Assembly: GCF_008017545.1 (NCBI RefSeq)
Contig: NZ_VRTZ01000001.1
Coordinates: 1,019,741-1,083,740 of the forward strand
DNA: 64,000 bases
Origin: Homoserinibacter sp. GY 40078
GTDB taxonomy: Bacteria; Actinomycetota; Actinomycetes; Actinomycetales; Microbacteriaceae
Reading direction: 5' to 3'
Part shown: piece after piece, positions 1-64,000 of the stretch
Position numbering within the stretch: the first letter of the stretch is position 1
Layout of the letters: each line of letters starts with the position of its first letter
Program-made: the position numbers and the translations under genes
Notes under the pieces: generated by a model
Databases searched by the model: none
Told to the model about the DNA's origin: nothing
Seen by the model: only the letters and a program-made list of their open reading frames with translations

Positions 1-993
1 CTCGCCGCGGGCGGGCAGCTGACCGTCGGAGGCCTCGTCGCGTTCTTCGCGGCGGCGGCCGTGTTGCGCTGGCCGATCGAGTCGATCGGCTGGCTGCTCT
101 CGATGACCTACGAGACCCGCACCGCCGTCGAGCGCATCTTCGAGGTGCTCGACGAGCCCACGACGATCCGCGACCCCGAGGAGCCCCGGACGGTCACCGA
201 GCCGCGCGGGCGTCTCGTCTTCGAGCACGTGCACTTCCGCTATCAGGATTCGCCCGCGGCGGTGCCCGACCTGCTCGACGACATCGTGCTCGAGGTCGAG
301 CCGGGGGAGACGATGGCGCTCGTCGGCCTCACCGGATCCGGCAAGACGACCCTCACCGCCCTCACCACCCGCCTCTACGACGTGACCGGAGGCGCGGTCG
401 TGCTCGACGGTGTCGACGTGCGCGACCTCACTCGTGCCGAGCTGCGCGCACGGATCGCGATGGCGTTCGAGGAGGCCACGCTGTTCTCGGCGTCGGTACG
501 CGAGAACGTGCTGCTCGGTCGCCCTGAGCTCGAGGCCGACTCGCCGGAGGCGGAGGCCGTGATGCGCGAGGCGCTCGAGATCGCGCAGGCCGACTTCGTG
601 GACCGCCTGCCGTTCGGCGCCGACACCACGATCGGCGAGGAAGGTCTGAGCCTCTCCGGCGGTCAGCGTCAGCGCATCGCGCTCGCCCGCGCGGTCGCGG
701 CGCGGCCCTCGGTGCTCGTGCTCGACGACCCCCTCTCCGCGCTCGACGTCGACACCGAGGCGCGCGTCGAAGCGGGACTCCGGCGCGTGCTCGCCGACAC
801 GACGGCGCTCGTCGTGGCGCACCGCCCGTCGACGGTCATGCTCGCCGACCGGGTGGCGCTCCTCGAGAACGGGCGCGTCACCGACGTCGGCCGGCACTCG
901 GAGCTGCTCGACCGCAACGCCCACTACCGCCACGTCATCTCGTCTCTGGAGGAGAAGGACGGGCAACCGATCACGGGGGAGGTGCCCGCATGA
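1..993 (+). CDS. ABC exporter half-transporter, degenerate NBD (5' partial)
   Basis: Inner-membrane ABC exporter subunit. The reading frame is open from the first base, so the gene begins upstream and only the last part of the membrane domain (hydrophobic [13 protein letters not shown] region) plus the whole nucleotide-binding domain is present (330 codons). Seen: Walker [10 protein letters not shown] near codon 110, signature LSGGQRQR near codon 218, Walker [14 protein letters not shown]-loop VVAHRPS. The residue after Walker B is Asp (LDDP) where a catalytic Glu is expected, so this NBD probably supplies the degenerate ATP site of a heterodimer. Its stop overlaps the start of the next ABC gene (ATGA), which has the canonical Glu. 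Substrate unknown; drugs, lipids or peptides are all possible for this family. Confidence 0.9.
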
Positions 994-2804
994 CCATCAC
1001 GCTCGAAGGGGTCGAGGGCGAAGACCGCCAGGACTTCACGCGCGACGAGAGCCGCGCGATGCGCCAGCGCTCGCTGCGCCTGCTCGGATCGCTGCTGCGC
1101 CCGCTGCGCGGTCGGGTCATCATCGCGATGCTGATCGTCGCCGTGAGCACGGGGCTGCAGACCGCGGGTCCCGCGCTGATCGCGTACGGCATCGACACGG
1201 GCCTGCCCGCCATCATCGAGCAGCAGGATGCGATGCCGCTCGCACTCATCGTGCTGCTCTACCTTGCGGCCGCGATCGCAGGCGCCGTGCTCATGTGGCA
1301 GTACACGATGCTCTCCGCGCGCATCAGCCAGGCCTTCCTCTTCGACCTGCGCGGCCGCATCTACCGCCACGCGCAACTGCTGAGCCTCGAGTTCCACGAG
1401 AGCTACACCTCGGGGCGCATCATCGCGCGGCAGACGAACGACCTCGACTCGATCCGCGAGCTGCTCGACTCGGGTATCCAGGGGCTCATCCGCGGTGTGC
1501 TGTACATGGCATTCATCGGGATCGCGCTGCTGTTCCTCGACCCGATGTCGGCGCTCGTGATCGCGGCGTCGCTTCCGATCCTCGCGCTGCTGACGCGGTG
1601 GTTCCAGGTGACCTCGCAGCGCGCGTTCCGCGCCACGCGCATCTACTCGGCGCGCCTGATCGTCAAGTTCGTCGAGACGATGACGGGCATCCGCGCGGTG
1701 AAGGCGTTCCGGGCCGAGGAGCGCAACGCGCGCGAGTTCGGACAGCACGTGGAGGACTACCGCGCGGCCAACGCGAAGGCGATCGGTGTGTTCGGGGTGT
1801 TCGACCCGAGCCTCGTCGTGATCGGCAACGTGGTGGTCGCGGCTGTGCTGCTCGTCGGTGGGCTCCGGGTCGCGGACGGCACCCTCGCCGTGGGCGTGCT
1901 GCTCGCGGCGCTCATGTACACGCGGCGCTTCTTCGACCCCATGGAGGAGATGGCGCAGTTCTACAACTCGTACCAGTCGGCCGCCGCCGCTCTCGAGAAG
2001 ATCTCGGGCGTGCTCGACGAGAACCCCAGCGTGCCCGACCCCACGCGCCCGATCGACCTGTGGAAGGCGCGCGGCGCGATCCGGTTCGATGGCGTGCGGT
2101 TCGCCTACCGCGACGACTTCGTCGTGCTGCCGGACTTCGACCTCGACATCCCGGCGGGGCAGACCATCGCGCTCGTCGGGTCGACGGGGGCGGGCAAGTC
2201 GACGCTCGCGAAGCTCGTCGCGCGCTTCTACGACCCGACCGAGGGCAGCGTCTCGCTCGACGGGGTCGACCTGCGCGCGATGCACCCGAAGGACCTCCGC
2301 CGCGCGATCGTGATGGTCACGCAGGAGGCGTACCTCTTCAGTGGGTCGGTCGCCGACAACATCGCGCTCGGCAAGCCCGGTGCGGCACGCGACGAGATCG
2401 AGGCGGCCGCTCGGGCGGTCGGTGCGCACGAGTTCATCCTCGCGCTGCCGGACGGTTACGACACGGATGTGAACAAGCGCGGCGGGCGCGTCTCGGCGGG
2501 GCAGCGCCAGCTGCTCTCCTTCGCGCGCGCGTTCCTCGCCGACCCCGCGGTGCTGATCCTCGACGAGGCGACGGCGTCGCTCGACATCCCGAGCGAGCGG
2601 CTCGTGCAGGAGGGCCTCACGACCCTCCTCGCCGACCGCACGGCGATCGTCATCGCGCACCGGCTCTCGACGGTCGCGATCGCCGACCGCGTGCTCGTGA
2701 TGGAGGACGGCCGCATCGTCGAAGACGGCACGCCGACCGAGCTCATCGGCGGCACAGGTCGATTCGCCGCGCTGCACAAGGCCTGGCGCGACTCGCTCGT
2801 GTGA
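990..2804 (+). CDS. ABC exporter half-transporter, canonical NBD
   Basis: 604-residue type-IV ABC exporter: an N-terminal six-helix membrane domain (about residues 35-330) and a C-terminal NBD. Seen: Walker [10 protein letters not shown] near residue 396, Walker [13 protein letters not shown] near 522 with catalytic Glu, H-loop VIAHRLS. The signature is VSAGQRQL near 500 rather than LSGGQ. Together with the Asp-type Walker B of the upstream partner this is the complementary pattern expected for a heterodimer with one degenerate site, as known for TM287/288 and BmrCD. Start ATG overlaps the upstream stop by ATGA, so the two are translationally coupled. Substrate cannot be read from sequence. 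Confidence 0.93.
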
Positions 2805-2819
2805 GTGCGCGCCGTCCGC

Positions 2820-3125
2820 TCACATCCAGCGGGCGGCGCGCAGGTCCACACGAAAGCTCGAACCGTCACGCGACCAGATGAGCGGCGTGCCCTCAGCCTC
2901 GTAATGCTCGAGGGCGCGTTGCTCGTGGCCGGGAGCGGGGTGGCCGGATGCGCGGACGACCCGCCACCAGGGCACGTCGCCTCCGGCATAGGCCATCACC
3001 TGCCCGACGCCGCGCGCCGCGCGTGACCCGAGGGTGGCGGCCACATCCCCGTAGCTCATCGCGTGACCCTCGGGGATCGAGGCGACGACCTCGAGCACCG
3101 CGCTCGTGAAGTCGTCCGAGGGCGG
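2820..3125 (-). CDS. MGMT-like alkyltransferase-like protein (ATL)
   Basis: Small protein of about 102 residues matching the DNA-binding half of O6-methylguanine-DNA methyltransferase. Seen: SYGDVAATLGSRAARGVGQVM, the helix-turn-helix region, then PWWRVVRASG where the alkyl-accepting PCHR motif would be. The reactive Cys is replaced by Trp, so the protein cannot accept alkyl groups. Known: ATL proteins flip O6-alkylguanine and hand the lesion to nucleotide excision repair. The GTG codon at 3128-3126 gives the full N-terminus MPPSDDF and is the likely start. It lies 6 bases after the stop of the GNAT gene, so the pair is probably co-transcribed. Confidence 0.85.
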   Translation of the reverse strand, partial: PPSDDFTSAVLEVVASIPEGHAMSYGDVAATLGSRAARGVGQVMAYAGGDVPWWRVVRASGHPAPGHEQRALEHYEAEGTPLIWSRDGSSFRVDLRAARWM

Positions 3126-3134
3126 CACGTGGCC

Positions 3135-3587
3135 TCAGATGCTGAGTGCGCCGAGCTTCTCGCCGTACGGCGTCTCGCCCACGACCTCGAAGCCGACCGC
3201 CTGGAAGAACGCCTCGGGGCCCGCTTCGCCCGGCGCCCACACGACGGTGAGGCGCTGGAAGCCGCGTCGGCGGGCCTCCTCGGCGAGGGCCTTGACGGCG
3301 AAGCGTCCGACGCCGGCACCCTGCGCATCCGCCTCGACGTGCACGCGCCAGAGCGCGGCCTTGAGGAACTCCTCGGTCGCGTCGGGGTCGAAGGTGCCCA
3401 TCACGTAGCCGACGACGTGGTCGCCATCGAGCACGACCCGCGGCCACGAACCCGCCGGGTCGAGGTCCTGCTCGGAGTGCACGTACGTCTCAGGCTGGAG
3501 GAAGTCGGCCTGGCCGGGCTTCAGAGCGAGGTTGCGTGCCGCCACGATCGTCTGCGCGGTCAGCTCCTGGAGTCTCAGCTCGGCCAT
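3135..3587 (-). CDS. GNAT family N-acetyltransferase
   Basis: 150-residue acetyltransferase of the GNAT fold. Seen: the strand GDHVVGYVMGTFDPD, then VEADAQGAGVGRFAVKALAEEARRRG, which carries the Q/R-x-x-G-x-G/A acetyl-CoA loop, and GEAGPEAFFQAVGFEVVGE, the typical C-terminal turn. The start MAELRLQ is chosen because upstream codons are unlike GNAT N-termini and overlap the divergent promoter of icd. A longer start at 3623 is possible. Acceptor substrate unknown. Probably heads a two-gene unit with the ATL gene downstream. Confidence 0.82.
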   Translation of the reverse strand: MAELRLQELTAQTIVAARNLALKPGQADFLQPETYVHSEQDLDPAGSWPRVVLDGDHVVGYVMGTFDPDATEEFLKAALWRVHVEADAQGAGVGRFAVKALAEEARRRGFQRLTVVWAPGEAGPEAFFQAVGFEVVGETPYGEKLGALSI

Positions 3588-3626
3588 ACGGGACAGGCTA
3601 ACCCGCCCGCCTGTGCGGTGCATAGC

Positions 3627-3652
3627 CAGTTATCTCGATATCAAGATAACTG
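3627..3652. promoter_or_regulatory. 26-bp near-perfect palindrome upstream of icd
   Basis: Arms CAGTTATCT (3627-3635) and AGATAACTG (3644-3652) flank a centre CGATATCA that is itself palindromic except for its outermost pair. It lies in the divergent GNAT/icd promoter region, about 50 bases before the icd GTG. Size and symmetry fit a MarR-family operator. Known: the MarR-family regulator TamR of Streptomyces controls idh, mdh and aconitase. Assigning this site to a TamR-like protein is inference. Confidence 0.6.
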
Positions 3653-3700
3653 AGGAGGACGCTAGGCTGTTCCGCGGCGTACGACGCGAAAGGACAACAC

Positions 3701-4918
3701 GTGGTCGACAAGATCAAGGTCGAGGGAACGGTCGTCGAGCTCGACGGCGACGAGATGACCCGCATCATCTGGCAGTTCATCAAGGACCGCCTCATCCACC
3801 CGTATCTCGACATCACCCTCGAGTACTACGACCTGGGCATCGAGCACCGCGATGCGACCGACGACCAGGTCACGATCGACGCGGCGCACGCGATCCAGAA
3901 GCACGGTGTGGGCGTCAAGTGCGCCACCATCACGCCCGACGAGGCGCGTGTGGAGGAGTTCGGCCTGAAGAAGATGTGGAAGAGCCCGAACGGCACGATC
4001 CGCAACATCCTCGGCGGCGTCATCTTCCGCGAGCCGATCGTCATCTCCAACATCCCGCGCCTCGTGCCCGGCTGGAACAAGCCGATCATCATCGGGCGCC
4101 ACGCGTTCGGTGACCAGTACCGCGCGACCGACTTCGTGTTCGAGGGTGCGGGCACCCTCACGCTCTCGTTCCAGCCCGAGGACGGCTCGGAGGCGCAGAG
4201 CTTCGAGGTCTACCAGGCTCCGGATGGCGGCGTCGCGATGGCGATGTACAACCAGGACGCCTCGATCCGCGACTTCGCGCGCGCGAGCTTCAACTACGGC
4301 CTGAGCCGCGGGTTCCCGGTGTACCTCTCCACCAAGAACACCATCCTGAAGGCGTACGACGGCCGCTTCAAGGACCTCTTCCAGGAGGTCTTCGACGCCG
4401 AGTACGCCGAGAAGTTCGCGGCCGCGGGCATCACCTACGAGCACCGGCTGATCGACGACATGGTCGCCTCCGCGCTCAAGTGGGAGGGCGGCTACGTCTG
4501 GGCGTGCAAGAACTACGACGGTGACGTGCAGTCCGACACGGTCGCGCAGGGCTTTGGCTCGCTCGGCCTCATGACCTCCGTGCTCACGACGCCCGACGGC
4601 AAGATCGTCGAGGCGGAGGCGGCGCACGGCACCGTCACGCGCCACTACCGCCAGCACCAGGCGGGCAAGCCCACCTCGACCAATCCGATCGCCTCGATCT
4701 ACGCGTGGACGCGGGGCCTCATGCACCGCGGCAAGCTCGACGACAACCAGGCGCTCATCGACTTCGCCGAGACCCTCGAGGACGTCGTGGTGAAGACGGT
4801 CGAGTCGGGCAAGATGACGAAGGACCTCGCGCTGCTCGTCGGCCCCGAGCAGGAGTGGCAGACCACCGAGGACTTCCTCGCGACGCTCGACGAGAACCTC
4901 CAGGCGCGCCTCGCCTGA
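3701..4918 (+). CDS. icd: NADP-dependent isocitrate dehydrogenase
   Basis: Converts isocitrate to 2-oxoglutarate and CO2 with reduction of NADP+ in the TCA cycle. The 405-residue protein is of the eukaryote-like homodimeric type rather than the 80-kDa monomeric type found in some actinobacteria. Seen: N-terminal [20 protein letters not shown], substrate-site [13 protein letters not shown], metal-site region [12 protein letters not shown] followed by the [10 protein letters not shown] segment, and the cofactor region [15 protein letters not shown] start with a GAAAGGAC ribosome site just upstream. Downstream lies an intergenic hairpin repeat and then mdh in the same direction. A large palindrome upstream suggests repressor control. 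Confidence 0.97.
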
Positions 4919-6037
<1,119 letters not shown>

Positions 6038-6042
6038 CCAGG

Positions 6043-6615
6043 TCAGTGGAACTTCTCGCCGCGTTCCAGCATCCGGGCGAATTCCGCGGATCGACGCACG
6101 CGGGTCTCGGGGCGCACCGCCTGCTGGATGCGGAAGATGAAGGCCCAGCGGTTCTGGGCGTTGAGCGCGGCGAACGCCTCCGCCGCCGCGGGACTCGCGT
6201 CGAGCTCCGCCTGTAGCTCGGGCGGAACGGGGGCGCCCTTCTGCCGGTAGGCGGCATCCCACCGACCGTCGGCTTTCGCGCGCTCGATCTCGGCGTGGCC
6301 GCCGGGTCGCATCCGGCCCTCGTCGATGAGGCGAGCGACGTGATCGCGGTTGATCTGCGACCACGGGCTCCGCGACCGGCGCGGGGTGTACGCCTGCAGG
6401 GTGAACTCGTCGTCGAATCCGCCGGCCTGTCCGTCGATCCACCCGAAGCACAGCGCCACGTCGAGCGCCTCCTGCCGCGTGAGACCGGGCGTCTGGGCGC
6501 CCTTCTTGAGGATCTTCAGTCGTACGCCGTCGTGGGGCGGGTCGTTCTCGAGGAACTGCTCCCACTGCTCGACCGAGGTGAAGTGCAGGATCGGCTTCTC
6601 GGCGAACGACGACAT
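6043..6615 (-). CDS. YdeI/OmpD-associated family protein
   Basis: 190-residue cytoplasmic protein of the YdeI family (bacteriocin-protection/OmpD-associated type). Seen: LTRQEALDVALCFGWIDGQ, then the characteristic YTPRRSRSPWSQINRDHVARLI segment, and a C-terminal AQNRWAFIFRIQQAVRPETR region. Molecular function is not established for this family. Start MSSFAEKP at 6615; upstream in-frame sequence runs into the hairpin at 6630-6658. Convergent with mdh, whose stop is only 8 bases away. A terminator-like hairpin separates it from hsp20, so it is probably expressed separately. Confidence 0.8.
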   Translation of the reverse strand: MSSFAEKPILHFTSVEQWEQFLENDPPHDGVRLKILKKGAQTPGLTRQEALDVALCFGWIDGQAGGFDDEFTLQAYTPRRSRSPWSQINRDHVARLIDEGRMRPGGHAEIERAKADGRWDAAYRQKGAPVPPELQAELDASPAAAEAFAALNAQNRWAFIFRIQQAVRPETRVRRSAEFARMLERGEKFH

Positions 6616-6629
6616 GCCGCATACGATAC

Positions 6630-6658
6630 GGGCCCCGGACGACATCCGTCCGGGGCCC
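6630..6658 (-). terminator. GC-rich hairpin after hsp20
   Basis: Perfect 12-bp stem, GGGCCCCGGACG (6630-6641) pairing with 6647-6658, with a 5-base loop. It lies between the hsp20 stop and the YdeI-like start. No T-run follows on the leftward strand, as is common for actinobacterial terminators. It may alternatively act as a 3' stabiliser. Confidence 0.6.
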
Positions 6659-6677
6659 GTCTCAGCGACGCGAGCGA

Positions 6678-7115
6678 CTACACCGCGTCGGCGTTCGCCT
6701 CGACCTCGCGCGCAGCGTCGGAGGTCTGCACCTCGATCTTGCGCGGCTTGGCCTTCTCGCTCACCGGGATCACGACGCTCAGCACGCCGTTCTCGTAGCT
6801 CGCCGAGATGCCGGCAGTGTCGATGCCCTGGCCGAGGTTGAGCTGGCGCAGGAACGAACCGCCGGAGCGCTCGCGCGCGATCCACTTCACGCCCTCCACG
6901 CCGCGCGGGGTGCGCTCGGCGCGGATCGTGAGCAGCTGGCCGTCCACGTCGATGTCGACGCTGCCGGGGTCGATGCCGGGTAGGTCGGCGTTCAGCACGT
7001 AGTGGTCGCCGTCGCGGTAGAGGTCCATCGGCATCAGCCGGGGGCCCTGGCGGCTGTCGAGGAGCTGGCCGGCCACGCGGTCGAGCTCGCGGAACGGATC
7101 GAAGAACATGGTCAT
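6678..7115 (-). CDS. Small heat-shock protein, Hsp20/alpha-crystallin family
   Basis: 145-residue ATP-independent holdase chaperone. Seen: N-terminal MTMFFDPFRELDRVAGQL, the alpha-crystallin core beginning at PMDLYRDGDHYVLNADLPG, strand VDIDVDGQLLTIRAERT, loop ERSGGSFLRQLNLG, and the closing ASYENGVLSVVIPVSE motif (A-x-x-x-n-G-v-L), followed by KAKPRKIEV. Start ATG at 7115 is supported by a strong AGGAGG 7 bases upstream. HAIR-like and CIRCE-like repressor sites lie directly upstream, so heat induction through HspR and HrcA is likely. Confidence 0.95.
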   Translation of the reverse strand: MTMFFDPFRELDRVAGQLLDSRQGPRLMPMDLYRDGDHYVLNADLPGIDPGSVDIDVDGQLLTIRAERTPRGVEGVKWIARERSGGSFLRQLNLGQGIDTAGISASYENGVLSVVIPVSEKAKPRKIEVQTSDAAREVEANADAV

Positions 7116-7133
7116 GTGGGTTCCTCCTCAAGA

Positions 7134-7154
7134 TATGAGTCTTGACGACTCAAC
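7134..7154. promoter_or_regulatory. HAIR-like element (HspR operator)
   Basis: On the leftward strand GTTGAGT-N7-ACTCATA, compared with the HAIR consensus CTTGAGT-N7-ACTCAAG: 6 of 7 in one arm and 5 of 7 in the other, with exact 7-base spacing. It lies about 20 bases upstream of the hsp20 start, next to the ribosome site. The position is right for repression by HspR. Confidence 0.7.
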
Positions 7155-7170
7155 TTTCCTGAGATCAGTT

Positions 7171-7197
7171 TTAGCACTCTGTATATGCGAGTGCCAG
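7171..7197. promoter_or_regulatory. CIRCE-like element (HrcA operator)
   Basis: TTAGCACTC-N9-GAGTGCCAG: the left arm matches the CIRCE consensus exactly, the right arm has two mismatches near its outer end (GAGTGCTAA expected), and the 9-base spacing is exact. It sits 17 bases upstream of the HAIR-like site in the hsp20 promoter. Confidence 0.8.
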
Positions 7198-7247
7198 CCC
7201 GCTCGCCAAGGGCGAACGACGCGACATCCGGGCGCCGAGAAGGCCGA

Positions 7248-8753
7248 TCAGTACCCGAGGAACACGTCGGTGCGGATCCGTCGCGCACCCGCCCGCCGCA
7301 GCGAACGACGCAGGCGGGAGACGTCGGTCGGAGCCCCCGAGATCAGCACGGTGCGCTCGGCGGCGTCGGGCATGGCGTGCAGCACCGTCTCGGCGTCGAG
7401 GGGCGCGGGGCCCGCCCAGCTCCAGTTCGCGGGAAGCTCGCCCGGGTCATCCGGCGCGAGCACCACGACCCGCACTCCGGTCGCGGCGAGCTCCTCGCGG
7501 TACGCGAGGTCGGAGCCGCTGCGCACGGAGTAAAGCAGTTCGGCATTCCCTGCGCGTCCGGCTTCGGCGAGCGCGGTGAGTTGCGCCACGAAGGGCGTCA
7601 CGCCGATGCCTGCGGCGACGAATCCGAGCTTCTCCCGCGGGTCGCGGGGCAGCAGGAAGTCGCCCCACACACCGGTCGCGCGGATGCGGGCGCCGATCGG
7701 CAGTTCGAGCAGGGCCCGTTTGAAGCTCGACGGCTCGTTGCGGATCCGCACGCCGATCGTGAGTTCGTCGGAACCCGGTGTGGAGGTGATCGAGAACACG
7801 CGCCGGATGCCGCCCGCATCCGGGCGACGGTGCGGCACGGTGAGCTCGAGGTACTGCCCGGGTGCGAAGCGCGCCGTGGAGGACGTGCGGAATCGGAACT
7901 CCCACGCCGTCGGGGTGAGTGAGCGCCGCGCCACGAGTTCGAGGGGCATCCCGCGGCGCTGGCCGAACGCGAAGGCGACGACGCCGGCCACGACGAGCCC
8001 GAGCTCGGGGGAGTTCGAGATCGGGCCGAGCACGAACGGCACGGTCATCACGAGCGCGGCCACCACGGCGACGACGATCCGCTGCCATCGCCGCGGGGGG
8101 AGGGTGAGGGGCTCGCTCAGCATGAAGCCCGCCGCGAAGACGTAGGGGCTCGACGCGAACGCGATGGAGACCGCGGTGTCGGCAGGCGCGCCGCCGACGA
8201 CCAGCCGTCCGATCGTGATCGCCGCGGCGAGCACGATGAATGTGAGGCCCATCTCGAGTCGACGGGTGCGCCAGAGCACGAGCGCCGCCGCGATCGCGAC
8301 GACCGGGAGGAGGGGGCCGGTGCCGACCCACCAGGACGGGAAGGCGAGCCCGGTCGTGCCCACCACGAGGGCTCCGATGGCCGCGGGGTTGGCGACGTGC
8401 CGTCCCCGCCAGGCGATGAGGTACTTCGAGGCCGCGGCGGCTGCCGCAGCGGCGGCGAGCCCGAGAAGCCCGTCCAGCGTGAGCGTCGGCTGCAACACGA
8501 ACGCCAGCAGCAGCGCGGTGATGACGCTCGACGAGGTGTGAGCTCGGCTGCGGAAGATCCGCGCGAGCACCTCGCCCGCGATCCAACTCGTCACGAGCAG
8601 CACCGCGGCGCTCGCGAGAAGGGCGAGAGGGTCCACCGCGAGCAATCCCGCGATCGACATCCCGAGCGCCACGAAGCCGATCACCCCGAGACACACGATC
8701 ACCGTGAGGTACATCGTCAGGCGCCCGAGCATCCGATCCAACCGTGCGATCAT
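7248..8753 (-). CDS. NqrB/RnfD-like membrane domain fused to FNR-type flavin reductase
   Basis: 501-residue redox protein in two parts. Residues 1-265 hold about eight to ten membrane helices resembling NqrB/RnfD, including FMLSEPLTLPP near 210-220, where those families carry the (S/D)-x-x-T flavin-attachment region. Residues 270-501 form a ferredoxin-NADP-reductase-like domain: FAPGQYLEL near 296, RRVFSITS near 317 (the RxYS-type FAD motif with F for Y) and GIGVTPF near 382 (the nicotinamide loop). Inference: cytosolic NAD(P)H reduces FAD and electrons cross the membrane to the flavinylated lipoprotein encoded upstream. Start ATG at 8753 overlaps the apbE stop by ATGA. The longer upstream frame is antisense-like noise within apbE. 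Confidence 0.85.
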   Translation of the reverse strand: MIARLDRMLGRLTMYLTVIVCLGVIGFVALGMSIAGLLAVDPLALLASAAVLLVTSWIAGEVLARIFRSRAHTSSSVITALLLAFVLQPTLTLDGLLGLAAAAAAAAASKYLIAWRGRHVANPAAIGALVVGTTGLAFPSWWVGTGPLLPVVAIAAALVLWRTRRLEMGLTFIVLAAAITIGRLVVGGAPADTAVSIAFASSPYVFAAGFMLSEPLTLPPRRWQRIVVAVVAALVMTVPFVLGPISNSPELGLVVAGVVAFAFGQRRGMPLELVARRSLTPTAWEFRFRTSSTARFAPGQYLELTVPHRRPDAGGIRRVFSITSTPGSDELTIGVRIRNEPSSFKRALLELPIGARIRATGVWGDFLLPRDPREKLGFVAAGIGVTPFVAQLTALAEAGRAGNAELLYSVRSGSDLAYREELAATGVRVVVLAPDDPGELPANWSWAGPAPLDAETVLHAMPDAAERTVLISGAPTDVSRLRRSLRRAGARRIRTDVFLGY

Positions 8754-9610
8754 GCGAAAACCTCTCCCGGGAAGTCGGCCGAACGCTCGATCCGGCCGTT
8801 GTCGAGCATCCTCGCCCACCGCACACCGCGGCGCGAGAGCCAGGCGGGGTCGACGTCGAAGAACAGTGCTGTCGCCGCGCCATCGGCGACGAGGTCGGTG
8901 TCGGCGATCGCCCAGGTGGCGCGGATCCGCCTCGTCGGAAGTCCGGTCAGGGCGTCGAGCACGTGGTGCAGTCCATCGCCCCACGCGCGGCGGTTGCTCG
9001 CGCTCGCCGAGAGCGCCCCGTCGGTGAGCTCGGCGATCCCCACGGCCTTCGCCGCGTCTGCCGGATGCTCCAGGGCGATCCGCATCGGGACGTCGCGGAT
9101 GCGCAGGTCGCCGGATCCGTCGACGACGTGCCGGTCGACGCCCTCCTCGTCGAGCAGCCCGCTCACCAGATCGACGAGGAGGCCCTTGCCGGCCCCGCCG
9201 ACATCGAGCAGGAGAGGGGCGACGGTGTCGAGATGCTCGCCGTCCCAGGCGAGGGCGTCTTCCCATCGCGGGACCGCGGTCACCGCCCCCGCGAGCCGCG
9301 GACCGTATCCGAGACCCGCGAGTGCGGAGCCGACGAGGGGTGAGACCCGCCCAGCGGTCGCCGCGTACAGCTCGCCGTACAGGTCGAGCAGCTCGCCCGC
9401 CTCGTCCGGCAGCCGATGGTGTCCGGGGGTCCGGGCGATCCGCGCCACGAGCGAGTCCTCGCGGAAGCGGGACCAGTCGGCGTCGAACCGGGCGATGCGG
9501 GTGGCGATCCGCTCACGCAGCTCGGGCGAGAGCGGCTCGGGGGTGTCGATGCGCCAGGGCGTCCCGAGCGCGTCGAACCGCCACGCGGCGGGGAGCGGGT
9601 CGGTGATCAG
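8750..9610 (-). CDS. apbE: FAD:protein FMN transferase (ApbE)
   Basis: Attaches FMN to Thr/Ser of target proteins using FAD and Mg2+. Seen: DVGGAGKGLLVDLV (the D-x-G-x-x-x-K-G FAD loop), VDGSGDLRIRD, ALSASASNRRAWGDG and the H-x-h-x-x-x-T-G segment HHVLDALTGLP. Typical N-terminal coding (WRFDALGTPWRIDTPEPLS) continues well upstream of the first GTG at 9448. The only plausible in-frame start is CTG at 9610, which overlaps the stop of the FMN-binding lipoprotein as CTGA. Exact start uncertain. The gene lacks an obvious signal peptide with this start, which is unusual, since many ApbE proteins are exported. The lipoprotein directly upstream is the obvious substrate. Confidence 0.85.
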   Translation of the reverse strand: MITDPLPAAWRFDALGTPWRIDTPEPLSPELRERIATRIARFDADWSRFREDSLVARIARTPGHHRLPDEAGELLDLYGELYAATAGRVSPLVGSALAGLGYGPRLAGAVTAVPRWEDALAWDGEHLDTVAPLLLDVGGAGKGLLVDLVSGLLDEEGVDRHVVDGSGDLRIRDVPMRIALEHPADAAKAVGIAELTDGALSASASNRRAWGDGLHHVLDALTGLPTRRIRATWAIADTDLVADGAATALFFDVDPAWLSRRGVRWARMLDNGRIERSADFPGEVFA

Positions 9611-10095
9611 GACTCGAGCGCCTCGGCCTTGATGGCGTCCACCGCAGCCATGAACCCGGTGCTCGTGAGCGAGGATCCGGCGACGCGCGTGACGTTGAGG
9701 GAGTCGATGTCCTGTCCGACGACCTCCGCCGCGATGCCGGAGGCGAACTGCTCCTGGAATCCGGCGGCCTGCTGGTCGGTCGCGGTGGGGGTCACGGTGA
9801 CCTCGGTGACCACATCGTCGACGAGCGTCAGCTCGACGTCGATCTCCTCCTGGCCACTCGGCGCGGTGTAGCTTCCGCTCGCCGAGTAGGTGCCGTCGGT
9901 GTACGAGGCGCTCGTGTCGCTGGAGCTGCTGGAGCTACCGGAGCTGCTCGATCCGCTCGAGGTGCTCGAGGTGTCGTCGGAGGTCGTCGCCGTAGCGGCG
10001 CAGCCGGCCAGGGCGAGGATCCCGAGGCCGGTGGCGCCGAGGGCGCCGAACCGGGCGAGAGCGTGGGTCCGAGTGCGGGGCGTCTGAAGCGTCAT
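9607..10095 (-). CDS. FMN-binding domain lipoprotein
   Basis: 162-residue exported lipoprotein. Seen: signal peptide with lipobox LALAGC (lipidated Cys32), a Ser-rich linker at about 40-63, then an FMN_bind domain beginning at YTDGTYSASGSYTAPSG. The acceptor region GSSLTSTGF at about 140-148 corresponds to the S-G-A-T-x-T motif flavinylated by ApbE; Thr146 is the likely acceptor, Thr144 the alternative. Start ATG at 10095 gives a proper signal peptide; the longer frame to 10164 does not. First gene of a three-gene leftward operon with apbE and the NqrB/RnfD-FNR fusion. Inferred role: membrane-anchored one- or two-electron carrier on the outside of the cytoplasmic membrane. Confidence 0.9.
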   Translation of the reverse strand: MTLQTPRTRTHALARFGALGATGLGILALAGCAATATTSDDTSSTSSGSSSSGSSSSSSDTSASYTDGTYSASGSYTAPSGQEEIDVELTLVDDVVTEVTVTPTATDQQAAGFQEQFASGIAAEVVGQDIDSLNVTRVAGSSLTSTGFMAAVDAIKAEALES

Positions 10096-10172
10096 GTCGC
10101 TCAGGATCGCAGCGGATCCTTGGCCGGTGCTGACAGTTCGCCGGGGGCCGGCACTGCGGGCCATTGGTTACG

Positions 10173-10229
10173 GGTTTGTAAACCGTCCGTTCAAACCTTG
10201 TCTGCCGTTAGTTCGTACGCTTTACTAAC
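10173..10229. promoter_or_regulatory. Candidate ROK-regulator operators in divergent promoter
   Basis: Two dyads lie between the FMN-lipoprotein gene and the ROK regulator gene. The first is GGTTTGTAAACC (10173-10184). The second is GTTAGT (10207-10212) with ACTAAC (10224-10229), ending 4 bases before the regulator ATG. The short T-rich/A-rich arms resemble operators of NagC/XylR-type ROK proteins. Autoregulation is likely if they are real. Confidence 0.45.
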
Positions 10230-10233
10230 AAAC

Positions 10234-11385
10234 ATGGTCGCCCCCGACGCGCAACGCAGCGCACCTCCTCGTGCCTTCCGGCCGAGCGGCAAGGTCCTCC
10301 CCGAGCACGCGCGCGGCCACAACCGCTCGCTCGTCTTGCAGACCCTCTATCGCGGCGGGCTCGCGAGCCGCGCCGACCTCGCGCGAGAGACGGGCCTCAC
10401 GCGCGTGACCATCTCCGACCTCGTCGCCGAACTCATGAACGACGACCTCGTCATCGAGACGGGCCAGCGTGGGGAATCCCGGCCGGGCAAGCCGGCGATC
10501 CTGCTCGACATCAACCGCACCGGATTCCAGATCGTCGGCGTCGACCTCTCCGAGACCGGCGTCTTCCGCGGCGCCGTGCTCGACCTCGACGGTACTGTCG
10601 TGACCCGCCTCGAGGTGGAGACCGGGGGTGCGTCCGGCGCCGAAGTCACCCGGATCGCCACGCGCCTCACCCTCGAGCTCGTCGCCGCCGCCGACCGACC
10701 GCTCCTCGGTGTCGGCATCGGTTCTCCCGGTGTCGTCGGCATCGACGGCACCGTGCTCTCGGCACCCAACCTCGGGTGGGAGGGGGAGCCGCTCCAGGCG
10801 ACCATCGCCCAGGCGACGGGGCTCGGTGTCGTCGTCGCCAACGACGCGAACGCCGCCGCCCTCGCCGAGCGCAGCTTCGGCGACGCGCAGGGCGACCTCA
10901 TGCTCATCCGGGTCGGCCGCGGTGTCGGTGCGGGCCTCATCGTGGGCGGAACGCTGCTGCACGGCAGCCGCTTCGCCGCGGGCGAGATCGGCCACGTCGT
11001 GGTCGGCACCGACGGCGGCGCGCTGTGCGCGTGCGGCAAGCACGGATGCCTCGAGACCTGGCTCGCCGTGCCGCACCTGCGCGACGGACTCGCCCAGGCC
11101 GCATCCGCATCCGAGCGGGATGCCGTGCTGCACCGCGCCGGGGAACGCCTCGGCATCGCCCTCGCCCCCGTGGTGGGCGCCCTCAACCTCGACGAGGTCG
11201 TGATCAGCGGCCCCGTCGAACTCCTCGACGGCCCGCTTCTCGGGGCGGCCATCGAGACCTTCCGCACCCGCACGATGCCCGAGTTCCATGGGGCGCTCGC
11301 GGTGCGGATGTCGGCTCTCGGCCAGGACATCGTCATGCGCGGCGCGGCCGCCATGGTGCTGGCCGGGAGACTCGGCGTCTCCTGA
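10234..11385 (+). CDS. ROK-family transcriptional regulator (NagC/XylR type)
   Basis: 383-residue repressor-type protein. Seen: N-terminal winged helix with LYRGGLASRADLARETGLTR then VTISDLVAELMNDDLV (residues about 33-75), followed by a ROK sugar-binding domain with VGVGIGSPGVV, NDANAAALAERSFG and the zinc motif GEIGHVVVGTDGGALCACGKHGCLE. ATG at 10234 is chosen; the longer frame begins in the opposite promoter. It precedes the amino-sugar transport and catabolism operon, so it probably senses GlcNAc, GlcNAc-6-P or a related sugar. The gene is 67 bases from the solute-binding protein gene and may be co-transcribed with it. Confidence 0.9.
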   Translation: MVAPDAQRSAPPRAFRPSGKVLPEHARGHNRSLVLQTLYRGGLASRADLARETGLTRVTISDLVAELMNDDLVIETGQRGESRPGKPAILLDINRTGFQIVGVDLSETGVFRGAVLDLDGTVVTRLEVETGGASGAEVTRIATRLTLELVAAADRPLLGVGIGSPGVVGIDGTVLSAPNLGWEGEPLQATIAQATGLGVVVANDANAAALAERSFGDAQGDLMLIRVGRGVGAGLIVGGTLLHGSRFAAGEIGHVVVGTDGGALCACGKHGCLETWLAVPHLRDGLAQAASASERDAVLHRAGERLGIALAPVVGALNLDEVVISGPVELLDGPLLGAAIETFRTRTMPEFHGALAVRMSALGQDIVMRGAAAMVLAGRLGVS

Positions 11386-11452
11386 CGCCAACCCTGCACC
11401 AGCGGTGCCGCCACCCGGCGTCTCCGCAATCCGAAGAAGAAGGAAAGCACGT

Positions 11453-12748
11453 ATGAAGCGAAAGATCGGAGCGGTCGCCGCGGCGACAGCTGCGCTCGTC
11501 GTCCTCGCCGGCTGCTCCACCACCCCGGAGGCACCTGCCGACGACGCACAGGGCCAGGACATCACTCTCTGGCTCATGGGAGGTGACACCCCGGACGCGC
11601 TGCGCGACTACCTGAAGACCGAGTACGCCGACGCGACCGGGGGCACCCTCACTATCGAGGAGCAGGACTGGGGCGATGCTCTCGCGAAGCTCACCACCGC
11701 ACTGCCTGACGCCGACAATACCCCCGACGTCACGGAGATCGGGAACACCTGGTCGCCGACGTTCACGAACGTGGGCGCCTTCAGCGACATCTCCGACATG
11801 TACGAGGACCTCGGCGGCGACAAGCTGCTGCCCTCGTTCGTCGAGGTGGGCGAGGTGGATGGCGCGAACTACGCGTTGCCGTACTACTTCGGCTCGCGCT
11901 ACGTGTTCTACCGCAAGGACCTCTATGCGGCGGCGGGCGTCGACGTCCCGACGACCCTCCCGCAGCTGACCGAGGTCGCCTCGAAGCTCCACGACAGCGC
12001 GCTCTCCGGCTTCTACCTCGGCGGCGAGGACTGGCGCAACGGCATCTCGTGGATCTTCGCCTACGGCGGCGACCTCGCGACGAAGGACGGCGACACCTGG
12101 TCGTCGACCCTCTCCGACCCGAAGAGCATCGAGGGTCTGACGGCTCTGCAGGAGCTCTACACCGAGGCGTCGAACGCCCCGGTGACCGAGTCCGACAGCA
12201 CCCCCTGGGTCAACATCAACACGCAGCCCGACGCCGACGCCCCCGAGGCCGCGACGATCATCGCCCCCGGATGGGCGCACTGGTCGATCGGCGACCTGGC
12301 GCCGGACCCCGAGGATGACACGAAGACGATCCCCACCTGGAACGACGACGTGTTCGGCACCTACGTGCTGCCCGGCGTCGACGGCGGAGTCGCCCCCGTG
12401 TTCGCGGGTGGATCGAACATCGCGATCTCGGCGGCGTCGAAGAACCAGGCCGGTGCCCGCGAGCTGATGACGATCATCTTCAGCCCCGAGTACCAGCAGA
12501 TGCTCGGCGAGAACGGACTCGGCCCGGCGAACGAGGACTACGTCTCCTCGCTCGGCGACGACCAGTTCGCGAACGCCCTCATCGAATCCGCTCTCAGCTC
12601 CAAGCTCACCCCGGCGGCGCCGGGCTGGGCCGCGGTCGAGGGCTCGGGCCTGCTCGAGGAGTTCTTCGGCAAGGTCAACGGCGGCGGCGACATCACCGCC
12701 CTCGCGGCCGAGTACGACGAGAAGATCGACGCACTGATCAACGGCTAG
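11453..12748 (+). CDS. ABC sugar importer, solute-binding lipoprotein (family 1)
   Basis: 431-residue lipoprotein that delivers sugar to the permeases encoded next. Seen: MKRKIGAVAAAT signal peptide with lipobox VLAGC (Cys21), then the family-1 fold start DITLWLMGGDTPD, mid-region NYALPYYFGSRYVFYRKDLY, EDWRNGISWIFAYGGD, and C-terminal VFAGGSNIAISAASKNQ. ATG at 11453 follows GAAGAAGGAAAG. Context (NagZ, ROK kinase, NagB) suggests GlcNAc oligosaccharides, chitobiose or muropeptide sugars as ligand; this is inference. A GC hairpin separates it from the permease genes and probably sets a higher expression level for this component. Confidence 0.92.
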   Translation: MKRKIGAVAAATAALVVLAGCSTTPEAPADDAQGQDITLWLMGGDTPDALRDYLKTEYADATGGTLTIEEQDWGDALAKLTTALPDADNTPDVTEIGNTWSPTFTNVGAFSDISDMYEDLGGDKLLPSFVEVGEVDGANYALPYYFGSRYVFYRKDLYAAAGVDVPTTLPQLTEVASKLHDSALSGFYLGGEDWRNGISWIFAYGGDLATKDGDTWSSTLSDPKSIEGLTALQELYTEASNAPVTESDSTPWVNINTQPDADAPEAATIIAPGWAHWSIGDLAPDPEDDTKTIPTWNDDVFGTYVLPGVDGGVAPVFAGGSNIAISAASKNQAGARELMTIIFSPEYQQMLGENGLGPANEDYVSSLGDDQFANALIESALSSKLTPAAPGWAAVEGSGLLEEFFGKVNGGGDITALAAEYDEKIDALING

Positions 12749-12756
12749 TCCGGATC

Positions 12757-12792
12757 CCGGGCGGGCGGCGCGCGCTGCTGCCGTCCGCCCGG
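12757..12792 (+). terminator. Attenuating or stabilising hairpin between binding-protein and permease genes
   Basis: CCGGGCGGGCGG (12757-12768) pairs with 12781-12792 with one mismatch around a 12-base loop. Its position directly after the binding-protein gene matches hairpins known between malE-like and malF-like genes that protect the upstream mRNA or partially terminate transcription. No T-run follows. Confidence 0.55.
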
Positions 12793-12844
12793 CTCCGACC
12801 TTTCCCCATCCCACCTGTCAGCCTTGTCGAAAGGAGGATCCCGC

Positions 12845-13771
12845 ATGTCCGCGACCAGCAACGGCGCACGGATCGCGCCTCGCCGCACCGGCGTCCCCTA
12901 CCTGCTGATCGTCCCCGCGATCCTCGCGCTCCTCCTCGGGCTCGGATACCCGCTCGTCTGGCAGTTCATCACCGCCTTCCAGGAGTACGGCCTCGCCCAG
13001 CAGTTCGGCAAGGCTCCCGACTGGGTCGGCTTCGCCAACTTCGGAGCGCTCGTCTCCGACGGCGAGTTCTGGGCGGTGCTCGTCCGCTCGCTGCTGTTCT
13101 GCGTCGTCACCGCATTCGCGACAGTGCTCGTGGGGGTCCTCCTCGCCCTCCTCATGAACGCGATCGGGCGTGCCGCCCGCCTGACCCTCCAGATCTCGCT
13201 GCTTCTCGCGTGGGCGACCCCGGTTGCCGCGGCGACCACGATCTTCATCTGGCTCTTCGACCGCCGACGCGGCGTCGTCAACTACCTGCTCGACCTGCTC
13301 CCGGGCGTCGACATGAACCGCTACGACTGGCTCGGGCATCCGCTCACCTTCTTCTTTGTGGCGAGCATCCTCATCGTGTGGATGTCGGTGCCGTTCGTGG
13401 CCTTCGCCGTCTACGCGGGACTCACGCAGGTCTCCGAGGAGGTGCTCGAGGCCGCGCAGCTCGACGGTGCCGGGGGCTGGCAGCGGTACCGCCTCATCAT
13501 CGGCCCCATGATCCGACCGGTGCTGTCGATCGTGCTGCTGCTGCAGCTCATCTGGGACCTGCGCGTGTTCGCGCAGATCACGCTGCTGAAGGACGCGGGA
13601 TCCAAGTCCGGCGACTTCGACCTGCTCGGCACCTACATCTACAAGCTCGGGGCGAGCGCCAACGACTTCGGGATGGCGAGCGCCGTGTCGATCGTCGTGC
13701 TGATCATCACCCTCGCGATCAGCTGGGTGTACGTGCGCGACCTCCTCGCCCAGGACAAGGAGACGCGATGA
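12845..13771 (+). CDS. ABC sugar importer permease (MalF/UgpA type)
   Basis: 308-residue membrane protein with six predicted helices, starting with PYLLIVPAILALLLGLGYPLVW. Seen: the EAA cytoplasmic loop EEVLEAAQLDGAGGWQRY near residues 200-218, which docks to the ATPase, followed by IIGPMIRPVLS. ATG at 12845 is preceded by AAAGGAGG. Forms a heterodimer with the next gene product, overlapping it by ATGA. No ATPase gene is present in the operon; such systems usually use a shared MsiK-type ATPase encoded elsewhere. Confidence 0.93.
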   Translation: MSATSNGARIAPRRTGVPYLLIVPAILALLLGLGYPLVWQFITAFQEYGLAQQFGKAPDWVGFANFGALVSDGEFWAVLVRSLLFCVVTAFATVLVGVLLALLMNAIGRAARLTLQISLLLAWATPVAAATTIFIWLFDRRRGVVNYLLDLLPGVDMNRYDWLGHPLTFFFVASILIVWMSVPFVAFAVYAGLTQVSEEVLEAAQLDGAGGWQRYRLIIGPMIRPVLSIVLLLQLIWDLRVFAQITLLKDAGSKSGDFDLLGTYIYKLGASANDFGMASAVSIVVLIITLAISWVYVRDLLAQDKETR

Positions 13772-14607
13772 GCCGCCGCACCGGACGCACCCTGCTGTCC
13801 CTCCTCGCCGTCGTCGTCGCCCTCGTGTGGGTGTTCCCCGTGTACTGGATGGTGAACTCGTCGTTCGTCTCGAACGCCGTGCTCCAGCAGTTCACGCCGC
13901 GGTTCTTCCCGGGCGAGTACTTCACCTTCGCGAACTTCCAGAGCGCCATCGCCGACGGCTCCTTCTTCGGGGCGCTCGGGATGAGCGTCTCGATCACGCT
14001 CATCGTCGTGGCCGTGTGCCTCGGCTTCGCGTTCCTCGGCGCCGTCGCGATCAGCCGGTTCCGGTTCCGCGGGCGCACGAGCTTCGTGCTCGCGCTCCTG
14101 CTCATCCAGATGCTGCCCGCCGAGGGGCTCTTCATCGCCCAGTACAAGATGATGTCGTCGGTCGGGCTGCTGAACTCGATCCTCGGCGTCAGCATCATCT
14201 ACGTCGCGGCGGTGATCCCGTTCACCGTCTGGATGCTGCGCGGCTTCGTCGCGGGTGTCCCCGCGGAGCTCGAGGAGGCCGCCATGGTCGACGGGCTCAG
14301 CCGCTTCCAGGCGTTCATGCGCATCACGTTCCCGCTGCTCGCTCCCGGGCTCGTGGCATCCGGGGTGTACGCGTTCCTGCAGGCGTGGAACGAGTTCACG
14401 GTCGCGGTCGTACTGCTGCCGGCCGAGTCGGCGCAGACGCTGCCCCTCTGGTTGCGCGGCTTCGTGCAGGCCTCCGCGACGCGCGAGACCGACTGGGGTG
14501 CCGTGATGGCGGCGTCCACGATCGTGGCCGTGCCGGTCATCATCTTCTTCCTGATCGTTCAGGGCCGGATGACGAGCGGCCTCGTCGGAGGAGCGGTCAA
14601 GGGATGA
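13768..14607 (+). CDS. ABC sugar importer permease (MalG/UgpE type)
   Basis: 279-residue partner permease. Seen: first helix LLSLLAVVVALVWVFPVYWMVNSSF, the EAA loop ELEEAAMVDGLSRFQAF near residues 168-184, and a hydrophobic C-terminus VPVIIFFLIVQGRM followed by a conserved GLVGGAVKG tail. Start ATG overlaps the upstream stop (ATGA) and its own stop overlaps nagZ, so expression is coupled through the operon. Confidence 0.93.
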   Translation: MSRRTGRTLLSLLAVVVALVWVFPVYWMVNSSFVSNAVLQQFTPRFFPGEYFTFANFQSAIADGSFFGALGMSVSITLIVVAVCLGFAFLGAVAISRFRFRGRTSFVLALLLIQMLPAEGLFIAQYKMMSSVGLLNSILGVSIIYVAAVIPFTVWMLRGFVAGVPAELEEAAMVDGLSRFQAFMRITFPLLAPGLVASGVYAFLQAWNEFTVAVVLLPAESAQTLPLWLRGFVQASATRETDWGAVMAASTIVAVPVIIFFLIVQGRMTSGLVGGAVKG

Positions 14608-16010
14608 TCGCGTCGCTGCTCATGCCCGGGTTCGCGGGCACCGAGCTTCCGGAGTGGCTCGAGGCGCGCCTTCGCGCGGGCCTCGGCGCGGTCTGCCTCT
14701 TCGCCGAGAACATCGCCTCGCCCGAGCAGTTGCGCGAGCTCACCGCGGCGATCCACGCCGCCAATCCGCTCGCGATCATCGCGATCGACGAGGAGGGCGG
14801 CGACGTCTCCCGGCTGCACGCGGCCACCGGATCACCGTATCCGGGCAACGCGGTGCTCGGGCGGATCGACGACCTCGCGCTCACCGGATCCGTCGCATCC
14901 GCGGTCGCTGCGGAGCTCCGTGCGGCAGGCGTCGACCTCGACTTCGCCCCGGACGCCGACATCAACTCCGACCCCGACAACCCCGTGATCGGGGTGCGCA
15001 GCTTCGGCACCGATCCGCAGCTCGTCGCCCGGCACACCGCCGCATGGGTCGCGGCGCTGCAGGCGGGGGGCGTGGCCGCGAGCGCGAAGCACTTCCCGGG
15101 GCACGGCGACACCGCTGCCGACTCGCATCGCGCCCTGCCGGTCGTCGACCTCCCGCTCCCGGCGCTCCGAGACCGCGAACTCGTGCCCTTCCAGGCGGCG
15201 ATCGCGGCTGGCACGCGCACGATCATGTCGAGCCACATCCTGCTGCCGCAGCTGGATCCGATGGCGCCGGCGACCTTCTCGGCTCGGATCCTGCAGGGGC
15301 TGCTGCGCGGTGAGCTCGGATTCGACGGGGTCATCGTCTCCGACGCGCTCGACATGGTCGGGGCGTCGGGCACGATCGGTATCCCCGCCGCCGCGGTGCG
15401 TGCGATCGGCGGCGGATGCGACCTGCTCTGCATCGGAACCCGCAACACCGATGCGCAACTGCAGGAGATCGAGGACGTCGTGCGTGCGGCGGTGCGTTCG
15501 GGAGAGCTCCAGGAGTCGCGGCTCGCCGATGCGACCGCGCGGGTGCGTGCGCTCGCGGAGGAGCTCGCGGCGTCGCGCCAGGTCGGACCGGCGCCCGCGG
15601 AGTGGGTGGGGGATGCGGCGCGCATCCGATCCGCCTTCGACATCCGTGAGGGCATCCCGCCGATCCCTGCCGACGCGCGGATACTCACACTCGAGACGTC
15701 GGCCAACATCGCCGTCGGCGTGGTGCCGTGGGGCCTCGCCGCGGCGGGCGTCGCGGTCGTCGAAGTGCGCGACGGGGACGCGCTGCCCGTCGACGACGGC
15801 CGCCCTCTCGTCATCGTCGGCAAAGACATCCACCGGCACGCATGGACGCGCGCCTACGTCGACCGGGCGCGGATCGAACGCCCCGGAGTGCTCATCGTCG
15901 ACATGGGCTGGCCCGGACCCGACCGCCACTATGCCGACATCGCCACCTTCGGGGCGTCGCGCGTCGTGGCGGAGGCTCTGAACGGGATGCGGGAAGGACA
16001 GGCGCAGTGA
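14604..16010 (+). CDS. nagZ: Beta-N-acetylglucosaminidase, GH3 family (NagZ-like)
   Basis: Cytoplasmic exo-beta-N-acetylglucosaminidase that releases GlcNAc from chitobiose or from GlcNAc-MurNAc-type muropeptides. 468 residues, no signal peptide. Seen: VCLFAENI, AIDEEGGDVSRL, the NagZ signature KHFPGHGDTAADSHRALP at about 162-179, which carries the catalytic His-Asp dyad, and the nucleophile Asp in GVIVSDALDM near 246. About 120 residues follow the barrel, longer than single-domain NagZ, suggesting a small C-terminal domain. Start ATG overlaps the permease stop. Being cytosolic and within an importer operon, it must act on imported saccharides. Confidence 0.92.
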   Translation: MIASLLMPGFAGTELPEWLEARLRAGLGAVCLFAENIASPEQLRELTAAIHAANPLAIIAIDEEGGDVSRLHAATGSPYPGNAVLGRIDDLALTGSVASAVAAELRAAGVDLDFAPDADINSDPDNPVIGVRSFGTDPQLVARHTAAWVAALQAGGVAASAKHFPGHGDTAADSHRALPVVDLPLPALRDRELVPFQAAIAAGTRTIMSSHILLPQLDPMAPATFSARILQGLLRGELGFDGVIVSDALDMVGASGTIGIPAAAVRAIGGGCDLLCIGTRNTDAQLQEIEDVVRAAVRSGELQESRLADATARVRALAEELAASRQVGPAPAEWVGDAARIRSAFDIREGIPPIPADARILTLETSANIAVGVVPWGLAAAGVAVVEVRDGDALPVDDGRPLVIVGKDIHRHAWTRAYVDRARIERPGVLIVDMGWPGPDRHYADIATFGASRVVAEALNGMREGQAQ

Positions 16011-16933
16011 GGGTCGGGATCGACATCGGAGGTACCAAGACGGACGCCGTCGCCATCGGCGACGACGGTGCCGTCGCCCACACCCTCCGTCTGCCCACCG
16101 GCTTCGGTGCGGACGAGGTGCTCGCCACGGCGGTGAGCGCGGTCGCCGAGCTGTCGGCGCGCTCCGGTATCGGGGTGGCGGACTTCACCTCGATCGGCGT
16201 CGGCATCCCCGGGGCGGTCTCGGCCGCGACGGGACGCGTGTCGCATGCCGTGAACCTCGGTCTCGCCGATCTCGAACTCGGGGCGGAGCTCGAATCGCGC
16301 CTCGGGCGCGCGGTGCGCGTCGAGAACGACGTGAATGCGGCCGCCCTCGGCGCATTCCACCTCCGAGGGCTCGGCCCCGCCCAGTCGATGGCCTACCTCA
16401 ACCTCGGCACGGGGCTCGCCGCGGGGCTCGTGCTCGCCGGACGCCTCTGGCGCGGCCTGCGAGGTGTCGCCGGCGAGATCGGGCACATCCCCGTCGACCC
16501 GGCCGGACCCGTGTGCCCGTGCGGGCAGCGCGGATGCCTCGAGCTGTACGCCTCCGGGTCGGGGGTGGCGCGGCAGTGGCCGAGCAGCGACCCGCTGCCG
16601 GTGCGGGCGTTGTTCGCCGCCGCCGCATCCGGCGATGCCGATGCGGCCGGGGTCCGCGATCGCCTGCTCGAGGCGACCGCCGAGGCTGCGCGGCTACTCG
16701 TGCTCACGGTCGATGTCGACGACGTCGTGATCGGCGGCGGCATCAGCCGGATCGGCGCCCCGCTGCTCGACGGCGTCCGATCGGTGATCACCCGGTGGGA
16801 GGCGGCGTCGCCGTTCATCGCATCACTCGCCCTCGGCGACCGGTTGCGACTCCTGCCCATCGACTTCCCGGCGGCGGCCGTCGGTGCCGCGTTCGTCGGC
16901 GATCCGGATCAGCGTGCACTGGAGGTGGACTGA
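16007..16933 (+). CDS. ROK-family sugar kinase (probable N-acetylglucosamine kinase)
   Basis: 308-residue kinase. Seen: N-terminal phosphate loop VGIDIGGTKTDAVAIG, catalytic region VENDVNAAALGAFHLRG, nucleotide site LNLGTGLAAGLVL, the zinc motif GEIGHIPVDPAGPVCPCGQRGCLE, and a late VIGGGISRIG glycine loop. No DNA-binding domain, so it is an enzyme rather than a regulator. GTG start overlaps the nagZ stop (GTGA). Placed between NagZ and NagB, it most likely phosphorylates the GlcNAc freed by NagZ to GlcNAc-6-P. Glucose or MurNAc specificity cannot be excluded. Confidence 0.88.
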   Translation: MRVGIDIGGTKTDAVAIGDDGAVAHTLRLPTGFGADEVLATAVSAVAELSARSGIGVADFTSIGVGIPGAVSAATGRVSHAVNLGLADLELGAELESRLGRAVRVENDVNAAALGAFHLRGLGPAQSMAYLNLGTGLAAGLVLAGRLWRGLRGVAGEIGHIPVDPAGPVCPCGQRGCLELYASGSGVARQWPSSDPLPVRALFAAAASGDADAAGVRDRLLEATAEAARLLVLTVDVDDVVIGGGISRIGAPLLDGVRSVITRWEAASPFIASLALGDRLRLLPIDFPAAAVGAAFVGDPDQRALEVD

Positions 16934-17718
16934 TGGCCGAGGTGGTGATCCTGCCCGGGACGCCCGACGAGGCGAAGGCGGCCGCGGGTGAGCTGGCGGC
17001 GGATGCGATCGAGCGTGTCGTGCGGGCCCGTCCCGACGCCGTGCTCGGGCTCGCAACCGGCTCGACGCCGTTGCCGGTCTGGAGCGCGCTCGCGTCGCGT
17101 CCGCTCGATCTGTCTCGGGTGCGCGGATTCGCGCTCGACGAGTACATCGGGCTGCCCTCGGGGCATCCCGAGAGCTACCGCGCGGTCATCACGCGCGAAG
17201 TCGTCGACACCCTCGGCCTCGATCCGGCGCTCGTCCACGTGCCTGGGGATGACGGCGGGCCGATCGAGACCGCGGGGGAGCGGTACGAGGCGGCGATCGC
17301 CGCGGCCGGGGGTGTCGATGTTCAGGTGCTCGGGATCGGGCGCACGGGCCACATCGGCTTCAACGAGCCGGGCTCGTCGTTCGCCTCCCGCACCCGGGTG
17401 AAGACGCTGACCGCGGCGACGCGAGCCGACAACGCGCGGTTCTTCTCGTCGCCCGACGAGGTGCCGAGGCACTGCCTCACGCAGGGGCTGGGCACGATCC
17501 TCGAGGCGCGGGCGCTCGTGCTGCTTGCCTTCGGCGAGGCCAAGGCGGATGCGGTGGCCGGCGCGGTCGAGGGGCCCGTGTCGGCCTCGGTGCCGGGCTC
17601 GGCGATCCAGCTGCATCCGGAGGTCACGGTGCTGCTCGATGAGGCGGCGGCATCGAAGCTCCGCTTCGCCGACTACTATCGCGACGCCTGGGACAACCGC
17701 CCCGACTGGGCCCGCTGA
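16933..17718 (+). CDS. nagB: Glucosamine-6-phosphate deaminase
   Basis: Converts glucosamine-6-phosphate to fructose-6-phosphate and ammonia, the last step feeding amino sugars to glycolysis. 261 residues, the normal bacterial length. Seen: VLGLATGSTPLPVW phosphate-binding loop, FALDEYIGLPSGHPESY with the catalytic Asp, and GIGRTGHIGFNEPGSSF with the catalytic His region. ATG overlaps the kinase stop (TGATG). Last gene of the rightward operon; the hairpin repeat at 17755-17820 follows and separates it from the convergent nagA. Confidence 0.97.
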   Translation: MAEVVILPGTPDEAKAAAGELAADAIERVVRARPDAVLGLATGSTPLPVWSALASRPLDLSRVRGFALDEYIGLPSGHPESYRAVITREVVDTLGLDPALVHVPGDDGGPIETAGERYEAAIAAAGGVDVQVLGIGRTGHIGFNEPGSSFASRTRVKTLTAATRADNARFFSSPDEVPRHCLTQGLGTILEARALVLLAFGEAKADAVAGAVEGPVSASVPGSAIQLHPEVTVLLDEAAASKLRFADYYRDAWDNRPDWAR

Positions 17719-17754
17719 CCCGAGGCCCCGCTGGCGCGGGCCGCCCTCTCGTTC

Positions 17755-17820
17755 CCGTGAGAGTACGCACTTCTGCGTGCTCTCACGGCCGAGAGCACGC
17801 AGAAGTGCGTACTCTCACGG
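17755..17820. repeat. Intergenic inverted repeat, copy 2; long perfect hairpin
   Basis: Arms at 17755-17774 and 17801-17820 are identical to those of the copy at 4935-4999. Here the spacer is itself palindromic (GCGTGCTCTC at 17775-17784 with 17791-17800), so the whole element forms a perfect 30-bp stem with a 6-base loop ACGGCC. It can also fold as two adjacent 30-odd-base hairpins. It lies between convergent nagB and nagA, ideal for a bidirectional terminator. Confidence 0.92.
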
Positions 17821-17851
17821 AGGCGAGAGCTCGGGGGCGGGAGCTCGAAGC

Positions 17852-18985
17852 TCAGCGGATGCGGGAGCCGGCGGCCCACACTGCGGTGACGCATCCGTCG
17901 TCGTCGAGTGCGACCGCATCCGCCGCGTAACCGGGTTCCAGCAGGCCGAACCGGTCGCCCAAGCCCAGGGCGCGAGCCGGGACGGCGGTCACCGCCCCCA
18001 CGGCATCCGGCCACGACAGACCGACGACGTCGACCGCGCGTCGCACCGCCGAATCCAGAGTGAGCGTGGAGCCCGCGATCGTCGACGTGCCCGACAGCAC
18101 CGCCAGCCCGTCCTGCACCGAGACGTTGAGCGCGCCGAGTCGGTAGTGGCCGTCCGCGCTGCCTGCGGCGGCCATCGCATCCGTCACGAACGCGACACGC
18201 CCCGGTGCCTCGTCGAGCAGCAGCGCCGCCACTCGCTCGTCCACGTGGTGACCGTCGAGCACCAGCTCGAGCGTCACATCCGGATCCTCGAGCGCCGCGA
18301 CCACCGGGCCCGGCTCGCGGTGGTGGATGCCGTTCATGGCGTTGAAGGCATGCGTCAGGATCGTCGCGCCGCGGTCGAACGCCGCGGATGCGCAGGCGAA
18401 GTCGGCCTCGGTGTGGCCGATCGCGACGCGCACCCCGGCACGCAGGAACGCATCCATCGCGTCGTCCGCACCCGGGAGCTCGGGGGCGATCGTCACCTGC
18501 CGCAAGGTGCCGTGAGCGGCCTCGATGAGCTCGTCGACCGCGATCGGGTCCGGTTCGCGCAGATGGTCGGGATGATGTGCGCCCCGTCGGGCGGGAGCGA
18601 GGAACGGTCCCTCGAGATGCGTGCCGAGCACGAGGGGGTCGGTCTCCGTGAGTTCGGCGATCTCCGCGAGCGCTGACCGCAGAGCCGCGAGCGGGTTGGC
18701 CACGAGCGAGATGACCGCTCGGGTCGTCCCGTTCGCGCGGTGCGTCGCAAGCGCCGCGGCGAGCTCCTCGCCCCCGTCGTCGTAGGAGTGCCCTCCGCCG
18801 CCGTGTCCGTGGATGTCGATGAATCCGGGGGTCAGCCGCGCCCCGCCGAGGTCGACGATTTCGTCGGCATCCGGGTGGGCACCCGAGCCGACGGCCGCGA
18901 TGACATCGCCGTCGAACAGCACCCATCCGTCGGGGGTCTCGCCCCGCTCGTCCGTGAGCAGAGCGGAATGAAGGAGCCGGGTCAC
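17852..18985 (-). CDS. nagA: N-acetylglucosamine-6-phosphate deacetylase
   Basis: Metal-dependent hydrolase that deacetylates GlcNAc-6-P to give the NagB substrate. 377 residues. Seen: metal ligands in FIDIHGHGGGGHSYDDG, substrate/metal loop LGTHLEGPFLAPARRGAHH, IGHTEADFACA, THAFNAMNGIHHREPG, and the catalytic-Asp segment FVTDAMAAAGSADGHY. Start GTG at 18985 (VTRLLHSALL); further upstream the frame overlaps purU. Encoded opposite to the nagZ-nagB operon, so it must be expressed from its own or the purU side promoter, yet it completes that pathway. Confidence 0.95.
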   Translation of the reverse strand: MTRLLHSALLTDERGETPDGWVLFDGDVIAAVGSGAHPDADEIVDLGGARLTPGFIDIHGHGGGGHSYDDGGEELAAALATHRANGTTRAVISLVANPLAALRSALAEIAELTETDPLVLGTHLEGPFLAPARRGAHHPDHLREPDPIAVDELIEAAHGTLRQVTIAPELPGADDAMDAFLRAGVRVAIGHTEADFACASAAFDRGATILTHAFNAMNGIHHREPGPVVAALEDPDVTLELVLDGHHVDERVAALLLDEAPGRVAFVTDAMAAAGSADGHYRLGALNVSVQDGLAVLSGTSTIAGSTLTLDSAVRRAVDVVGLSWPDAVGAVTAVPARALGLGDRFGLLEPGYAADAVALDDDGCVTAVWAAGSRIR

Positions 18986-19005
18986 GCCTTGAGGGTACCG
19001 GCGGG

Positions 19006-19863
19006 TCAGCGGAAGATGATCGTGCGCGCGCCGTCGAGCAGAACCCGGTCCTCCGAGAACCACTGCACCGCCTGGGTGAGCGTGCGGCTCTCCTCGTCCT
19101 GGCCGATGGCCCGCAGCTGCTCCCACGAGCGGGTGTGATCGACGCGCACGATGTTCTGCTCGATGATCGGGCCCTCGTCGAGATCGCTCGTCACGAAGTG
19201 CGCCGTCGCTCCGATGATCTTCACCCCGCGCGCGTGCGCCTGCTTGTAGGGGTTCGCGCCCTTGAAGCCCGGTAGGAACGAGTGGTGGATGTTGATCACG
19301 CGTCCGGCGAGCGTCTCGCAGAGCTCGGGGGAGAGGATCTGCATGTAGCGGGCGAGCACGACGAGTTCGATGTCGTGCTCCTCCACGACCTCGAGCACGC
19401 GCTGCTCGAAGGCGAGCTTCTGCCCGGGCGAGGTCACGGGGTGCGCCTCGAAGGGGACGTCGTAGAAGGCGGCGAGCTCGCCGAGATCCGGATGGTTCGA
19501 CAGCACGAGCGGGATGTCGACGGCGAGGTGTCCAGCGCGCTGACGGAAGAGGAGGTCGTTGAGGCAGTGCGCGGCGGTCGAGACGAGCACGAGCGTGCGC
19601 AGGGGACGTCCGACGACATCGAGCTGCCAGGTCATCCCGTATCTCTCGGTCACGGGCGCGAGTGCCGCCTCGAACTCCTCGCGGGAGGCGAGCGACTCCA
19701 CCTGCAGGCGCATGAAGAAGGTGCCCGTGTCGTCGCTCGAGAACTGCTGCGACTCGGTGATGTTGCCGGCCGCCTCGACGATCGCCCCGGAGATCGCGTG
19801 CACGATCCCGGGCCTGTCCTCGCAGACGAGGGTGAGGATCCAGTGGGTCGGTGTCACAGTCAC
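19006..19863 (-). CDS. purU: Formyltetrahydrofolate deformylase
   Basis: Hydrolyses 10-formyl-THF to formate and THF, balancing the one-carbon pool. 285 residues: an N-terminal ACT domain (WILTLVCEDRPGIVHAISG) then a formyltransferase-like hydrolase domain with STAAHCLNDLLF, LSNHPDLGELA, INIHHSFLPGFKGANPY and the catalytic Asp in HFVTSDLDEGPIIEQ. Start GTG at 19863 (MTVTPTHW) is preferred; GTG at 19857 is possible. Divergent from the MFS gene with about 70 bases between. Neighbouring glyA and folD make this a one-carbon neighbourhood. Confidence 0.95.
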   Translation of the reverse strand: MTVTPTHWILTLVCEDRPGIVHAISGAIVEAAGNITESQQFSSDDTGTFFMRLQVESLASREEFEAALAPVTERYGMTWQLDVVGRPLRTLVLVSTAAHCLNDLLFRQRAGHLAVDIPLVLSNHPDLGELAAFYDVPFEAHPVTSPGQKLAFEQRVLEVVEEHDIELVVLARYMQILSPELCETLAGRVINIHHSFLPGFKGANPYKQAHARGVKIIGATAHFVTSDLDEGPIIEQNIVRVDHTRSWEQLRAIGQDEESRTLTQAVQWFSEDRVLLDGARTIIFR

Positions 19864-19931
19864 CCAGCGTAGGGCGCCCGGGGGTGTGGACGACGCGGCG
19901 GGGCCGCATCCGTGGCGGCTAGGCTCGCCGA

Positions 19932-21125
19932 GTGACACGAACGCTCGACGGAGGCTTCCCCACCCTGCGGCTGCTCGTGCTCACGGGGGCGATCTTCGCG
20001 TCGGTGTCCAGTGAGTTCCTGCCCACCGGTCTGCTGCCCGAGATGTCGGCGGAACTCGGCGTCTCCGAATCGCGGATCGGGTTGCTCGTCACGGTGTTCG
20101 CCGGCACGGTCGTGCTCTCGACCGCGCCGTTGACGATCCTCACGCGCCGCTACTCGCGCAAGTGGCTCATGGTGCTGCTGCTCGGGATCTTCGCGCTCAC
20201 GAACGTGCTGTGTGCGATCGCGCCGAGCTACGAGTTCCTGCTCGGGGCGCGTGTGCTCGGGGGTCTCGCCCACGGACTGTTCTGGGCCGTGACGGGACCC
20301 TACGCGGCGCTCCTCGTCCCGCGGCACCAGCTGGCGCGCGCGATCTCCCTCACCAATGCGGGCGGCACCCTCGCCTTCATCTTCGGCGTGCCGCTCGGCA
20401 CCTTCCTCGGGCACGCGCTCGGGTGGCGCTTCGCGTTCGCGGCGATGGCGGCGACCGTTCTCGTCTTCATGGTGCTCGTCGTGCTCTATCTGCCCCCGGT
20501 GTCGCACCTCGTGCCGCTCGCGACGGGCGAGATCCCGTTGCCCACCCGGAAAGACCGCTCCCTGCCCGCCGTGATCATCGTGTGCGTGTCGGTGACGCTC
20601 GTCGCCACGGGGCACAACCTCTTCTACACCTACATCGCTCCGTGGGCGATCCAGGTGGGCGGGGTTGAGCCGGACTGGGTCTCGGGACTCCTGTTCGCCT
20701 ACGGCGCGGCGGGTGCGATCGGCCTCGCCCTCGGCGGTGCGTTCGGCGACCGCTACCCGCGCGGCGCCGTCAACGTGGCGCTCGCCGGGCTGACGGCGAG
20801 CGTGCTCTTCCTCGCCGCGTTCGGCACCGAGGTCCTCCCTGTGGTGATCGGCATGGCGGTGTGGAGCGCGAGCTTCGGCGGGGTGCCGGCGCTCATGCAC
20901 TCGCGCGTGCTGCACTCGGCATCCGATCGGATCCGCGACCTCGCCGCGGCATGGCTCACCACCGCGTTCAACCTGGCGATCGGCGGCGGCGCGCTCATCG
21001 GCGGGGGCCTGCTGGACGCCTACGGCATCCAGATCCTGCCGTGGATCGCCTCCGCCGTGATCCTGGTGGGCCTCGTCTTCGTGCTCGCGACGGACCGCGC
21101 ACGGATCGCCGCGCACCCGAGCTGA
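19932..21125 (+). CDS. MFS transporter, DHA1/AraJ-like
   Basis: 397-residue membrane protein with about 12 helices. Seen: helix 1 LLVLTGAIFASVSSEFLPTGLLPEMS, the helix 2-3 loop LTILTRRYSRKWLM in place of the classic G-x-x-x-D-R-x-G-R, LGGLAHGLFWAVTGPYAALLV, and the second-half motif GGAFGDRYPRGAVN. Resembles arabinose/sugar efflux or drug:H+ antiporters. GTG start at 19932. Lies between purU and the glyA riboswitch; no clear functional link, and the substrate is unknown. Confidence 0.85.
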   Translation: MTRTLDGGFPTLRLLVLTGAIFASVSSEFLPTGLLPEMSAELGVSESRIGLLVTVFAGTVVLSTAPLTILTRRYSRKWLMVLLLGIFALTNVLCAIAPSYEFLLGARVLGGLAHGLFWAVTGPYAALLVPRHQLARAISLTNAGGTLAFIFGVPLGTFLGHALGWRFAFAAMAATVLVFMVLVVLYLPPVSHLVPLATGEIPLPTRKDRSLPAVIIVCVSVTLVATGHNLFYTYIAPWAIQVGGVEPDWVSGLLFAYGAAGAIGLALGGAFGDRYPRGAVNVALAGLTASVLFLAAFGTEVLPVVIGMAVWSASFGGVPALMHSRVLHSASDRIRDLAAAWLTTAFNLAIGGGALIGGGLLDAYGIQILPWIASAVILVGLVFVLATDRARIAAHPS

Positions 21126-21175
21126 GCGCGACCGCCTCAGCCTCTGGCGCGGCACCCGGCATCCCGTAGACTGAG

Positions 21176-21254
21176 CGCGTCGTGACTGGCGTTCGGATGG
21201 GTCACCATCGGGGAGCGACGAGACGGAGAAGCGGCCGTACGCCTGGGCCGCGAC
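21176..21254 (+). ncRNA. ZTP riboswitch (pfl motif) in the glyA leader
   Basis: Seen: GTCGTGACTGGCG (21179-21191), internal stem with GGGTCACCATC, GGGGAGCGACG (21210-21220) closing P1, and P3 GCGGCC (21231-21236) pairing with GGCCGC (21246-21251) around a loop containing CGCCTG that can form the pseudoknot with GGCG. These are the conserved features of the ZTP-sensing pfl RNA. Known: it turns on folate/one-carbon genes when ZTP rises on 10-formyl-THF shortage. A possible -10 TAGACT lies at about 21167. The glyA ribosome site follows at about 21272. Confidence 0.93.
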
Positions 21255-21282
21255 GATGACCGCCTGTCCCCAAGGAGCGCAC

Positions 21283-22575
21283 GTGTCCGCAGAATCCACC
21301 TTCCTCGCCCCGCTCGCCGAGGTCGACCCCGAGGTCGCCGCGGCACTCGCCCAGGAGCTCGGGCGTCAGCGGTCCACCCTCGAGATGATCGCGAGCGAGA
21401 ACTTCGTGCCGCGCGCCGTGCTCGAGGCGCAGGGGTCCGTGCTCACCAACAAGTACGCCGAGGGCTACCCGGGCCGTCGCTACTACGGCGGATGCGAGTT
21501 CGTCGACGTCGTCGAGACGCTCGCGATCGAGCGCGCAAAGGAGCTCTTCGGCGCCGAGTTCGCGAATGTGCAGCCGCACTCGGGGGCCTCGGCGAACGCC
21601 GCGGTGCTCGCCGCGATCGCGTCGCCCGGTGACCGCATCCTGGGCCTCGAGCTCGCCCACGGTGGGCACCTCACCCACGGCATGAAGCTCAACTTCTCGG
21701 GCAAGCTCTACGAGGCGCACTCCTACAAGGTCGACTCGGAGACGTTCCGTGTCGACATGGATGAGGTGCGCCGCGCGGCGCTCGAGGTGCAGCCGCAGGT
21801 GATCATCGCCGGATGGTCGGCGTATCCGCGTCAGCTCGACTTCGCCGCGTTCCGTTCGATCGCCGACGAGGTCGGCGCGAAGCTGTGGGTCGACATGGCC
21901 CACTTCGCCGGGCTCGTGGCGGCGGGTCTGCACCCCTCGCCGATGCCGCACGCGCACGTCGTGAGCTCGACGGTGCACAAGACGATCGGCGGTCCGCGGT
22001 CGGGGTTCATCCTCACCAACGACCCGGAGATCGCGAAGAAGATCAACTCGAACGTGTTCCCGGGGCAGCAGGGCGGCCCGCTCATGCACGTCATCGCCGC
22101 GAAGGCGACCGCATTCAAGCTCGCCGGCACGGACGAGTTCCGCGACCGGCAGGAGCGCACGGTGCGCGGTGCCGCGATCCTCGCCGAGCGTCTCGTGGCG
22201 GATGACGCGAAGGCCGCGGGTGTCGACGTGCTGACCGGCGGTACCGACGTGCACCTCGTGCTCGTCGACCTGCGGGCGTCGGAGTTCACCGGCAAGGACG
22301 CGGAGGACCGCCTGCACGAGGTCGGGATCACCGTGAACAAGAACTCGGTGCCGAACGATCCGCGCCCGCCGATGGTCACCTCCGGTGTGCGTATCGGCAC
22401 CCCGGCGCTCGCGACCCGCGGATTCGGCGATGAGGAGTTCCGCGAGGTGGCCGACATCATCGCGCTCGCACTGCAGCCGGGCGCCGACATCCCGGCCCTC
22501 CGTGCGCGCGTCGCCACTCTCGCCGACGCCTTCCCCCTCTACGAGGGACTGACGTCCCCCGCCTCCTGGAACTGA
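21283..22575 (+). CDS. glyA: Serine hydroxymethyltransferase
   Basis: PLP enzyme interconverting serine + THF and glycine + 5,10-methylene-THF. 430 residues. Seen: [63 protein letters not shown] and the PLP-lysine segment [13 protein letters not shown] near 230. GTG at 21283 (MSAESTF) with AAGGAG 6 bases before it is chosen over the ATG at 21256, which lies immediately behind the riboswitch and lacks a ribosome site. Controlled by the ZTP riboswitch; folD follows 55 bases later. Confidence 0.97.
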
Positions 22576-22628
22576 GGGGACGCAAAGTGCTCTCAACACG
22601 CCGTGTCTCGCGCAGTTTGCGACCCCTC
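22574..22628. repeat. Inverted repeat between glyA and folD
   Basis: GAGGGGACGCAAA (22574-22586) pairs with 22616-22628 with one mismatch around a 29-base spacer. It overlaps the glyA stop and ends just before the folD GTG, so the right arm covers the folD ribosome-binding region. It may be an attenuator, a translational control hairpin, or a small dispersed repeat. Confidence 0.6.
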
Positions 22629-22630
22629 TC

Positions 22631-23512
22631 GTGAGCGCGAGGAAGTTGGACGGCGTCGCCACAGCGGCGGCGATCAAGAGTGAGCTCACGGAGCGGGTCG
22701 CGGCGCTCGCCGCGCGCGGCGTCGTGCCGGGGCTCGGCACGCTGCTCGTCGGCGCCGACCCCGGATCCGTCAGCTACGTCGGCGGCAAGCACCGCGACTC
22801 CGCCGAGGTCGGCATCCGCTCCATCCGCGAAGAGCTGCCCGCCGACGCCAGCGAAGCCGACATCCGCGCCGCGATCGACCGCCTCAACGACGACCCGGAG
22901 GTCACCGGCTACATCGTCCAACTGCCGCTCCCCGCGGGCATCGACGAGAACGCCATGCTCGAGCTGATCGACCCCGACAAGGACGCCGACGGCCTCCACC
23001 CCACCAACCTCGGCCGCCTCGTGCTCGGCGTCAGCGGCGACCTCACCTCGCCCCTGCCCTGCACCCCCGCAGGCATCGTCGAGCTGCTCCGCCGCCACGA
23101 CGTCGAGATCGCCGGCAAGCACGTCACCGTGATCGGCCGCGGCATCACCGTCGGCCGCCCCCTCGGACTGCTCCTCACCCGCAAGGGCATCGACGCGACC
23201 GTGACCCTCACCCACTCCCGCACCGTCGACCTCGCCGCCGAAGTGCGCCGCGCGGACATCGTGGTCGCCGCGATCGGCGTGCCGCACTTCGTGCAGCCCG
23301 AGTGGGTGAAGCCGGGCGCCGCCGTGCTCGACGTGGGCGTCACCCGCGTCGGCACCACCGAATCCGGACGCGCCAAGCTCGCCGGCGACGTGCACCCGGA
23401 TGTCGCCGAGGTCGCCGGCTGGCTCTCCCCGAACCCGGGCGGCGTAGGTCCCATGACCCGCGCGATGCTCATCGCGAACGTCGTCGACGCGGCCGAGCGC
23501 CGGGCCGGCTGA
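22631..23512 (+). CDS. folD: Bifunctional methylene-THF dehydrogenase/methenyl-THF cyclohydrolase
   Basis: Converts 5,10-methylene-THF to 10-formyl-THF in two steps, using NADP. 293 residues. Seen: [21 protein letters not shown] with the catalytic Lys, [10 protein letters not shown], the P-x-x-D-x-D-G-x-h segment [24 protein letters not shown], the NADP loop [16 protein letters not shown] and the closing [16 protein letters not shown] start at 22631, partly overlapped by an upstream inverted repeat. Functionally linked to glyA and likely to be on the same ZTP-controlled transcript. Confidence 0.97.
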
Positions 23513-23531
23513 GCTGCTCTGTAGCCGCGGT

Positions 23532-23627
23532 CCGAGGTCGGTCATGACCCGAGTCGCTGGCATCGGGCTTGGCGGGAGCGCGCTGTGGCGCGCGGGGGAC
23601 TGCGACTCGGGTCATGACCGACCTCGG
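23532..23627. repeat. Long inverted repeat with 25-bp perfect arms after folD
   Basis: Arms at 23532-23556 and 23603-23627 are perfect reverse complements; each contains GGTCATGACC, itself a 10-bp palindrome. The 46-base spacer is GC-rich and partly self-complementary. It lies between convergent folD and the HesB-like gene. Candidate bidirectional terminator or REP-like repeat unit; only this copy was found in the window. Confidence 0.85.
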
Positions 23628-23660
23628 GGCGCGGCGGCACACCCGCGCCCGGCAACACGA

Positions 23661-23688
23661 AGCGGCCGCCCCCGAAGGGACGGCCGCT
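23661..23688 (-). terminator. Terminator-like hairpin after the HesB-like gene
   Basis: AGCGGCCG (23661-23668) pairs perfectly with CGGCCGCT (23681-23688) across a 12-base loop that contains a further CCC/GGG pairing. It lies 15 bases past the stop of the leftward HesB-like gene and is followed on that strand by TCGTGTTG. Confidence 0.6.
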
Positions 23689-23703
23689 GAGACGTGCTGC
23701 GGG

Positions 23704-23979
23704 CTAGGCCTGCGGCGCGAGGGCGAAGCGGATGCTGCCCTCCGGGTCGACCTGAGCGTCGAGCGTCATCTCGTCGAGCACCTGGGCGACCTGCCCGTCC
23801 ATGAAGACGCGAGCGCCCGACTGCTCGATCACGACGTCCTCTGCGGTGGGCGCAGTGGCGATCGCGACGTCGAATCGGTTCTCGCCCTGCTGGATGCGCA
23901 GGCCCGCCGTGTCGACATCCGTTGCCCGCGACACGAGGTCGGAGACGACGGTTCCGGCGTTCTCGGTGAGGGTGAGCAT
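23704..23979 (-). CDS. HesB/IscA-like fold protein without cysteines
   Basis: 91-residue protein resembling A-type Fe-S carriers in layout: MLTLTENAGTVVSDLVSRA, then a GLRIQQGENRFDVAIA strand region and a SGARVFMDGQVAQVLDEMTLD segment. Seen: there is no Cys anywhere, so the three conserved Fe-S ligand cysteines of IscA are absent and it cannot carry a cluster in the usual way. Function unknown; such Cys-less HesB-like proteins recur in actinobacteria. ATG at 23979 follows AAAGGGG; upstream in-frame codons are implausible. Flanked by a terminator hairpin on the left and galK on the right; no operon partner. Confidence 0.75.
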   Translation of the reverse strand: MLTLTENAGTVVSDLVSRATDVDTAGLRIQQGENRFDVAIATAPTAEDVVIEQSGARVFMDGQVAQVLDEMTLDAQVDPEGSIRFALAPQA

Positions 23980-24103
23980 TGCGGTTCCCCTTTCCCTTGG
24001 GTATCGGAACCGGCCACGATTCCGAGAATGCGGCGGAACCGCAACCCCGGATGCGGCGGGTCGCCGGATGCGGAGGGGACTCGGAGCTTTTCGGTGAGGT
24101 CGC

Positions 24104-25266
<1,163 letters not shown>

Positions 25267-25270
<4 letters not shown>

Positions 25271-26352
25271 ACCGACGCCACCGCCTCCCGCAGCCGTGCG
25301 GCCGCATCCTCCGGAACGATATCCGCAACCCACGCGCCCATCGCCGCCTCCGAGCCCGCGAGGAACTTGAGGCGCTCGGCCGCGCGCCGCGGCGAGGTGA
25401 TCTGCAGCATGAGGCGCACGTCGTCGCGCCCTTCACGCACAGGAGCCTGATGCCACGCCGCGATGTAGGGCGTGGGGGTGTCGTAGAGCGCGTCGATGCC
25501 GAGCAGGAGGCGCTTGAAGACGTCGGCGAGTTCGGCGCATTCGGCCTCATCGAGCGCGTCGATGTCGGGCACGTGCCGGTGCGGCAGGAGGTGCAGCTCG
25601 ATTGGCCAGCGGGCGGCGAAGGGCACGAACGCCGTCCAGTGTTCGCCGCGGAGGACGACCCGGGGGCCCGCCTGCTCGCGCTCGAGGATGCGGGCGAAGA
25701 GGTCTGGGCCGAGTTCGGCGATCGCCTGCAGGGTCGACCGGGTGCGGGGGGTGACGTACGGGTAGGCGTAGATCTGGCCGTGCGGATGCCCGAGGGTCAC
25801 CCCGATCGCTTCGCCTCGGTTCTCGAAGGGGAACACCTGCGCGACGCCCGGCAGTGCCGAGAGCTCGCGGGTGCGGTCGGCCCACGCCTCGATGACGGTG
25901 CGGATGCGGCTGACGCTCTGCGTGCCGAGCGAGCCTTCGCTGGCGGGGCTGAAGCACACGACCTCGCAGCGACCGACGGAGGGCGAGGTGCGGTCGAAGT
26001 CCCGTCCGGCCGGCGCGAGCGGGCCGTCGCTTTCGGGCCCGAACGAGGGCGACCGGTTCTCGAAGACGACGACGTCGTAGAGGTCGGGGATCTCGGACGG
26101 GTTCTCGGGCGTCTGCGGGGCGAGCGGATCGAGGTGCGCGGGCGGCAGGAAGACGCGGTTGTTGCGTCCGGATGCGACCGAGATCCAGTCGCCCGTGAGG
26201 ACGTCCTGGCGCATGGTGGCCGTGGCTGGGCGCGGGTCCAGGGCGCGCTCGTCGACGCGTCGCTCCGGGGGGAGGGTCGTGTCGGCGTCGTCGAAGTAGA
26301 TGAGTTCGCGGCCGTCGGCCATCCGGGCGGCGCGGCGGGTGACACCGGTCAT
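25267..26352 (-). CDS. galT: Galactose-1-phosphate uridylyltransferase
   Basis: Transfers UMP from UDP-glucose to galactose-1-phosphate. 361 residues. Seen: TGDWISVASGRNNRVFLPP, VVVFENRSPSF, CEVVCFSPASEGSL, and the active-site HPHG motif in TLGHPHGQIYAYPY near 184, followed by the zinc/histidine region LHLLPHRHVPDI. ATG at 26352 is preferred; MADGREL at 26322 is the alternative. A 16-bp perfect palindrome ends 4 bases from this ATG, leaving almost no leader, so the mRNA may be leaderless. Divergent from the DeoR-type regulator gene. No galE is present here. Confidence 0.96.
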
Positions 26353-26355
26353 GCA

Positions 26356-26371
26356 CTTACGGTACCGTAAG
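26356..26371. promoter_or_regulatory. Perfect 16-bp palindrome between galT and DeoR regulator
   Basis: CTTACGGTACCGTAAG, identical on both strands, lies 4 bases from the galT start and 34 bases from the regulator start. It occupies the galT core promoter region (TACCGT could act as its -10). Most likely the operator of the adjacent DeoR-family repressor, controlling both directions. Confidence 0.75.
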
Positions 26372-26404
26372 CCGATCTTGCCGAATCGAAAGGACTCGAA
26401 AGTC

Positions 26405-27217
26405 ATGCCGGACCTCGCGCAGCCCGCCGAACTGAGGCGAGAGCGGATCGTCGAGCGGGTCCGCGATGACGGCATTCTGCGCGTCGCAGAGGCTGCCGCC
26501 GAGTTCGGCGTGAGCGAGGTCACGATCCGCACCGACCTCACCCAGCTGGAAGCCGCGGGCCTCGTGCGACGCGTGCACGGATCCGCGCTCCCGGCACTCG
26601 GTGTGCCCCGGGAGGAGCCCGTCGAGCGCGTGTCGGCGCGCGATGCCGCCGTCAAGCGGGCGATCGGCAGACGTGCCGCGGCGCTCGTGCCGAACGGGGC
26701 GAGCATCCTGCTCGACGTCGGCTCCACGACGCTCGCGGTGGCACGTGCGCTCGTCGAGCGCGCCCAGCGCAGCGATCTCGACGAGCTCGTGGTCGTCACG
26801 AACGGACTCACGATCGCGCTCGAGCTGGAGGAGGCGGTTCCCCGGATCACGGTCGTGCTCACGGGCGGCACCCTCCGGCCGCTGCAGCACTCGCTCGTCG
26901 ACCCGGGCGCATCCGAGTCGCTCGCGGGTCTCCATGTGGATCTCGCGATCCTCGGGTGCAACGGCATCGCCGACGATGGGCGCATCTCGAACCTCAACCT
27001 CGCCGAGGCGGAGGTGAAGCGCGCGATGATCGCCGCATCCGCCGCGCGCGTGGTCGTGGCCGACACGAGCAAGCTCGGCGAACGCCACCTCGGCGCGATC
27101 GGCAGCGCGGGGCCGGGCACGACGATCGTCACGGCGGGTACGTGGACGGCGGCGGCCGCGGTGACATCCGCGGCCCTCGCCGCCGCCGGTGCGCGAGTGC
27201 TGCGGGCGGACGCGTGA
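26405..27217 (+). CDS. DeoR-family transcriptional regulator of the galactose genes
   Basis: 270-residue repressor. Seen: N-terminal winged helix RRERIVERVRDDGILRVAEA, AAEFGVSEVTIRTDLTQLEA and VRRVHGSALPA (residues 9-62), then a DeoR C-terminal sugar-phosphate sensor with ILLDVGSTTLAVARAL, VVVTNGLTIALEL and a late VVVADTSKLGER. ATG at 26405 (MPDLAQP). Divergent from galT-galK and followed by two aldose epimerases in the same direction; the shared palindrome argues for control of the whole locus. Known DeoR-type regulators respond to phosphorylated sugars, so galactose-1-P or a related sugar phosphate is a plausible signal. Confidence 0.92.
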   Translation: MPDLAQPAELRRERIVERVRDDGILRVAEAAAEFGVSEVTIRTDLTQLEAAGLVRRVHGSALPALGVPREEPVERVSARDAAVKRAIGRRAAALVPNGASILLDVGSTTLAVARALVERAQRSDLDELVVVTNGLTIALELEEAVPRITVVLTGGTLRPLQHSLVDPGASESLAGLHVDLAILGCNGIADDGRISNLNLAEAEVKRAMIAASAARVVVADTSKLGERHLGAIGSAGPGTTIVTAGTWTAAAAVTSAALAAAGARVLRADA

Positions 27218-27241
27218 GCCGATGCGCCTAGGGTGTTCACC

Positions 27242-28174
27242 GTGACATCTCCGCTCGGCGAACTCATCGAGCTGCGCACCGCCCGCTCCTCAGCGCGGAT
27301 CGCGCCGCTCGCAGCCGCTCTTCTCGATCTCTCCGTCGACGGGCATCGCCTCGCCGAGACCACCCCGCCGACGCGGCTGCCCGCCCACGGTCACGGCATC
27401 GTGCTCGCGCCGTGGCCGAACAGGGTACGCGACGGGCGCTGGACGCACGAGGGCGAGGTCCAGCAGCTCGACCTCAGCGACCCGAGCCGCGGCAACGCGA
27501 TCCACGGGCTGCTGCGCAACACGGCGTACCGCATCCGCGAGCGCGGCGAGGCGTTCGTGGAGCTCGAAGCCCGCATCCACCCGCAGCACGGCTGGCCGTT
27601 CCTTCTCGACACGTCGGTGCGCTACGAGCTCACCGACGACGGGCTCACCGTCACCCACGCCGCGTTCAACATCGGCAGCGTTCGCGCCCCGTGGGCCGTC
27701 GGTGCGCACCCGTACCTGCGGGTGGGCGAGGTAGCCCTCGACGAGGTGCGTCTCGAGGTGCACGCCGACCACTACCTCGAGCTCGACGACCGCCTCGTCC
27801 CGGTGGCCGTGCATGAGCTCGCGGATGCCCCGGAGCTGGACGTGCGCTCGCCGCGTCCCCTCAGCGAGCTCGACCTGAACGTCGCCTACGAGGGCGTGCG
27901 CACGGGGCCGGAGGGCGCCGCGTCGCTCATCGCGCCGGACGGATCGCGCGTCGTGGTCTGGCAGGATCCGGCGTTCCGTTGGCTGCAGGCGTTCACGCCC
28001 CGCGACTTCCCGCACGTCGCCGCAGACGGGTCCGAGGCCCCGACGCTGGCCGTGGCGCTCGAGCCCATGTCGGCGGCGCCCGATGCGCTCAACTCGGGCG
28101 AGGGGCTCGCCTGGCTGGAACCCGGGGAGCAGTGGGAGGCGTCGTGGGGCATCCGCTACGAGGAGGCACGATGA
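27242..28174 (+). CDS. Aldose 1-epimerase family protein, copy A
   Basis: 310-residue mutarotase-like protein (galactose mutarotase/YihR-type subfamily) that interconverts sugar anomers. Seen: GIVLAPWPNRVRDGRWTHEG, AIHGLLRNTAYRI, RIHPQHGWPFLLDTSV, GAHPYLRVG with the conserved His, and a C-terminal ALEPMSAAPDALNSGEGL carrying the catalytic Glu. GTG at 27242 is preferred because AGGG lies at the right distance; GTG at 27233 gives three more residues. Stop overlaps the start of copy B. Confidence 0.9.
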   Translation: MTSPLGELIELRTARSSARIAPLAAALLDLSVDGHRLAETTPPTRLPAHGHGIVLAPWPNRVRDGRWTHEGEVQQLDLSDPSRGNAIHGLLRNTAYRIRERGEAFVELEARIHPQHGWPFLLDTSVRYELTDDGLTVTHAAFNIGSVRAPWAVGAHPYLRVGEVALDEVRLEVHADHYLELDDRLVPVAVHELADAPELDVRSPRPLSELDLNVAYEGVRTGPEGAASLIAPDGSRVVVWQDPAFRWLQAFTPRDFPHVAADGSEAPTLAVALEPMSAAPDALNSGEGLAWLEPGEQWEASWGIRYEEAR

Positions 28175-29088
28175 GCACCGTCACGGGAGTCGGCGAGCGT
28201 TTCACGCTTCGCGCGGGCGACACGGAGGTCGAGGTCGGAACCGTCGCGGCCGTGCTGTGCTCGGCGCGGGTCGGGGGAGTCGACATCGTCGAGCCTCTCG
28301 CCGACGGCGTCGCGCCCCCGCCGTTCTGCTCGGGCATCGCGCTCGCCCCCTGGCCGAACCGCGTGCGTGCTGGGCAGTGGACATACGACGGCGCGGTGCA
28401 GCAGCTCGACATCACAGAGCCGGCGCGCGGCGGTGCGCTGCACGGGCTCCTCGAGTTCGCCGAGTACGAGGTGCGCGAGCTCACCGAGTCGCAGATCCTG
28501 CTCGGCGCGACGATCCACCCGCAGCACGGCTGGCCGTTCCTCGTCGACACGTGGGTGCGCATCGAGGCGCTCGCGGACGGACTGCGGATGACACACGGCG
28601 CACGCAACCTCTCGGACCGCCGGGCGCCGTTCGCGGCGGGGACGCATCCGTATCCGCGGATCGGCGAGGTCGACGTGGCCGAACTCGTGCTCACCGCCCA
28701 CGCCGACGAATACCTCGAAGTGGATGAGCGGCTCGACCCGATCGCCTGGCATCCGGTGGAGGGCGGCACCGACCTGCGCGGCGGAGTGCCGGTGGGCGCG
28801 CTCGCGCTCGACACCGCGTTCCGCGGGCTGCGACCGGCCGACGGTGTGACCGCGACGCTCGCCGCCCCCGACGGCCGCCGCCTCGAGATCTTCCAGGACG
28901 ACGACTGGCGCTACCTGCAGGTGTTCACGACGCCGATCTTCCCGCGCCCGGCGGGCCCGGGAACGGCTGTCGCGATCGAGCCGATGACCGCCCCGCCGGA
29001 CGCCCTGAACTCGGGCGACGACCTGGTGTGGCTGGAACCCGGCGAGAGCTACGAAGGCAGCTGGGGGCTGCGCTACCTCGGCGTGTAG
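28171..29088 (+). CDS. Aldose 1-epimerase family protein, copy B
   Basis: 305-residue paralogue of the preceding gene, with the same landmarks in the same order: GIALAPWPNRVRAGQWTYDG, ALHGLLEFAEYEV, TIHPQHGWPFLVDTWV, GTHPYPRIG, and catalytic Glu in AIEPMTAPPDALNSGDD. ATG overlaps the copy A stop (ATGA) and is preceded by GAGGAGG. The tandem pair looks like an old duplication that was kept, suggesting two sugars or a heteromeric enzyme. The gene that follows starts only 14 bases later. Confidence 0.9.
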   Translation: MSTVTGVGERFTLRAGDTEVEVGTVAAVLCSARVGGVDIVEPLADGVAPPPFCSGIALAPWPNRVRAGQWTYDGAVQQLDITEPARGGALHGLLEFAEYEVRELTESQILLGATIHPQHGWPFLVDTWVRIEALADGLRMTHGARNLSDRRAPFAAGTHPYPRIGEVDVAELVLTAHADEYLEVDERLDPIAWHPVEGGTDLRGGVPVGALALDTAFRGLRPADGVTATLAAPDGRRLEIFQDDDWRYLQVFTTPIFPRPAGPGTAVAIEPMTAPPDALNSGDDLVWLEPGESYEGSWGLRYLGV

Positions 29089-29102
29089 CGCACACTGGTC
29101 GG

Positions 29103-29534
29103 GTGGACCGCTCGGATCTCGTGCTGCTGCGCAAGGCGCGCGACCGCATGGACCGCGAGTACGCCCAGCCGCTCGATGTGGAGGCGCTCGCGCGCACCGC
29201 GCTCATGTCGGCCGGTCACTTCGCGCGCAGCTTCCGTGCGGCGTACGGCGAGACCCCCTACGGGTACCTCCTGACTCGGCGCATCGAGCGGGCGAAGGCG
29301 TTGCTGCGGCGCGGCGACCTGTCGGTGACCGAGGTGTGCGTCGAGGTGGGCTGCACCTCGCTCGGGTCGTTCAGCACGAGCTTCACGCGGCTCGTGGGCA
29401 TGTCGCCGAGCGCGTATCGCCGCGCGGCGGACCAGGATGCGCCGGACGCCGCGCTCGACGGCATCCCGTGCGTCGCGAAGGCGATCACCCGACCGGTCAG
29501 GATTCGAGAAGCGGCGGAGGCGTCGCGGTCGTAG
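29103..29534 (+). CDS. AraC-family transcriptional regulator, DNA-binding domain only
   Basis: 143-residue protein consisting mainly of the double helix-turn-helix of AraC/XylS regulators: PLDVEALARTALMSAGHFARSFRAAYGETPYGYLL, then RIERAKALLRRG, SVTEVCVEVGCTSLGSFSTSFTRLVGMSPSAYRR. There is no N-terminal sensor domain; a short C-terminal tail of 25 residues follows. GTG at 29103 (MDRSDLVLL). The VOC-family gene starts 10 bases after its stop, a pairing commonly seen in actinobacteria in which the regulator and a small-molecule binding protein are co-transcribed. Confidence 0.85.
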   Translation: MDRSDLVLLRKARDRMDREYAQPLDVEALARTALMSAGHFARSFRAAYGETPYGYLLTRRIERAKALLRRGDLSVTEVCVEVGCTSLGSFSTSFTRLVGMSPSAYRRAADQDAPDAALDGIPCVAKAITRPVRIREAAEASRS

Positions 29535-29544
29535 CGTGAGCCGC

Positions 29545-29946
29545 ATGACGATCTCACTGCAGCACAGCTACATCGCCTTCGACGACGCGGAGGCCGCGCT
29601 CGTCTTCTACCGGGACGTTCTCGGGTTCGAGGTGCGCAACGACGTCGACATGGGCGGCGGGATGCGCTGGATCACGGTCGCGCCCGCCGGCTCCGATGTC
29701 GCGGTCGTTCTCACGCCGGTCGGTGCGGGAGAGTCGGATGCCGACCGCGAGACGCTCGCCGACCTGCTCGCGAAGGGTGTGCTCGGCGGGCTCGTGCTCG
29801 CCACCGATGATCTCGACGGCGACTTCGCGAAGATCGAGGCGTCGGGTGCCGACATCGTGCAGGAGCCGATGGACCAGCCGTGGGGTGCTCGTGACGCGGC
29901 GTTCCGCGACCCCGCCGGCAATCAGATCCGGCTCGCTCAGAGCTGA
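29545..29946 (+). CDS. VOC superfamily (glyoxalase/bleomycin-resistance-like) protein
   Basis: 133-residue protein with the paired beta-alpha-beta-beta-beta modules of the VOC fold. Seen: LQHSYIAFDDAEAALVFYRDVLGFEVRND, MRWITVAPAGSDVAVVL, VLATDDLDGDFAKIEASGADIVQEP and the C-terminal GARDAAFRDPAGNQIRLAQ. Metal-binding and substrate are not determinable from this; families include glyoxalase I, dioxygenases and antibiotic-binding proteins. ATG at 29545. Likely co-transcribed with the AraC-type regulator. Confidence 0.85.
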   Translation: MTISLQHSYIAFDDAEAALVFYRDVLGFEVRNDVDMGGGMRWITVAPAGSDVAVVLTPVGAGESDADRETLADLLAKGVLGGLVLATDDLDGDFAKIEASGADIVQEPMDQPWGARDAAFRDPAGNQIRLAQS

Positions 29947-30023
29947 TGTGCGGGGTCGTCACGGGTGATGGTCGCTGGACACCCGCGCCGCGCGCGGCGG
30001 CCGAGCTGGTGGCGCGACTGTCG

Positions 30024-30782
30024 CTAGGTGGCGCGCCCGACGACGGCGGTGCCGTCGCGCTCGTCGTCGCGGTGGATGCGTGTGCGGAGGCCCTGGTCGC
30101 TCAGCAGTGACGCGGTGCGGCCGGCCTGGCGGCGGCTCGTCTCGATGATCACGCGAGCGCTCGGTGCCAGCCACTCGCTGCACTCGACGGCGATGCGGGC
30201 CTGGATGGCGTGACCGTCGGGTCCGCCGTCGAGCGCCACGAGGTGTTCGTAGTCACGTGCCTCCGACGGCATATACGCGATCTCGTCGGTGGGCACGTAG
30301 GGCGCGTTCGCGACGAGCACGTCGATCCGACCGCGGAGTTCGGGCGGCAGTGCGTCGAAGAGATCGCCCTCGAGCACTCGCTCGGGCGGCAGGTTGCGCC
30401 GGGCGACGGCGACGGCGTCCAGGTCGATGTCGGATGCCCACAGCTCGATTCCCGGCACACGGTGCGCGAGGGCCGCCGCGATTGCCCCCACGCCGCAGCA
30501 CAGCTCCACGACGATATCGCCAGGCGCGAGTCCATCGCTCGCGAGGTCGACGAGAAGCTCGGATCGCACGCGCGGTACGAACACTCCGGGCGCGACGGCG
30601 ACCCGCAGGCCCGCGAACTCCGCCCACCCGAGGATCGTCTCGAGCGGCTCACCGTCGACGCGGCGGCGGACGAGCGCCTCCAACTCCGCGCCGGTTGCCG
30701 CCTCGCGCAGCAGCCGCGCCTCAGCCTCCGCGAACACGCACCCGGCGGCGCGCAGTCGCGCGACGAGCGGGTCGGGAGTCAC
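30024..30782 (-). CDS. Putative protein N5-glutamine methyltransferase (PrmC/HemK-like)
   Basis: 252-residue SAM-dependent methyltransferase. Seen: N-terminal helical region AEARLLREAATGAELEALV, GEPLETILGWAEFAGL, FVPRVRSELLVD, SAM loop VVELCCGVGAIAAALA, acidic loop ASDIDLDAVAVARRNL, and the catalytic VANAPYVPTDEIAYMP. The classical release-factor enzyme has NPPY; here it is NAPY, as in a PrmC-like side family. Target may be a protein other than release factors. GTG at 30782 chosen; a TTG at 30812 is possible. Divergent from the CHAP gene. Confidence 0.82.
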   Translation of the reverse strand: MTPDPLVARLRAAGCVFAEAEARLLREAATGAELEALVRRRVDGEPLETILGWAEFAGLRVAVAPGVFVPRVRSELLVDLASDGLAPGDIVVELCCGVGAIAAALAHRVPGIELWASDIDLDAVAVARRNLPPERVLEGDLFDALPPELRGRIDVLVANAPYVPTDEIAYMPSEARDYEHLVALDGGPDGHAIQARIAVECSEWLAPSARVIIETSRRQAGRTASLLSDQGLRTRIHRDDERDGTAVVGRAT

Positions 30783-30818
30783 TTGGGAACTGTAGCGGCG
30801 CCGCGGGTGCAAGGTCGC

Positions 30819-30824
30819 GATAAT
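30819..30824 (+). promoter_or_regulatory. Probable -10 box of the CHAP gene
   Basis: GATAAT, five of six matches to TATAAT, in an AT-rich patch (ATAATATCT) unusual for this genome, about 77 bases before the CHAP gene start. No convincing -35 box was found. Confidence 0.4.
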
Positions 30825-30874
30825 ATCTCAGCTATGGGGCGCATGGCTAGTCCCTTTACGGGGGCTGTCGAGCA

Positions 30875-30892
30875 AGTCTCAGCGCTGAGACT
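30875..30892. promoter_or_regulatory. Perfect 18-bp palindrome before the CHAP gene
   Basis: AGTCTCAGCGCTGAGACT reads the same on both strands and ends 8 bases before the GTG start, where a ribosome-binding site would normally be; none is visible. It could be a protein operator within the transcribed leader or an RNA hairpin limiting translation. Confidence 0.6.
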
Positions 30893-30900
30893 CTGGCGCT

Positions 30901-31674
30901 GTGGACGACGAACATGGTGAGACCATCGATCCTCGGCTTTCGCGCCGAACGTTGCTCGGTGGTGCGGCGGCCATCGCGACGCTCGCTTCTCTCGGAATCG
31001 ACCTCGCGTCTCCCGGCCCTGCGTTCGCTGTAGCGGCACCCGTCACGCCCGAGGGCGTCATCGCGTACGCGCGCAAGTACCTGGGGCTGGACTTGGATGG
31101 CGTCAAGGCCTCGGAGGATCCCCCGGATGGCGCGTGGGCCGGGTACAACGGCGACTGGTGCGCGTGGTTTGCCACGTGGTGCTTGAGAGGTCTCGGCCTA
31201 GGGAAGCGGACCTTGGCCACCAACTTTGAAGATCTCCCGTTGGCGTCCACTCCAGCCGTCGGCGATCTCGTCATCTTCACCCGTGCCGACGGTAACCATC
31301 ACGTCGCGATCGTGACCCAGACGAGCGGTGGATTGCGATCGATCGACGGCAACCGCAGCAACATCGTGAAAGAGGACACGTTCATCGAGCACGTGGCCAA
31401 GGAGTACCGGCGTCCGCCGTACCAAAGTGTCGAAGAAATGGAGGCCCCACCCGTGGGCGTATTGGTGAAGAGCGAGACATCGGGGACCTACTACTTTGTG
31501 GAGGAGTTCCGCGTGACCCAACTCGCGAACCAGGCAGAGGCGATTCCGTACTCCAAGGTCTATGGAACGTCGACCGAGGTGGGTTCGGGCACGATCCAGG
31601 CGATGCAGGCGCACGCGGCCGACAATCGCTCGGTGCTGGTCGCCGAGATCGTCGCAGCGATCAACAACGCCTAG
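30901..31674 (+). CDS. Tat-exported CHAP-domain peptidoglycan hydrolase-like protein
   Basis: 257 residues. Seen: twin-arginine signal DPRLSRRTLLGGAAAIATLA followed by a hydrophobic stretch and an AxA-like end (PAFAVAAP); CHAP core with the catalytic Cys in YNGDWCAWFATWCLRGLG, catalytic His in NHHVAIVTQTSGG and the following IDGNRSN. The last 80 residues (starting VGVLVKSETSGTYYF) resemble cell-wall-binding tails of phage-type endolysins, but no family is recognised. Known: CHAP proteins cleave peptide cross-bridges or act as amidases. Base composition is lower in GC than neighbours, so transfer (for instance from a prophage) is possible. GTG start without a ribosome site, behind an 18-bp palindrome. 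Confidence 0.82.
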   Translation: MDDEHGETIDPRLSRRTLLGGAAAIATLASLGIDLASPGPAFAVAAPVTPEGVIAYARKYLGLDLDGVKASEDPPDGAWAGYNGDWCAWFATWCLRGLGLGKRTLATNFEDLPLASTPAVGDLVIFTRADGNHHVAIVTQTSGGLRSIDGNRSNIVKEDTFIEHVAKEYRRPPYQSVEEMEAPPVGVLVKSETSGTYYFVEEFRVTQLANQAEAIPYSKVYGTSTEVGSGTIQAMQAHAADNRSVLVAEIVAAINNA

Positions 31675-31683
31675 CCTCCGCAC

Positions 31684-31717
31684 GCGAGGCGAGTCGCCGT
31701 GACCTACGACGCCTCGC
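31684..31717. terminator. Bidirectional terminator-like hairpin
   Basis: GCGAGGCG (31684-31691) pairs perfectly with CGCCTCGC (31710-31717) around an 18-base loop. It lies between the convergent CHAP gene and the DUF1989 gene at the end of the long leftward operon. Confidence 0.6.
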
Positions 31718-31738
31718 CCGCGCGCGAACCCGCCCCGC

Positions 31739-32365
31739 TCAGGCGACCGTGACCTCCATCGGGGTCACGTGGAACGCGTTGCACGGGTTGTGCTCTTCGG
31801 GGCAGTTCGACAAGCCCACGTAGACGTCGTCGAGCGCCTCGAGCACGATCTTGTCGCCCGGCTTCGTGGTCGGCTCCACGATCTCCATGCGTCCATCGGC
31901 GTGGTGGTGGATGTTCATGAACAGCGAGATGCACTGGTCGGGGTTGATCGCGGTCTCGTCGAGTCCGAGCTCCTGCCAGTCGCCGACGAGGTTGTCGAGG
32001 CAGCCCCAGGTCTCCTCCACCCCGTACCGGATCGAGTTGGAGTACTTCGAGCAGTAGCCGCCGGTCATGTTGTGGATGCCGTTGTCGTCCGCGACGACCT
32101 TGAACATGGGGCGGCACTTGTCGGAGTAGATGGTGTAGCCCTCCTTGAGGTCCCACATCCCGTTGCTCACCCGTGTGAACATCGCCGAGAGCCGCTCCAC
32201 CGGATCGTCGACCATCGAGGCGATGAAGTCCATCACCTGCTGCCCTTCGAGGTCGGTGATGGTCATTGTCTGGCCCTTGCGCAGCACGATCGCCTTGCGG
32301 CCCTTCGGCTCCAGCACCCACGTGCCCGGCTCGGTGAAGGGGGTGGTCGTGGCTGTGTCTGTCAT
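31739..32365 (-). CDS. DUF1989 / urea carboxylase-associated family protein
   Basis: 208 residues from ATG 32365 (MTDTATTTP); an ATG at 32404 overlapping the hyuB stop (ATGA) would add 13 residues. Seen: LRKGQTMTITDLEGQQVMDFIA, MWDLKEGYTIYSDKCRPMFKVV, the GYCSKYSN segment, GCLDNL, INPDQCISLFMNIHHHADG and SNCPEEHNPCNAF: the Cys/His/Asp pattern of UAAP proteins. Known: paired DUF1989 proteins CgdA/CgdB form carboxyguanidine deiminase. Here a single copy ends a hydantoinase-type operon, so a metal-dependent deaminase/deiminase acting on a ring-opened N-carbamoyl or amidine product is a reasonable guess. Confidence 0.85.
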   Translation of the reverse strand: MTDTATTTPFTEPGTWVLEPKGRKAIVLRKGQTMTITDLEGQQVMDFIASMVDDPVERLSAMFTRVSNGMWDLKEGYTIYSDKCRPMFKVVADDNGIHNMTGGYCSKYSNSIRYGVEETWGCLDNLVGDWQELGLDETAINPDQCISLFMNIHHHADGRMEIVEPTTKPGDKIVLEALDDVYVGLSNCPEEHNPCNAFHVTPMEVTVA

Positions 32366-32400
32366 GTCGTGCTCTCTGTTCGGTGTCATCTGGTGGTCGT

Positions 32401-33936
32401 TCATGCCCCGTAGCCGCCGCCGCCGGGGGTCCGCATGAGGATGCGCGAGCCGGGCTGCCAACTGATGCGCCCCTTCGGCTCGGCCACCTTCACGTCGTCG
32501 ACCAGCAGCATTCCGGGTGCCCCGGCTCCGCCACCGGCGAGCCCGGGTGCGGGGTGCTCGATGCGCTCGGTGAGGAAGATCACGTCCAGCGGTGCGTCGT
32601 GGCGCGAGACGAGGACCACCTCCTGGCCCTCGCCTCCGCGCCACGCGCCGGTTCCGCCGGAGTCGCGCACGATCGTCTTCGACTCGATCAGCACGGGAGC
32701 CTGGCTTTCGACGATCTCGACGGGAGTGTTCGACACGTTCGAGGGTGTCGAGAGGGTCGCGTAGCCGCGCTGACCGCGCGACGCGCCCTGACCGCCGTTG
32801 AAGCACAGCAGCGAGGCGAAGGGTCCGGTCTCCTTCTCGCCGCGGATGCCGACGACCCAGAACGGGGTGCCCGCCGCGGCGGATGCGCGGTCCGGCAGCG
32901 CATCCACGAGGGCCCGCGAGAGCACCGAGGGGATCGCGTGCGCGGGGAAGTTCGCGCTCACGGCCGCGTTGGTGCGGGGGTTGAGCAGCGAGCCCTTCGG
33001 CACGACGATGTCGATCGCGCGCAGCGCGCCCTCGTTGTTCGGCAGCTCCGGTGCGAGAAGGCAGGCCATGCCGTACCGGGTGTAGCCGAAGGTGGGCGAT
33101 GCGGAGTTGATGCCGTAGGTCGACTGCCGCGAGGTGCCGGTGTAGTCGACGGTCATCGAGTCACCGTGAACGCTGACGTTCACCACGATCGTCTTCGGCT
33201 CCTCGAAGCCGTCGAGATCGATCGAGGCCGGGTAGTCGCCGTCCGGGATCTCGGAGATCGCGGCGCGCACGGCGCGTTCGGTGGCTCCGCAGATCTCGGC
33301 CGCCGCCTCCTCGAGGTCGAGGGTCGGATCCGAGTCGAGCAGCGCCGTGATGCGACGTGCGCCGAGGGCGTTCGCGGCGATGAGCGCATCCACATCGCCG
33401 AGCACCTGCGCGGGCACGCGCACGTTGTTCGCGAGGATGTAGCGCACCAGCTCGTTGGGGGATCCGGCGTCGACGAGCTTCACCGGGGGCAGGCAGAACC
33501 CCTCTTCGAAGACGTCTTGGGCGAAGGCGCCTTCGGAAGCGCCGCCGATGTCGGAGAGGTGGCAGATGGACGCGACGTAGGCGACGATCCGGCCGTCGCG
33601 GAACACGGGCGTCGCCGCCGTGAGGTCGGGCAGGTGCGTGTTGCCGTACCGCGGCGAGTTGGTGGCGATCACGTCGCCGGGGCGGAGGGTCTCCTCCCCG
33701 AGCTCGGCGACCATCGCGCGCACCGTGCCGGCGACGGTTCCCGTGAACACGGGCACCGATCGGCCGTACTCGACCAGCAGATCCCCGCGCGGCGTGAGCA
33801 CCGCGCAGGCGAGGTCGTTCGATTCGCGGACGACGGAGCTGAACGCAGTGCGCAGCAGCACGGCGGCCATCTCGTCGGCCACGGAGATGAGGCGCTGCCA
33901 GACGATCTGCAGCGTCGCGGCATCCCACTGGGTCAT
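32401..33936 (-). CDS. Hydantoinase B/oxoprolinase family subunit (HyuB)
   Basis: 511-residue catalytic partner of HyuA. Seen: WQRLISVADEMAAVLLRTAFSSVVRESNDLACAVL at the N-terminus, VIATNSPRYGNTHLPDLTAATPVF (metal/substrate region), VDYTGTSRQS, FPAHAIPSVLSRALVDALPD and C-terminal RGGEGQEVVLVSRHDAP with GGGAGAPG and RTPGGGGYG. Known: HyuA/HyuB pairs hydrolyse cyclic amides (N-methylhydantoin, 5-oxoproline) with ATP, or act as acetone-carboxylase-like enzymes. ATG at 33936 follows CTAGGAGTAAC. Separated from hyuA by the U32-like gene. Substrate unknown. Confidence 0.9.
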   Translation of the reverse strand: MTQWDAATLQIVWQRLISVADEMAAVLLRTAFSSVVRESNDLACAVLTPRGDLLVEYGRSVPVFTGTVAGTVRAMVAELGEETLRPGDVIATNSPRYGNTHLPDLTAATPVFRDGRIVAYVASICHLSDIGGASEGAFAQDVFEEGFCLPPVKLVDAGSPNELVRYILANNVRVPAQVLGDVDALIAANALGARRITALLDSDPTLDLEEAAAEICGATERAVRAAISEIPDGDYPASIDLDGFEEPKTIVVNVSVHGDSMTVDYTGTSRQSTYGINSASPTFGYTRYGMACLLAPELPNNEGALRAIDIVVPKGSLLNPRTNAAVSANFPAHAIPSVLSRALVDALPDRASAAAGTPFWVVGIRGEKETGPFASLLCFNGGQGASRGQRGYATLSTPSNVSNTPVEIVESQAPVLIESKTIVRDSGGTGAWRGGEGQEVVLVSRHDAPLDVIFLTERIEHPAPGLAGGGAGAPGMLLVDDVKVAEPKGRISWQPGSRILMRTPGGGGYGA

Positions 33937-33946
33937 GGTGTTACTC

Positions 33947-34846
33947 CTAGAACTCGGGATTGTCCGAGGCCACGGCCTCGGGAAGGTGGCGGTCGATCTG
34001 CTGGCGATCGAGCAGGATCTGACGGACGATCCCGTCGATGACCCGCGGGGTGGGCGCATCGTCGGAGAAGTCCTGGGCGGCGTTCCCGGCCTTCAGGTAG
34101 ACGGGAGCGCCGACGCGCACGAACTCCGGCACGTCGTATCCGCGGACGAATCCGCCGGTGGCGCGCGGGTTGTCGGTGTGCAGGTCGAGCGGCACGGGGG
34201 TCGAAGCGCGGATCGCGGCGATCATCGACACGTCGAGGTCGCGTTGCAGGTTGACCGAGTCGGCACCGGTCGCGGCGAGCAGGGCGGTGTGCGCCGGGTT
34301 GGCCGCACCCATGTTGGACGACGCCTTCACCCGGATGTCGGGGATCGCCCCGCGGGTGCGCAGCTGGTGCAGCACGTGCAGCAGACCCTCGTCGAACACG
34401 AGGAAACCGCGCACGCCGAGCTCGATCGCGTGCAGCACGTCGTCGAGACCCTGAGCGAGATGGTCACCCCCGCGCAGCCGGTAGGCGCTCGCCGCGGCGA
34501 CGTTGCCGGAGGCCAGCTTCTGGCCCCCGATGTCGTAGGTTCCGCGCGGACCGGACGCCATGCGCAGCTGCACGCCCAGATCGCGGGCGGTCTGCACCAG
34601 GTCGGTGATCTCCGCGTCGAGGTAGCGCATCGTGCCGACCGTGTTGGTCGCCTGGTGCAGCCGAACCCCCTCGGCGGCGAGGGTCGCGTGGAGCGTGGCG
34701 AGCGAGGGTGCGTCGAGCGCCCCCGCGACCTCCCACTTGAACCATCCGCCGTCGGCGAAGCGCAGGGTGCTGGTGGGTGCGTCGGCGATGTCGCCCGGCG
34801 CGTAGCCCAGGGATGCGAGGTGTTCGCGTGCGGTGTCGATGGTCAT
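33947..34846 (-). CDS. TIM-barrel protein resembling peptidase family U32
   Basis: 299 residues. Seen: predicted beta/alpha barrel with ELGVRGFLVFDEGLLHVLHQL, IRVKASSNMGAANPAHTALLA, ATGADSVNLQRDLDVSMIAAI and PVPLDLHTDNPRATGGFVRGY. The GADSVNLQRDL strand and its surroundings resemble U32-type proteins, members of which often act in hydroxylation or rearrangement chemistry rather than proteolysis. There is no characteristic Fe-S cysteine set. It sits between hyuA and hyuB, overlapping the hyuA stop by ATGA, so it is probably needed for the same reaction series, as a lyase/isomerase or an accessory subunit. Specific activity unknown. Confidence 0.6.
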   Translation of the reverse strand: MTIDTAREHLASLGYAPGDIADAPTSTLRFADGGWFKWEVAGALDAPSLATLHATLAAEGVRLHQATNTVGTMRYLDAEITDLVQTARDLGVQLRMASGPRGTYDIGGQKLASGNVAAASAYRLRGGDHLAQGLDDVLHAIELGVRGFLVFDEGLLHVLHQLRTRGAIPDIRVKASSNMGAANPAHTALLAATGADSVNLQRDLDVSMIAAIRASTPVPLDLHTDNPRATGGFVRGYDVPEFVRVGAPVYLKAGNAAQDFSDDAPTPRVIDGIVRQILLDRQQIDRHLPEAVASDNPEF

Positions 34847-36900
34847 GATGCGCTCCCTGTCGCGATGTCGACGTGCAGGTTCCCGAACTCGTCGAGCCAG
34901 GCCTCGTCGAGAGGCCCGACGACGGCGGTCGATTCCGGAAGCTGGAGGATCGCCGGACCGACCACGCGCTCGCCGACCGGGAGGGCCAGCATCCGCCGCA
35001 CCGGAGCCTCGACGAGGCCGGTCTCGGGCCACCATGCCGCGCGGGTGCGGGTGGTGTCCTCCGCCGCGTCGCGGCTCACGGTGCGGGTCAGGTCCGGGGC
35101 TTCGAACGGCCCGTAGACGCGGACCCGCCAGGTCACGATCTCGATGCGCTCGTAGTCGGGCGTGGTGCCGTAGATGTGCTCGTACTCGGCGACGAACTTC
35201 GCCCGGTACTCGTCGGGTCCGTCTCCGGCGGCAACGGGGACCTCGATCTCGAAGCCTTGCCCGAGGAAGCGCATCTCGACGAAGCGGTCGACCCGGTCGA
35301 TGTCGGTTCCGAGCTCGTGCCGGGCCTGGGCGACGAGGTCGGCGAAGATCGCCTCGATGTCGTCCGAGTCCCAGTCGCGCAGCTCGCGCAGGCGGGTGCG
35401 CGACTCCTCGACCATCGGGGCGGCGACGAGCAGGCCGGTCGCCGAGAGCACACCGGCTGCGGCCGGGATGATGAGGCGGCCGACGCCGAGGATGCGGGCG
35501 ATCCGGGCCGCGTGCACGGGTGCCGCGCCGCCGAACGCGACCATCGGGAAGGTGCGCGGGTCGTGACCGTGTTCGGTGAGATGCACCTGCACCGCGAGGG
35601 CCATGTGCTCGTCGACGACTCGGGCGATGCCGGCGGCGGCCGCCACCGGGTCGTCGCCGAACGCGGTGCCGAGGCTGTCGACCATGGCGCGGCGCGACGC
35701 CTCGACGTCGAGCGACATGCGCCCCCCGAGGAAGTAGGCGGGGTCGAGGTAGCCGAGCACGATGTCGGCGTCGGTGACGGTGGGTTCGGTGCCGCCGAGC
35801 CCGTACCCGGCGGGGCCGGGGCGGGATCCGGCGGACTTCGGGCCCACTTTGAGCAGGCCGAGACCGTCGAGGTGGGCGATCGATCCGCCGCCCGCTCCGA
35901 TCTCGATCATGTCGACGACAGGCATCGAGACCGGCAGGCCCGACCCCGACTTCAGCCGGTGAACCCGACCCACCTCGAATCCGTTGCGGACGGTGGGCGC
36001 ACCGCCTTCGACGATGCACACCTTGGCCGTGGTGCCGCCCATGTCGAAGGCGATGAGGTTCTCGATGTCGAGCTGACGCCCCACGTAGGCGGCCCCGATC
36101 GCACCGGCGGCCGGCCCCGACTCGAGCAGGCGGATCGGGTACGCACGTGCGGTCGCGGTCGAGACGACGCCGCCGTTGGACTGCATGAGCATGAGCTGCT
36201 GGTCGATGCCGAGCTGCACGAGGGCCCGCTCGATGTCTTCGAAGTGCTCCCCGGCGACGGGTCGCACGTAGGCGTTGGCGAGCGTCGTCACCGTCCGCTC
36301 GTACTCGCGGATCACCGGCACGAGGTGGCCGGAGAGCGTCACCGGCACCTCCGGCAGGCGCGCCTGGAGGATCTCGGCGATCTCCTCCTCGTGCGCCGCC
36401 GACACGTACGAGTGCAGCAGGCAGACCGCGACGGATTCGACTCCCGCCGCCGCGAGCTGGTCGGCGATGCGCTCCACCCCCGCGCGATCCAGCGGAGTGA
36501 CGACGGCGCCTGTCGCGTCGAGGCGCTCGGTCGCCTCGTACCGCGCCTCGGGGTCGACGAGCGGGTCGGGCAGCTGCAGGCGCGGGTCGTAGAGGTCGTA
36601 GCGCCATTCGCGGCCGATCTCGAGCACGTCACCGAAGCCTTCGGTCGTGACGAGTGCCGTGGTGGCGCCGCGGCGCTCGATGAGCGCATTGGTGACGAGG
36701 GTGGTCGCGCCGACCACCGCCGAATCGATGGCGTCGGTGTCGCGGTCGGCGTCGCCGAGAACCTGCGAGATGCCGGTCGCGATCGCCTGGCTGAAGTCGT
36801 TGTAGGTGGTCAGTGCCTTGCCGAGCCAGGTGCGGCCGGTGTTCTCGTCGAGAAGGACGATGTCGGTGAAGGTGCCACCGATGTCGAAGCTCACTCTCAT
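34843..36900 (-). CDS. Hydantoinase A/oxoprolinase family ATP-binding subunit (HyuA)
   Basis: 685 residues, typical length. Seen: ASKHA-type phosphate loop at the N-terminus (VSFDIGGTFTDIVLLDENTG), ATTLVTNALIERRGA, GFGDVLEIGREWRYDLYD, LMQSNGGVVST, second phosphate loop NLIAFDMGGTTAKVC, GAGGGSIAHLD, GPKSAGSRPGPAGYG and FGGAAPVHAARIARILG. Known: activates the cyclic amide carbonyl with ATP for hydrolysis by HyuB. ATG at 36900 with AAAGGA upstream. Preceded by a possible 24-codon ORF and the MFS gene, all in one direction. Confidence 0.93.
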   Translation of the reverse strand: MRVSFDIGGTFTDIVLLDENTGRTWLGKALTTYNDFSQAIATGISQVLGDADRDTDAIDSAVVGATTLVTNALIERRGATTALVTTEGFGDVLEIGREWRYDLYDPRLQLPDPLVDPEARYEATERLDATGAVVTPLDRAGVERIADQLAAAGVESVAVCLLHSYVSAAHEEEIAEILQARLPEVPVTLSGHLVPVIREYERTVTTLANAYVRPVAGEHFEDIERALVQLGIDQQLMLMQSNGGVVSTATARAYPIRLLESGPAAGAIGAAYVGRQLDIENLIAFDMGGTTAKVCIVEGGAPTVRNGFEVGRVHRLKSGSGLPVSMPVVDMIEIGAGGGSIAHLDGLGLLKVGPKSAGSRPGPAGYGLGGTEPTVTDADIVLGYLDPAYFLGGRMSLDVEASRRAMVDSLGTAFGDDPVAAAAGIARVVDEHMALAVQVHLTEHGHDPRTFPMVAFGGAAPVHAARIARILGVGRLIIPAAAGVLSATGLLVAAPMVEESRTRLRELRDWDSDDIEAIFADLVAQARHELGTDIDRVDRFVEMRFLGQGFEIEVPVAAGDGPDEYRAKFVAEYEHIYGTTPDYERIEIVTWRVRVYGPFEAPDLTRTVSRDAAEDTTRTRAAWWPETGLVEAPVRRMLALPVGERVVGPAILQLPESTAVVGPLDEAWLDEFGNLHVDIATGSAS

Positions 36901-36934
36901 GTGGGAAGTCCTTTGGGATGGTGCGGATGTGTGG

Positions 36935-37009
36935 TCAGAGGTCGGCCGGATGCGTCGGCGGTCGCGGCGGGATCAGCACCTGTGAGATCCGGTCTCCTTG
37001 GTGTGTCAT
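36935..37009 (-). CDS. Possible 24-codon ORF between MFS and hyuA
   Basis: ATG at 37009 overlaps the MFS stop (ATGA) and the frame runs 24 codons (MTHQGDRISQVLIPPRPP...), ending 34 bases before hyuA. An AAGGAG occurs inside it. It may be a real small protein, a coupling leader for hyuA, or chance. No homology recognised. Confidence 0.25.
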   Translation of the reverse strand: MTHQGDRISQVLIPPRPPTHPADL

Positions 37010-38043
37010 GCGGTCACCGCCGTGGCGACGAGTGGGGGGATGACGAGCCCGGCCTGGCCGCCGCGCTGCACGGTCGCGAGCAGCCGTGTCGACCGCCCGA
37101 CGGCGCGGAGCGAGGCGTCGTAGAGCACGCCGGCGGCGAGTCCGAAGCCGACCCCGCCCAGCACAGCGAGTCCGACGCCGATCCCGTCTCGCACGAGCAG
37201 TCCGGCCGTCAGCAGGGCCGTTCCCGCCAGCGTCGGGATGACGACGAGCGCCAGAGTGGTCGTTCCGGCGCCGGGCGTCGTGCGGAATGCGAGCCGTGCG
37301 GTTCCGGCGGCGATCATCACGGATCCGCCGACGAGGCCCGCGTAGAGACTCGCTCCGCCCGCGAGGTCGGCGATCGCAGCGGGAAGCAGCGAGGTGAAGA
37401 GGGCGAGTACGCCGTTGGCCAGGAACGCCCCGACCACCGCGGCGACCACGATCAGGAGTCCAGCGGCGCGTTCGGTGTCGACGAGAGCGCCGGTCGCGAC
37501 GGAGGGCGGCGCCTGCCTGACGAACGCGGCGCTCGCCGCCATCGCGAGGAGCGGCACGAGGCCGAGCAACACCGTGAGGGAGATGCTCGCGCCGGAGGCG
37601 ATGAGGGCGCCGGATGCGAGCGATCCGACGCCGACTCCGCCGAAGATCGCGGCCGTCACGCGCGCGCTGCCGCGCCGCCCGTGAACGATCACCGACGAGG
37701 CGAGCGGGGTGACGATCCCGAGCGCGAACCCGCAGATCAACCGGGCGACGAGCAGGATCCACAGGTTCTGCGGTGCGTTCAGCGCGAGCACGACGCCTCC
37801 CGCGACATCGAGCACCACGGCGACGAGCACGGGGACGGTCGGGACTCGTCCGTCGAGCCGGGATGCGAGCCGGGCGGCGACGCTCATGCCGATCACCGCG
37901 GCGAGCCCGTGCCCGCTGAAGAGCAGGGCGGTGCTCCACGTCGTCCCGGTCGCGGTCGCGATGTCGCCGTAGAACGCGCTCGGCATCGCGGAGAACGCGC
38001 TCACCGCGGCGAGGGTCACCAGCATCCAGGTCCTGCCGCTCAT
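37006..38043 (-). CDS. MFS transporter
   Basis: 345-residue membrane protein with about 10-12 helices. Seen: helix 1 MLVTLAAVSAFSAMPSAFYG, the loop AARLASRLDGRVPTVP in the motif-A position, LVARLICGFALGIVTPLASSV, and a second half with LLIVVAAVVGAFLANGVLALF and GVGFGLAAGVLYDASLRAVG. ATG overlaps the stop of the ornithine-cyclodeaminase-family gene. Its place within a catabolic operon suggests uptake of the pathway substrate or export of a product. Slightly short for MFS, but no helix group is obviously missing. Confidence 0.85.
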   Translation of the reverse strand: MSGRTWMLVTLAAVSAFSAMPSAFYGDIATATGTTWSTALLFSGHGLAAVIGMSVAARLASRLDGRVPTVPVLVAVVLDVAGGVVLALNAPQNLWILLVARLICGFALGIVTPLASSVIVHGRRGSARVTAAIFGGVGVGSLASGALIASGASISLTVLLGLVPLLAMAASAAFVRQAPPSVATGALVDTERAAGLLIVVAAVVGAFLANGVLALFTSLLPAAIADLAGGASLYAGLVGGSVMIAAGTARLAFRTTPGAGTTTLALVVIPTLAGTALLTAGLLVRDGIGVGLAVLGGVGFGLAAGVLYDASLRAVGRSTRLLATVQRGGQAGLVIPPLVATAVTA

Positions 38044-38882
38044 CGCGCGGCTCCCGGCGCGCCGAGGAGGGCGCTCACGAGTGCGACATCGGTGACGGCC
38101 GATCCGGCCTGGTCGAGGAAGACGCGGCCGGTGGGCACCGTGCCGAGCCCGGCCATCAGGCGTGCGATGCCGCCGGGGTCGCCCGGCACGGAGTGGTCAT
38201 CGAGGTCGACCGCGTCGCGAACGTCCCACGCAGCGCGCCCCTCGAGGCACAGCACGGTGGCGTCGTCACGGAGGAGCGCGGTCGACAGGATCGGGGCGGT
38301 CGCGCCGGTGGCGCTGATTACGACATCGGCGTCGGCGAGAACGGCGGCGTCGGTGCCGGTCGTCAGCTGGCCGGAGAGGGCCTCGGATGCGCGGTCCAGC
38401 GTGGCGGTGGCGCGGGCGAGCACCCGCCAGCTCCGCACCCGATGGGTGCTCGCGAGCATCTCGGCGATGTGCGCGTTCGTGGGTCCGAACCCGGCGAGGC
38501 CCACGGTCGCCCCACGGTCGATGCGCCCGAGTGCCTCGAGGAGGGCGAGTGCCGAGGCGGCGGTGCGCAGCCGGGTGGGCAGCATCCCACGCAGCATCGC
38601 GGTCGGGGCGCCGCCGGTCGCGGGACTGGCGAGGATCGTCGAACTCGAGCGCCCCGATCCGTCGGCCGCGGGCACGTAGGAACCCCACTTCGTGATCGCC
38701 CAGCCGAGTTCGGGGACGACCGCCGAGATCGAGAGGAAGAAGCCGCCGTCGGGTGTGGGAAGCAGTTGCTTCTCGGCCTGGATCGCGTCGCCTCGGCCGA
38801 GGGCGGCGAGGGCGCCGGCGCAGGCGTCGATGAGCGCGCGGGTGTCGATCGCGGCGACCTCGCGATCCGAGAGCTCACGCAT
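38040..38882 (-). CDS. Ornithine cyclodeaminase/mu-crystallin family protein
   Basis: 280 residues. Seen: N-terminal ISAVVPELGWAITKWGSYVP with the substrate-lysine region, LPTRLRTAASALALLEALG, the Rossmann loop GLAGFGPTNAHIAEML, VVISATGATAPILSTALL and C-terminal HSVPGDPGGIARLMAG then FLDQAGSAVTDVAL. Known members are NAD(P)-dependent: ornithine cyclodeaminase, ketimine reductase/mu-crystallin, alanine or lysine dehydrogenases. The late V-F-L-D-Q-A-G-S-A motif replaces the more usual F-x-S-x-G. Likely an imine reductase or amino-acid dehydrogenase of the operon's pathway. Start overlaps the regulator stop by 8 bases. Confidence 0.85.
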   Translation of the reverse strand: MRELSDREVAAIDTRALIDACAGALAALGRGDAIQAEKQLLPTPDGGFFLSISAVVPELGWAITKWGSYVPAADGSGRSSSTILASPATGGAPTAMLRGMLPTRLRTAASALALLEALGRIDRGATVGLAGFGPTNAHIAEMLASTHRVRSWRVLARATATLDRASEALSGQLTTGTDAAVLADADVVISATGATAPILSTALLRDDATVLCLEGRAAWDVRDAVDLDDHSVPGDPGGIARLMAGLGTVPTGRVFLDQAGSAVTDVALVSALLGAPGAAR

Positions 38883-40215
38883 GGAGGCCCTCCGCTCGCG
38901 TCTCGCCGTCGACGGCCGAGATGGCGATCGAGACGATCGTGGAGATCGTGCGGAAGAAGGCGGCGACCGCGGGGCTGAACGAGTTCGTCGATCGGCTGAG
39001 GAACGCGAGGTCGCCCCAGATGGCGTCGCCGACGTGGAGCGGGAACAGCACGCAGGCGTGCAGATCCTCGGCGGTCGACATCCGTGCGGTCACGGGGAAA
39101 CGTCCGGCCAGGTTCGAGATGTCGCTCAGCTGCACCGTCTCGCCGCTCCCGTAGATGCGGGATCCGATGAAGGCGCCGCTCATGGGGTGGCCGCTCGCGA
39201 TCGTCTGGCGCCACCGCGATGACATCCCGGAGCTTGCGACGAGCACCGCGCGGGCGCCGTCTTCCGCGGCGCGGTCGAGGCGGAAGACGGTCGAGGCGTC
39301 GGCGAGGCCGCGCGCCACCGCCCAGGTCACGACAGTCTCGGCGACCGCCTGCACGTCGCGCGTGGCGGCGAGCGCGTCCGTGAGTGCGGCGAGCGCGTCT
39401 GCCTGGGCCGTCAGTCGTGCCAGCGACGAGCGCATCCGGTCGTCGTTACGGTTGTCGCCGATCTCGGCCACGCGGGGGAGGAAGCGGTATCCGACACCCC
39501 GCACCGAGGCGATCCATCGGGGGCGATCGGAGCTGTCGCCGAGCCGCCGACGCAGGCGGGTGACCGCGAGGCGCAGCGCGTTCTGGGCGTCCTCGTCGGA
39601 GTCGTCCCACAGCTGCTGCGCGAGCTGCTGGTGGCTGACCACCCGACCCGCGTTCGACATGAGGAGGAACAGCAGCTCGAAGTCGTGACGGCTGAGCGCC
39701 AGATGCTCGTCGTCGAGGGTGCAGCTTCGCGTGGCGACATCGACCGACAGCCCCTCGGCCTGCAGCCAGCGGACGCGGAGGCGCTCCTCGCCGCTGCGCG
39801 CCCGGACGAGGCCCACCAGTCGGGCGCTCAGCTCGCGGGGCGAGACGGTGCGGTCGATCACGAGGTTCGCGCCCGCGTCGAGCAGGGCGAGCTCGGCACC
39901 GTCGCGCACGTCGGCGTCGAGGACGGCGATCGGAGTCTCTCCTGTGGCGCGCAGCATCCGCAGCGTCTGCACCATCCAGTCGACGCTGTCACCGCCGACG
40001 AGGATGAGCCGCGCGTCGCGTTCTGCCGCGGCGTGGGCGGCCTCCGCGGGGGAGGTGACCACCACGCTCGGCCACGCGCCCCGTCCGATCCGCACCTTCA
40101 GGCCCGCCGCAGCGCTTCCCGGCTCGGCGCACATCACGGCCGGACCGACGACCGCGGCGTCGCGCCCGGTCAGGCCCTGCGCGACGAGCGACGAGAGAGA
40201 GGTGAGGCGGGACAC
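38875..40215 (-). CDS. Receiver-like + OmpR winged-helix + GAF regulator
   Basis: 446-residue regulator with an unusual order. Residues about 55-140: receiver-like fold (LILVGGDSVDWMVQTLRML, ETPIAVLDADVRDGAELALLDAG, SPRELSARLVGLV) lacking the usual acidic pair and a clear phospho-Asp. About 160-255: OmpR-type winged helix (LALSRHDFELLFLLMSNAGR, VVSHQQLAQQLWD, LRLAVTRLRRRLGD, SVRGVGYRFLP). About 285-440: GAF domain (ALTDALAATRDVQAVAETVV... LFPLHVGDAIWGDLAFLSR). A small-molecule or redox ligand of the GAF domain may therefore replace phosphorylation. GTG start. Encoded inside the operon, after the ABC ATPase, so it is probably autoregulatory. Confidence 0.85.
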   Translation of the reverse strand: MSRLTSLSSLVAQGLTGRDAAVVGPAVMCAEPGSAAAGLKVRIGRGAWPSVVVTSPAEAAHAAAERDARLILVGGDSVDWMVQTLRMLRATGETPIAVLDADVRDGAELALLDAGANLVIDRTVSPRELSARLVGLVRARSGEERLRVRWLQAEGLSVDVATRSCTLDDEHLALSRHDFELLFLLMSNAGRVVSHQQLAQQLWDDSDEDAQNALRLAVTRLRRRLGDSSDRPRWIASVRGVGYRFLPRVAEIGDNRNDDRMRSSLARLTAQADALAALTDALAATRDVQAVAETVVTWAVARGLADASTVFRLDRAAEDGARAVLVASSGMSSRWRQTIASGHPMSGAFIGSRIYGSGETVQLSDISNLAGRFPVTARMSTAEDLHACVLFPLHVGDAIWGDLAFLSRSTNSFSPAVAAFFRTISTIVSIAISAVDGETRAEGLHA

Positions 40216-40218
40216 GGG

Positions 40219-40992
40219 CTAGAGCACCTTCGAGAGGAAGGCGCGCGTGCGCTCGTGGACAGGGTTCGAGAGCACCTGGGTCGGGGTGCCCATCTCGAGG
40301 ATCATGCCGTCCGACATGAAGGCGACACGGTCGCCGGCCTCGCGGGCGAACCCCATCTCGTGCGTGACGACGATCATCGTCATCCCGTCGCGGGCGAGGC
40401 CGGTCATCACGTCGAGCACTTCACCGACCAGCTCGGGGTCGAGAGCGGAGGTCGGCTCGTCGAACAGCATCACCTTGGGGCGCATGGCGAGGCCGCGGGC
40501 GATCGCGACGCGCTGCTGCTGGCCCCCCGAGAGCTGGCGCGGGTAGGCGTTCTCCTTGTGCGACATCCCCACCCGCTGCAGCAGATCGCGGGCCGTCGCG
40601 ATCGCGGTCGACTTGTCGAGCTTTCGCACGCGCAGCGGCGCCTCGACGATGTTCTCGAGCACGGTCAGGTGCGGGAACAGGTTGAAATGCTGGAAGACCA
40701 TCCCTACCTCGGTGCGCTGGGCGGCGACCTTGCGGCGCGACAGCTCGTGCAGGCGCCCCGGGGTGCGCTCCTCGTATCCCATCAGGTGGTCGCCCACGTA
40801 GATGCGGCCACTGTCGGGCACCTCGAGGTGGTTGATGCAGCGCAGCAGAGTCGACTTGCCGGAACCGGAGGCGCCGATGAGGCACAGCACCTCGCCCGCG
40901 TGCACGTCGAGGTCGATCCCGTGCAGGACGGTGTTCTCGCCGAAGGATTTGCGGATGTTCCGCAGACGGATCAGCGCTTCGCGATCAGCCAT
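40219..40992 (-). CDS. Polar amino-acid ABC importer ATPase
   Basis: 257-residue ATPase. Seen: Walker [19 protein letters not shown]-loop [19 protein letters not shown], signature [19 protein letters not shown], Walker [18 protein letters not shown]-loop [16 protein letters not shown]: the GlnQ/HisP pattern for polar amino acids. ATG at 40992 is chosen because AGGAGG lies 8 bases upstream; a GTG at 41001 would overlap it. Start overlaps the permease gene by 22 bases. Confidence 0.95.
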
Positions 40993-41867
40993 CGCGACCA
41001 CCTCCTCGATGTCGTGCCGCCGGTCGTGAACCCGACCCCGAGTCGGCGCTCGAGCAGATGCTCGAGACCGGTGAGGACGGTGACGACGACGAGGTACCAG
41101 ATGCAGACGACGATGAGCACCGGAATCGTCTCGTAGGTGCGCGAGTAGATGAGCTGGCCCGAGTAGAGCAGCTCGGGGAGCGCGATGACGCTGACCACCG
41201 AGGAGTACTTCAGCAGTCCGATCGCCTCATTCGCGGCGGGCGGGACGATCACGCGCAACGCCTGCGGAAGGATGATGCGGCGGAACGAGGTGGCGCGTCC
41301 GATCGCGAGGGCGTCGGCGGCCTCCGTCTGCCCGCGATCGACCGAGACGATTCCCGATCGGATGATCTCGGCGAGGTAGGCGGCCTCGTTGAGCGAGAGC
41401 CCGAGGACCGCGGCGGTCCACGGCGTGATGAGCGAGTTGGTGTCGGCGGACCACAGAGTCGGACCGAAGGGGATCCCGATGGAGAACTCGGGGATCACGA
41501 TCGCGAGGTTGTACCAGAGGATCAGCTGAACCAGTACGGGGGTGCCGCGGAAGAACCAGATGTACGCGCCGGCGCTCGCACTGAGCAGGCCGCTCTTCGA
41601 CATCCGCATGACCGCGAGGCCGAGGCCGACCGCGAGAGCGATGACCATGCCGACGAGTGTGAGCAGGAGGGTGGTGCCGAGGCCGTTCAGGATGCGCGGG
41701 TCGAAGAGGTATCGCCCGACGACATCCCACTTGTAGTTCGGGTTGGTGATGAAGTTCGTGGCGACCGAGACAGCCGCGATCACCACGGCGGCGATGCCGA
41801 CCCATCGCCACCGCCGGGGGCGGCGGACGATGGTGTCGGCATCAACCGTTTGACGCGGTGAGGTCAT
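40971..41867 (-). CDS. Polar amino-acid ABC importer permease
   Basis: 298-residue HisM/GlnP-type permease. Seen: cytosolic N-terminus, helix [16 protein letters not shown], then [95 protein letters not shown] (EAA loop) and the late helix [23 protein letters not shown] at 41867 overlaps the stop of the binding-protein gene (TGATG). A single permease suggests a homodimer. Confidence 0.95.
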
Positions 41868-42709
41868 CAGAAGGGCGAACCGTTGATGATCGGAGCGTCG
41901 AGGGCGCGGCCGGGGATGCCCCAGGTCTCGAGGATCTCGGCGTAGGTGCCATCCTCGATGAGCGCGGTGAAGGCGGCCTCGAACTTCTCGGTCAGGTCGC
42001 TGTCCTTCGGGAAGCCGACGGCGAAGTAGCCCTCGTTCTCGTAGGAGCCGGAGACGACGAGTCCGTCCGTGCCCTTGGCGATGTAGGCGTTGGCTGCCGA
42101 GTCGTTCGGCGCGACATCGATGCGGCCCGAGGTGAGGGCCAGCACGACCGCGTCGAGGTCGGCGAACTCCGAGACATCGATCGGCTCGTTGCCGTCGGCC
42201 ACGCAAGTGTCGGACTCGGAGGCCAGCCACTGACCCTCGAGCGCTCCGCCCGGAATGCCGACCTTCTCGCCGCAGAGGTCCGTGAGGTCGGCGATCTCGC
42301 GGTAGCCCTCGCGGGTGAGGAAGTTGTTGTCGGCGCGGAGGTAGTCGACGAAGTCGACCGTCTCCTGGCGCTCCTTGGTGTCGAACATGCCGGTGAGGGC
42401 GATGTCGTAGCGACCCGAGGCGAGGCCGGGGATGATCGTGTCGAAGCTGGCGCTCTCGAACTCGATCGTCTGGCCGAGCTCCTCGGAGAGCGCGGCGGCG
42501 AGGTCGACGTTCAGACCTTCCCAGGTGCTGCCGTCGTCTCCGATGAAGTTGTAGGGCAGCAGCGACGGGTCGGCCGCGGCGACGATGACGTCGCCCGAGT
42601 CGGACGCGGAATCCGACGTGGTGTCGTCGGCGGTCGCACAGGCGGTGAGGGCGATCGCCGAGACGGCGGTGATGACCGCGGCACGGTAGCCGCGACGGAT
42701 TGTGTTCAT
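41867..42709 (-). CDS. Polar amino-acid ABC importer solute-binding lipoprotein (family 3)
   Basis: 280 residues. Seen: lipobox ALTAC (Cys24), then IVAAADPSLLPYNFIGDDGSTWEGLNVDLAAALSEELG, FESASFDTIIPGLASGRYDIALTGMFDTKERQETVDFVDYL, LCGEKVGIPGGALEGQW and FAVGFPKDSDLTEKFEAAF, the typical family-3 layout. It carries two internal Cys (LCGEKV and DTCVADG) that could form a disulfide. First gene of the long leftward operon; the ligand is probably an amino acid or N-substituted derivative, fitting the downstream catabolic genes. Confidence 0.94.
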   Translation of the reverse strand: MNTIRRGYRAAVITAVSAIALTACATADDTTSDSASDSGDVIVAAADPSLLPYNFIGDDGSTWEGLNVDLAAALSEELGQTIEFESASFDTIIPGLASGRYDIALTGMFDTKERQETVDFVDYLRADNNFLTREGYREIADLTDLCGEKVGIPGGALEGQWLASESDTCVADGNEPIDVSEFADLDAVVLALTSGRIDVAPNDSAANAYIAKGTDGLVVSGSYENEGYFAVGFPKDSDLTEKFEAAFTALIEDGTYAEILETWGIPGRALDAPIINGSPF

Positions 42710-42925
42710 GGGGGCTCCTCGAATCGGGAGAACGGATGAAAGGTGAAGTGCAGGTCGCCGTGCCGGTGATCCGGCGGCGCATCACCAGGAGAACCCCGGA
42801 ATGTTTCGTAGATGTGTCAACAATGTGCGTATTTGCGTTTCGCGCATCGATTTCGACACGAAACGGACATGAAGGGTTTCCTACGATGGCGATGTCCGAC
42901 CCGCCGAGCCCCCGGGAGATCCAGC
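42710..42925. promoter_or_regulatory. Divergent promoter region, hyu operon / aminotransferase
   Basis: 216-base gap with an AT-rich centre (about 42800-42865) in an otherwise GC-rich region. GTTTCGT (42803-42809) and ACGAAAC (42858-42864) form exact inverted half-sites 48 bases apart. Likely holds both promoters and sites for the receiver-wHTH-GAF regulator; no standard -35/-10 pair was identified. Confidence 0.4.
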
Positions 42926-44068
42926 ATGACCAGCGACACCCCCGCCCCCTCGCGCTCGACGGGCGACGCCGTCGACAGGCTGATGGCGGGGCCCGCGGGG
43001 GAGGGCTTCATCGATCTCGGGATCGGCGAACCCGATCAGCCGCTGCCGCTCCCGCTCGCGGAGGCCGCGGTCGCGGGGATCCGTGCCGGGCACACCGGCT
43101 ACACCCCGAAGCTCGGGCTGCCGGAGCTTCGCCGACTGATCGCCGAGGACACCGCGACCGACCAGGGTCCGTCGATCGCGGTCGAGGATGTGATCGTCAC
43201 CATCGGCGGGACCGGTGCGGTGGCGATCGCGTTGCTGGCGGCCGGCGGCGAGGGAGTGCTCGTCCCGGATCCCGCGTGGCCGAACTACGTGGTGCTGGCG
43301 ACGAGCATGGGCTTCCGCACCCGCTCGTACACGCAGGGTTCGTCGGGAGACGACTTCTTCGACCTCGATGAGATCGAGGCGGGCCTGCGCGACGGCTTCC
43401 GTCTCGTGGCCGTCAACTCGCCCTCCAACCCCACCGGTGCGGTCGCTTCGCGCCGCGCGCTCGCCGCGCTCGTCGACCTGGTGCGTCGCTACGACGCTCG
43501 GATCCTCTCGGACGAGGCGTACGAGTCGATCGTGTTCGCCGGTGGCCGCGCGCCGTCCCCACTCGAGGTCGGCGGGGCGGATGTGACCTTCGCGGCCCGC
43601 ACGTTCTCGAAGCGGTTCTCGATGACGGGACTCCGTCTCGGCTCGCTCGTCTCGCCTCCCGGCTATCGACGTGAGGTCGCGGCGATCCACGGGACGACCG
43701 CGGGCTGTGCGCCGATCACCGCCCAGGAGGTCGGGATCGCGGCGCTCACCGAGATGCCGGATCGCGGCGACGAGCTGGCGCGCATCTATCGAGATCGCTA
43801 TACGCGAGCCGCAGCCCTCCTCGGACCTCGACTCCCGGCGCTCGGATCCGGTGCGCTCGGCGGTTTCTATCTCTGGATCGACGCGCGCGACACCGGCCGC
43901 ACGGGCACCGAGATCGCGGCGGCGCTCGCCGCTCGCGGCATCGGTGTGAGTGCCGGGACGGTCTACAGCGCGTCGGAGGGCTTCATCCGCGCCTCGCTCA
44001 CCGCCGAGGATGCGGCGCTCGACCTGGCGCTCGCGACGATCGCGACCGAGCTCGACGGATCCCGGTAG
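42926..44068 (+). CDS. PLP-dependent aminotransferase, class I/II
   Basis: 380 residues. Seen: GFIDLGIGEPDQPLPLPLAEA, GHTGYTPKLGLPELRRLIA, VTIGGTGAVAIALLAAGGEGVLVPDPAWPNY, VNSPSNPTGAVAS, ILSDEAYESIVF with the PLP-ring Asp, TFSKRFSMTGLRLG with the Schiff-base Lys, and a C-terminal SEGFIRASLT with the carboxylate-binding Arg. Fold type I; the substrate is an amino acid of unknown type. ATG at 42926 follows GGAGAT. Divergent from the amino-acid importer operon, so probably the transamination step of the same pathway. Confidence 0.92.
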   Translation: MTSDTPAPSRSTGDAVDRLMAGPAGEGFIDLGIGEPDQPLPLPLAEAAVAGIRAGHTGYTPKLGLPELRRLIAEDTATDQGPSIAVEDVIVTIGGTGAVAIALLAAGGEGVLVPDPAWPNYVVLATSMGFRTRSYTQGSSGDDFFDLDEIEAGLRDGFRLVAVNSPSNPTGAVASRRALAALVDLVRRYDARILSDEAYESIVFAGGRAPSPLEVGGADVTFAARTFSKRFSMTGLRLGSLVSPPGYRREVAAIHGTTAGCAPITAQEVGIAALTEMPDRGDELARIYRDRYTRAAALLGPRLPALGSGALGGFYLWIDARDTGRTGTEIAAALAARGIGVSAGTVYSASEGFIRASLTAEDAALDLALATIATELDGSR

Positions 44069-44126
44069 TCACCACTCGCTCGACGGCGACGTGCTCCGCT
44101 TGATTCGGTCGCCGCCTCTTGCAATG

Positions 44127-44140
44127 TCGAACCGGTTCGA
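44127..44140. promoter_or_regulatory. LacI-family operator O1 upstream of the LacI gene
   Basis: TCGAACCGGTTCGA, a perfect 14-bp palindrome with the central CG typical of LacI-family operators. The same core recurs at 45334-45347 and, with two changes, at 44258-44271. Confidence 0.8.
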
Positions 44141-44257
44141 TTACCGTGGGCACCACCTTCGGGGTCCTGGGCCTCGTCCGCACGACACGTTCGATTCGCG
44201 AACCCGCGTTCGACCACGGGATCGTGCGGAACGCGTCCTACGGATCCGAACGGATCA

Positions 44258-44271
44258 TCGAAGCAGTTCGA
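44258..44271. promoter_or_regulatory. LacI-family operator O2, imperfect
   Basis: TCGAAGCAGTTCGA, two differences from the perfect operator at 44127. It ends 13 bases before the regulator GTG, so binding here would block its own transcription or translation start. Confidence 0.6.
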
Positions 44272-44284
44272 AGGAGAACGGCGA

Positions 44285-45295
44285 GTGGCGACCATCGGCG
44301 ACGTGGCCAAGGCGGCGGGCGTGTCCCGCAGCACCGTGTCGTATGCGCTCTCCGGCAAGCGCACGATCTCCGACGAGACGCGCGAGCGCATCGAGAGCGC
44401 CATCCGCGAGCTCGGCTTCACTCCGAACGCGGGTGCCCGCGCGCTCGCCACGAGCCAGACCCGCGTCATCGGGTTGCTCGTCCAGTTCTTCCGCGACGAG
44501 TTCTCGCCGGCCATGATGCAGTACGTCTTGCCGATCTCGGATGCAGCCCGCGAGGCCGGCTACGACATCCTCATGGTCACCGAGGATGACGGACCCCACG
44601 CGCTCAAGCGCATCACCGACTCCGACATGGTCGACGGCCTCGTGCTGTTGAACGTCGCCCACGACGATCCGCGCGTCGGCCCGCTGCGATCGGCGCGTCA
44701 GCCGGGAGCCCTCGTGGGTCTTCCGCGCGACACCGACGGGCTCGACGTGTTCGACCTCGACTTCGGCGAGGCCGCGCGGATGCTGGTCGACCACCTGCAG
44801 GGGCTCGGGCATCGCGAGATCATCCTGGTCTCGCCGAACGAGCACGTCATCACCCGCGGTGGCGCATACGTCTGGCGCTTCCGGGATGCGGCGCTCGAGC
44901 GTGCGGCGCGCTACGGCCTCCGGATCTACCCCTACTACGGCGAGACCCAGCAGCCGGATGTCGCCGAGCAGTGGAACCAGGTGCTCGACGCGCGGCCCAC
45001 CGCGACCGCCGTCATCGTGCACAACGACGCGATGATCGCGGGCCTGCCGCCCGTCCTCAACGCCCGAGGAGTGGAGGTGCCGCGCGACCTCTCGGTGGTC
45101 GGCATCTTCTCCGAAGACTTCGGACGACTGTTCTCGTTGCCGTACACGGCGATCGAGACGTCTCCGGACAAGCTGGGCCGCGCCGCGGTCCAGGCGCTCG
45201 TGCATCGAATGCGGGACGGGGAGGGCGCTGGTGCCCCCGTCGTCCGGTTCATCGCACCCGAGCTGACGGATCGAGGCAGTACCAGCACCCGCTGA
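44285..45295 (+). CDS. LacI-family transcriptional regulator
   Basis: 336-residue repressor. Seen: N-terminal helix-turn-helix ATIGDVAKAAGVSRSTVSYALSGKRTISDETRERI and hinge helix TPNAGARALATSQTRVIGLL, then a periplasmic-binding-like sensor with FDLDFGEAARMLVDHLQGLGHREI, VIVHNDAMIAGLPPVL and LSVVGIFSEDFGRL...YTAIETSPDKLGRAAVQAL. GTG start at 44285. Three matching palindromes flank it (44127, 44258, 45334), supporting autoregulation and control of the downstream ABC/glycosidase operon. Inducer is presumably the imported glycoside. Confidence 0.95.
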   Translation: MATIGDVAKAAGVSRSTVSYALSGKRTISDETRERIESAIRELGFTPNAGARALATSQTRVIGLLVQFFRDEFSPAMMQYVLPISDAAREAGYDILMVTEDDGPHALKRITDSDMVDGLVLLNVAHDDPRVGPLRSARQPGALVGLPRDTDGLDVFDLDFGEAARMLVDHLQGLGHREIILVSPNEHVITRGGAYVWRFRDAALERAARYGLRIYPYYGETQQPDVAEQWNQVLDARPTATAVIVHNDAMIAGLPPVLNARGVEVPRDLSVVGIFSEDFGRLFSLPYTAIETSPDKLGRAAVQALVHRMRDGEGAGAPVVRFIAPELTDRGSTSTR

Positions 45296-45331
45296 CCGTG
45301 CTGGCGGCGGCGAGAGTTCCGTCCGCGCCAG

Positions 45332-45349
45332 TGTCGAACCGGTTCGACA
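45332..45349. promoter_or_regulatory. LacI-family operator O3 upstream of the binding-protein gene
   Basis: TGTCGAACCGGTTCGACA, a perfect 18-bp palindrome, 44 bases before the GTG of the solute-binding protein gene. The core is identical to O1, so the LacI-type regulator most likely represses the transport operon here. Confidence 0.85.
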
Positions 45350-45393
45350 GCAAGACAACACCCCAACCCACCGCACATTCAGAGAGGAATACC

Positions 45394-46626
45394 GTGGACA
45401 AGAATCGGAAGGCCCGAGTGATCGGTGCCACCGTGCTGAGCGGCGCGTTCGTCGTCGCCGCACTCACGGGCTGCTCGACCACACAGAGCGAGACGTCGTC
45501 GGGATCGACGGAGTACACCCTGTGGGATCCGTATCCCGACCGCGACGCGTCGTCGGACTGGGCCAAGGCGATCGACGCCTGCGCCGCCGACATCGGCATC
45601 ACGATCGAGCGCAACGCCGGCAACACCGGCGACACTGTGAAGGACCTCACGACCGCCGCGGCCGGCAAGCTGCCCGACATCGCGATGGTCGACAACCCGA
45701 AGGTCTCGACGCTCGCCGACGCCGGGCTCCTGACCACCACCGACGACAACGGTCTCGATGTCTCCGACATCCAGGAGAACATCCTGACCGCCGGTCAGAT
45801 CGACGGGAAGACCTACGGTGTTCCCGTGGGCGCCAACACGCTGGGCCTCTACTACAACCCGGAGGTGCTCGACGCCGCCGGGGTGGACATCGCCTCCGTC
45901 ACCGACGGCGCCTCGCTCACCGCGGCGCTCGAGAAGGTCGTGGCGGCAGGCAAGAAGGGCATCACCTTCTCTGCCGTCGGCACCGAGGAGGGCACCTTCC
46001 AGTTCCTTCCCTGGTTCTGGGGAGCGGGGGCCGACTTGACGGCTCTCGACTCGACGGAGGCGACCTCTGCGCTGACGCTCTGGACCGACTGGGTGAAGAA
46101 CGGCCTCGCGCCGCAGTCGGTGCTGCAGAACACGCAGGGCACCAGCTGGGACGAGTTCAAGACCGGCGAGTTCGCCTTCGCGGAGAACGGCTCGTGGTTC
46201 AAGGCCGACGCCGACGCGGCCGGCTACATGTCGATCCAGATCCCGGGTGAGAACGGCCAGCCCGCTCCCGCTCCGACCGGTGGCGAGTTCATCACCATCC
46301 CGATCCAGAAGGACACCTCGCGCTACGCGACCTCCGTCAAGATCGTGAAGTGCCTGACCGAGGGCAACACCGGCGCCGACGCGCTCGGCTACGTCGCGCC
46401 CACGGCCGCGGGCCAGGAGGCGCAGTTGGCCGCCGACCCGAGCCTGCAGGGATGGGTGACCGCCGTCGGCGACGCGAAGCCGCGCACTGCCGACAACCTC
46501 GGCATCAAGTACGGCACCATCTCCGAGCAGCTCTACACCGCGGTGCAGAACGCCCTCTCCGGAGGGTCGAGCCCGGCTGACGCTCTCGCTGCGGCGCAGC
46601 AGGCCGTCGACGCGAAGCTCGGCTGA
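45394..46626 (+). CDS. ABC sugar importer, solute-binding lipoprotein (family 1)
   Basis: 410-residue lipoprotein. Seen: signal VLSGAFVVAALTGC (Cys27), YTLWDPYPDRDASSDWAKAIDACAADIG, LPDIAMVDNPKVSTLADAGLL, YGVPVGANTLGLYYNPEVLDAAG, and FAFAENGSWFKADADA. GTG at 45394 after AGAGAGGAA. Ligand unknown; the glycosidase at the operon end suggests an alpha-glycoside. Preceded by operator O3. Confidence 0.93.
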   Translation: MDKNRKARVIGATVLSGAFVVAALTGCSTTQSETSSGSTEYTLWDPYPDRDASSDWAKAIDACAADIGITIERNAGNTGDTVKDLTTAAAGKLPDIAMVDNPKVSTLADAGLLTTTDDNGLDVSDIQENILTAGQIDGKTYGVPVGANTLGLYYNPEVLDAAGVDIASVTDGASLTAALEKVVAAGKKGITFSAVGTEEGTFQFLPWFWGAGADLTALDSTEATSALTLWTDWVKNGLAPQSVLQNTQGTSWDEFKTGEFAFAENGSWFKADADAAGYMSIQIPGENGQPAPAPTGGEFITIPIQKDTSRYATSVKIVKCLTEGNTGADALGYVAPTAAGQEAQLAADPSLQGWVTAVGDAKPRTADNLGIKYGTISEQLYTAVQNALSGGSSPADALAAAQQAVDAKLG

Positions 46627-46666
46627 TCGCATCCCGCCCGCGCCCCACACCGAGGAGGACACCCCG

Positions 46667-47674
46667 ATGACCGCGATGCACACCGCACCGAGGACGGGCG
46701 CGGGCGGGAACACGACCGCACACGGAGGGGCGGTGCCGGCAGCCGGTGCCGCCCTCCCGTCGGAGCGCGACGGCGGGCGCCGCCGCCAGCGCATCCGCCA
46801 ACAGCTCATCGCGTGGGCGTTCATTGCCCCGGTCGCGATCTACATGGTGCTGTTCTACGCGTGGCCGCTCATCCGCAATCTCGACCTCAGCTTCCGCGAC
46901 TACTCGCTCGCCTCGTTCATTACCGGCGAGGCGCCGTTCGCCGGATTCGACAACTACATCGAGGTCTTCCGCAGCCCGACCTTCTGGCCGGCGCTCTGGA
47001 ACACGGCCGTGTTCACCTTCGGGTCGATCATCGTGCAGTTCGCCCTCGGCCTCGCTCTCGCCGTCTTCTTCTATCGGCGCTTCCCGCTCAGCACGACGCT
47101 GCGCGCGCTCTTCCTCGTGCCGTGGCTGCTGCCGCTGCTCGTCTCGGCGTCGATCTGGGCGTGGATGCTCAACTCGGATTCGGGTGTCGTCAACGCGGCG
47201 CTCGCCGTGTTCGGCATTCCCCAGGTCAACTGGCTCACCTCCCCGCAGTGGTCGATGGTCGGCGTGCTGATCGCGAACATCTGGATCGGCATCCCGTTCA
47301 ACCTCGTGATCCTCTACAGCGGCCTCCAGAACATCCCCTCGGAGGTATACGAGGCATCCGCGCTCGACGGCGCGAACGGATGGCAGACCTTCTGGCGCAT
47401 CACCTTCCCGATGCTCCGCCCGGTGTCGGCGATCACGCTGCTGCTCGGGCTCATCTACACGCTCAAAGTCTTCGACATCATCTGGATCATGACCCGGGGC
47501 GGCCCGGGCGACTCGTCGACGACCTTCGCGATCTGGTCGTACCGGCTCGGATTCGGTGGCGGCTCGCCGGACCTCAGCCCGGCCGCCGCGGTCGGCAACC
47601 TGTTGATCCTCATCGCCTTCGTCTTCGGGATCATCTACATCCGCACGCAGCGTCGAACGGGAGACGAACTGTGA
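46667..47674 (+). CDS. ABC sugar importer permease (MalF type)
   Basis: 335 residues with a 45-residue hydrophilic N-terminal extension. Seen: helix 1 LIAWAFIAPVAIYMVLFYAWPLI, LVPWLLPLLVSASIWAWML, EAA loop SEVYEASALDGANGWQTFWRITFPMLRP near 225-250, and the final helix NLLILIAFVFGIIYI. ATG at 46667 with GAGGAGGAC upstream. Coupled to the next permease by GTGA overlap. As in the amino-sugar operon, no dedicated ATPase gene is present. Confidence 0.93.
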   Translation: MTAMHTAPRTGAGGNTTAHGGAVPAAGAALPSERDGGRRRQRIRQQLIAWAFIAPVAIYMVLFYAWPLIRNLDLSFRDYSLASFITGEAPFAGFDNYIEVFRSPTFWPALWNTAVFTFGSIIVQFALGLALAVFFYRRFPLSTTLRALFLVPWLLPLLVSASIWAWMLNSDSGVVNAALAVFGIPQVNWLTSPQWSMVGVLIANIWIGIPFNLVILYSGLQNIPSEVYEASALDGANGWQTFWRITFPMLRPVSAITLLLGLIYTLKVFDIIWIMTRGGPGDSSTTFAIWSYRLGFGGGSPDLSPAAAVGNLLILIAFVFGIIYIRTQRRTGDEL

Positions 47675-48489
47675 CCGCCCGCGCCAAGCGCATCCTGACG
47701 AGCGTGGTGGGTGTGATCCTCACCGCGATCATGCTGTTCCCGCTCTACTGGATGATCAACGTCTCGCTCACTCAGCCGGATCGGCTGCGCAAGGATCCGC
47801 CCGATCTCTTCCCGGTGAACCCGACCTTCGAGGGGTACACGCGGGTGGTCCAGGACCAGCTGCCGTACCTCTTCACGAGCTTCGTGGTCGGCCTCGGCAC
47901 GGTCGTCATCACCCTGGCGCTCGCAGCCCCGGCGGCGTTCGCTCTCGCGAAGCTGCGTCCGCGCGGTGGCCGCGTGCTCGACTTCGTGATGCTCATCGCA
48001 CAGATGATCCCCGGGATCATCATGGCGATGGGGTTCTACCTGATCTTCTACAGCTGGGGCCTGCTCGACTCGATCCCGGGGCTGATCCTCGCCGATTCGA
48101 CCCTCGCGGTGCCGTTCGGGGTGCTCATCTTCACGGCGTTCATGACGGGCATCCCCGACGAGCTCATCTCGGCAGCAAAGATCGACGGGGCGGGTGCCTG
48201 GCGCACCTTCCGCTCCGTCGTGCTGCCCATCAGTCGCAACTCGGTGGTGACCGTCTCGCTCTTCGCGTTCCTCTGGTCGTGGTCGGACTTCATCTTCGCG
48301 TCGACCGTCAACCGGGGCGGCCAGCTGCAGCCGATCACGATCGGCATCTACCGCTACATCGGCAACAACACCCAGGACTGGAACGCGATCATGGCGACGG
48401 CGGTCGTCGCCTCGGTGCCGGCGGCGGTGCTCCTCGTCGTCGCGCAGCGTTACGTCGCTGCGGGCGTGACGGCGGGGGCGGTGAAGTGA
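47671..48489 (+). CDS. ABC sugar importer permease (MalG type)
   Basis: 272 residues. Seen: ILTSVVGVILTAIMLFPLYWMINVSL, LPYLFTSFVVGLGTVVITLALAAPAAFALAKL, MIPGIIMAMGFYLIFYSWGLLDS, EAA loop DELISAAKIDGAGAWRTFRSVVLPI near 165-190, FLWSWSDFIFA, and tail VAAGVTAGAVK. GTG start overlaps the upstream stop; its own stop overlaps the glycosidase start (TGATG). Confidence 0.93.
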   Translation: MTARAKRILTSVVGVILTAIMLFPLYWMINVSLTQPDRLRKDPPDLFPVNPTFEGYTRVVQDQLPYLFTSFVVGLGTVVITLALAAPAAFALAKLRPRGGRVLDFVMLIAQMIPGIIMAMGFYLIFYSWGLLDSIPGLILADSTLAVPFGVLIFTAFMTGIPDELISAAKIDGAGAWRTFRSVVLPISRNSVVTVSLFAFLWSWSDFIFASTVNRGGQLQPITIGIYRYIGNNTQDWNAIMATAVVASVPAAVLLVVAQRYVAAGVTAGAVK

Positions 48490-50171
48490 TGACGGCATTC
48501 GACCTCGACCAGATCCCCTTCAGCGCACGGGGTTCGTGGCTCTCGCTCTCCCGTGTGGTGGGGCTGCATCAACGGGCCGAACTGGTTCACCTGGTGTCGC
48601 ACACGACGGGGATGCATCCGGCGCTCGCGTTTTCGCCTCTCGCGGATGGTGCAGCAGTGGAGATCGAGGCGACGCCCGCCGCGCTCCGGTGGCGATCGTC
48701 GGCCGGCGTCGTCGAGGCGGCGTTCGACCGTGCGGATGCCGTGCGGGTGCGGGGTCGGGGCATGCGGATGCGCTTCGACGCGGCTGCGCCCGGGCTGACC
48801 CCGTTCACCGGGCACTACCTCTACGTCACGCCGCTCGACGGGTCGGTGGTGCTGACGTCATACGAGAGCGGACGCCGCTACCGGATCACCCCGATCGAGG
48901 GGACGCTGGCGGTGACGGGAGCGGAGGCGCTCGGCAAGTCGCCGCGGTTCGCTCAGACGGACGGACCGGACTGGGAGCTCGCGATCGAGGAACTCGAGTC
49001 GGTGGGGGAGTCGTATTCCTCGTCGCGTACCTTCGACGAGGTCGTGGCGGCGCGAGCCGCCGAGTTCTCTGCGTATGCGGGGCGGGTCGTGCACGACGAG
49101 CACGCGCCTCCGGCGGCGGAGCTCGCCGCCTACGTGCTGTGGAGCGCGACCGTCGCTCCCGTGGGCTTCGTCGGCCGCGAGGCCGTGTTGATGTCGAAGC
49201 ACTGGATGGACAAGGTGTGGAGCTGGGATCACTGCTTCAACGCCCTCGCCCTTGCCCGGGCGGACCCGCGCGCAGCGATCGACCAGTTCCTCCTTCCCTT
49301 CGATCATCAGGCCGCGGATGGCGCCCTTCCCGACTCGGTCACGCACTCAGAGGTGCTCTACAACTTCGTGAAGCCGCCGATTCACGGGTGGGTGTGGTCC
49401 GAGCTTCGGCAACGACTTCCCGCGGAGCTCGTCGCGGAGGTGACCGGCGAGGTGTACGCCCGGGTCGCCGCGTGGACGCGCTTCTGGCTCGACCGGCGGC
49501 GCGCGCCCGGGTCGGCGCTTCCGTTCTACGAGCACGGCAACGACTCGGGCTGGGACAACGCGACGGTGTTCGACGTCGCGCGCGTCGTCGAGTCGCCCGA
49601 CCTGGCAGCGTTCCTGGTGCTGCAGCTCGACGAGCTCGCGCGCCTCGCGGCATCCGTGGCTCCGGATGAGGAGCCGGGCTGGCGTGCGGAGAGCGCACGG
49701 GTGCTCGCGGCGATGCTCGAGGAGCTCCGCGACGGCGACCGCCTCGTCGCGCGGGCGGTCGCGGGAGGTGGGGTCGCGTCCGTGACGAGCCTGCTCACCT
49801 GCCTGCCGATCCTCGCGGCGGACCGGCTTCCGACCGAGGTCGTCGAAGCCCTCGTGGCCGACATCGATGCCCACTTGACCGAGTTCGGCCCGGCGACCGA
49901 GCTCGTCGACTCTTCGGAGTACGAGTCCGACGGGTACTGGCGCGGACCGATCTGGGCGCCGTCAACCTACCTCATCGAGCAGGGGTTGCGCGCAGCGGGT
50001 CGCCTGGAGCTCGCGGATGAGGTGAGCGCGCGGTTCCGCCGCCTCTGCGAGCGCTCCGGCTTCGCCGAGAACTTCGACGCGCTCACGGGCGCGGGCCTGC
50101 GCGATCGCGCCTACACCTGGACGGCGGCCGTGTATCTGCTGTTCGCAGAGCGGGTGGCTCGCCGTTACTGA
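48489..50171 (+). CDS. Cytoplasmic (alpha/alpha)6 glycoside hydrolase, GH63/MGH1-like
   Basis: 560-residue enzyme without signal peptide. Residues 1-200: beta-rich N-terminal domain. Residues 220-560: helical barrel with MSKHWMDKVWSWDHCFNALALARADP, PFDHQAADGALPDSVTHSEV, NDSGWDNATVFDVARVV (candidate acid/base region), VTSLLTCLPILA and ESDGYWRGPIWAPSTYLIEQGLR. These match the glucosylglycerate/mannosylglycerate hydrolase and GH63 group. Inferred job: hydrolyse the glycoside imported by the ABC genes just upstream, possibly a compatible solute such as glucosylglycerate or a short alpha-glucoside. ATG overlaps the permease stop. Confidence 0.85.
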   Translation: MTAFDLDQIPFSARGSWLSLSRVVGLHQRAELVHLVSHTTGMHPALAFSPLADGAAVEIEATPAALRWRSSAGVVEAAFDRADAVRVRGRGMRMRFDAAAPGLTPFTGHYLYVTPLDGSVVLTSYESGRRYRITPIEGTLAVTGAEALGKSPRFAQTDGPDWELAIEELESVGESYSSSRTFDEVVAARAAEFSAYAGRVVHDEHAPPAAELAAYVLWSATVAPVGFVGREAVLMSKHWMDKVWSWDHCFNALALARADPRAAIDQFLLPFDHQAADGALPDSVTHSEVLYNFVKPPIHGWVWSELRQRLPAELVAEVTGEVYARVAAWTRFWLDRRRAPGSALPFYEHGNDSGWDNATVFDVARVVESPDLAAFLVLQLDELARLAASVAPDEEPGWRAESARVLAAMLEELRDGDRLVARAVAGGGVASVTSLLTCLPILAADRLPTEVVEALVADIDAHLTEFGPATELVDSSEYESDGYWRGPIWAPSTYLIEQGLRAAGRLELADEVSARFRRLCERSGFAENFDALTGAGLRDRAYTWTAAVYLLFAERVARRY

Positions 50172-50196
50172 TCACACCTGCTGAGGAGGGCGAGGT

Positions 50197-50212
50197 CGAG
50201 TATCTTTAGCAA
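50197..50212 (+). promoter_or_regulatory. Probable -10 and leaderless start of the ROK regulator gene
   Basis: TATCTT followed by TAGCAA and then the ATG at 50213. The spacing fits a leaderless transcript starting at the ATG, and no ribosome site is seen. TTTAGC overlaps the -10 and matches one half of the operator at 51404-51420, so autoregulation is possible. Confidence 0.45.
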
Positions 50213-51373
50213 ATGAACCAACGCCGTCGCGGATCCACGAGCGTTCGTCAGCGCAACCTCGACCTGGTCCTCTCCCACCTTCCGACGGGACTGGAGCTGT
50301 CGCAGAAGGAGATCGCTGAAGCGACCGGGTTCTCGGAGGCGACCGTCTCGAATCTCACAGCCGTGCTCGTGGAGCAGGGGCGCATCGAGGTCACCGCGGG
50401 GCGGCGGAACGGCAGGCGCGCGAATCTGCTCAGCCGCGCCGCGCCCAGTCGGGGCGTGATGATCGGAGCGAGTATCTCGCGGCACCGGATCGAGGTGCTC
50501 GGGATCATGCCCGATGGCGAGGTCGTCCGGACTCCGACCATCGAGCGCGTCGCGCCGTTCGAGTACGCGGACGATCTGCGGCGCATCGTCGACGCCGTGG
50601 AAGAGCTCTCGCTCGAGGTTCCCGTCAGCAGCATCGGGGTGGGGCTCGGCTTGACGGTCGATCCGGTCAGTGAGCGTGTGGGGAGCGTCGTCAGCTCGGG
50701 GCCGGAGGTCGTGCCCGGGTTCTCGTCGTCGTGGCAACCCGCCGACCTCAGGTCGGATCTCGCAGAGCGGTTCGGTGTGCCGACGACCGTGCTCAATGAC
50801 GCCGATGCCGGCGTGCTGGGCGAGTTGCGCGCGGGCGCGGCTGTGGGCTCCCAGGACGTGCTCTACATTCAGCTCGGAGACGGAGTGGGCGGCGGGCTCG
50901 TGTTCGGCGGCCGGCTGTATCGCGGAGGTCGCGGTGGATTCTCGGGCGAGATCGGGCACCTCTCGTTCGACTCCGAAGGCCCCCTGTGCATCTGCGGCAA
51001 CCGAGGATGCCTGGAGCCGTTGTTCGGCGAGGCGCTCTTGGCGAAGGTCGAGGGTGTGCACGGTCGGATGAGCATTCGCGAGTTCGCGCGTCTGGCGGGG
51101 GCCGGTGATCCGGCGTGTTCGAAGGCGTTGCGCGAGCTCGCCAGCCCGCTCTCGCGAAGCCTGGCGAACCCGGTGGCATTGCTGGCGCCGGAGCGCGTGG
51201 TCGTCGGAGGCGACCTGTCGATCGCAGGCGAGGCGATGCTGGCGCCGGTCATCGAGGCCTCGCACGCGTTCGGGTGGGCGTGGCGCGGGGAGATCGTGCT
51301 CGCCGAGCTCGGCCAGGACTCCGTCTGCATCGGGGCCGCGTATGCGGCAGCAGACGCCGCGATGCGCGATTGA
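50213..51373 (+). CDS. ROK-family transcriptional regulator
   Basis: 386 residues. Seen: winged helix QRNLDLVLSHLPTGLELSQKEIAEATGFSEATVSNLTAVLVEQGRIEVTAG (residues about 13-65), then a ROK domain with VGLGLTVDPVSERVG, LNDADAGVLGELRAG, LQLGDGVGGGLVFGG and the zinc motif GEIGHLSFDSEGPLCICGNRGCLEP. Sensor ligand probably a sugar. It precedes the family-5 ABC importer, whose promoter holds a perfect palindrome likely to be its operator. Confidence 0.92.
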   Translation: MNQRRRGSTSVRQRNLDLVLSHLPTGLELSQKEIAEATGFSEATVSNLTAVLVEQGRIEVTAGRRNGRRANLLSRAAPSRGVMIGASISRHRIEVLGIMPDGEVVRTPTIERVAPFEYADDLRRIVDAVEELSLEVPVSSIGVGLGLTVDPVSERVGSVVSSGPEVVPGFSSSWQPADLRSDLAERFGVPTTVLNDADAGVLGELRAGAAVGSQDVLYIQLGDGVGGGLVFGGRLYRGGRGGFSGEIGHLSFDSEGPLCICGNRGCLEPLFGEALLAKVEGVHGRMSIREFARLAGAGDPACSKALRELASPLSRSLANPVALLAPERVVVGGDLSIAGEAMLAPVIEASHAFGWAWRGEIVLAELGQDSVCIGAAYAAADAAMRD

Positions 51374-51403
51374 CTTAATTTATTGACCCAGAACGGTCGC
51401 TAT

Positions 51404-51420
51404 GGTTTAGTTGCTAAACC
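51404..51420. promoter_or_regulatory. Operator-like palindrome and promoter of the family-5 ABC operon
   Basis: GGTTTAG-TTG-CTAAACC, a perfect 7-bp inverted repeat. TTGACC at 51383-51388 and TTTAGT at 51406-51411 are 17 bases apart and could be -35 and -10, so the palindrome would cover the -10. Likely operator of the ROK regulator encoded immediately upstream. Confidence 0.75.
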
Positions 51421-51431
51421 AAGAGGGCGAA

Positions 51432-51449
51432 TCGACCAGCGTTGGTCGA
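51432..51449 (+). promoter_or_regulatory. Leader hairpin before the family-5 binding-protein gene
   Basis: TCGACCA (51432-51438) pairs with TGGTCGA (51443-51449) around GCGT, in the short leader between the operator and the AAGGAGGAGG ribosome site. May stabilise the mRNA 5' end; alternatively a second protein site. Confidence 0.45.
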
Positions 51450-51477
51450 CCCCCAGTGCTTCAAGGAGGAGGCATTC

Positions 51478-53046
51478 ATGTTCCATCTGTCTCGCGGTCG
51501 TTCACTCCGGTTGATCGCCATCACGGCCGCCGTCGCCGCGGCTGCCGCGCTCACGGGCTGCTCAAGCGGGAGCAGTGGCGGAGGGCTGGCCGAACAGTCG
51601 CCCGACACGCTCCGCATCGCCATCAGCAGTCCGCCGGCGAGCCTGGACCCGGCGCTCGCGGGAAACGGTGACCCGCTCCAGATCCTCTACGAACTCGCCT
51701 ACGATCCGCTCATCTATCAGCTGCCCGACGGCTCGTTCGCACCGGGGCTGGCCACCGAGTGGGGCTTCGTCGGTGAGGGGAACAAGGTCTTCGACCTCAC
51801 GCTCCGCGAAGGAGTCACCTTCACCGACGGCGGTGAGCTCACCGCAGAAGGTGTCAAGGCGTACTTCGAGTACTACGGCTCGGTCAGCGGCTTCGGCTCG
51901 CGGGTTCAGAACTTCGAGTCCATCGACGTGACGGGACCCCTGAGTCTGCGGATCACGCTGAAGGAGCCGAACCCGCAGCTGGCCTACATGCTGACGCAGG
52001 ACCTGGGAACGGGCAACGTGATCAGCCCGGTCGCGCTCGAGAACGTCGAGACGCTCGGAACCTCCACCGCCGGTGCCGGCCAGTACGTGCTCGATGAGAC
52101 GAAGACGGTGGCCAACCAGACCTACGTGTTCACGGCGAACCCCGACTACTGGAACCCTGACGCCATCAACTGGGAGACCATCGAGGTGAAGGTGCTGGCG
52201 AACACGGCTGCCGCCCTGTCCGCGATGCGAACCAACCAGATCGACTACATGTTCGGAAGCGCCAAGGAGGCTGAGGCCGCCGAGGAGGCGGGCTTCAACG
52301 TCACCACCGAGCCGTACCTCTTCGGATTCGTCTCCCTGCTGGATCGCGGTGGCGAGGTCGTGCCCGCGCTCGGTGACCTGCGCGTGCGTCAGGCCCTGAA
52401 CTACGCGATCGATCGGGACTCGCTTGTGAGCGGCCTCTTCGGCGACTACGCCAGCCCGAGCCAGCAGTTGCTGCTCCCCGGCGCCGATGGGTACGACGAG
52501 TCGCTGGAAAGCGCCTACACGTACGACCCCGACAAGGCACGTGCACTGCTGGCTGAGGCCGGCTACGCCGACGGATTCACCATTCCGATGGCCGCCTACA
52601 ACCTTCAGCCCGGCGAGACGGATGTGGCCCAGGCGATCGCGAGCTACTGGGACGCCATCGGCGTGACCACGGAGGTGACCGTCGCGCAGACGATCAACGA
52701 CTACGCGCAGATGATCCTCAACAAGGAAGCGGTCTCGACGGTCTTCGAGTACGGCGGGCAGCCGTTCTACCTCGTGGCGACCCAGCTGTTGGCGCCCGGG
52801 TTCTTCAACCCGTTCAACTCGACCGATCCGGAGATCAGCGCGCTGATCGCGGAGGGCGCTGCCGCGAACTCCGACGACGCTCCGGCGATCTACAAGGAGC
52901 TCCAGGCGGAGGTGCAGAAGGAGGCATGGTTCGCCCCCTTCGCCTCGATCGACAAGGTGGTGATCAGCCGCCCCGGGCTCGAGGGAATCCAGATGACTCC
53001 GGATTCGCTCAACCCGAACCCGGTCTTCTTCTCGGCCGGTAACTGA
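51478..53046 (+). CDS. ABC importer solute-binding lipoprotein (family 5, peptide/oligosaccharide)
   Basis: 522 residues. Seen: signal MFHLSRGRSLRLIAIT with lipobox ALTGC (Cys28), DTLRIAISSPPASLDPAL, ELAYDPLIYQLPDGSFAPGLATEW, TLREGVTFTDGGELTAEGVKAYFEYY, TAGAGQYVLDETKTVANQ, LRVRQALNYAIDRDSLVSGLF and YDPDKARALLAEAGY: the DppA/OppA family layout. Family-5 proteins carry peptides, nickel, or oligosaccharides. The neighbouring ROK regulator favours a sugar or glycoside ligand here, but peptides cannot be excluded. ATG at 51478 behind AAGGAGGAGG. Confidence 0.93.
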   Translation: MFHLSRGRSLRLIAITAAVAAAAALTGCSSGSSGGGLAEQSPDTLRIAISSPPASLDPALAGNGDPLQILYELAYDPLIYQLPDGSFAPGLATEWGFVGEGNKVFDLTLREGVTFTDGGELTAEGVKAYFEYYGSVSGFGSRVQNFESIDVTGPLSLRITLKEPNPQLAYMLTQDLGTGNVISPVALENVETLGTSTAGAGQYVLDETKTVANQTYVFTANPDYWNPDAINWETIEVKVLANTAAALSAMRTNQIDYMFGSAKEAEAAEEAGFNVTTEPYLFGFVSLLDRGGEVVPALGDLRVRQALNYAIDRDSLVSGLFGDYASPSQQLLLPGADGYDESLESAYTYDPDKARALLAEAGYADGFTIPMAAYNLQPGETDVAQAIASYWDAIGVTTEVTVAQTINDYAQMILNKEAVSTVFEYGGQPFYLVATQLLAPGFFNPFNSTDPEISALIAEGAAANSDDAPAIYKELQAEVQKEAWFAPFASIDKVVISRPGLEGIQMTPDSLNPNPVFFSAGN

Positions 53047-53076
53047 CCCGACGACCACGAACGGCAGCGATACGTC

Positions 53077-54018
53077 ATGCTCATCCTCATCCTCAAACGG
53101 GTGCTCATCTCCATACCGCTGCTGTTCGTGGTCTCGGTTCTCGTCTTCGTGCTCCAGTCGTTCATCCCGGGCGACGCAGCACAGCAGATCGCGGGGCCGC
53201 AGGCCTCACCGGAAATGGTCGAGAAGCTGCGCGAAGCGCTCGGTCTCAACCTCCCCGTCTGGGAGCAGTACGCCAGATGGCTCGGTGAGGTCCTGCACGG
53301 ATCACTCGGGACGTCCCTGCTCAACGGTCAGCCGGTGATCGATGCCCTCAACCAGCGGCTTCCGACGACACTGTCGCTCGTGATCGGTTCGACCGTGATC
53401 GCGACGATCGTCGGCGTCGTCCTCGGTGTCATCAGCAGCCGGGGCAAGGGCGCGGCCGCACGATTCATCGACGTGTTGTCGATCGCGGGCCTTGCCGTCC
53501 CCGGATTCTGGCTCGCGCTCCTGCTGATCACGGTGTTCAGCGTCCAGCTCGGCATCTTCCCGGCGACCGGATACGTCGCATTCGCGGACTCGCCCTCCGA
53601 GTGGCTGCGTTCACTTGCGCTTCCCGTTGCAGCCCTCTCGCTCACCGGGGTGACCGCGATCGCGAAGCAGACCCGCGAGGCGATGCTCGACGTTCAGGCG
53701 AGCGACTTCATCCGCAACCTGCGGGCGAACGGGATCCCCGAGAGCGCCATCGTGTTCCGGCACGCGCTGCGCAGTTCCGCGGTGCGGATCGTGACGATCT
53801 CGGGACTGCTCTTCATCGGTGCGCTGGGCGGCTCGGTCGTGATCGAGCAGGTGTTCGGTCTGCCCGGGCTCGGCACGCTCGCCGTCAGCGCCACGACCTC
53901 GAAGGATCTCCCGATGATCCAGGGGATCGCGGTCTACTTCACGCTCATCGTGATCGTCGTCAACCTCGCCACCGACATCGCATACGGCTGGATCAACCCG
54001 AAGGTGCGTACCTCATGA
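53077..54018 (+). CDS. Family-5 ABC importer permease (DppB type)
   Basis: 313 residues, six helices. Seen: LKRVLISIPLLFVVSVLVFVLQSFIPGD at the N-terminus, VWEQYARWLGEVLHGSLGTSLL, TLSLVIGSTVIATIVGVVLG, VPGFWLALLLITVFS, ALPVAALSLTGVTAIAKQTREAMLDV, FIRNLRANGIPESAIVFRHALRSS (EAA-type loop), GLLFIGALGGSVVIEQVFGLPGLG. ATG at 53077; its stop overlaps the next gene start (ATGA). Confidence 0.95.
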   Translation: MLILILKRVLISIPLLFVVSVLVFVLQSFIPGDAAQQIAGPQASPEMVEKLREALGLNLPVWEQYARWLGEVLHGSLGTSLLNGQPVIDALNQRLPTTLSLVIGSTVIATIVGVVLGVISSRGKGAAARFIDVLSIAGLAVPGFWLALLLITVFSVQLGIFPATGYVAFADSPSEWLRSLALPVAALSLTGVTAIAKQTREAMLDVQASDFIRNLRANGIPESAIVFRHALRSSAVRIVTISGLLFIGALGGSVVIEQVFGLPGLGTLAVSATTSKDLPMIQGIAVYFTLIVIVVNLATDIAYGWINPKVRTS

Positions 54019-55976
54019 CCTCTTCGCCCACACCGGCGCCCGACTCGACCACGTGGATCGCGACACAGCCGCGCAACCGTCGACGCCGCGGCCCGCTCGC
54101 CAGGTTCATCCGCAAGCCGCTGGGAGTCGCCGCAGCGGTCCTCCTGCTGCTGGGTGTCGTCGCATCATTCGCGCCGTCGCTGCTGACCTCCATCGACCCG
54201 CAGGCGGCGGACTTCGCCAACGTGCTCAGCGGACCGACCGCCGCCCATTGGCTCGGCACCGACTCGCTCGGGCGCGACATCCTGTCACGCATCATCTACG
54301 GCACCGGCCCCGCCCTGCTCGGCGTGCTCATCGCCGTCGGCGTCGCCGCGTTGGTCGCCATTCCCGCAGGGCTCGCCGCGGCGATGTTCCGGCCGGTGGA
54401 TGCGGTCGTGACCCGCCTGAACGACCTCGTCATGTCGATCCCCGGGATCATCGTGCTGCTCATGGTGCTCGCGCTGTCGGGTTCGATGAACTGGGCGATG
54501 GTCGCGGTCGGCTTGCTCACGGCCCCCGGCCTGGTCCGTGTGGTCCGCAGTTCCGCGGCCACCGTGACCGAGGAGCCCTACATCGCCGCCGCGCGGGTCT
54601 TCGGAGTCGGCAAGTGGAAGATCGCGTTCCGCCACGTGCTGCCCCGCATCGCGGGCCCCATCCTCGTCAATGTCTCGCTCATCGCCGCCAACGCCCTCGT
54701 CACCGCGGCCGGTCTGAACTTCCTGGGCCTCGGCCTCACCCCTCCGACTCCGAGTTGGGGCGGACTGGTCGCCGACGGTGCGGCCGTGATGAATCAGCAA
54801 CCGTGGACGCTGGTGCCGAGCGGCGGCGTGATCGCCATCACGGTCATCGCCTTCGTGCTCCTGGGCGACGCCATCCGCGACGTGACGGCGGAAGGCTGGA
54901 CGGCGGGCCGCAGCAAGGGGGCGTCGATCACTCGGGCGACCACCGTTCCTGCCACCTCGTCGGACGACGCCGTGATCGAGTCGGCGGATGCGCTGCTGCG
55001 CGTGCGAGACCTCAGCATCGCGTTCCCTGATGCCGACGGCTCCGCCCGATCCGTGGTGCAGTCGGTCTCGTTCGATATCGGCGCGGGTGAAGCCGTCGGC
55101 ATCGTGGGCGAGTCCGGATGCGGCAAGACGATCACCGGTCTCGGTGTGCTCGGGATGCTGCCGGGCGGTGCGCGCGTCGTGTCGGGCAGCATCCAGCTGG
55201 ATGGGGTCGAGCTGCTCGAGCTGAGCCCGCGCGAGCGCGCAGCCGTTCGCGGGAAGACGATCGCGTTCGTCTCGCAGGAGCCGATGACCGCGCTCGACCC
55301 GCTGTTCACCGTGGGCTACCAGATCTCGCAGGCCGTTCGGGTTCACACGGGGGCGAGCCGCAAGCGTGCCGCCGCCCGCACCCTGGAACTGCTCGAACAG
55401 GTGCGGATCGTCGACCCGAAGCGTGTCGCCCGCAGCTACCCGCACGAGATCTCCGGTGGCATGGCGCAGCGCGTCTCGATCGCGATCGCGCTCGCCGGCG
55501 CTCCGCGCCTGCTCATCGCCGACGAGCCCACGACGGCGCTCGACGTGACCGTGCAGGCAGAGATCGTCGCGCTCCTGCGCACCCTTCAGGAGGAGACGGG
55601 CCTCGCGGTGATGCTCATCAGTCACGACCTCGGCGTGGTCTCCGCGTTGTGCGAGCGTGCCGTGGTCATGTACGCGGGGCAGGCGGTCGAGCGGGCGCCC
55701 GTCGGCGAATTGATGTCGACGCCGCTTCACCCGTACAGCGCGGGCCTGCTCTCTGCCAACCCGCACTTCGCGACGCCGGGTTCACGCCTGCAGACCATTC
55801 CCGGCAGTGTGCCGCCTCCCGATAAGTGGCCGGTCTCCTGTCACTTCGCGGACCGGTGTGCGCTCGCCACCGAGGCGTGCCGCGTGGGCCCGATCCCGCT
55901 CGTGGCGGTGGCGCCCGGTCGCGCGTCCCGGTGCGTGCGCGTCGACGCTCTTCAGACCGAGGGGGTGGCACGATGA
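54015..55976 (+). CDS. Fused DppC-type permease and DppD-type ATPase
   Basis: 653-residue fusion. Residues 1-300: permease with a basic N-terminus ([18 protein letters not shown]), [61 protein letters not shown] and [14 protein letters not shown] linker of about 25 residues follows. Residues about 325-653: ATPase with Walker [33 protein letters not shown], signature [15 protein letters not shown], Walker [17 protein letters not shown], and the oligopeptide-type Cys motif [14 protein letters not shown]. Fusions of this type are known in actinobacteria. Overlaps both neighbours by ATGA. Confidence 0.94.
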
Positions 55977-56776
55977 CCGAGACTGGTCTTCTGCTGGATG
56001 TCGCGGACCTCGTCGTCCGGTTCCGTGGACGGCGCGGAAAGCAGGTCACCGCTCTCTCTGGTGTGGACCTCACCATCCGCGAGGGCGAAACAGTCGGGCT
56101 GGTCGGAGAGTCGGGGTCGGGCAAGTCGACCCTCGGCAATGCGGTGCTCGGCCTCGCGCCCGTCGCGTCGGGAACGATCACGTTCGCGGGTGAGGACATC
56201 TCCCACGCCCGCAACCGTCAGCGACGTCGGCTGAGTCGCGACCTCCAGGCGGTGTTCCAGAACCCGTACGGGTCGCTGAATCCGACCCGGACCATCGGCT
56301 CCACTCTGGCGGAGCCGATGCACGAGCAGGGCCGGTTCGGTCGCGCCGAGATCCAGCGTCGGATCCGCGAGGTGCTCGACCAGGTCGGAATGCCGGCCGA
56401 CTCGGCACAGCGATACCCCAGCGAGTTCTCGGGGGGTCAGCGGCAGCGCATCGCCATCGCCCGTGCACTGGTGCTGTCGCCCAGACTCATCATCTGCGAC
56501 GAGCCCGTGAGCGCCCTCGATCTTTCGATCCAGGCGCAGGTGCTCAATCTGCTGGGCGATCTGAAGCGCGAGCTCGGCGTGAGCCTGCTGTTCATCTCGC
56601 ACGATCTGGCCGTCGTCCGCTACATCGCCGACTCGATCGTCGTGCTCAAGCACGGCGAGATCGTCGAGCGAGGTCCGGCCGCCCAGGTCTACGACAACCC
56701 GCAGGCCGAGTACACCCAGCGGCTCCTCGCGGCCGCCCCCGCGCCCGTCACCCACGTCCCCTTCGAATCAAGATGA
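55973..56776 (+). CDS. Family-5 ABC importer second ATPase (DppF type)
   Basis: 267 residues. Seen: Walker [38 protein letters not shown], signature [15 protein letters not shown], Walker B LIICDEPVSALDLSIQ, H-loop FISHDLAVVRYIAD. It pairs with the ATPase half of the upstream fusion. The C-terminal Cys motif of DppD/DppF ATPases is absent, so it ends shortly after the NBD. Stop overlaps the carboxylesterase start. Confidence 0.95.
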   Translation: MTETGLLLDVADLVVRFRGRRGKQVTALSGVDLTIREGETVGLVGESGSGKSTLGNAVLGLAPVASGTITFAGEDISHARNRQRRRLSRDLQAVFQNPYGSLNPTRTIGSTLAEPMHEQGRFGRAEIQRRIREVLDQVGMPADSAQRYPSEFSGGQRQRIAIARALVLSPRLIICDEPVSALDLSIQAQVLNLLGDLKRELGVSLLFISHDLAVVRYIADSIVVLKHGEIVERGPAAQVYDNPQAEYTQRLLAAAPAPVTHVPFESR

Positions 56777-58356
56777 GAAGAACTGCCATGCAACGCAATG
56801 TCGAAGTCACCACACGTCACGGGCGCCTGCGCGGTGTTGAGCATCGGGGAGCGGTGTCGTTCCTCGGTGTCCCGTACGGCGCTTCCACGGGAGGTGCGAA
56901 CCGCTTCCGTCCTCCGCAGCCGGTGGAGCCGTGGGAGGGGGTGCGCGATGCCACGGTGTTCGGCCCCGCGGCGCCGCAGAACGACACGCGCCTCACCGCC
57001 GATGGCACCTGGATCGATGTCATCACGATGATGTACCCGCGGACGGGTTCGCCGACCGAGGGCGGTGCGATGTCCGAGGACTGCCTCGTGCTGAACGTGT
57101 GGACGCCGGCCGTCGACACCGAGAAGCGCCCGGTCATGGTCTGGTTGCACGGAGGCGGATTCGCTCACGGCACGGGGAGCGAGATGCTCTTCAACGGAGA
57201 CGAGCTGGCCCCCCTGGGCGATGTGGTGGTCGTCACCCTCAACCACCGGCTCGGCATCCTGGGGTACCTCCCCCTCGACCTCGCGGATCCGGAATTCGCC
57301 CACTCGGGAGTCGCCGGCATGCTCGACATCGTGCAGGCGCTCGAGTGGGTGCGTGACAACATCTCCGCGTTCGGTGGCGATCCCGACAACGTGACGGTGT
57401 TCGGGCAGTCGGGCGGCGGGGCGAAGGTCAGCGTGCTGCACGCGATGCCCGCGGCCCGTGGCCTGTTCCACAAGGCAATCGTCCAGAGTGGTGCGATGCT
57501 GCGCCGCCCGCCGGCAGAGCAGTCTCGACGGCTCATCGACGCCGTGCTCGCGGAGGCGGGGATCGCGCCGGATGAGGCGCACCGGCTGGCGGACGTGCCG
57601 CTCGAGCGTCTCCTCGAGATCCAGGAGCAGCTCACCAACCTCGGCGCGGCGTTCTCGTTGGATGGCGAGGCGGAACACGGCGAGCCGAGTCTGATGTTCG
57701 CGCCGACGGAGGACGAGGCGCATCTGCCGGATGCCCCCTTCCATCCGCTGCAGGACGGCACGGATGCCATCCCCATGCTCGTCGGGTACACGTCCCATGA
57801 CGCGTCGCTCCTGCTCTGCAACGATCCCGACTATCGGGACTACACGCGTGAGCGGCTCCTGGCGCGCCTCGCGCTCAGCAACGACGACCCCGAGGCGGAG
57901 CTGGCGAAGTGGGAGGCCGCCTACCCGGACGAGCCACCTCGCCTGCTGCTCGCACGGATCGTCACCGACGAGTCGTTCCGTCCCGCGGTGTTGCGGTTGG
58001 CGGAAGTGAAGTCGCAGCAGTCGGCACCCGTCTGGTCGTACGAGTTCGGCTACCAGACGCCGATCTTCGACAACCTGCTCGGCAGCCCGCACAGCCTCGA
58101 CCTGCCGTTCGTGTTCCGGACGGTGGGGCGCTCGCCGTTCGCCGGAGACAACGCCGACCGCCATCAGGTCTCGACGGACATGGCCCTCGCGTGGACCTCC
58201 TTCGCGAGGTCGGGGGACCCGAACCACCCCGGCATCCCGGAGTGGCGACCGTTCGGCGTCGCCCGTTCCACGATGCTCATCGACACGGTCTGGCGGGAGT
58301 ACTCCACACACGAGATCCCGGAGCTGCAGCCGGGCAGCATCTTCGCGCGGGAATGA
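56773..58356 (+). CDS. Type-B carboxylesterase
   Basis: 527-residue alpha/beta hydrolase, no signal peptide, so cytoplasmic. Seen: VSFLGVPYGASTGGANRFRPPQPV, SEDCLVLNVWTPAV, oxyanion loop VWLHGGGFAHGTG, NHRLGILGYLPL, and the nucleophile elbow FGQSGGGAKVSVLHAM with Ser in G-x-S-x-G. Known members cleave carboxylic esters such as p-nitrobenzyl or feruloyl/acyl esters. ATG at 56773 overlaps the ATPase stop (ATGA); ATG at 56788 (MQRNVEV) is an alternative. Coupled to the importer, it probably de-esterifies the imported compound. Confidence 0.93.
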   Translation: MRRTAMQRNVEVTTRHGRLRGVEHRGAVSFLGVPYGASTGGANRFRPPQPVEPWEGVRDATVFGPAAPQNDTRLTADGTWIDVITMMYPRTGSPTEGGAMSEDCLVLNVWTPAVDTEKRPVMVWLHGGGFAHGTGSEMLFNGDELAPLGDVVVVTLNHRLGILGYLPLDLADPEFAHSGVAGMLDIVQALEWVRDNISAFGGDPDNVTVFGQSGGGAKVSVLHAMPAARGLFHKAIVQSGAMLRRPPAEQSRRLIDAVLAEAGIAPDEAHRLADVPLERLLEIQEQLTNLGAAFSLDGEAEHGEPSLMFAPTEDEAHLPDAPFHPLQDGTDAIPMLVGYTSHDASLLLCNDPDYRDYTRERLLARLALSNDDPEAELAKWEAAYPDEPPRLLLARIVTDESFRPAVLRLAEVKSQQSAPVWSYEFGYQTPIFDNLLGSPHSLDLPFVFRTVGRSPFAGDNADRHQVSTDMALAWTSFARSGDPNHPGIPEWRPFGVARSTMLIDTVWREYSTHEIPELQPGSIFARE

Positions 58357-58375
58357 CCTCCCGACTGCGCTTCGC

Positions 58376-59809
58376 ATGACCGACGGTCAGGCGAGCGACC
58401 CAGAGGATCCGGACGCCCGTCGCCGGCTCACGCGCATCTCGAGTGATCGTGCCCGGGTTGCCGCGCTTGCCGGCACGGGGATGGTGGTCGCCGTCATGCA
58501 GACGGTGGTGACCCCCATCTACCCGCAGTTGCCCGAGTATCTCGACGCGGCGCCAGCTGACATCACGTGGGTTCTCAGCGCGACCCTGCTCGCGGCGGTC
58601 GTGTCGACGCCGATCAGCACCCGCCTGGGCGACATGTACGGCAAGCGACGCGTGCTTCTCGTGCTCCTCGGGATCGTCGTGGCGGGGAACGTGCTCGCGG
58701 GCTTCTCGAACGAGCTCACCACCATGATCGTCGCGAGGGTTCTCCAGGGAACCGGACTCGGCGCGATCGCGCTCGGCATCAGCATCCTCCGCGACATCCT
58801 TCATCCGCGTTCGCTCAGTGGCGCGGTCGCTCTTGTGAGCGCGACCTTGGGTATCGGAGGGGCGATCGGGTTGCCCGTCGCGGCCCTCATCGCCGAGCAC
58901 TTCGACTGGCACGCCCTCTTCTGGTTGGGGGCGATGCTCTCGACGGCCGCAGGCATCGCTGTGCTCGCCGTCGTGCCTCCGAGCACGTTGCGAGCCGGCG
59001 GGCGCTTCGATCTGGTCGGCGCCATCGGCGCGGGCGTCGGACTGACGTCGGTGACTCTCGCGATCTCGAAAGCCCAGGCGTGGGGTTGGTGGGCTCTCCT
59101 GCTCGCGCTCGCCGCGGCACCCGTTTTCGCGTGGTGGGCGCGCCGGGAGCTGCGGGTGGCGGATCCGTTCGTCGATCTACGGGTGGCGGCTCGCCGCCCG
59201 GTGCTGCTGACGAACCTCGCGTCGGTCGGGGTCGGCTTCTCGTTCTTCGTGGTCACGGGGTCGTTGCCGGTCATCCTGGAGGCGGAGCCGGTGGAGGGCG
59301 TCGGATTCGGCCTCGACCTGTTCACCGCGAGCTTGTGTCTCATGCCGCTCGGTGTCGTCATGTTCCTGGTGTCGCCGCTCGCCGGGCGCCTCTCCCGGGC
59401 GAGGGGGGCACGATTCAGCTTCCTGCTCGGCATCGCGGTGATCGTGGCCGGGTTCGCGTTCGGGGCCCTGTTTCTCGACGAGGTCTGGCACGTGATCGCG
59501 GTCTCCACCTTCACGGGCATCGGGGTGGGTTTCGCCTACGGCGCCATGCCGACCCTCATCATGGCGGCGGTGCCGTCGTCGGAGACCGCTGCGGCCAACG
59601 GGTTGAACTCGCTGATGCGCACTTTCGGTTCGACGTTGTCGGCGACGGTGGTCGGTGCGATCATCGCGGCGTCGCTGTCGGACGGTGGGTTGCAGCGGTG
59701 GGCCTTCGAGACGATCTTCGCGCTGGGGGCGGCCGTCGCCTGCCTGAGTCTGCTGCTCGCCTCGCTCGTTCCCGCACATCTAGCTGCCGGGCGCCGGCAA
59801 CTCGGCTGA
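58376..59809 (+). CDS. MFS transporter, DHA2-like (14 TM)
   Basis: 477 residues. Seen: VAALAGTGMVVAVMQTVVTPIYPQLPEYL, the motif-A loop STRLGDMYGKRRVL, VLQGTGLGAIALGISILRDIL, GGAIGLPVAALIAEHFDWHALFWLG (antiporter motif C-like), SPLAGRLSRARGARFSF, and VPSSETAAANGLNSLMRTFGSTL. Resembles multidrug or metabolite exporters. It follows the esterase by 19 bases, so the operon may also export a released acid or other product. Its last 30 bases overlap the convergent membrane-protein gene. Confidence 0.92.
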   Translation: MTDGQASDPEDPDARRRLTRISSDRARVAALAGTGMVVAVMQTVVTPIYPQLPEYLDAAPADITWVLSATLLAAVVSTPISTRLGDMYGKRRVLLVLLGIVVAGNVLAGFSNELTTMIVARVLQGTGLGAIALGISILRDILHPRSLSGAVALVSATLGIGGAIGLPVAALIAEHFDWHALFWLGAMLSTAAGIAVLAVVPPSTLRAGGRFDLVGAIGAGVGLTSVTLAISKAQAWGWWALLLALAAAPVFAWWARRELRVADPFVDLRVAARRPVLLTNLASVGVGFSFFVVTGSLPVILEAEPVEGVGFGLDLFTASLCLMPLGVVMFLVSPLAGRLSRARGARFSFLLGIAVIVAGFAFGALFLDEVWHVIAVSTFTGIGVGFAYGAMPTLIMAAVPSSETAAANGLNSLMRTFGSTLSATVVGAIIAASLSDGGLQRWAFETIFALGAAVACLSLLLASLVPAHLAAGRRQLG

Positions 59810-60958
59810 CGGCGTCGGCTCCTCGGTGTTGCTGTACAGGCACCACATGTGGTGCGCAACACCGTGCCCGGTCGTGCTGTTGCGCTCCACGAAGTGCTCG
59901 CGGCCGACGTGTGGTTCCACGGCCACGACGTCCTCCGGCGTCACGCCGTCGGGCCACTCGGGAAAGTCCAGCGCGTTGCCGGTCATGTACGGCAGTGCGC
60001 GGCCATCTCGCAGCCGCATCGTGAAGATGAGGTAGCCCATTCCGGATTCGCCCACCTCGTAGAGCTCGTCGGCGAATCGCTGCGGCATCCGGTACGGGCT
60101 CTCCTCGATGGCGACCACCTCGCGCGGGTCGACGGTGTTGCCGCGGGGATCGTCGCCCCAGTGAGCGCGGAGTCGGGACTGTTCCGCGAAGCACACCCGG
60201 GGGAGGACCTCACCAGATCGCAGCGTCACCTGGCACGGGAAGTACTGCAGGGTGCCGTCGTGACTCGGAGCCACGCGCGCGAGCTGTGCGGCGAGGTCCG
60301 GGGTGAGGGCGGGGGCTTTGGGCCGCGCCGCTTCTCGGCGTTCCTTGACTTCCTTCCCCGGAATCACCGGAAGCAGCTTCTCGAAGAGAGAGACGAAGTC
60401 GGCCCTCGACAGCGCCCGCGGAATCACACCGATCATCCGCGTTGGTACGAACTCGAATTCCACATCGCCCGACTCGGTGGCCACGAGCAACGTCAGGCTG
60501 ATTGTCTCGCGCACGCCCAGCAGTGAGCGACCGATTCCCTTGATTTCCACGAGGTTTGAGGGGATGAGCCCGAACGCGTCAGAACCGCCGGATGCGACAT
60601 GCACCCCCTCCGAGTCGAACGCGAGCGCGGCATAGGTCGACGGTCGCAAGGCAATTCGCTGATCGCCGAGGATCTTCGCCACCTGCTGACTGGCCGATGC
60701 GAGCTCGTATCCGACGACGATGGGGACGTGTATCGCGTCCGGGAAGGCCGCGGCGAGCCTCTTCTCGCGCCCGCGGATGCTGAGGGCGAAGCCTCCGATG
60801 ATGAGGAGGACGACCGCGAGGGTGATCCCGATCACCGGGACGAGGATGTCGAGCCGGTCGCCGAACCGGATCAGGCCGAGGCTGAGGCCGATCGCGCCGC
60901 CGACGATGGTGATCCAGAAGATCGGCGGCTGGGATGGTCTCTTGGGCTGGTCGCTCAT
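59780..60958 (-). CDS. Uncharacterised two-TM membrane protein
   Basis: 392 residues. Seen: two N-terminal helices, PPIFWITIVGGAIGLSLGLI and LVPVIGITLAVVLLIIGGFAL, then a cytoplasmic-looking part of about 150 residues (PIVVGYELASASQQVAKILGD... ALAFDSEGVHVASGGSDAFGLI) whose strands resemble a membrane-anchored PH-like domain, a charged linker (EVKERREAARPKAP), and a C-terminal domain of about 150 residues with FPCQVTLRSGEVLPRVCFAEQ and YLIFTMRLRDGRALPYMTG. Function unknown. Its 3' end overlaps the MFS gene by 30 bases in convergent orientation. Confidence 0.75.
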   Translation of the reverse strand: MSDQPKRPSQPPIFWITIVGGAIGLSLGLIRFGDRLDILVPVIGITLAVVLLIIGGFALSIRGREKRLAAAFPDAIHVPIVVGYELASASQQVAKILGDQRIALRPSTYAALAFDSEGVHVASGGSDAFGLIPSNLVEIKGIGRSLLGVRETISLTLLVATESGDVEFEFVPTRMIGVIPRALSRADFVSLFEKLLPVIPGKEVKERREAARPKAPALTPDLAAQLARVAPSHDGTLQYFPCQVTLRSGEVLPRVCFAEQSRLRAHWGDDPRGNTVDPREVVAIEESPYRMPQRFADELYEVGESGMGYLIFTMRLRDGRALPYMTGNALDFPEWPDGVTPEDVVAVEPHVGREHFVERNSTTGHGVAHHMWCLYSNTEEPTPSAELPAPGS

Positions 60959-61057
60959 GTCAGGTGCGCTCAGCCTCTCTTAGAGGGCGACCAGGTTCGG
61001 GGCAGTCTCGAATCCTGCAATGCCGCACCCGAGGGACCCTATCTCTGAGGACCACTT

Positions 61058-61633
61058 TTATCTTCTGCTCGGCGATAGTACGAATGCGATTGCTGCGATC
61101 GATAACAACGCGAGGGCAATGCCGAGAGTCGGTGAGAAGAGATCTGTCGATTCAAACGTCGACAACGCCCATCCGGCTGGCCCGTTGGGGGTCGTGCCGA
61201 GGAGCATGCAGGCCGCGAGGCAAGCTGCCGGAAGTACTCGTAACTCCTTGGAAAGCTCGGGGATGGCGGCGACTAAGACAAGTGCGGTATTGAACAAGCC
61301 GGGAACTAAGGCCGCACGGAAGCCCGCGAGCCCCACCAGCAACCCCATCCAAGTCACTGCGGGAAACAACAGCGCAGCGACGACATCCAACCAGCGCGGT
61401 TGTTGGCGTACGGAGCCTAGCGCCCGCTCCGCTATTGACCGCTTTCGGACGCTGAGCCAGAACAGTGGCGGTCCGATGGACAGGAAGACCGGCACGGCGG
61501 TCGAAACGAAGGCGCCGCCGCGCAATGTGGGATACGGGAACCGCAATCCGTGAGTGAGGTCGATTGCGATGACCAAGAGCAACCAGCCCGCCACCGCCCA
61601 CCACGACCACGACGCCCGGAACCACCAAGTCAC
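61058..61633 (-). CDS. Small polytopic membrane protein, ABC partner
   Basis: 191 residues with about five to six helices: WWAVAGWLLLVIAIDL, AVPVFLSIGPPLFWLSV, WLDVVAALLFPAVTWMGLLVGLAGF, LFNTALVLVAAIP, VLPAACLAACMLLG and LGIALALLSIAAIAFVL. No family recognised. GTG start overlaps the ATPase stop (GTGA), so it is likely a membrane subunit or immunity component of that transporter. The gene is in the lower-GC segment with codon use unlike the rest of the window. Confidence 0.75.
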   Translation of the reverse strand: MTWWFRASWSWWAVAGWLLLVIAIDLTHGLRFPYPTLRGGAFVSTAVPVFLSIGPPLFWLSVRKRSIAERALGSVRQQPRWLDVVAALLFPAVTWMGLLVGLAGFRAALVPGLFNTALVLVAAIPELSKELRVLPAACLAACMLLGTTPNGPAGWALSTFESTDLFSPTLGIALALLSIAAIAFVLSPSRR

Positions 61634-62403
61634 GTCGGCGAGTTCGGGTTAGGCCGCTCCAGAGCCACACGGTAGGCGGTTGCAGCTTGATCTCTGGAAC
61701 TTCTGCCGGCCGAGCCGAGACGAAAGAAGTCGCTCGTTGTGTTTTCGTAGACGACAGACCCCTCCGACAGCACTGCCACGTAGTGAAACACCTCGTCGAG
61801 GTCGTCCACCTCGTGCGTTGTGGCGAGAACGGGTTTGGATGCCGACAACTCTGCGACGATAGCGATCAGATTCTCGCGCTCTGCGGGGTCGAGCCCCGTT
61901 GTGACTTCGTCCAGCAGGAGGACAGCGGGATCAGCTACTAAGCCTTGTGCGATCGAGAGACGCCGCTGTTCCCCTCCTGAGAGTTGTGTTGAGCGAGCTC
62001 GCGCTTGCTTCATCAGGTTGAGGCGTTCGAGACACCACTCGCTCCGATCCCAGGCGTGGCTGCGACTCAATCCTTTGAGCCATCCGGCGTATGCGACTGC
62101 TTCCCGAACGTTCAATCCGGAAAAACCCCGGGCGTCCTGGGGAACTAGACCCACAACACGGCGGCGGCCTCGACTAGATTCGATCATCTTGCCGTCTGGG
62201 TCAATTGTTGCGACTAGGCCTCGAGACGGTCTCAAGGCACCCGCTGCGGTATGGAGAATTGTCGACTTCCCGGCCCCGTTTGGACCTAGCAGTGCTAAGG
62301 GAAAATGGTCGAAGCTCCACGAGAAATTGCTGAGCACGGGGCGACGCGTGGCTCCGCGGCGAACCGTAACGTTGCTGAAAGAGAGGCTTGCCATTTGTCT
62401 CAT
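61630..62403 (-). CDS. ABC transporter ATPase of the terminal unit
   Basis: 257-residue single NBD. Seen: VLSNFSWSFDHFPLALLGPNGAGKSTILH (Walker A), Q-loop VVGLVPQDARGFSGLNVREAVAY, signature LSGGEQRRLSIAQGLVADP, Walker B VLLLDEVTTGLDPAEREN, H-loop ATTHEVDDLD. The LDEVTTGLD form resembles CcmA/DrrA-type exporters. ATG at 62403 overlaps the upstream stop by ATGA and is preferred over ATG at 62394. CATATGCATATG, a 12-bp palindrome, covers the start region (62401-62412). Likely energises export or immunity with the two membrane proteins encoded on either side. Confidence 0.9.
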   Translation of the reverse strand: MRQMASLSFSNVTVRRGATRRPVLSNFSWSFDHFPLALLGPNGAGKSTILHTAAGALRPSRGLVATIDPDGKMIESSRGRRRVVGLVPQDARGFSGLNVREAVAYAGWLKGLSRSHAWDRSEWCLERLNLMKQARARSTQLSGGEQRRLSIAQGLVADPAVLLLDEVTTGLDPAERENLIAIVAELSASKPVLATTHEVDDLDEVFHYVAVLSEGSVVYENTTSDFFRLGSAGRSSRDQAATAYRVALERPNPNSPT

Positions 62404-63692
62404 ATGCATATGCTCGCATTGTCTTCTCGCCATCGTTTGTAGACGCTGAAACCGTCCTCCGCGCTACTGATGCCTATCGCTGCGAGAACCTCGTCGCTTT
62501 TGGCGGGGATGGAAATTGTGTCGAAGAGGGGTGAACTGCCCGGTGTGGCGATGGCCTGTGGGTTGGCGCCGAGAGCGATTGCCAAACCGAAAGCGGCACG
62601 CTCACCGCTTTCGGCCTGCTCAAGTGTCTTAGGTGTATCGATGCACGATTCGCGTAGCTGGTAACCGAAAGCGAAGAAGAGCGTCCGAGTGTTCTGGTCA
62701 TCGTCGGGAAGGATGTCCCAGAGTACGGCGCCATCCTCCTTGGCTAGCATCGTGCTGGTGGTGACGAGGGTCGGAACGTCGAGGTCATGCGCGGCGAGTC
62801 GAGTCGACAATAGCTGCGTTTCCTGAACGAGCTGATCGCGGAGCGGCGCGAACTCGGGCCAAAGGCAGACTCGAGGGTGTGCCCCCTCACACGCCGCTTC
62901 TGCGCCAGCACGGGGCTCGGTCGGTGGGACATCGATGGCCCCGGCGAGCGTTGTCAGCACCAGTACTCCGGCCGCGATCGCGCCAAGCTGGCCCGCGATT
63001 CGGATCAATGTTCTCCGAACCTCGGCGAGAATGAAGAGCGCGAGACAGATCACCAGGACGACCAGCGGCCCGATGATCGCTGCTACTTGAATCTGCTGGT
63101 CCATGGACATCAATGCGATAGGCAGGCCGAAGCCGAAGGACGCTCGGATGACTGGCAGATCGTCGTTTACCAGTGGGAGGGCGACTATGAGGTAGGACCC
63201 CAAAAGCGCGGTCGGGACTGCCAGAGCTGTTGGCAAGATCAGCCCGAGGAATCCCCCGATCAATATGAAGATGAGGAGCATCGCCCCATACGCGACGACC
63301 ACCGTAGCGGACGCGGGGCCGACCCAAACCGGGCGGGTAGCCTCCGCGACAAGTATGAGCGAGGTGCTGTAGCCGAACACCGCGAAGACAATGATCGGCG
63401 CATTTATTCGAATGATTCGAGAAATGAGCGGCCTCACCGGGGCAATCGAATTTGCTCGCCCCCATCGCTCGATTGGGCCAGTCGCCCACGCCGCACCCGC
63501 CGCCACGAGTGGCATCCCAAGTTGGAGTCCTACCCCTGCGATTGCCAACACCGCTTCCCAGGTGGCGGGAGCGCGGTAGCCGGGATAGTTGTTCGTCAAA
63601 GAGACGAGCATGATCGCGGATACCGACACTCCTGCCCACAGCGCCGGATTCGTCAGGAGGGGACGCCCTCCCCACCCAGCGATGCGCCCCAC
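62400..63692 (-). CDS. Membrane protein with C-terminal extracytoplasmic domain
   Basis: 430 residues from GTG 63692. Seen: about seven to eight helices in residues 15-260 (ALWAGVSVSAIMLVSL, AVLAIAGVGLQLGMPLVAAG, APIIVFAVFGYSTSLILVA, YGAMLLIFILIGGFLGLIL, PTALLGSYLIVALPLV, AIIGPLVVLVICLALFILA, LGAIAAGVLVLTTLAGAI), then a soluble domain of about 170 residues with four Cys (AACEGAHPRVCLWPEF, RESCIDTP, ASICI) probably outside the membrane. Resembles ABC-2-type membrane proteins of actinobacterial bacteriocin-like loci, but the family is not certain. The GTG start lacks a clear ribosome site; it lies 7 bases after the stop of the small secreted-looking protein. Confidence 0.7.
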   Translation of the reverse strand: MGRIAGWGGRPLLTNPALWAGVSVSAIMLVSLTNNYPGYRAPATWEAVLAIAGVGLQLGMPLVAAGAAWATGPIERWGRANSIAPVRPLISRIIRINAPIIVFAVFGYSTSLILVAEATRPVWVGPASATVVVAYGAMLLIFILIGGFLGLILPTALAVPTALLGSYLIVALPLVNDDLPVIRASFGFGLPIALMSMDQQIQVAAIIGPLVVLVICLALFILAEVRRTLIRIAGQLGAIAAGVLVLTTLAGAIDVPPTEPRAGAEAACEGAHPRVCLWPEFAPLRDQLVQETQLLSTRLAAHDLDVPTLVTTSTMLAKEDGAVLWDILPDDDQNTRTLFFAFGYQLRESCIDTPKTLEQAESGERAAFGLAIALGANPQAIATPGSSPLFDTISIPAKSDEVLAAIGISSAEDGFSVYKRWREDNASICI

Positions 63693-63699
63693 CTGGTGA

Positions 63700-64000
63700 T
63701 CACCAGTAGATGTTGGCGTTATCGGCGTTGATGTTCCATCCACCGTTCGCGCCGTAGAACACCCCGCCCGAGGTTGACCCGTTGTACTGGTACTTGTACG
63801 TCCCCGCACTGACCCGACCCCAGTCCTGGTAGCTGCCCGGCGCAGCGGTCTTGTTCCCCTGGGACACGTAGCCCACCCCCCATGTGTCCTTAAGCAGCTG
63901 AAGTTGCACGGAACTGACACTCTTCGTCAACCCCGTTCCAACAAAGTAGATCTCGACGCCGGTAAGGCGGACGCGAGTCTTTGCGGCGTCCCCGTCACTA
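63700..64000 (-). CDS. C-terminus of a small, probably secreted protein (5' partial)
   Basis: The frame is open to the end of the window, so only the last 99 codons are visible and the N-terminus (signal peptide?) is missing. Seen: beta-rich, Gly/Ser/Tyr/Asn/Trp-rich sequence such as GVEIYFVGTGLTKSVSSV, WGVGYVSQGNKT, GTYKYQYNGSTSGGVFYG and a C-terminus ending NANIYW. No Cys. The composition and aromatic C-terminus are reminiscent of class-II/lactococcin-972-type bacteriocins, but family motifs are not convincing. The linked membrane protein, ATPase and second membrane protein are what one expects for export or immunity of such a product. A TTG at 63930 is an internal in-frame codon, not a likely start. 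Confidence 0.5.
   Translation of the reverse strand, partial: SDGDAAKTRVRLTGVEIYFVGTGLTKSVSSVQLQLLKDTWGVGYVSQGNKTAAPGSYQDWGRVSAGTYKYQYNGSTSGGVFYGANGGWNINADNANIYW

Follow-up and report, generated by a model that had tools for sequence, protein, structure and literature searches.

A two-subunit ‘NQR/RNF-like system’ with the same membrane-reductase fusion as the locus studied here was described in 2021 (Meheust et al., 2021; PMC8238504), and an NQR/RNF-like system was modelled in 2024 (Huang et al., 2024; PMC10979944). Such systems come mainly from Actinobacteria and candidate phyla (PMC10979944 and PMC8238504), the published count stands at 127 clusters, and the NqrB/RnfD flavinylation site is reported to have been lost in the class (Huang et al., 2024, PMC10979944). 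We found no experimental study of the class in the literature. The motif at which ApbE attaches FMN to its targets is D-x-x-[S/T]-G-A-[S/T] (PMC12052999), and seven residues are sufficient for flavinylation. Extracytosolic ApbEs require exported FAD, which in Listeria is provided via EetB, and cytosolic ApbEs acting on cytosolic targets are also known.

Here we describe a three-gene module in a 64,000-nucleotide stretch of the genome of Homoserinibacter sp. GY 40078 (the window). Judged from sequence, the module is real, well conserved and a member of a class that has already been described; what is new is an invariant G-S-S site in the lipoprotein, a leaderless ApbE throughout and the frequency of the module within Microbacteriaceae.

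Results

Organization of the locus

The module occupies positions 10095 to 7248 of the minus strand, where the first-pass annotation had placed three coupled genes, and all three are present there, co-directional and with each pair overlapping by 4 bases (Table 1). The lipoprotein stop codon TGA (9609-9607) and the apbE start codon CTG (9610-9608) have CTGA in common, while the apbE stop codon TGA (8752-8750) and the fusion start codon ATG (8753-8751) have ATGA in common. The clustering with ApbE and/or an exported FMN_bind protein that marks NQR/RNF-like systems was found at this locus. Its neighbors in the window encode Hsp20, an OmdA-domain protein, malate dehydrogenase and a divergent ROK regulator with a sugar ABC transporter, and no partner gene hinting at an acceptor was found near the window. 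The spacer toward the divergent ROK regulator gene (10160-10235) contains an inverted sequence resembling TTAGTTCGTACGCTTTACTAAC, with words that are found again in near relatives; this is probably a ROK operator and not part of the flavin module.

Table 1. Coordinates of the three genes and their features in the window.
Feature	Position	Strand	Details
Gene 1, P0003, FMN-binding-fold lipoprotein, 162 aa	9607..10095	-	Lipobox Cys32, Ser/Thr-rich linker, FMN_bind-type domain ~65-162
Putative flavinylation site V138-A-G-S-S-L-T-S145 in P0003	9661..9684	-	From homologue alignment and canonical motif (PMC12052999)
Gene 2, P0002, ApbE (FAD:protein FMN transferase), 286 aa	8750..9610	-	Apparent CTG start, no signal peptide
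Gene 3, P0001, NqrB/RnfD-like membrane domain and FNR-type NAD(P)H:flavin reductase, 501 aa	7248..8753	-	
P0001 NqrB/RnfD-like membrane domain, about residues 1-267	7950..8753	-	Lacks the RnfD flavinylated-Thr segment
P0001 FAD/NAD(P)H reductase domain, about residues 268-501	7248..7949	-	RRVFSIT FAD motif, GIGVTPF nucleotide motif

The fusion protein

Both halves of the fusion proved to be what the first-pass annotation had called them, an NqrB/RnfD-like membrane part and a C-terminal FNR-type reductase. PF00175 matches P0001 at 25.9 bits against a cut-off of 22, 37 of 41 family members match it as well, and the AlphaFold2 model of the fusion (mean pLDDT 90.4) has exclusively FNR-type structures as its top Foldseek matches. 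Because the FNR domain dominates a search with the full-length protein, the membrane domain was tested by its own profile. Taken singly, P0001 has no PF03116 match and its membrane half has no Pfam match, and this half was identified via a family profile built from homologues, which finds Azotobacter RnfD (8ahx_D) at an E-value of 2.4e-7. PF03116 itself matches 29 of 56 fusion family members (best 1.7e-12), hhalign of the membrane family against E. coli RsxD gives an E-value of 4e-6, and the NCBIfam rnfD/rsxD/nqrB models also support the assignment. A conserved N-P (122-123) and E-P-x-T (214-217) align with the matching features of RnfD. The membrane identity is therefore borne out at the level of the family, this part of the single protein being invisible to Pfam.

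Alignments to RsxD and RnfD leave RsxD residues ~142-222 without a counterpart in the fusion. This extracytoplasmic stretch includes GISQATPLD, the type of site that bears covalent FMN in RnfD/NqrB. With the covalent-FMN site of NqrB/RnfD not conserved in the fusion, any membrane flavin that it holds must be non-covalent. The membrane domain also has no conserved Cys, a single near-invariant His and no conserved His pairs, indicating that it contains neither a heme pair nor an Fe-S ligand set, and P0001 has no match to PF01794, the domain looked for as a mark of MsrQ-like systems.

The lipoprotein and its putative flavinylation site

The lipobox of P0003 reads ALAGC, and its low-complexity linker leads into a folded domain that AlphaFold2 models with pLDDT >90 from about residue 65. 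Compared with the PDB by Foldseek, the model matches 3o6u (probability 0.97), SaFMN3 (0.90) and RnfG (0.80) with E-values of only 0.03-0.07, modest fold statistics for an FMN_bind identity. The Pfam FMN_bind model scores 16.4 bits on P0003, under its cut-off of 22 bits, and matches 28 of 41 P0003 homologues. A profile of the lipoprotein gave no direct match to E. coli RsxG, and its sequence gave none to the FMN_bind entries of the PDB, so the identification rests on fold comparison together with Pfam.

The canonical flavinylation site implied by the first-pass annotation is not there: P0003 has AGSS, not SGAT, and the stretch equivalent to the ApbE motif, T-R-V-A-G-S-S, differs from it at three positions. 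Ser142 aligns with the FMN-bearing Thr/Ser of the canonical motif, and the residues G140, S141, S142, L143 and T144 (G-S-S-L-T) are invariant in all 41 of the 41 lipoprotein homologues. Uhrbacterial lipoproteins have D-T-V-S-G-S-S and D-V-V-S-G-S-S. Since these keep the D and the S, the sole constant departure from the canonical motif is Ala to Ser immediately before the acceptor. Published substitutions in one tested protein found the motif Asp largely dispensable, with substantial flavinylation left after D-to-A, and Ala-to-Val halved flavinylation but still left it substantial; another paper calls the Asp essential, and Thr-to-Ser at the acceptor lowers flavinylation with known ApbEs. We think that Ser142 would be the residue to which ApbE attaches FMN, and a scan of the fusion protein for another candidate flavinylation motif found none.

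ApbE and its start codon

The apbE product matches PF02424 at 110.6 bits and aligns with solved ApbEs, in keeping with its first identification, and Lys142, His215, His216 and Asp243 are invariant, the catalytic His and the FAD/Mg residues being in place. Its frame has no ATG, GTG or TTG upstream of 9448, and a start at the GTG at 9448, as expected from automatic gene callers, would remove the first conserved ApbE strand. In orthologues of the same genus the alignment begins at the CTG codon (9610-9608), where they have GTG or CTG, and apbE appears to start at this codon, within the CTGA overlap. A CTG start in a CTGA overlap also occurs in L037, L044, L049 and L065; in L051, apbE has no usual start codon at all. 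A programmed frameshift producing a lipoprotein-ApbE fusion was considered and rejected, as the relative frames vary between loci and in-frame stops part the genes in several of them. The first-pass annotation had missed both the non-standard start codon and the absence of a signal peptide from ApbE.

Distribution and subtypes

The genome survey of the fusion proposed in the first-pass annotation shows that it is widespread, with full-length copies in about 79 of 200 sampled Microbacteriaceae genomes and in only about 8 of 397 genomes sampled across the phylum. Named relatives with the fusion are Microbacterium, Arthrobacter, Aeromicrobium and Nocardioides, Ktedonobacteria (Dictyobacter, Ktedonospora) and Anaerolineaceae, candidate-phyla genomes (Uhrbacteria, Amesbacteria, Nomurabacteria and Adlerbacteria) and a Mesorhizobium plasmid. 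One genome, G097, has two full-length fusion copies (C2:402906 and C3:312399). About 70 further loci were compared, and nearly all have the trio intact, so its arrangement is not a matter of chance. The order lipoprotein-apbE-fusion is near-universal; apart from clusters at contig edges, the exceptions are L071, L048, where the lipoprotein gene is found some 2.4 kb farther upstream, and L086, where no adjacent partner of the fusion was recognised. At L071 (about 5252-7174, genome G016), the lipoprotein adjoins the fusion with no apbE between them, and an apbE lies elsewhere in the genome.

Two types of cluster can be told apart by the partners of the fusion. Type A (Actinobacteria, Uhrbacteria) has a lipoprotein or anchored protein with G-S-S-L-[ST] and a long ApbE. 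In type B, found in Chloroflexi, Mesorhizobium and the other candidate phyla, the ApbE is short and the site is the canonical [ST]GAT. A FastTree phylogeny groups the type-B fusions in a single clade (support 0.99), so that partner type follows the descent of the fusion. In an all-against-all comparison of 41 loci, the conserved neighbors were the trio itself and housekeeping synteny (for example, isocitrate dehydrogenase), and no acceptor gene emerged.

Comparison with related systems

With the published NQR/RNF-like systems the module shares its three genes, the NqrB/RnfD-like domain fused to a PF00175 reductase, the FMN_bind partner, the loss of the NqrB/RnfD flavinylation site and Actinobacteria as one of the main hosts; it differs in having GSS in place of GA[S/T]. 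The window proteins also go undetected by Pfam, and the cluster count in the literature is probably an underestimate as a result. From RNF and Na+-NQR (RnfD/NqrB, RnfG/NqrC, NqrF), with which it has in common a homologous membrane domain, an FMN_bind partner and an FNR-type NAD(P)H domain, the module is set apart by the lack of a 2Fe-2S domain and of the covalent-FMN segment of RnfD. No further Rnf/Nqr subunits (RnfA/E or NqrD/E, PF02508, or a separate NqrB/RnfD) were found in the window’s genome. MsrQ-like systems likewise combine a one-polypeptide transmembrane reductase with an FMN protein and ApbE, but their membrane domain is heme-based and unrelated to that of the fusion. The window’s genome has such a locus at about 46.4-49.6 kb of G000:C1 (L001), encoding an MsrQ-like ferric-reductase/FNR protein, an FMN_bind protein with GGATYTS and a leaderless ApbE. 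The first-pass annotation had taken the module for a new minimal self-contained version, which does not hold, since the same two-subunit fusion had been published in 2021 and 2024 and MsrQ-like systems are equally compact. Like the module, the FmnB/PplA pair of Listeria involves an ApbE-loaded FMN lipoprotein in a Gram-positive organism; FmnB, however, is an exported protein that depends on the EetB/FmnA FAD exporter, whereas the ApbE here is leaderless and EetB is absent.

Proposed mechanism and alternatives

The module is very likely a type-A member of the published NQR/RNF-like flavinylation systems, exporting electrons from NAD(P)H via the FMN-lipoprotein to an extracytosolic acceptor. A hydride from NAD(P)H would be taken up by FAD in the cytosolic FNR domain of the fusion, electrons would cross the membrane through a flavin bound non-covalently in the NqrB/RnfD-like domain, and they would then pass to the FMN attached by ApbE to Ser142 of the lipoprotein and on to the extracytosolic acceptor, with ferric iron, or else some other small oxidant, as the likeliest candidate. 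We infer from sequence the covalent FMN on Ser142, the non-covalent membrane flavin, the direction of the electrons and the acceptor. The path from NAD(P)H through FAD and the membrane domain to the exported FMN protein and the gene assignments behind it, as first annotated, remain the best reading and agree with published proposals; the novelty and the canonical flavinylation site are the parts of that annotation that fell away. The module is probably one-directional, and ion pumping is unlikely because the Rnf/Nqr subunits of the return path are missing, a point also made in the 2021 survey (Meheust et al., 2021, PMC8238504). With only one flavin in the membrane, the distance to both neighboring cofactors may be too long for fast tunnelling.

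Ferric iron is our best guess for the terminal acceptor because VIT-family genes adjoin some clusters, and six published clusters also carry VIT1 according to the 2021 survey (Meheust et al., 2021, PMC8238504). On plasmid NZ_CP083955.1 of Mesorhizobium sp. B2-1-1 (L155, 3081-7512), a type-B trio lies beside VIT-family, cytochrome b/b6-domain and PepSY-domain genes, which we regard as a lead pointing to iron as the acceptor. A search for a DtxR/IdeR iron box upstream of the module in the window gave as many mismatches as shuffled sequence.

It is improbable that the lipoprotein is not covalently flavinylated at all, its AGSS domain being degenerate and ApbE having another substrate, or the fusion reducing free extracellular flavin or another carrier. 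Such a reading would accord with the sub-threshold FMN_bind score of P0003 and with the replacement of the D, the S/T and the Ala of the motif, but an invariant G-S-S-L-T that recurs in Uhrbacteria as D-x-V-S-G-S-S is unlike a degenerate site, and the tolerance of the tested protein to D-to-A and A-to-V, together with the lack of any other candidate motif in the fusion, argues for the site in P0003. Moreover, nearly all clusters have apbE in the middle of the trio, and 13 of the 16 genomes checked encode no ApbE besides that of the operon. Less probable still is an inward flow of electrons or a heme system of the MsrQ-like type. Sequence does not reveal direction, and an MsrQ-like locus does exist elsewhere in the window’s genome; yet the membrane homology is to NqrB/RnfD, the domain has no conserved pair of heme-ligand His residues, and NAD(P)H oxidation is the usual reaction of FNR domains like that of the fusion.

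A leaderless ApbE with an exported target

The lipoprotein target is exported, and a signal peptide is absent from every readable ApbE of the clusters. In-frame stops occur no more than 16 residues ahead of the first conserved ApbE strand in L035, L036, L052, L053, L054 and L063. The N-terminal hydropathy peak of cluster ApbEs is 0.05-1.35, compared with 1.99 for E. coli Ftp, and the lipoproteins mostly lie near 2. Type-B ApbEs start with M-K-x-T-x-x-x-M-G-M-P. Both ApbEs of the window’s genome are leaderless, and the EetB family, the known FAD-exporter subunit, is absent from that genome.

The simplest reading of these sequences is that FMN is loaded in the cytosol, before Sec export of the lipoprotein, as the leaderless ApbE suggests. 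An engineered flavinylation target was not flavinylated once folded, which is in line with a precursor being loaded while unfolded. Export of a folded holo-lipoprotein by Tat was considered and set aside: a twin arginine near the N-terminus occurs in only 6 of 40 homologues and not in P0003, and with such signals rare, export would be via Sec with FMN attached. Preproteins carrying bulky conjugates reportedly pass through SecYEG (Bonardi et al., 2011), while other work estimates a narrow SecYEG pore. We tentatively propose that this may extend to the whole class, and perhaps to many Actinobacteria: a leaderless ApbE would flavinylate the cytosolic preprotein and Sec would export the holo-form, with no need for a FAD exporter, the Actinobacterial motif having shifted to x-x-[VL]-[ASG]-G-S-S.

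The alternative to the pre-export part of this proposal is that flavinylation takes place outside, with ApbE exported without a leader or with its true start further upstream and preceded by an unseen signal. Characterised ApbEs with exported targets are themselves exported, and we found no cytosolic ApbE with an exported target in the literature searched. We nevertheless consider external loading unlikely, given how little room in-frame stops leave ahead of the first conserved strand at several loci, the lack of a strongly hydrophobic stretch in ApbE or of a signal in either ApbE of the window’s genome, and the absence there of EetB as a marker of FAD export. Genes without a signal peptide or lipidation site were discarded before counting in the 2021 survey (Meheust et al., 2021, PMC8238504), and the leaderless-ApbE pattern may thus have been filtered from its view.

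Discussion

Published counts based on Pfam greatly understate how common the NQR/RNF-like class is in Microbacteriaceae. Of greater interest is that the compartments do not match: in all clusters read, a leaderless ApbE goes together with an exported FMN protein. If cytosolic loading before Sec export is true, the covalent flavoproteins of this class would be loaded before they leave the cytosol, against the standard picture of an extracytosolic ApbE. Its confirmation would explain how extracytosolic covalent flavoproteins arise in cells without a FAD exporter; it would also imply that part of flavinylation is overlooked by surveys that drop signal-less ApbEs.
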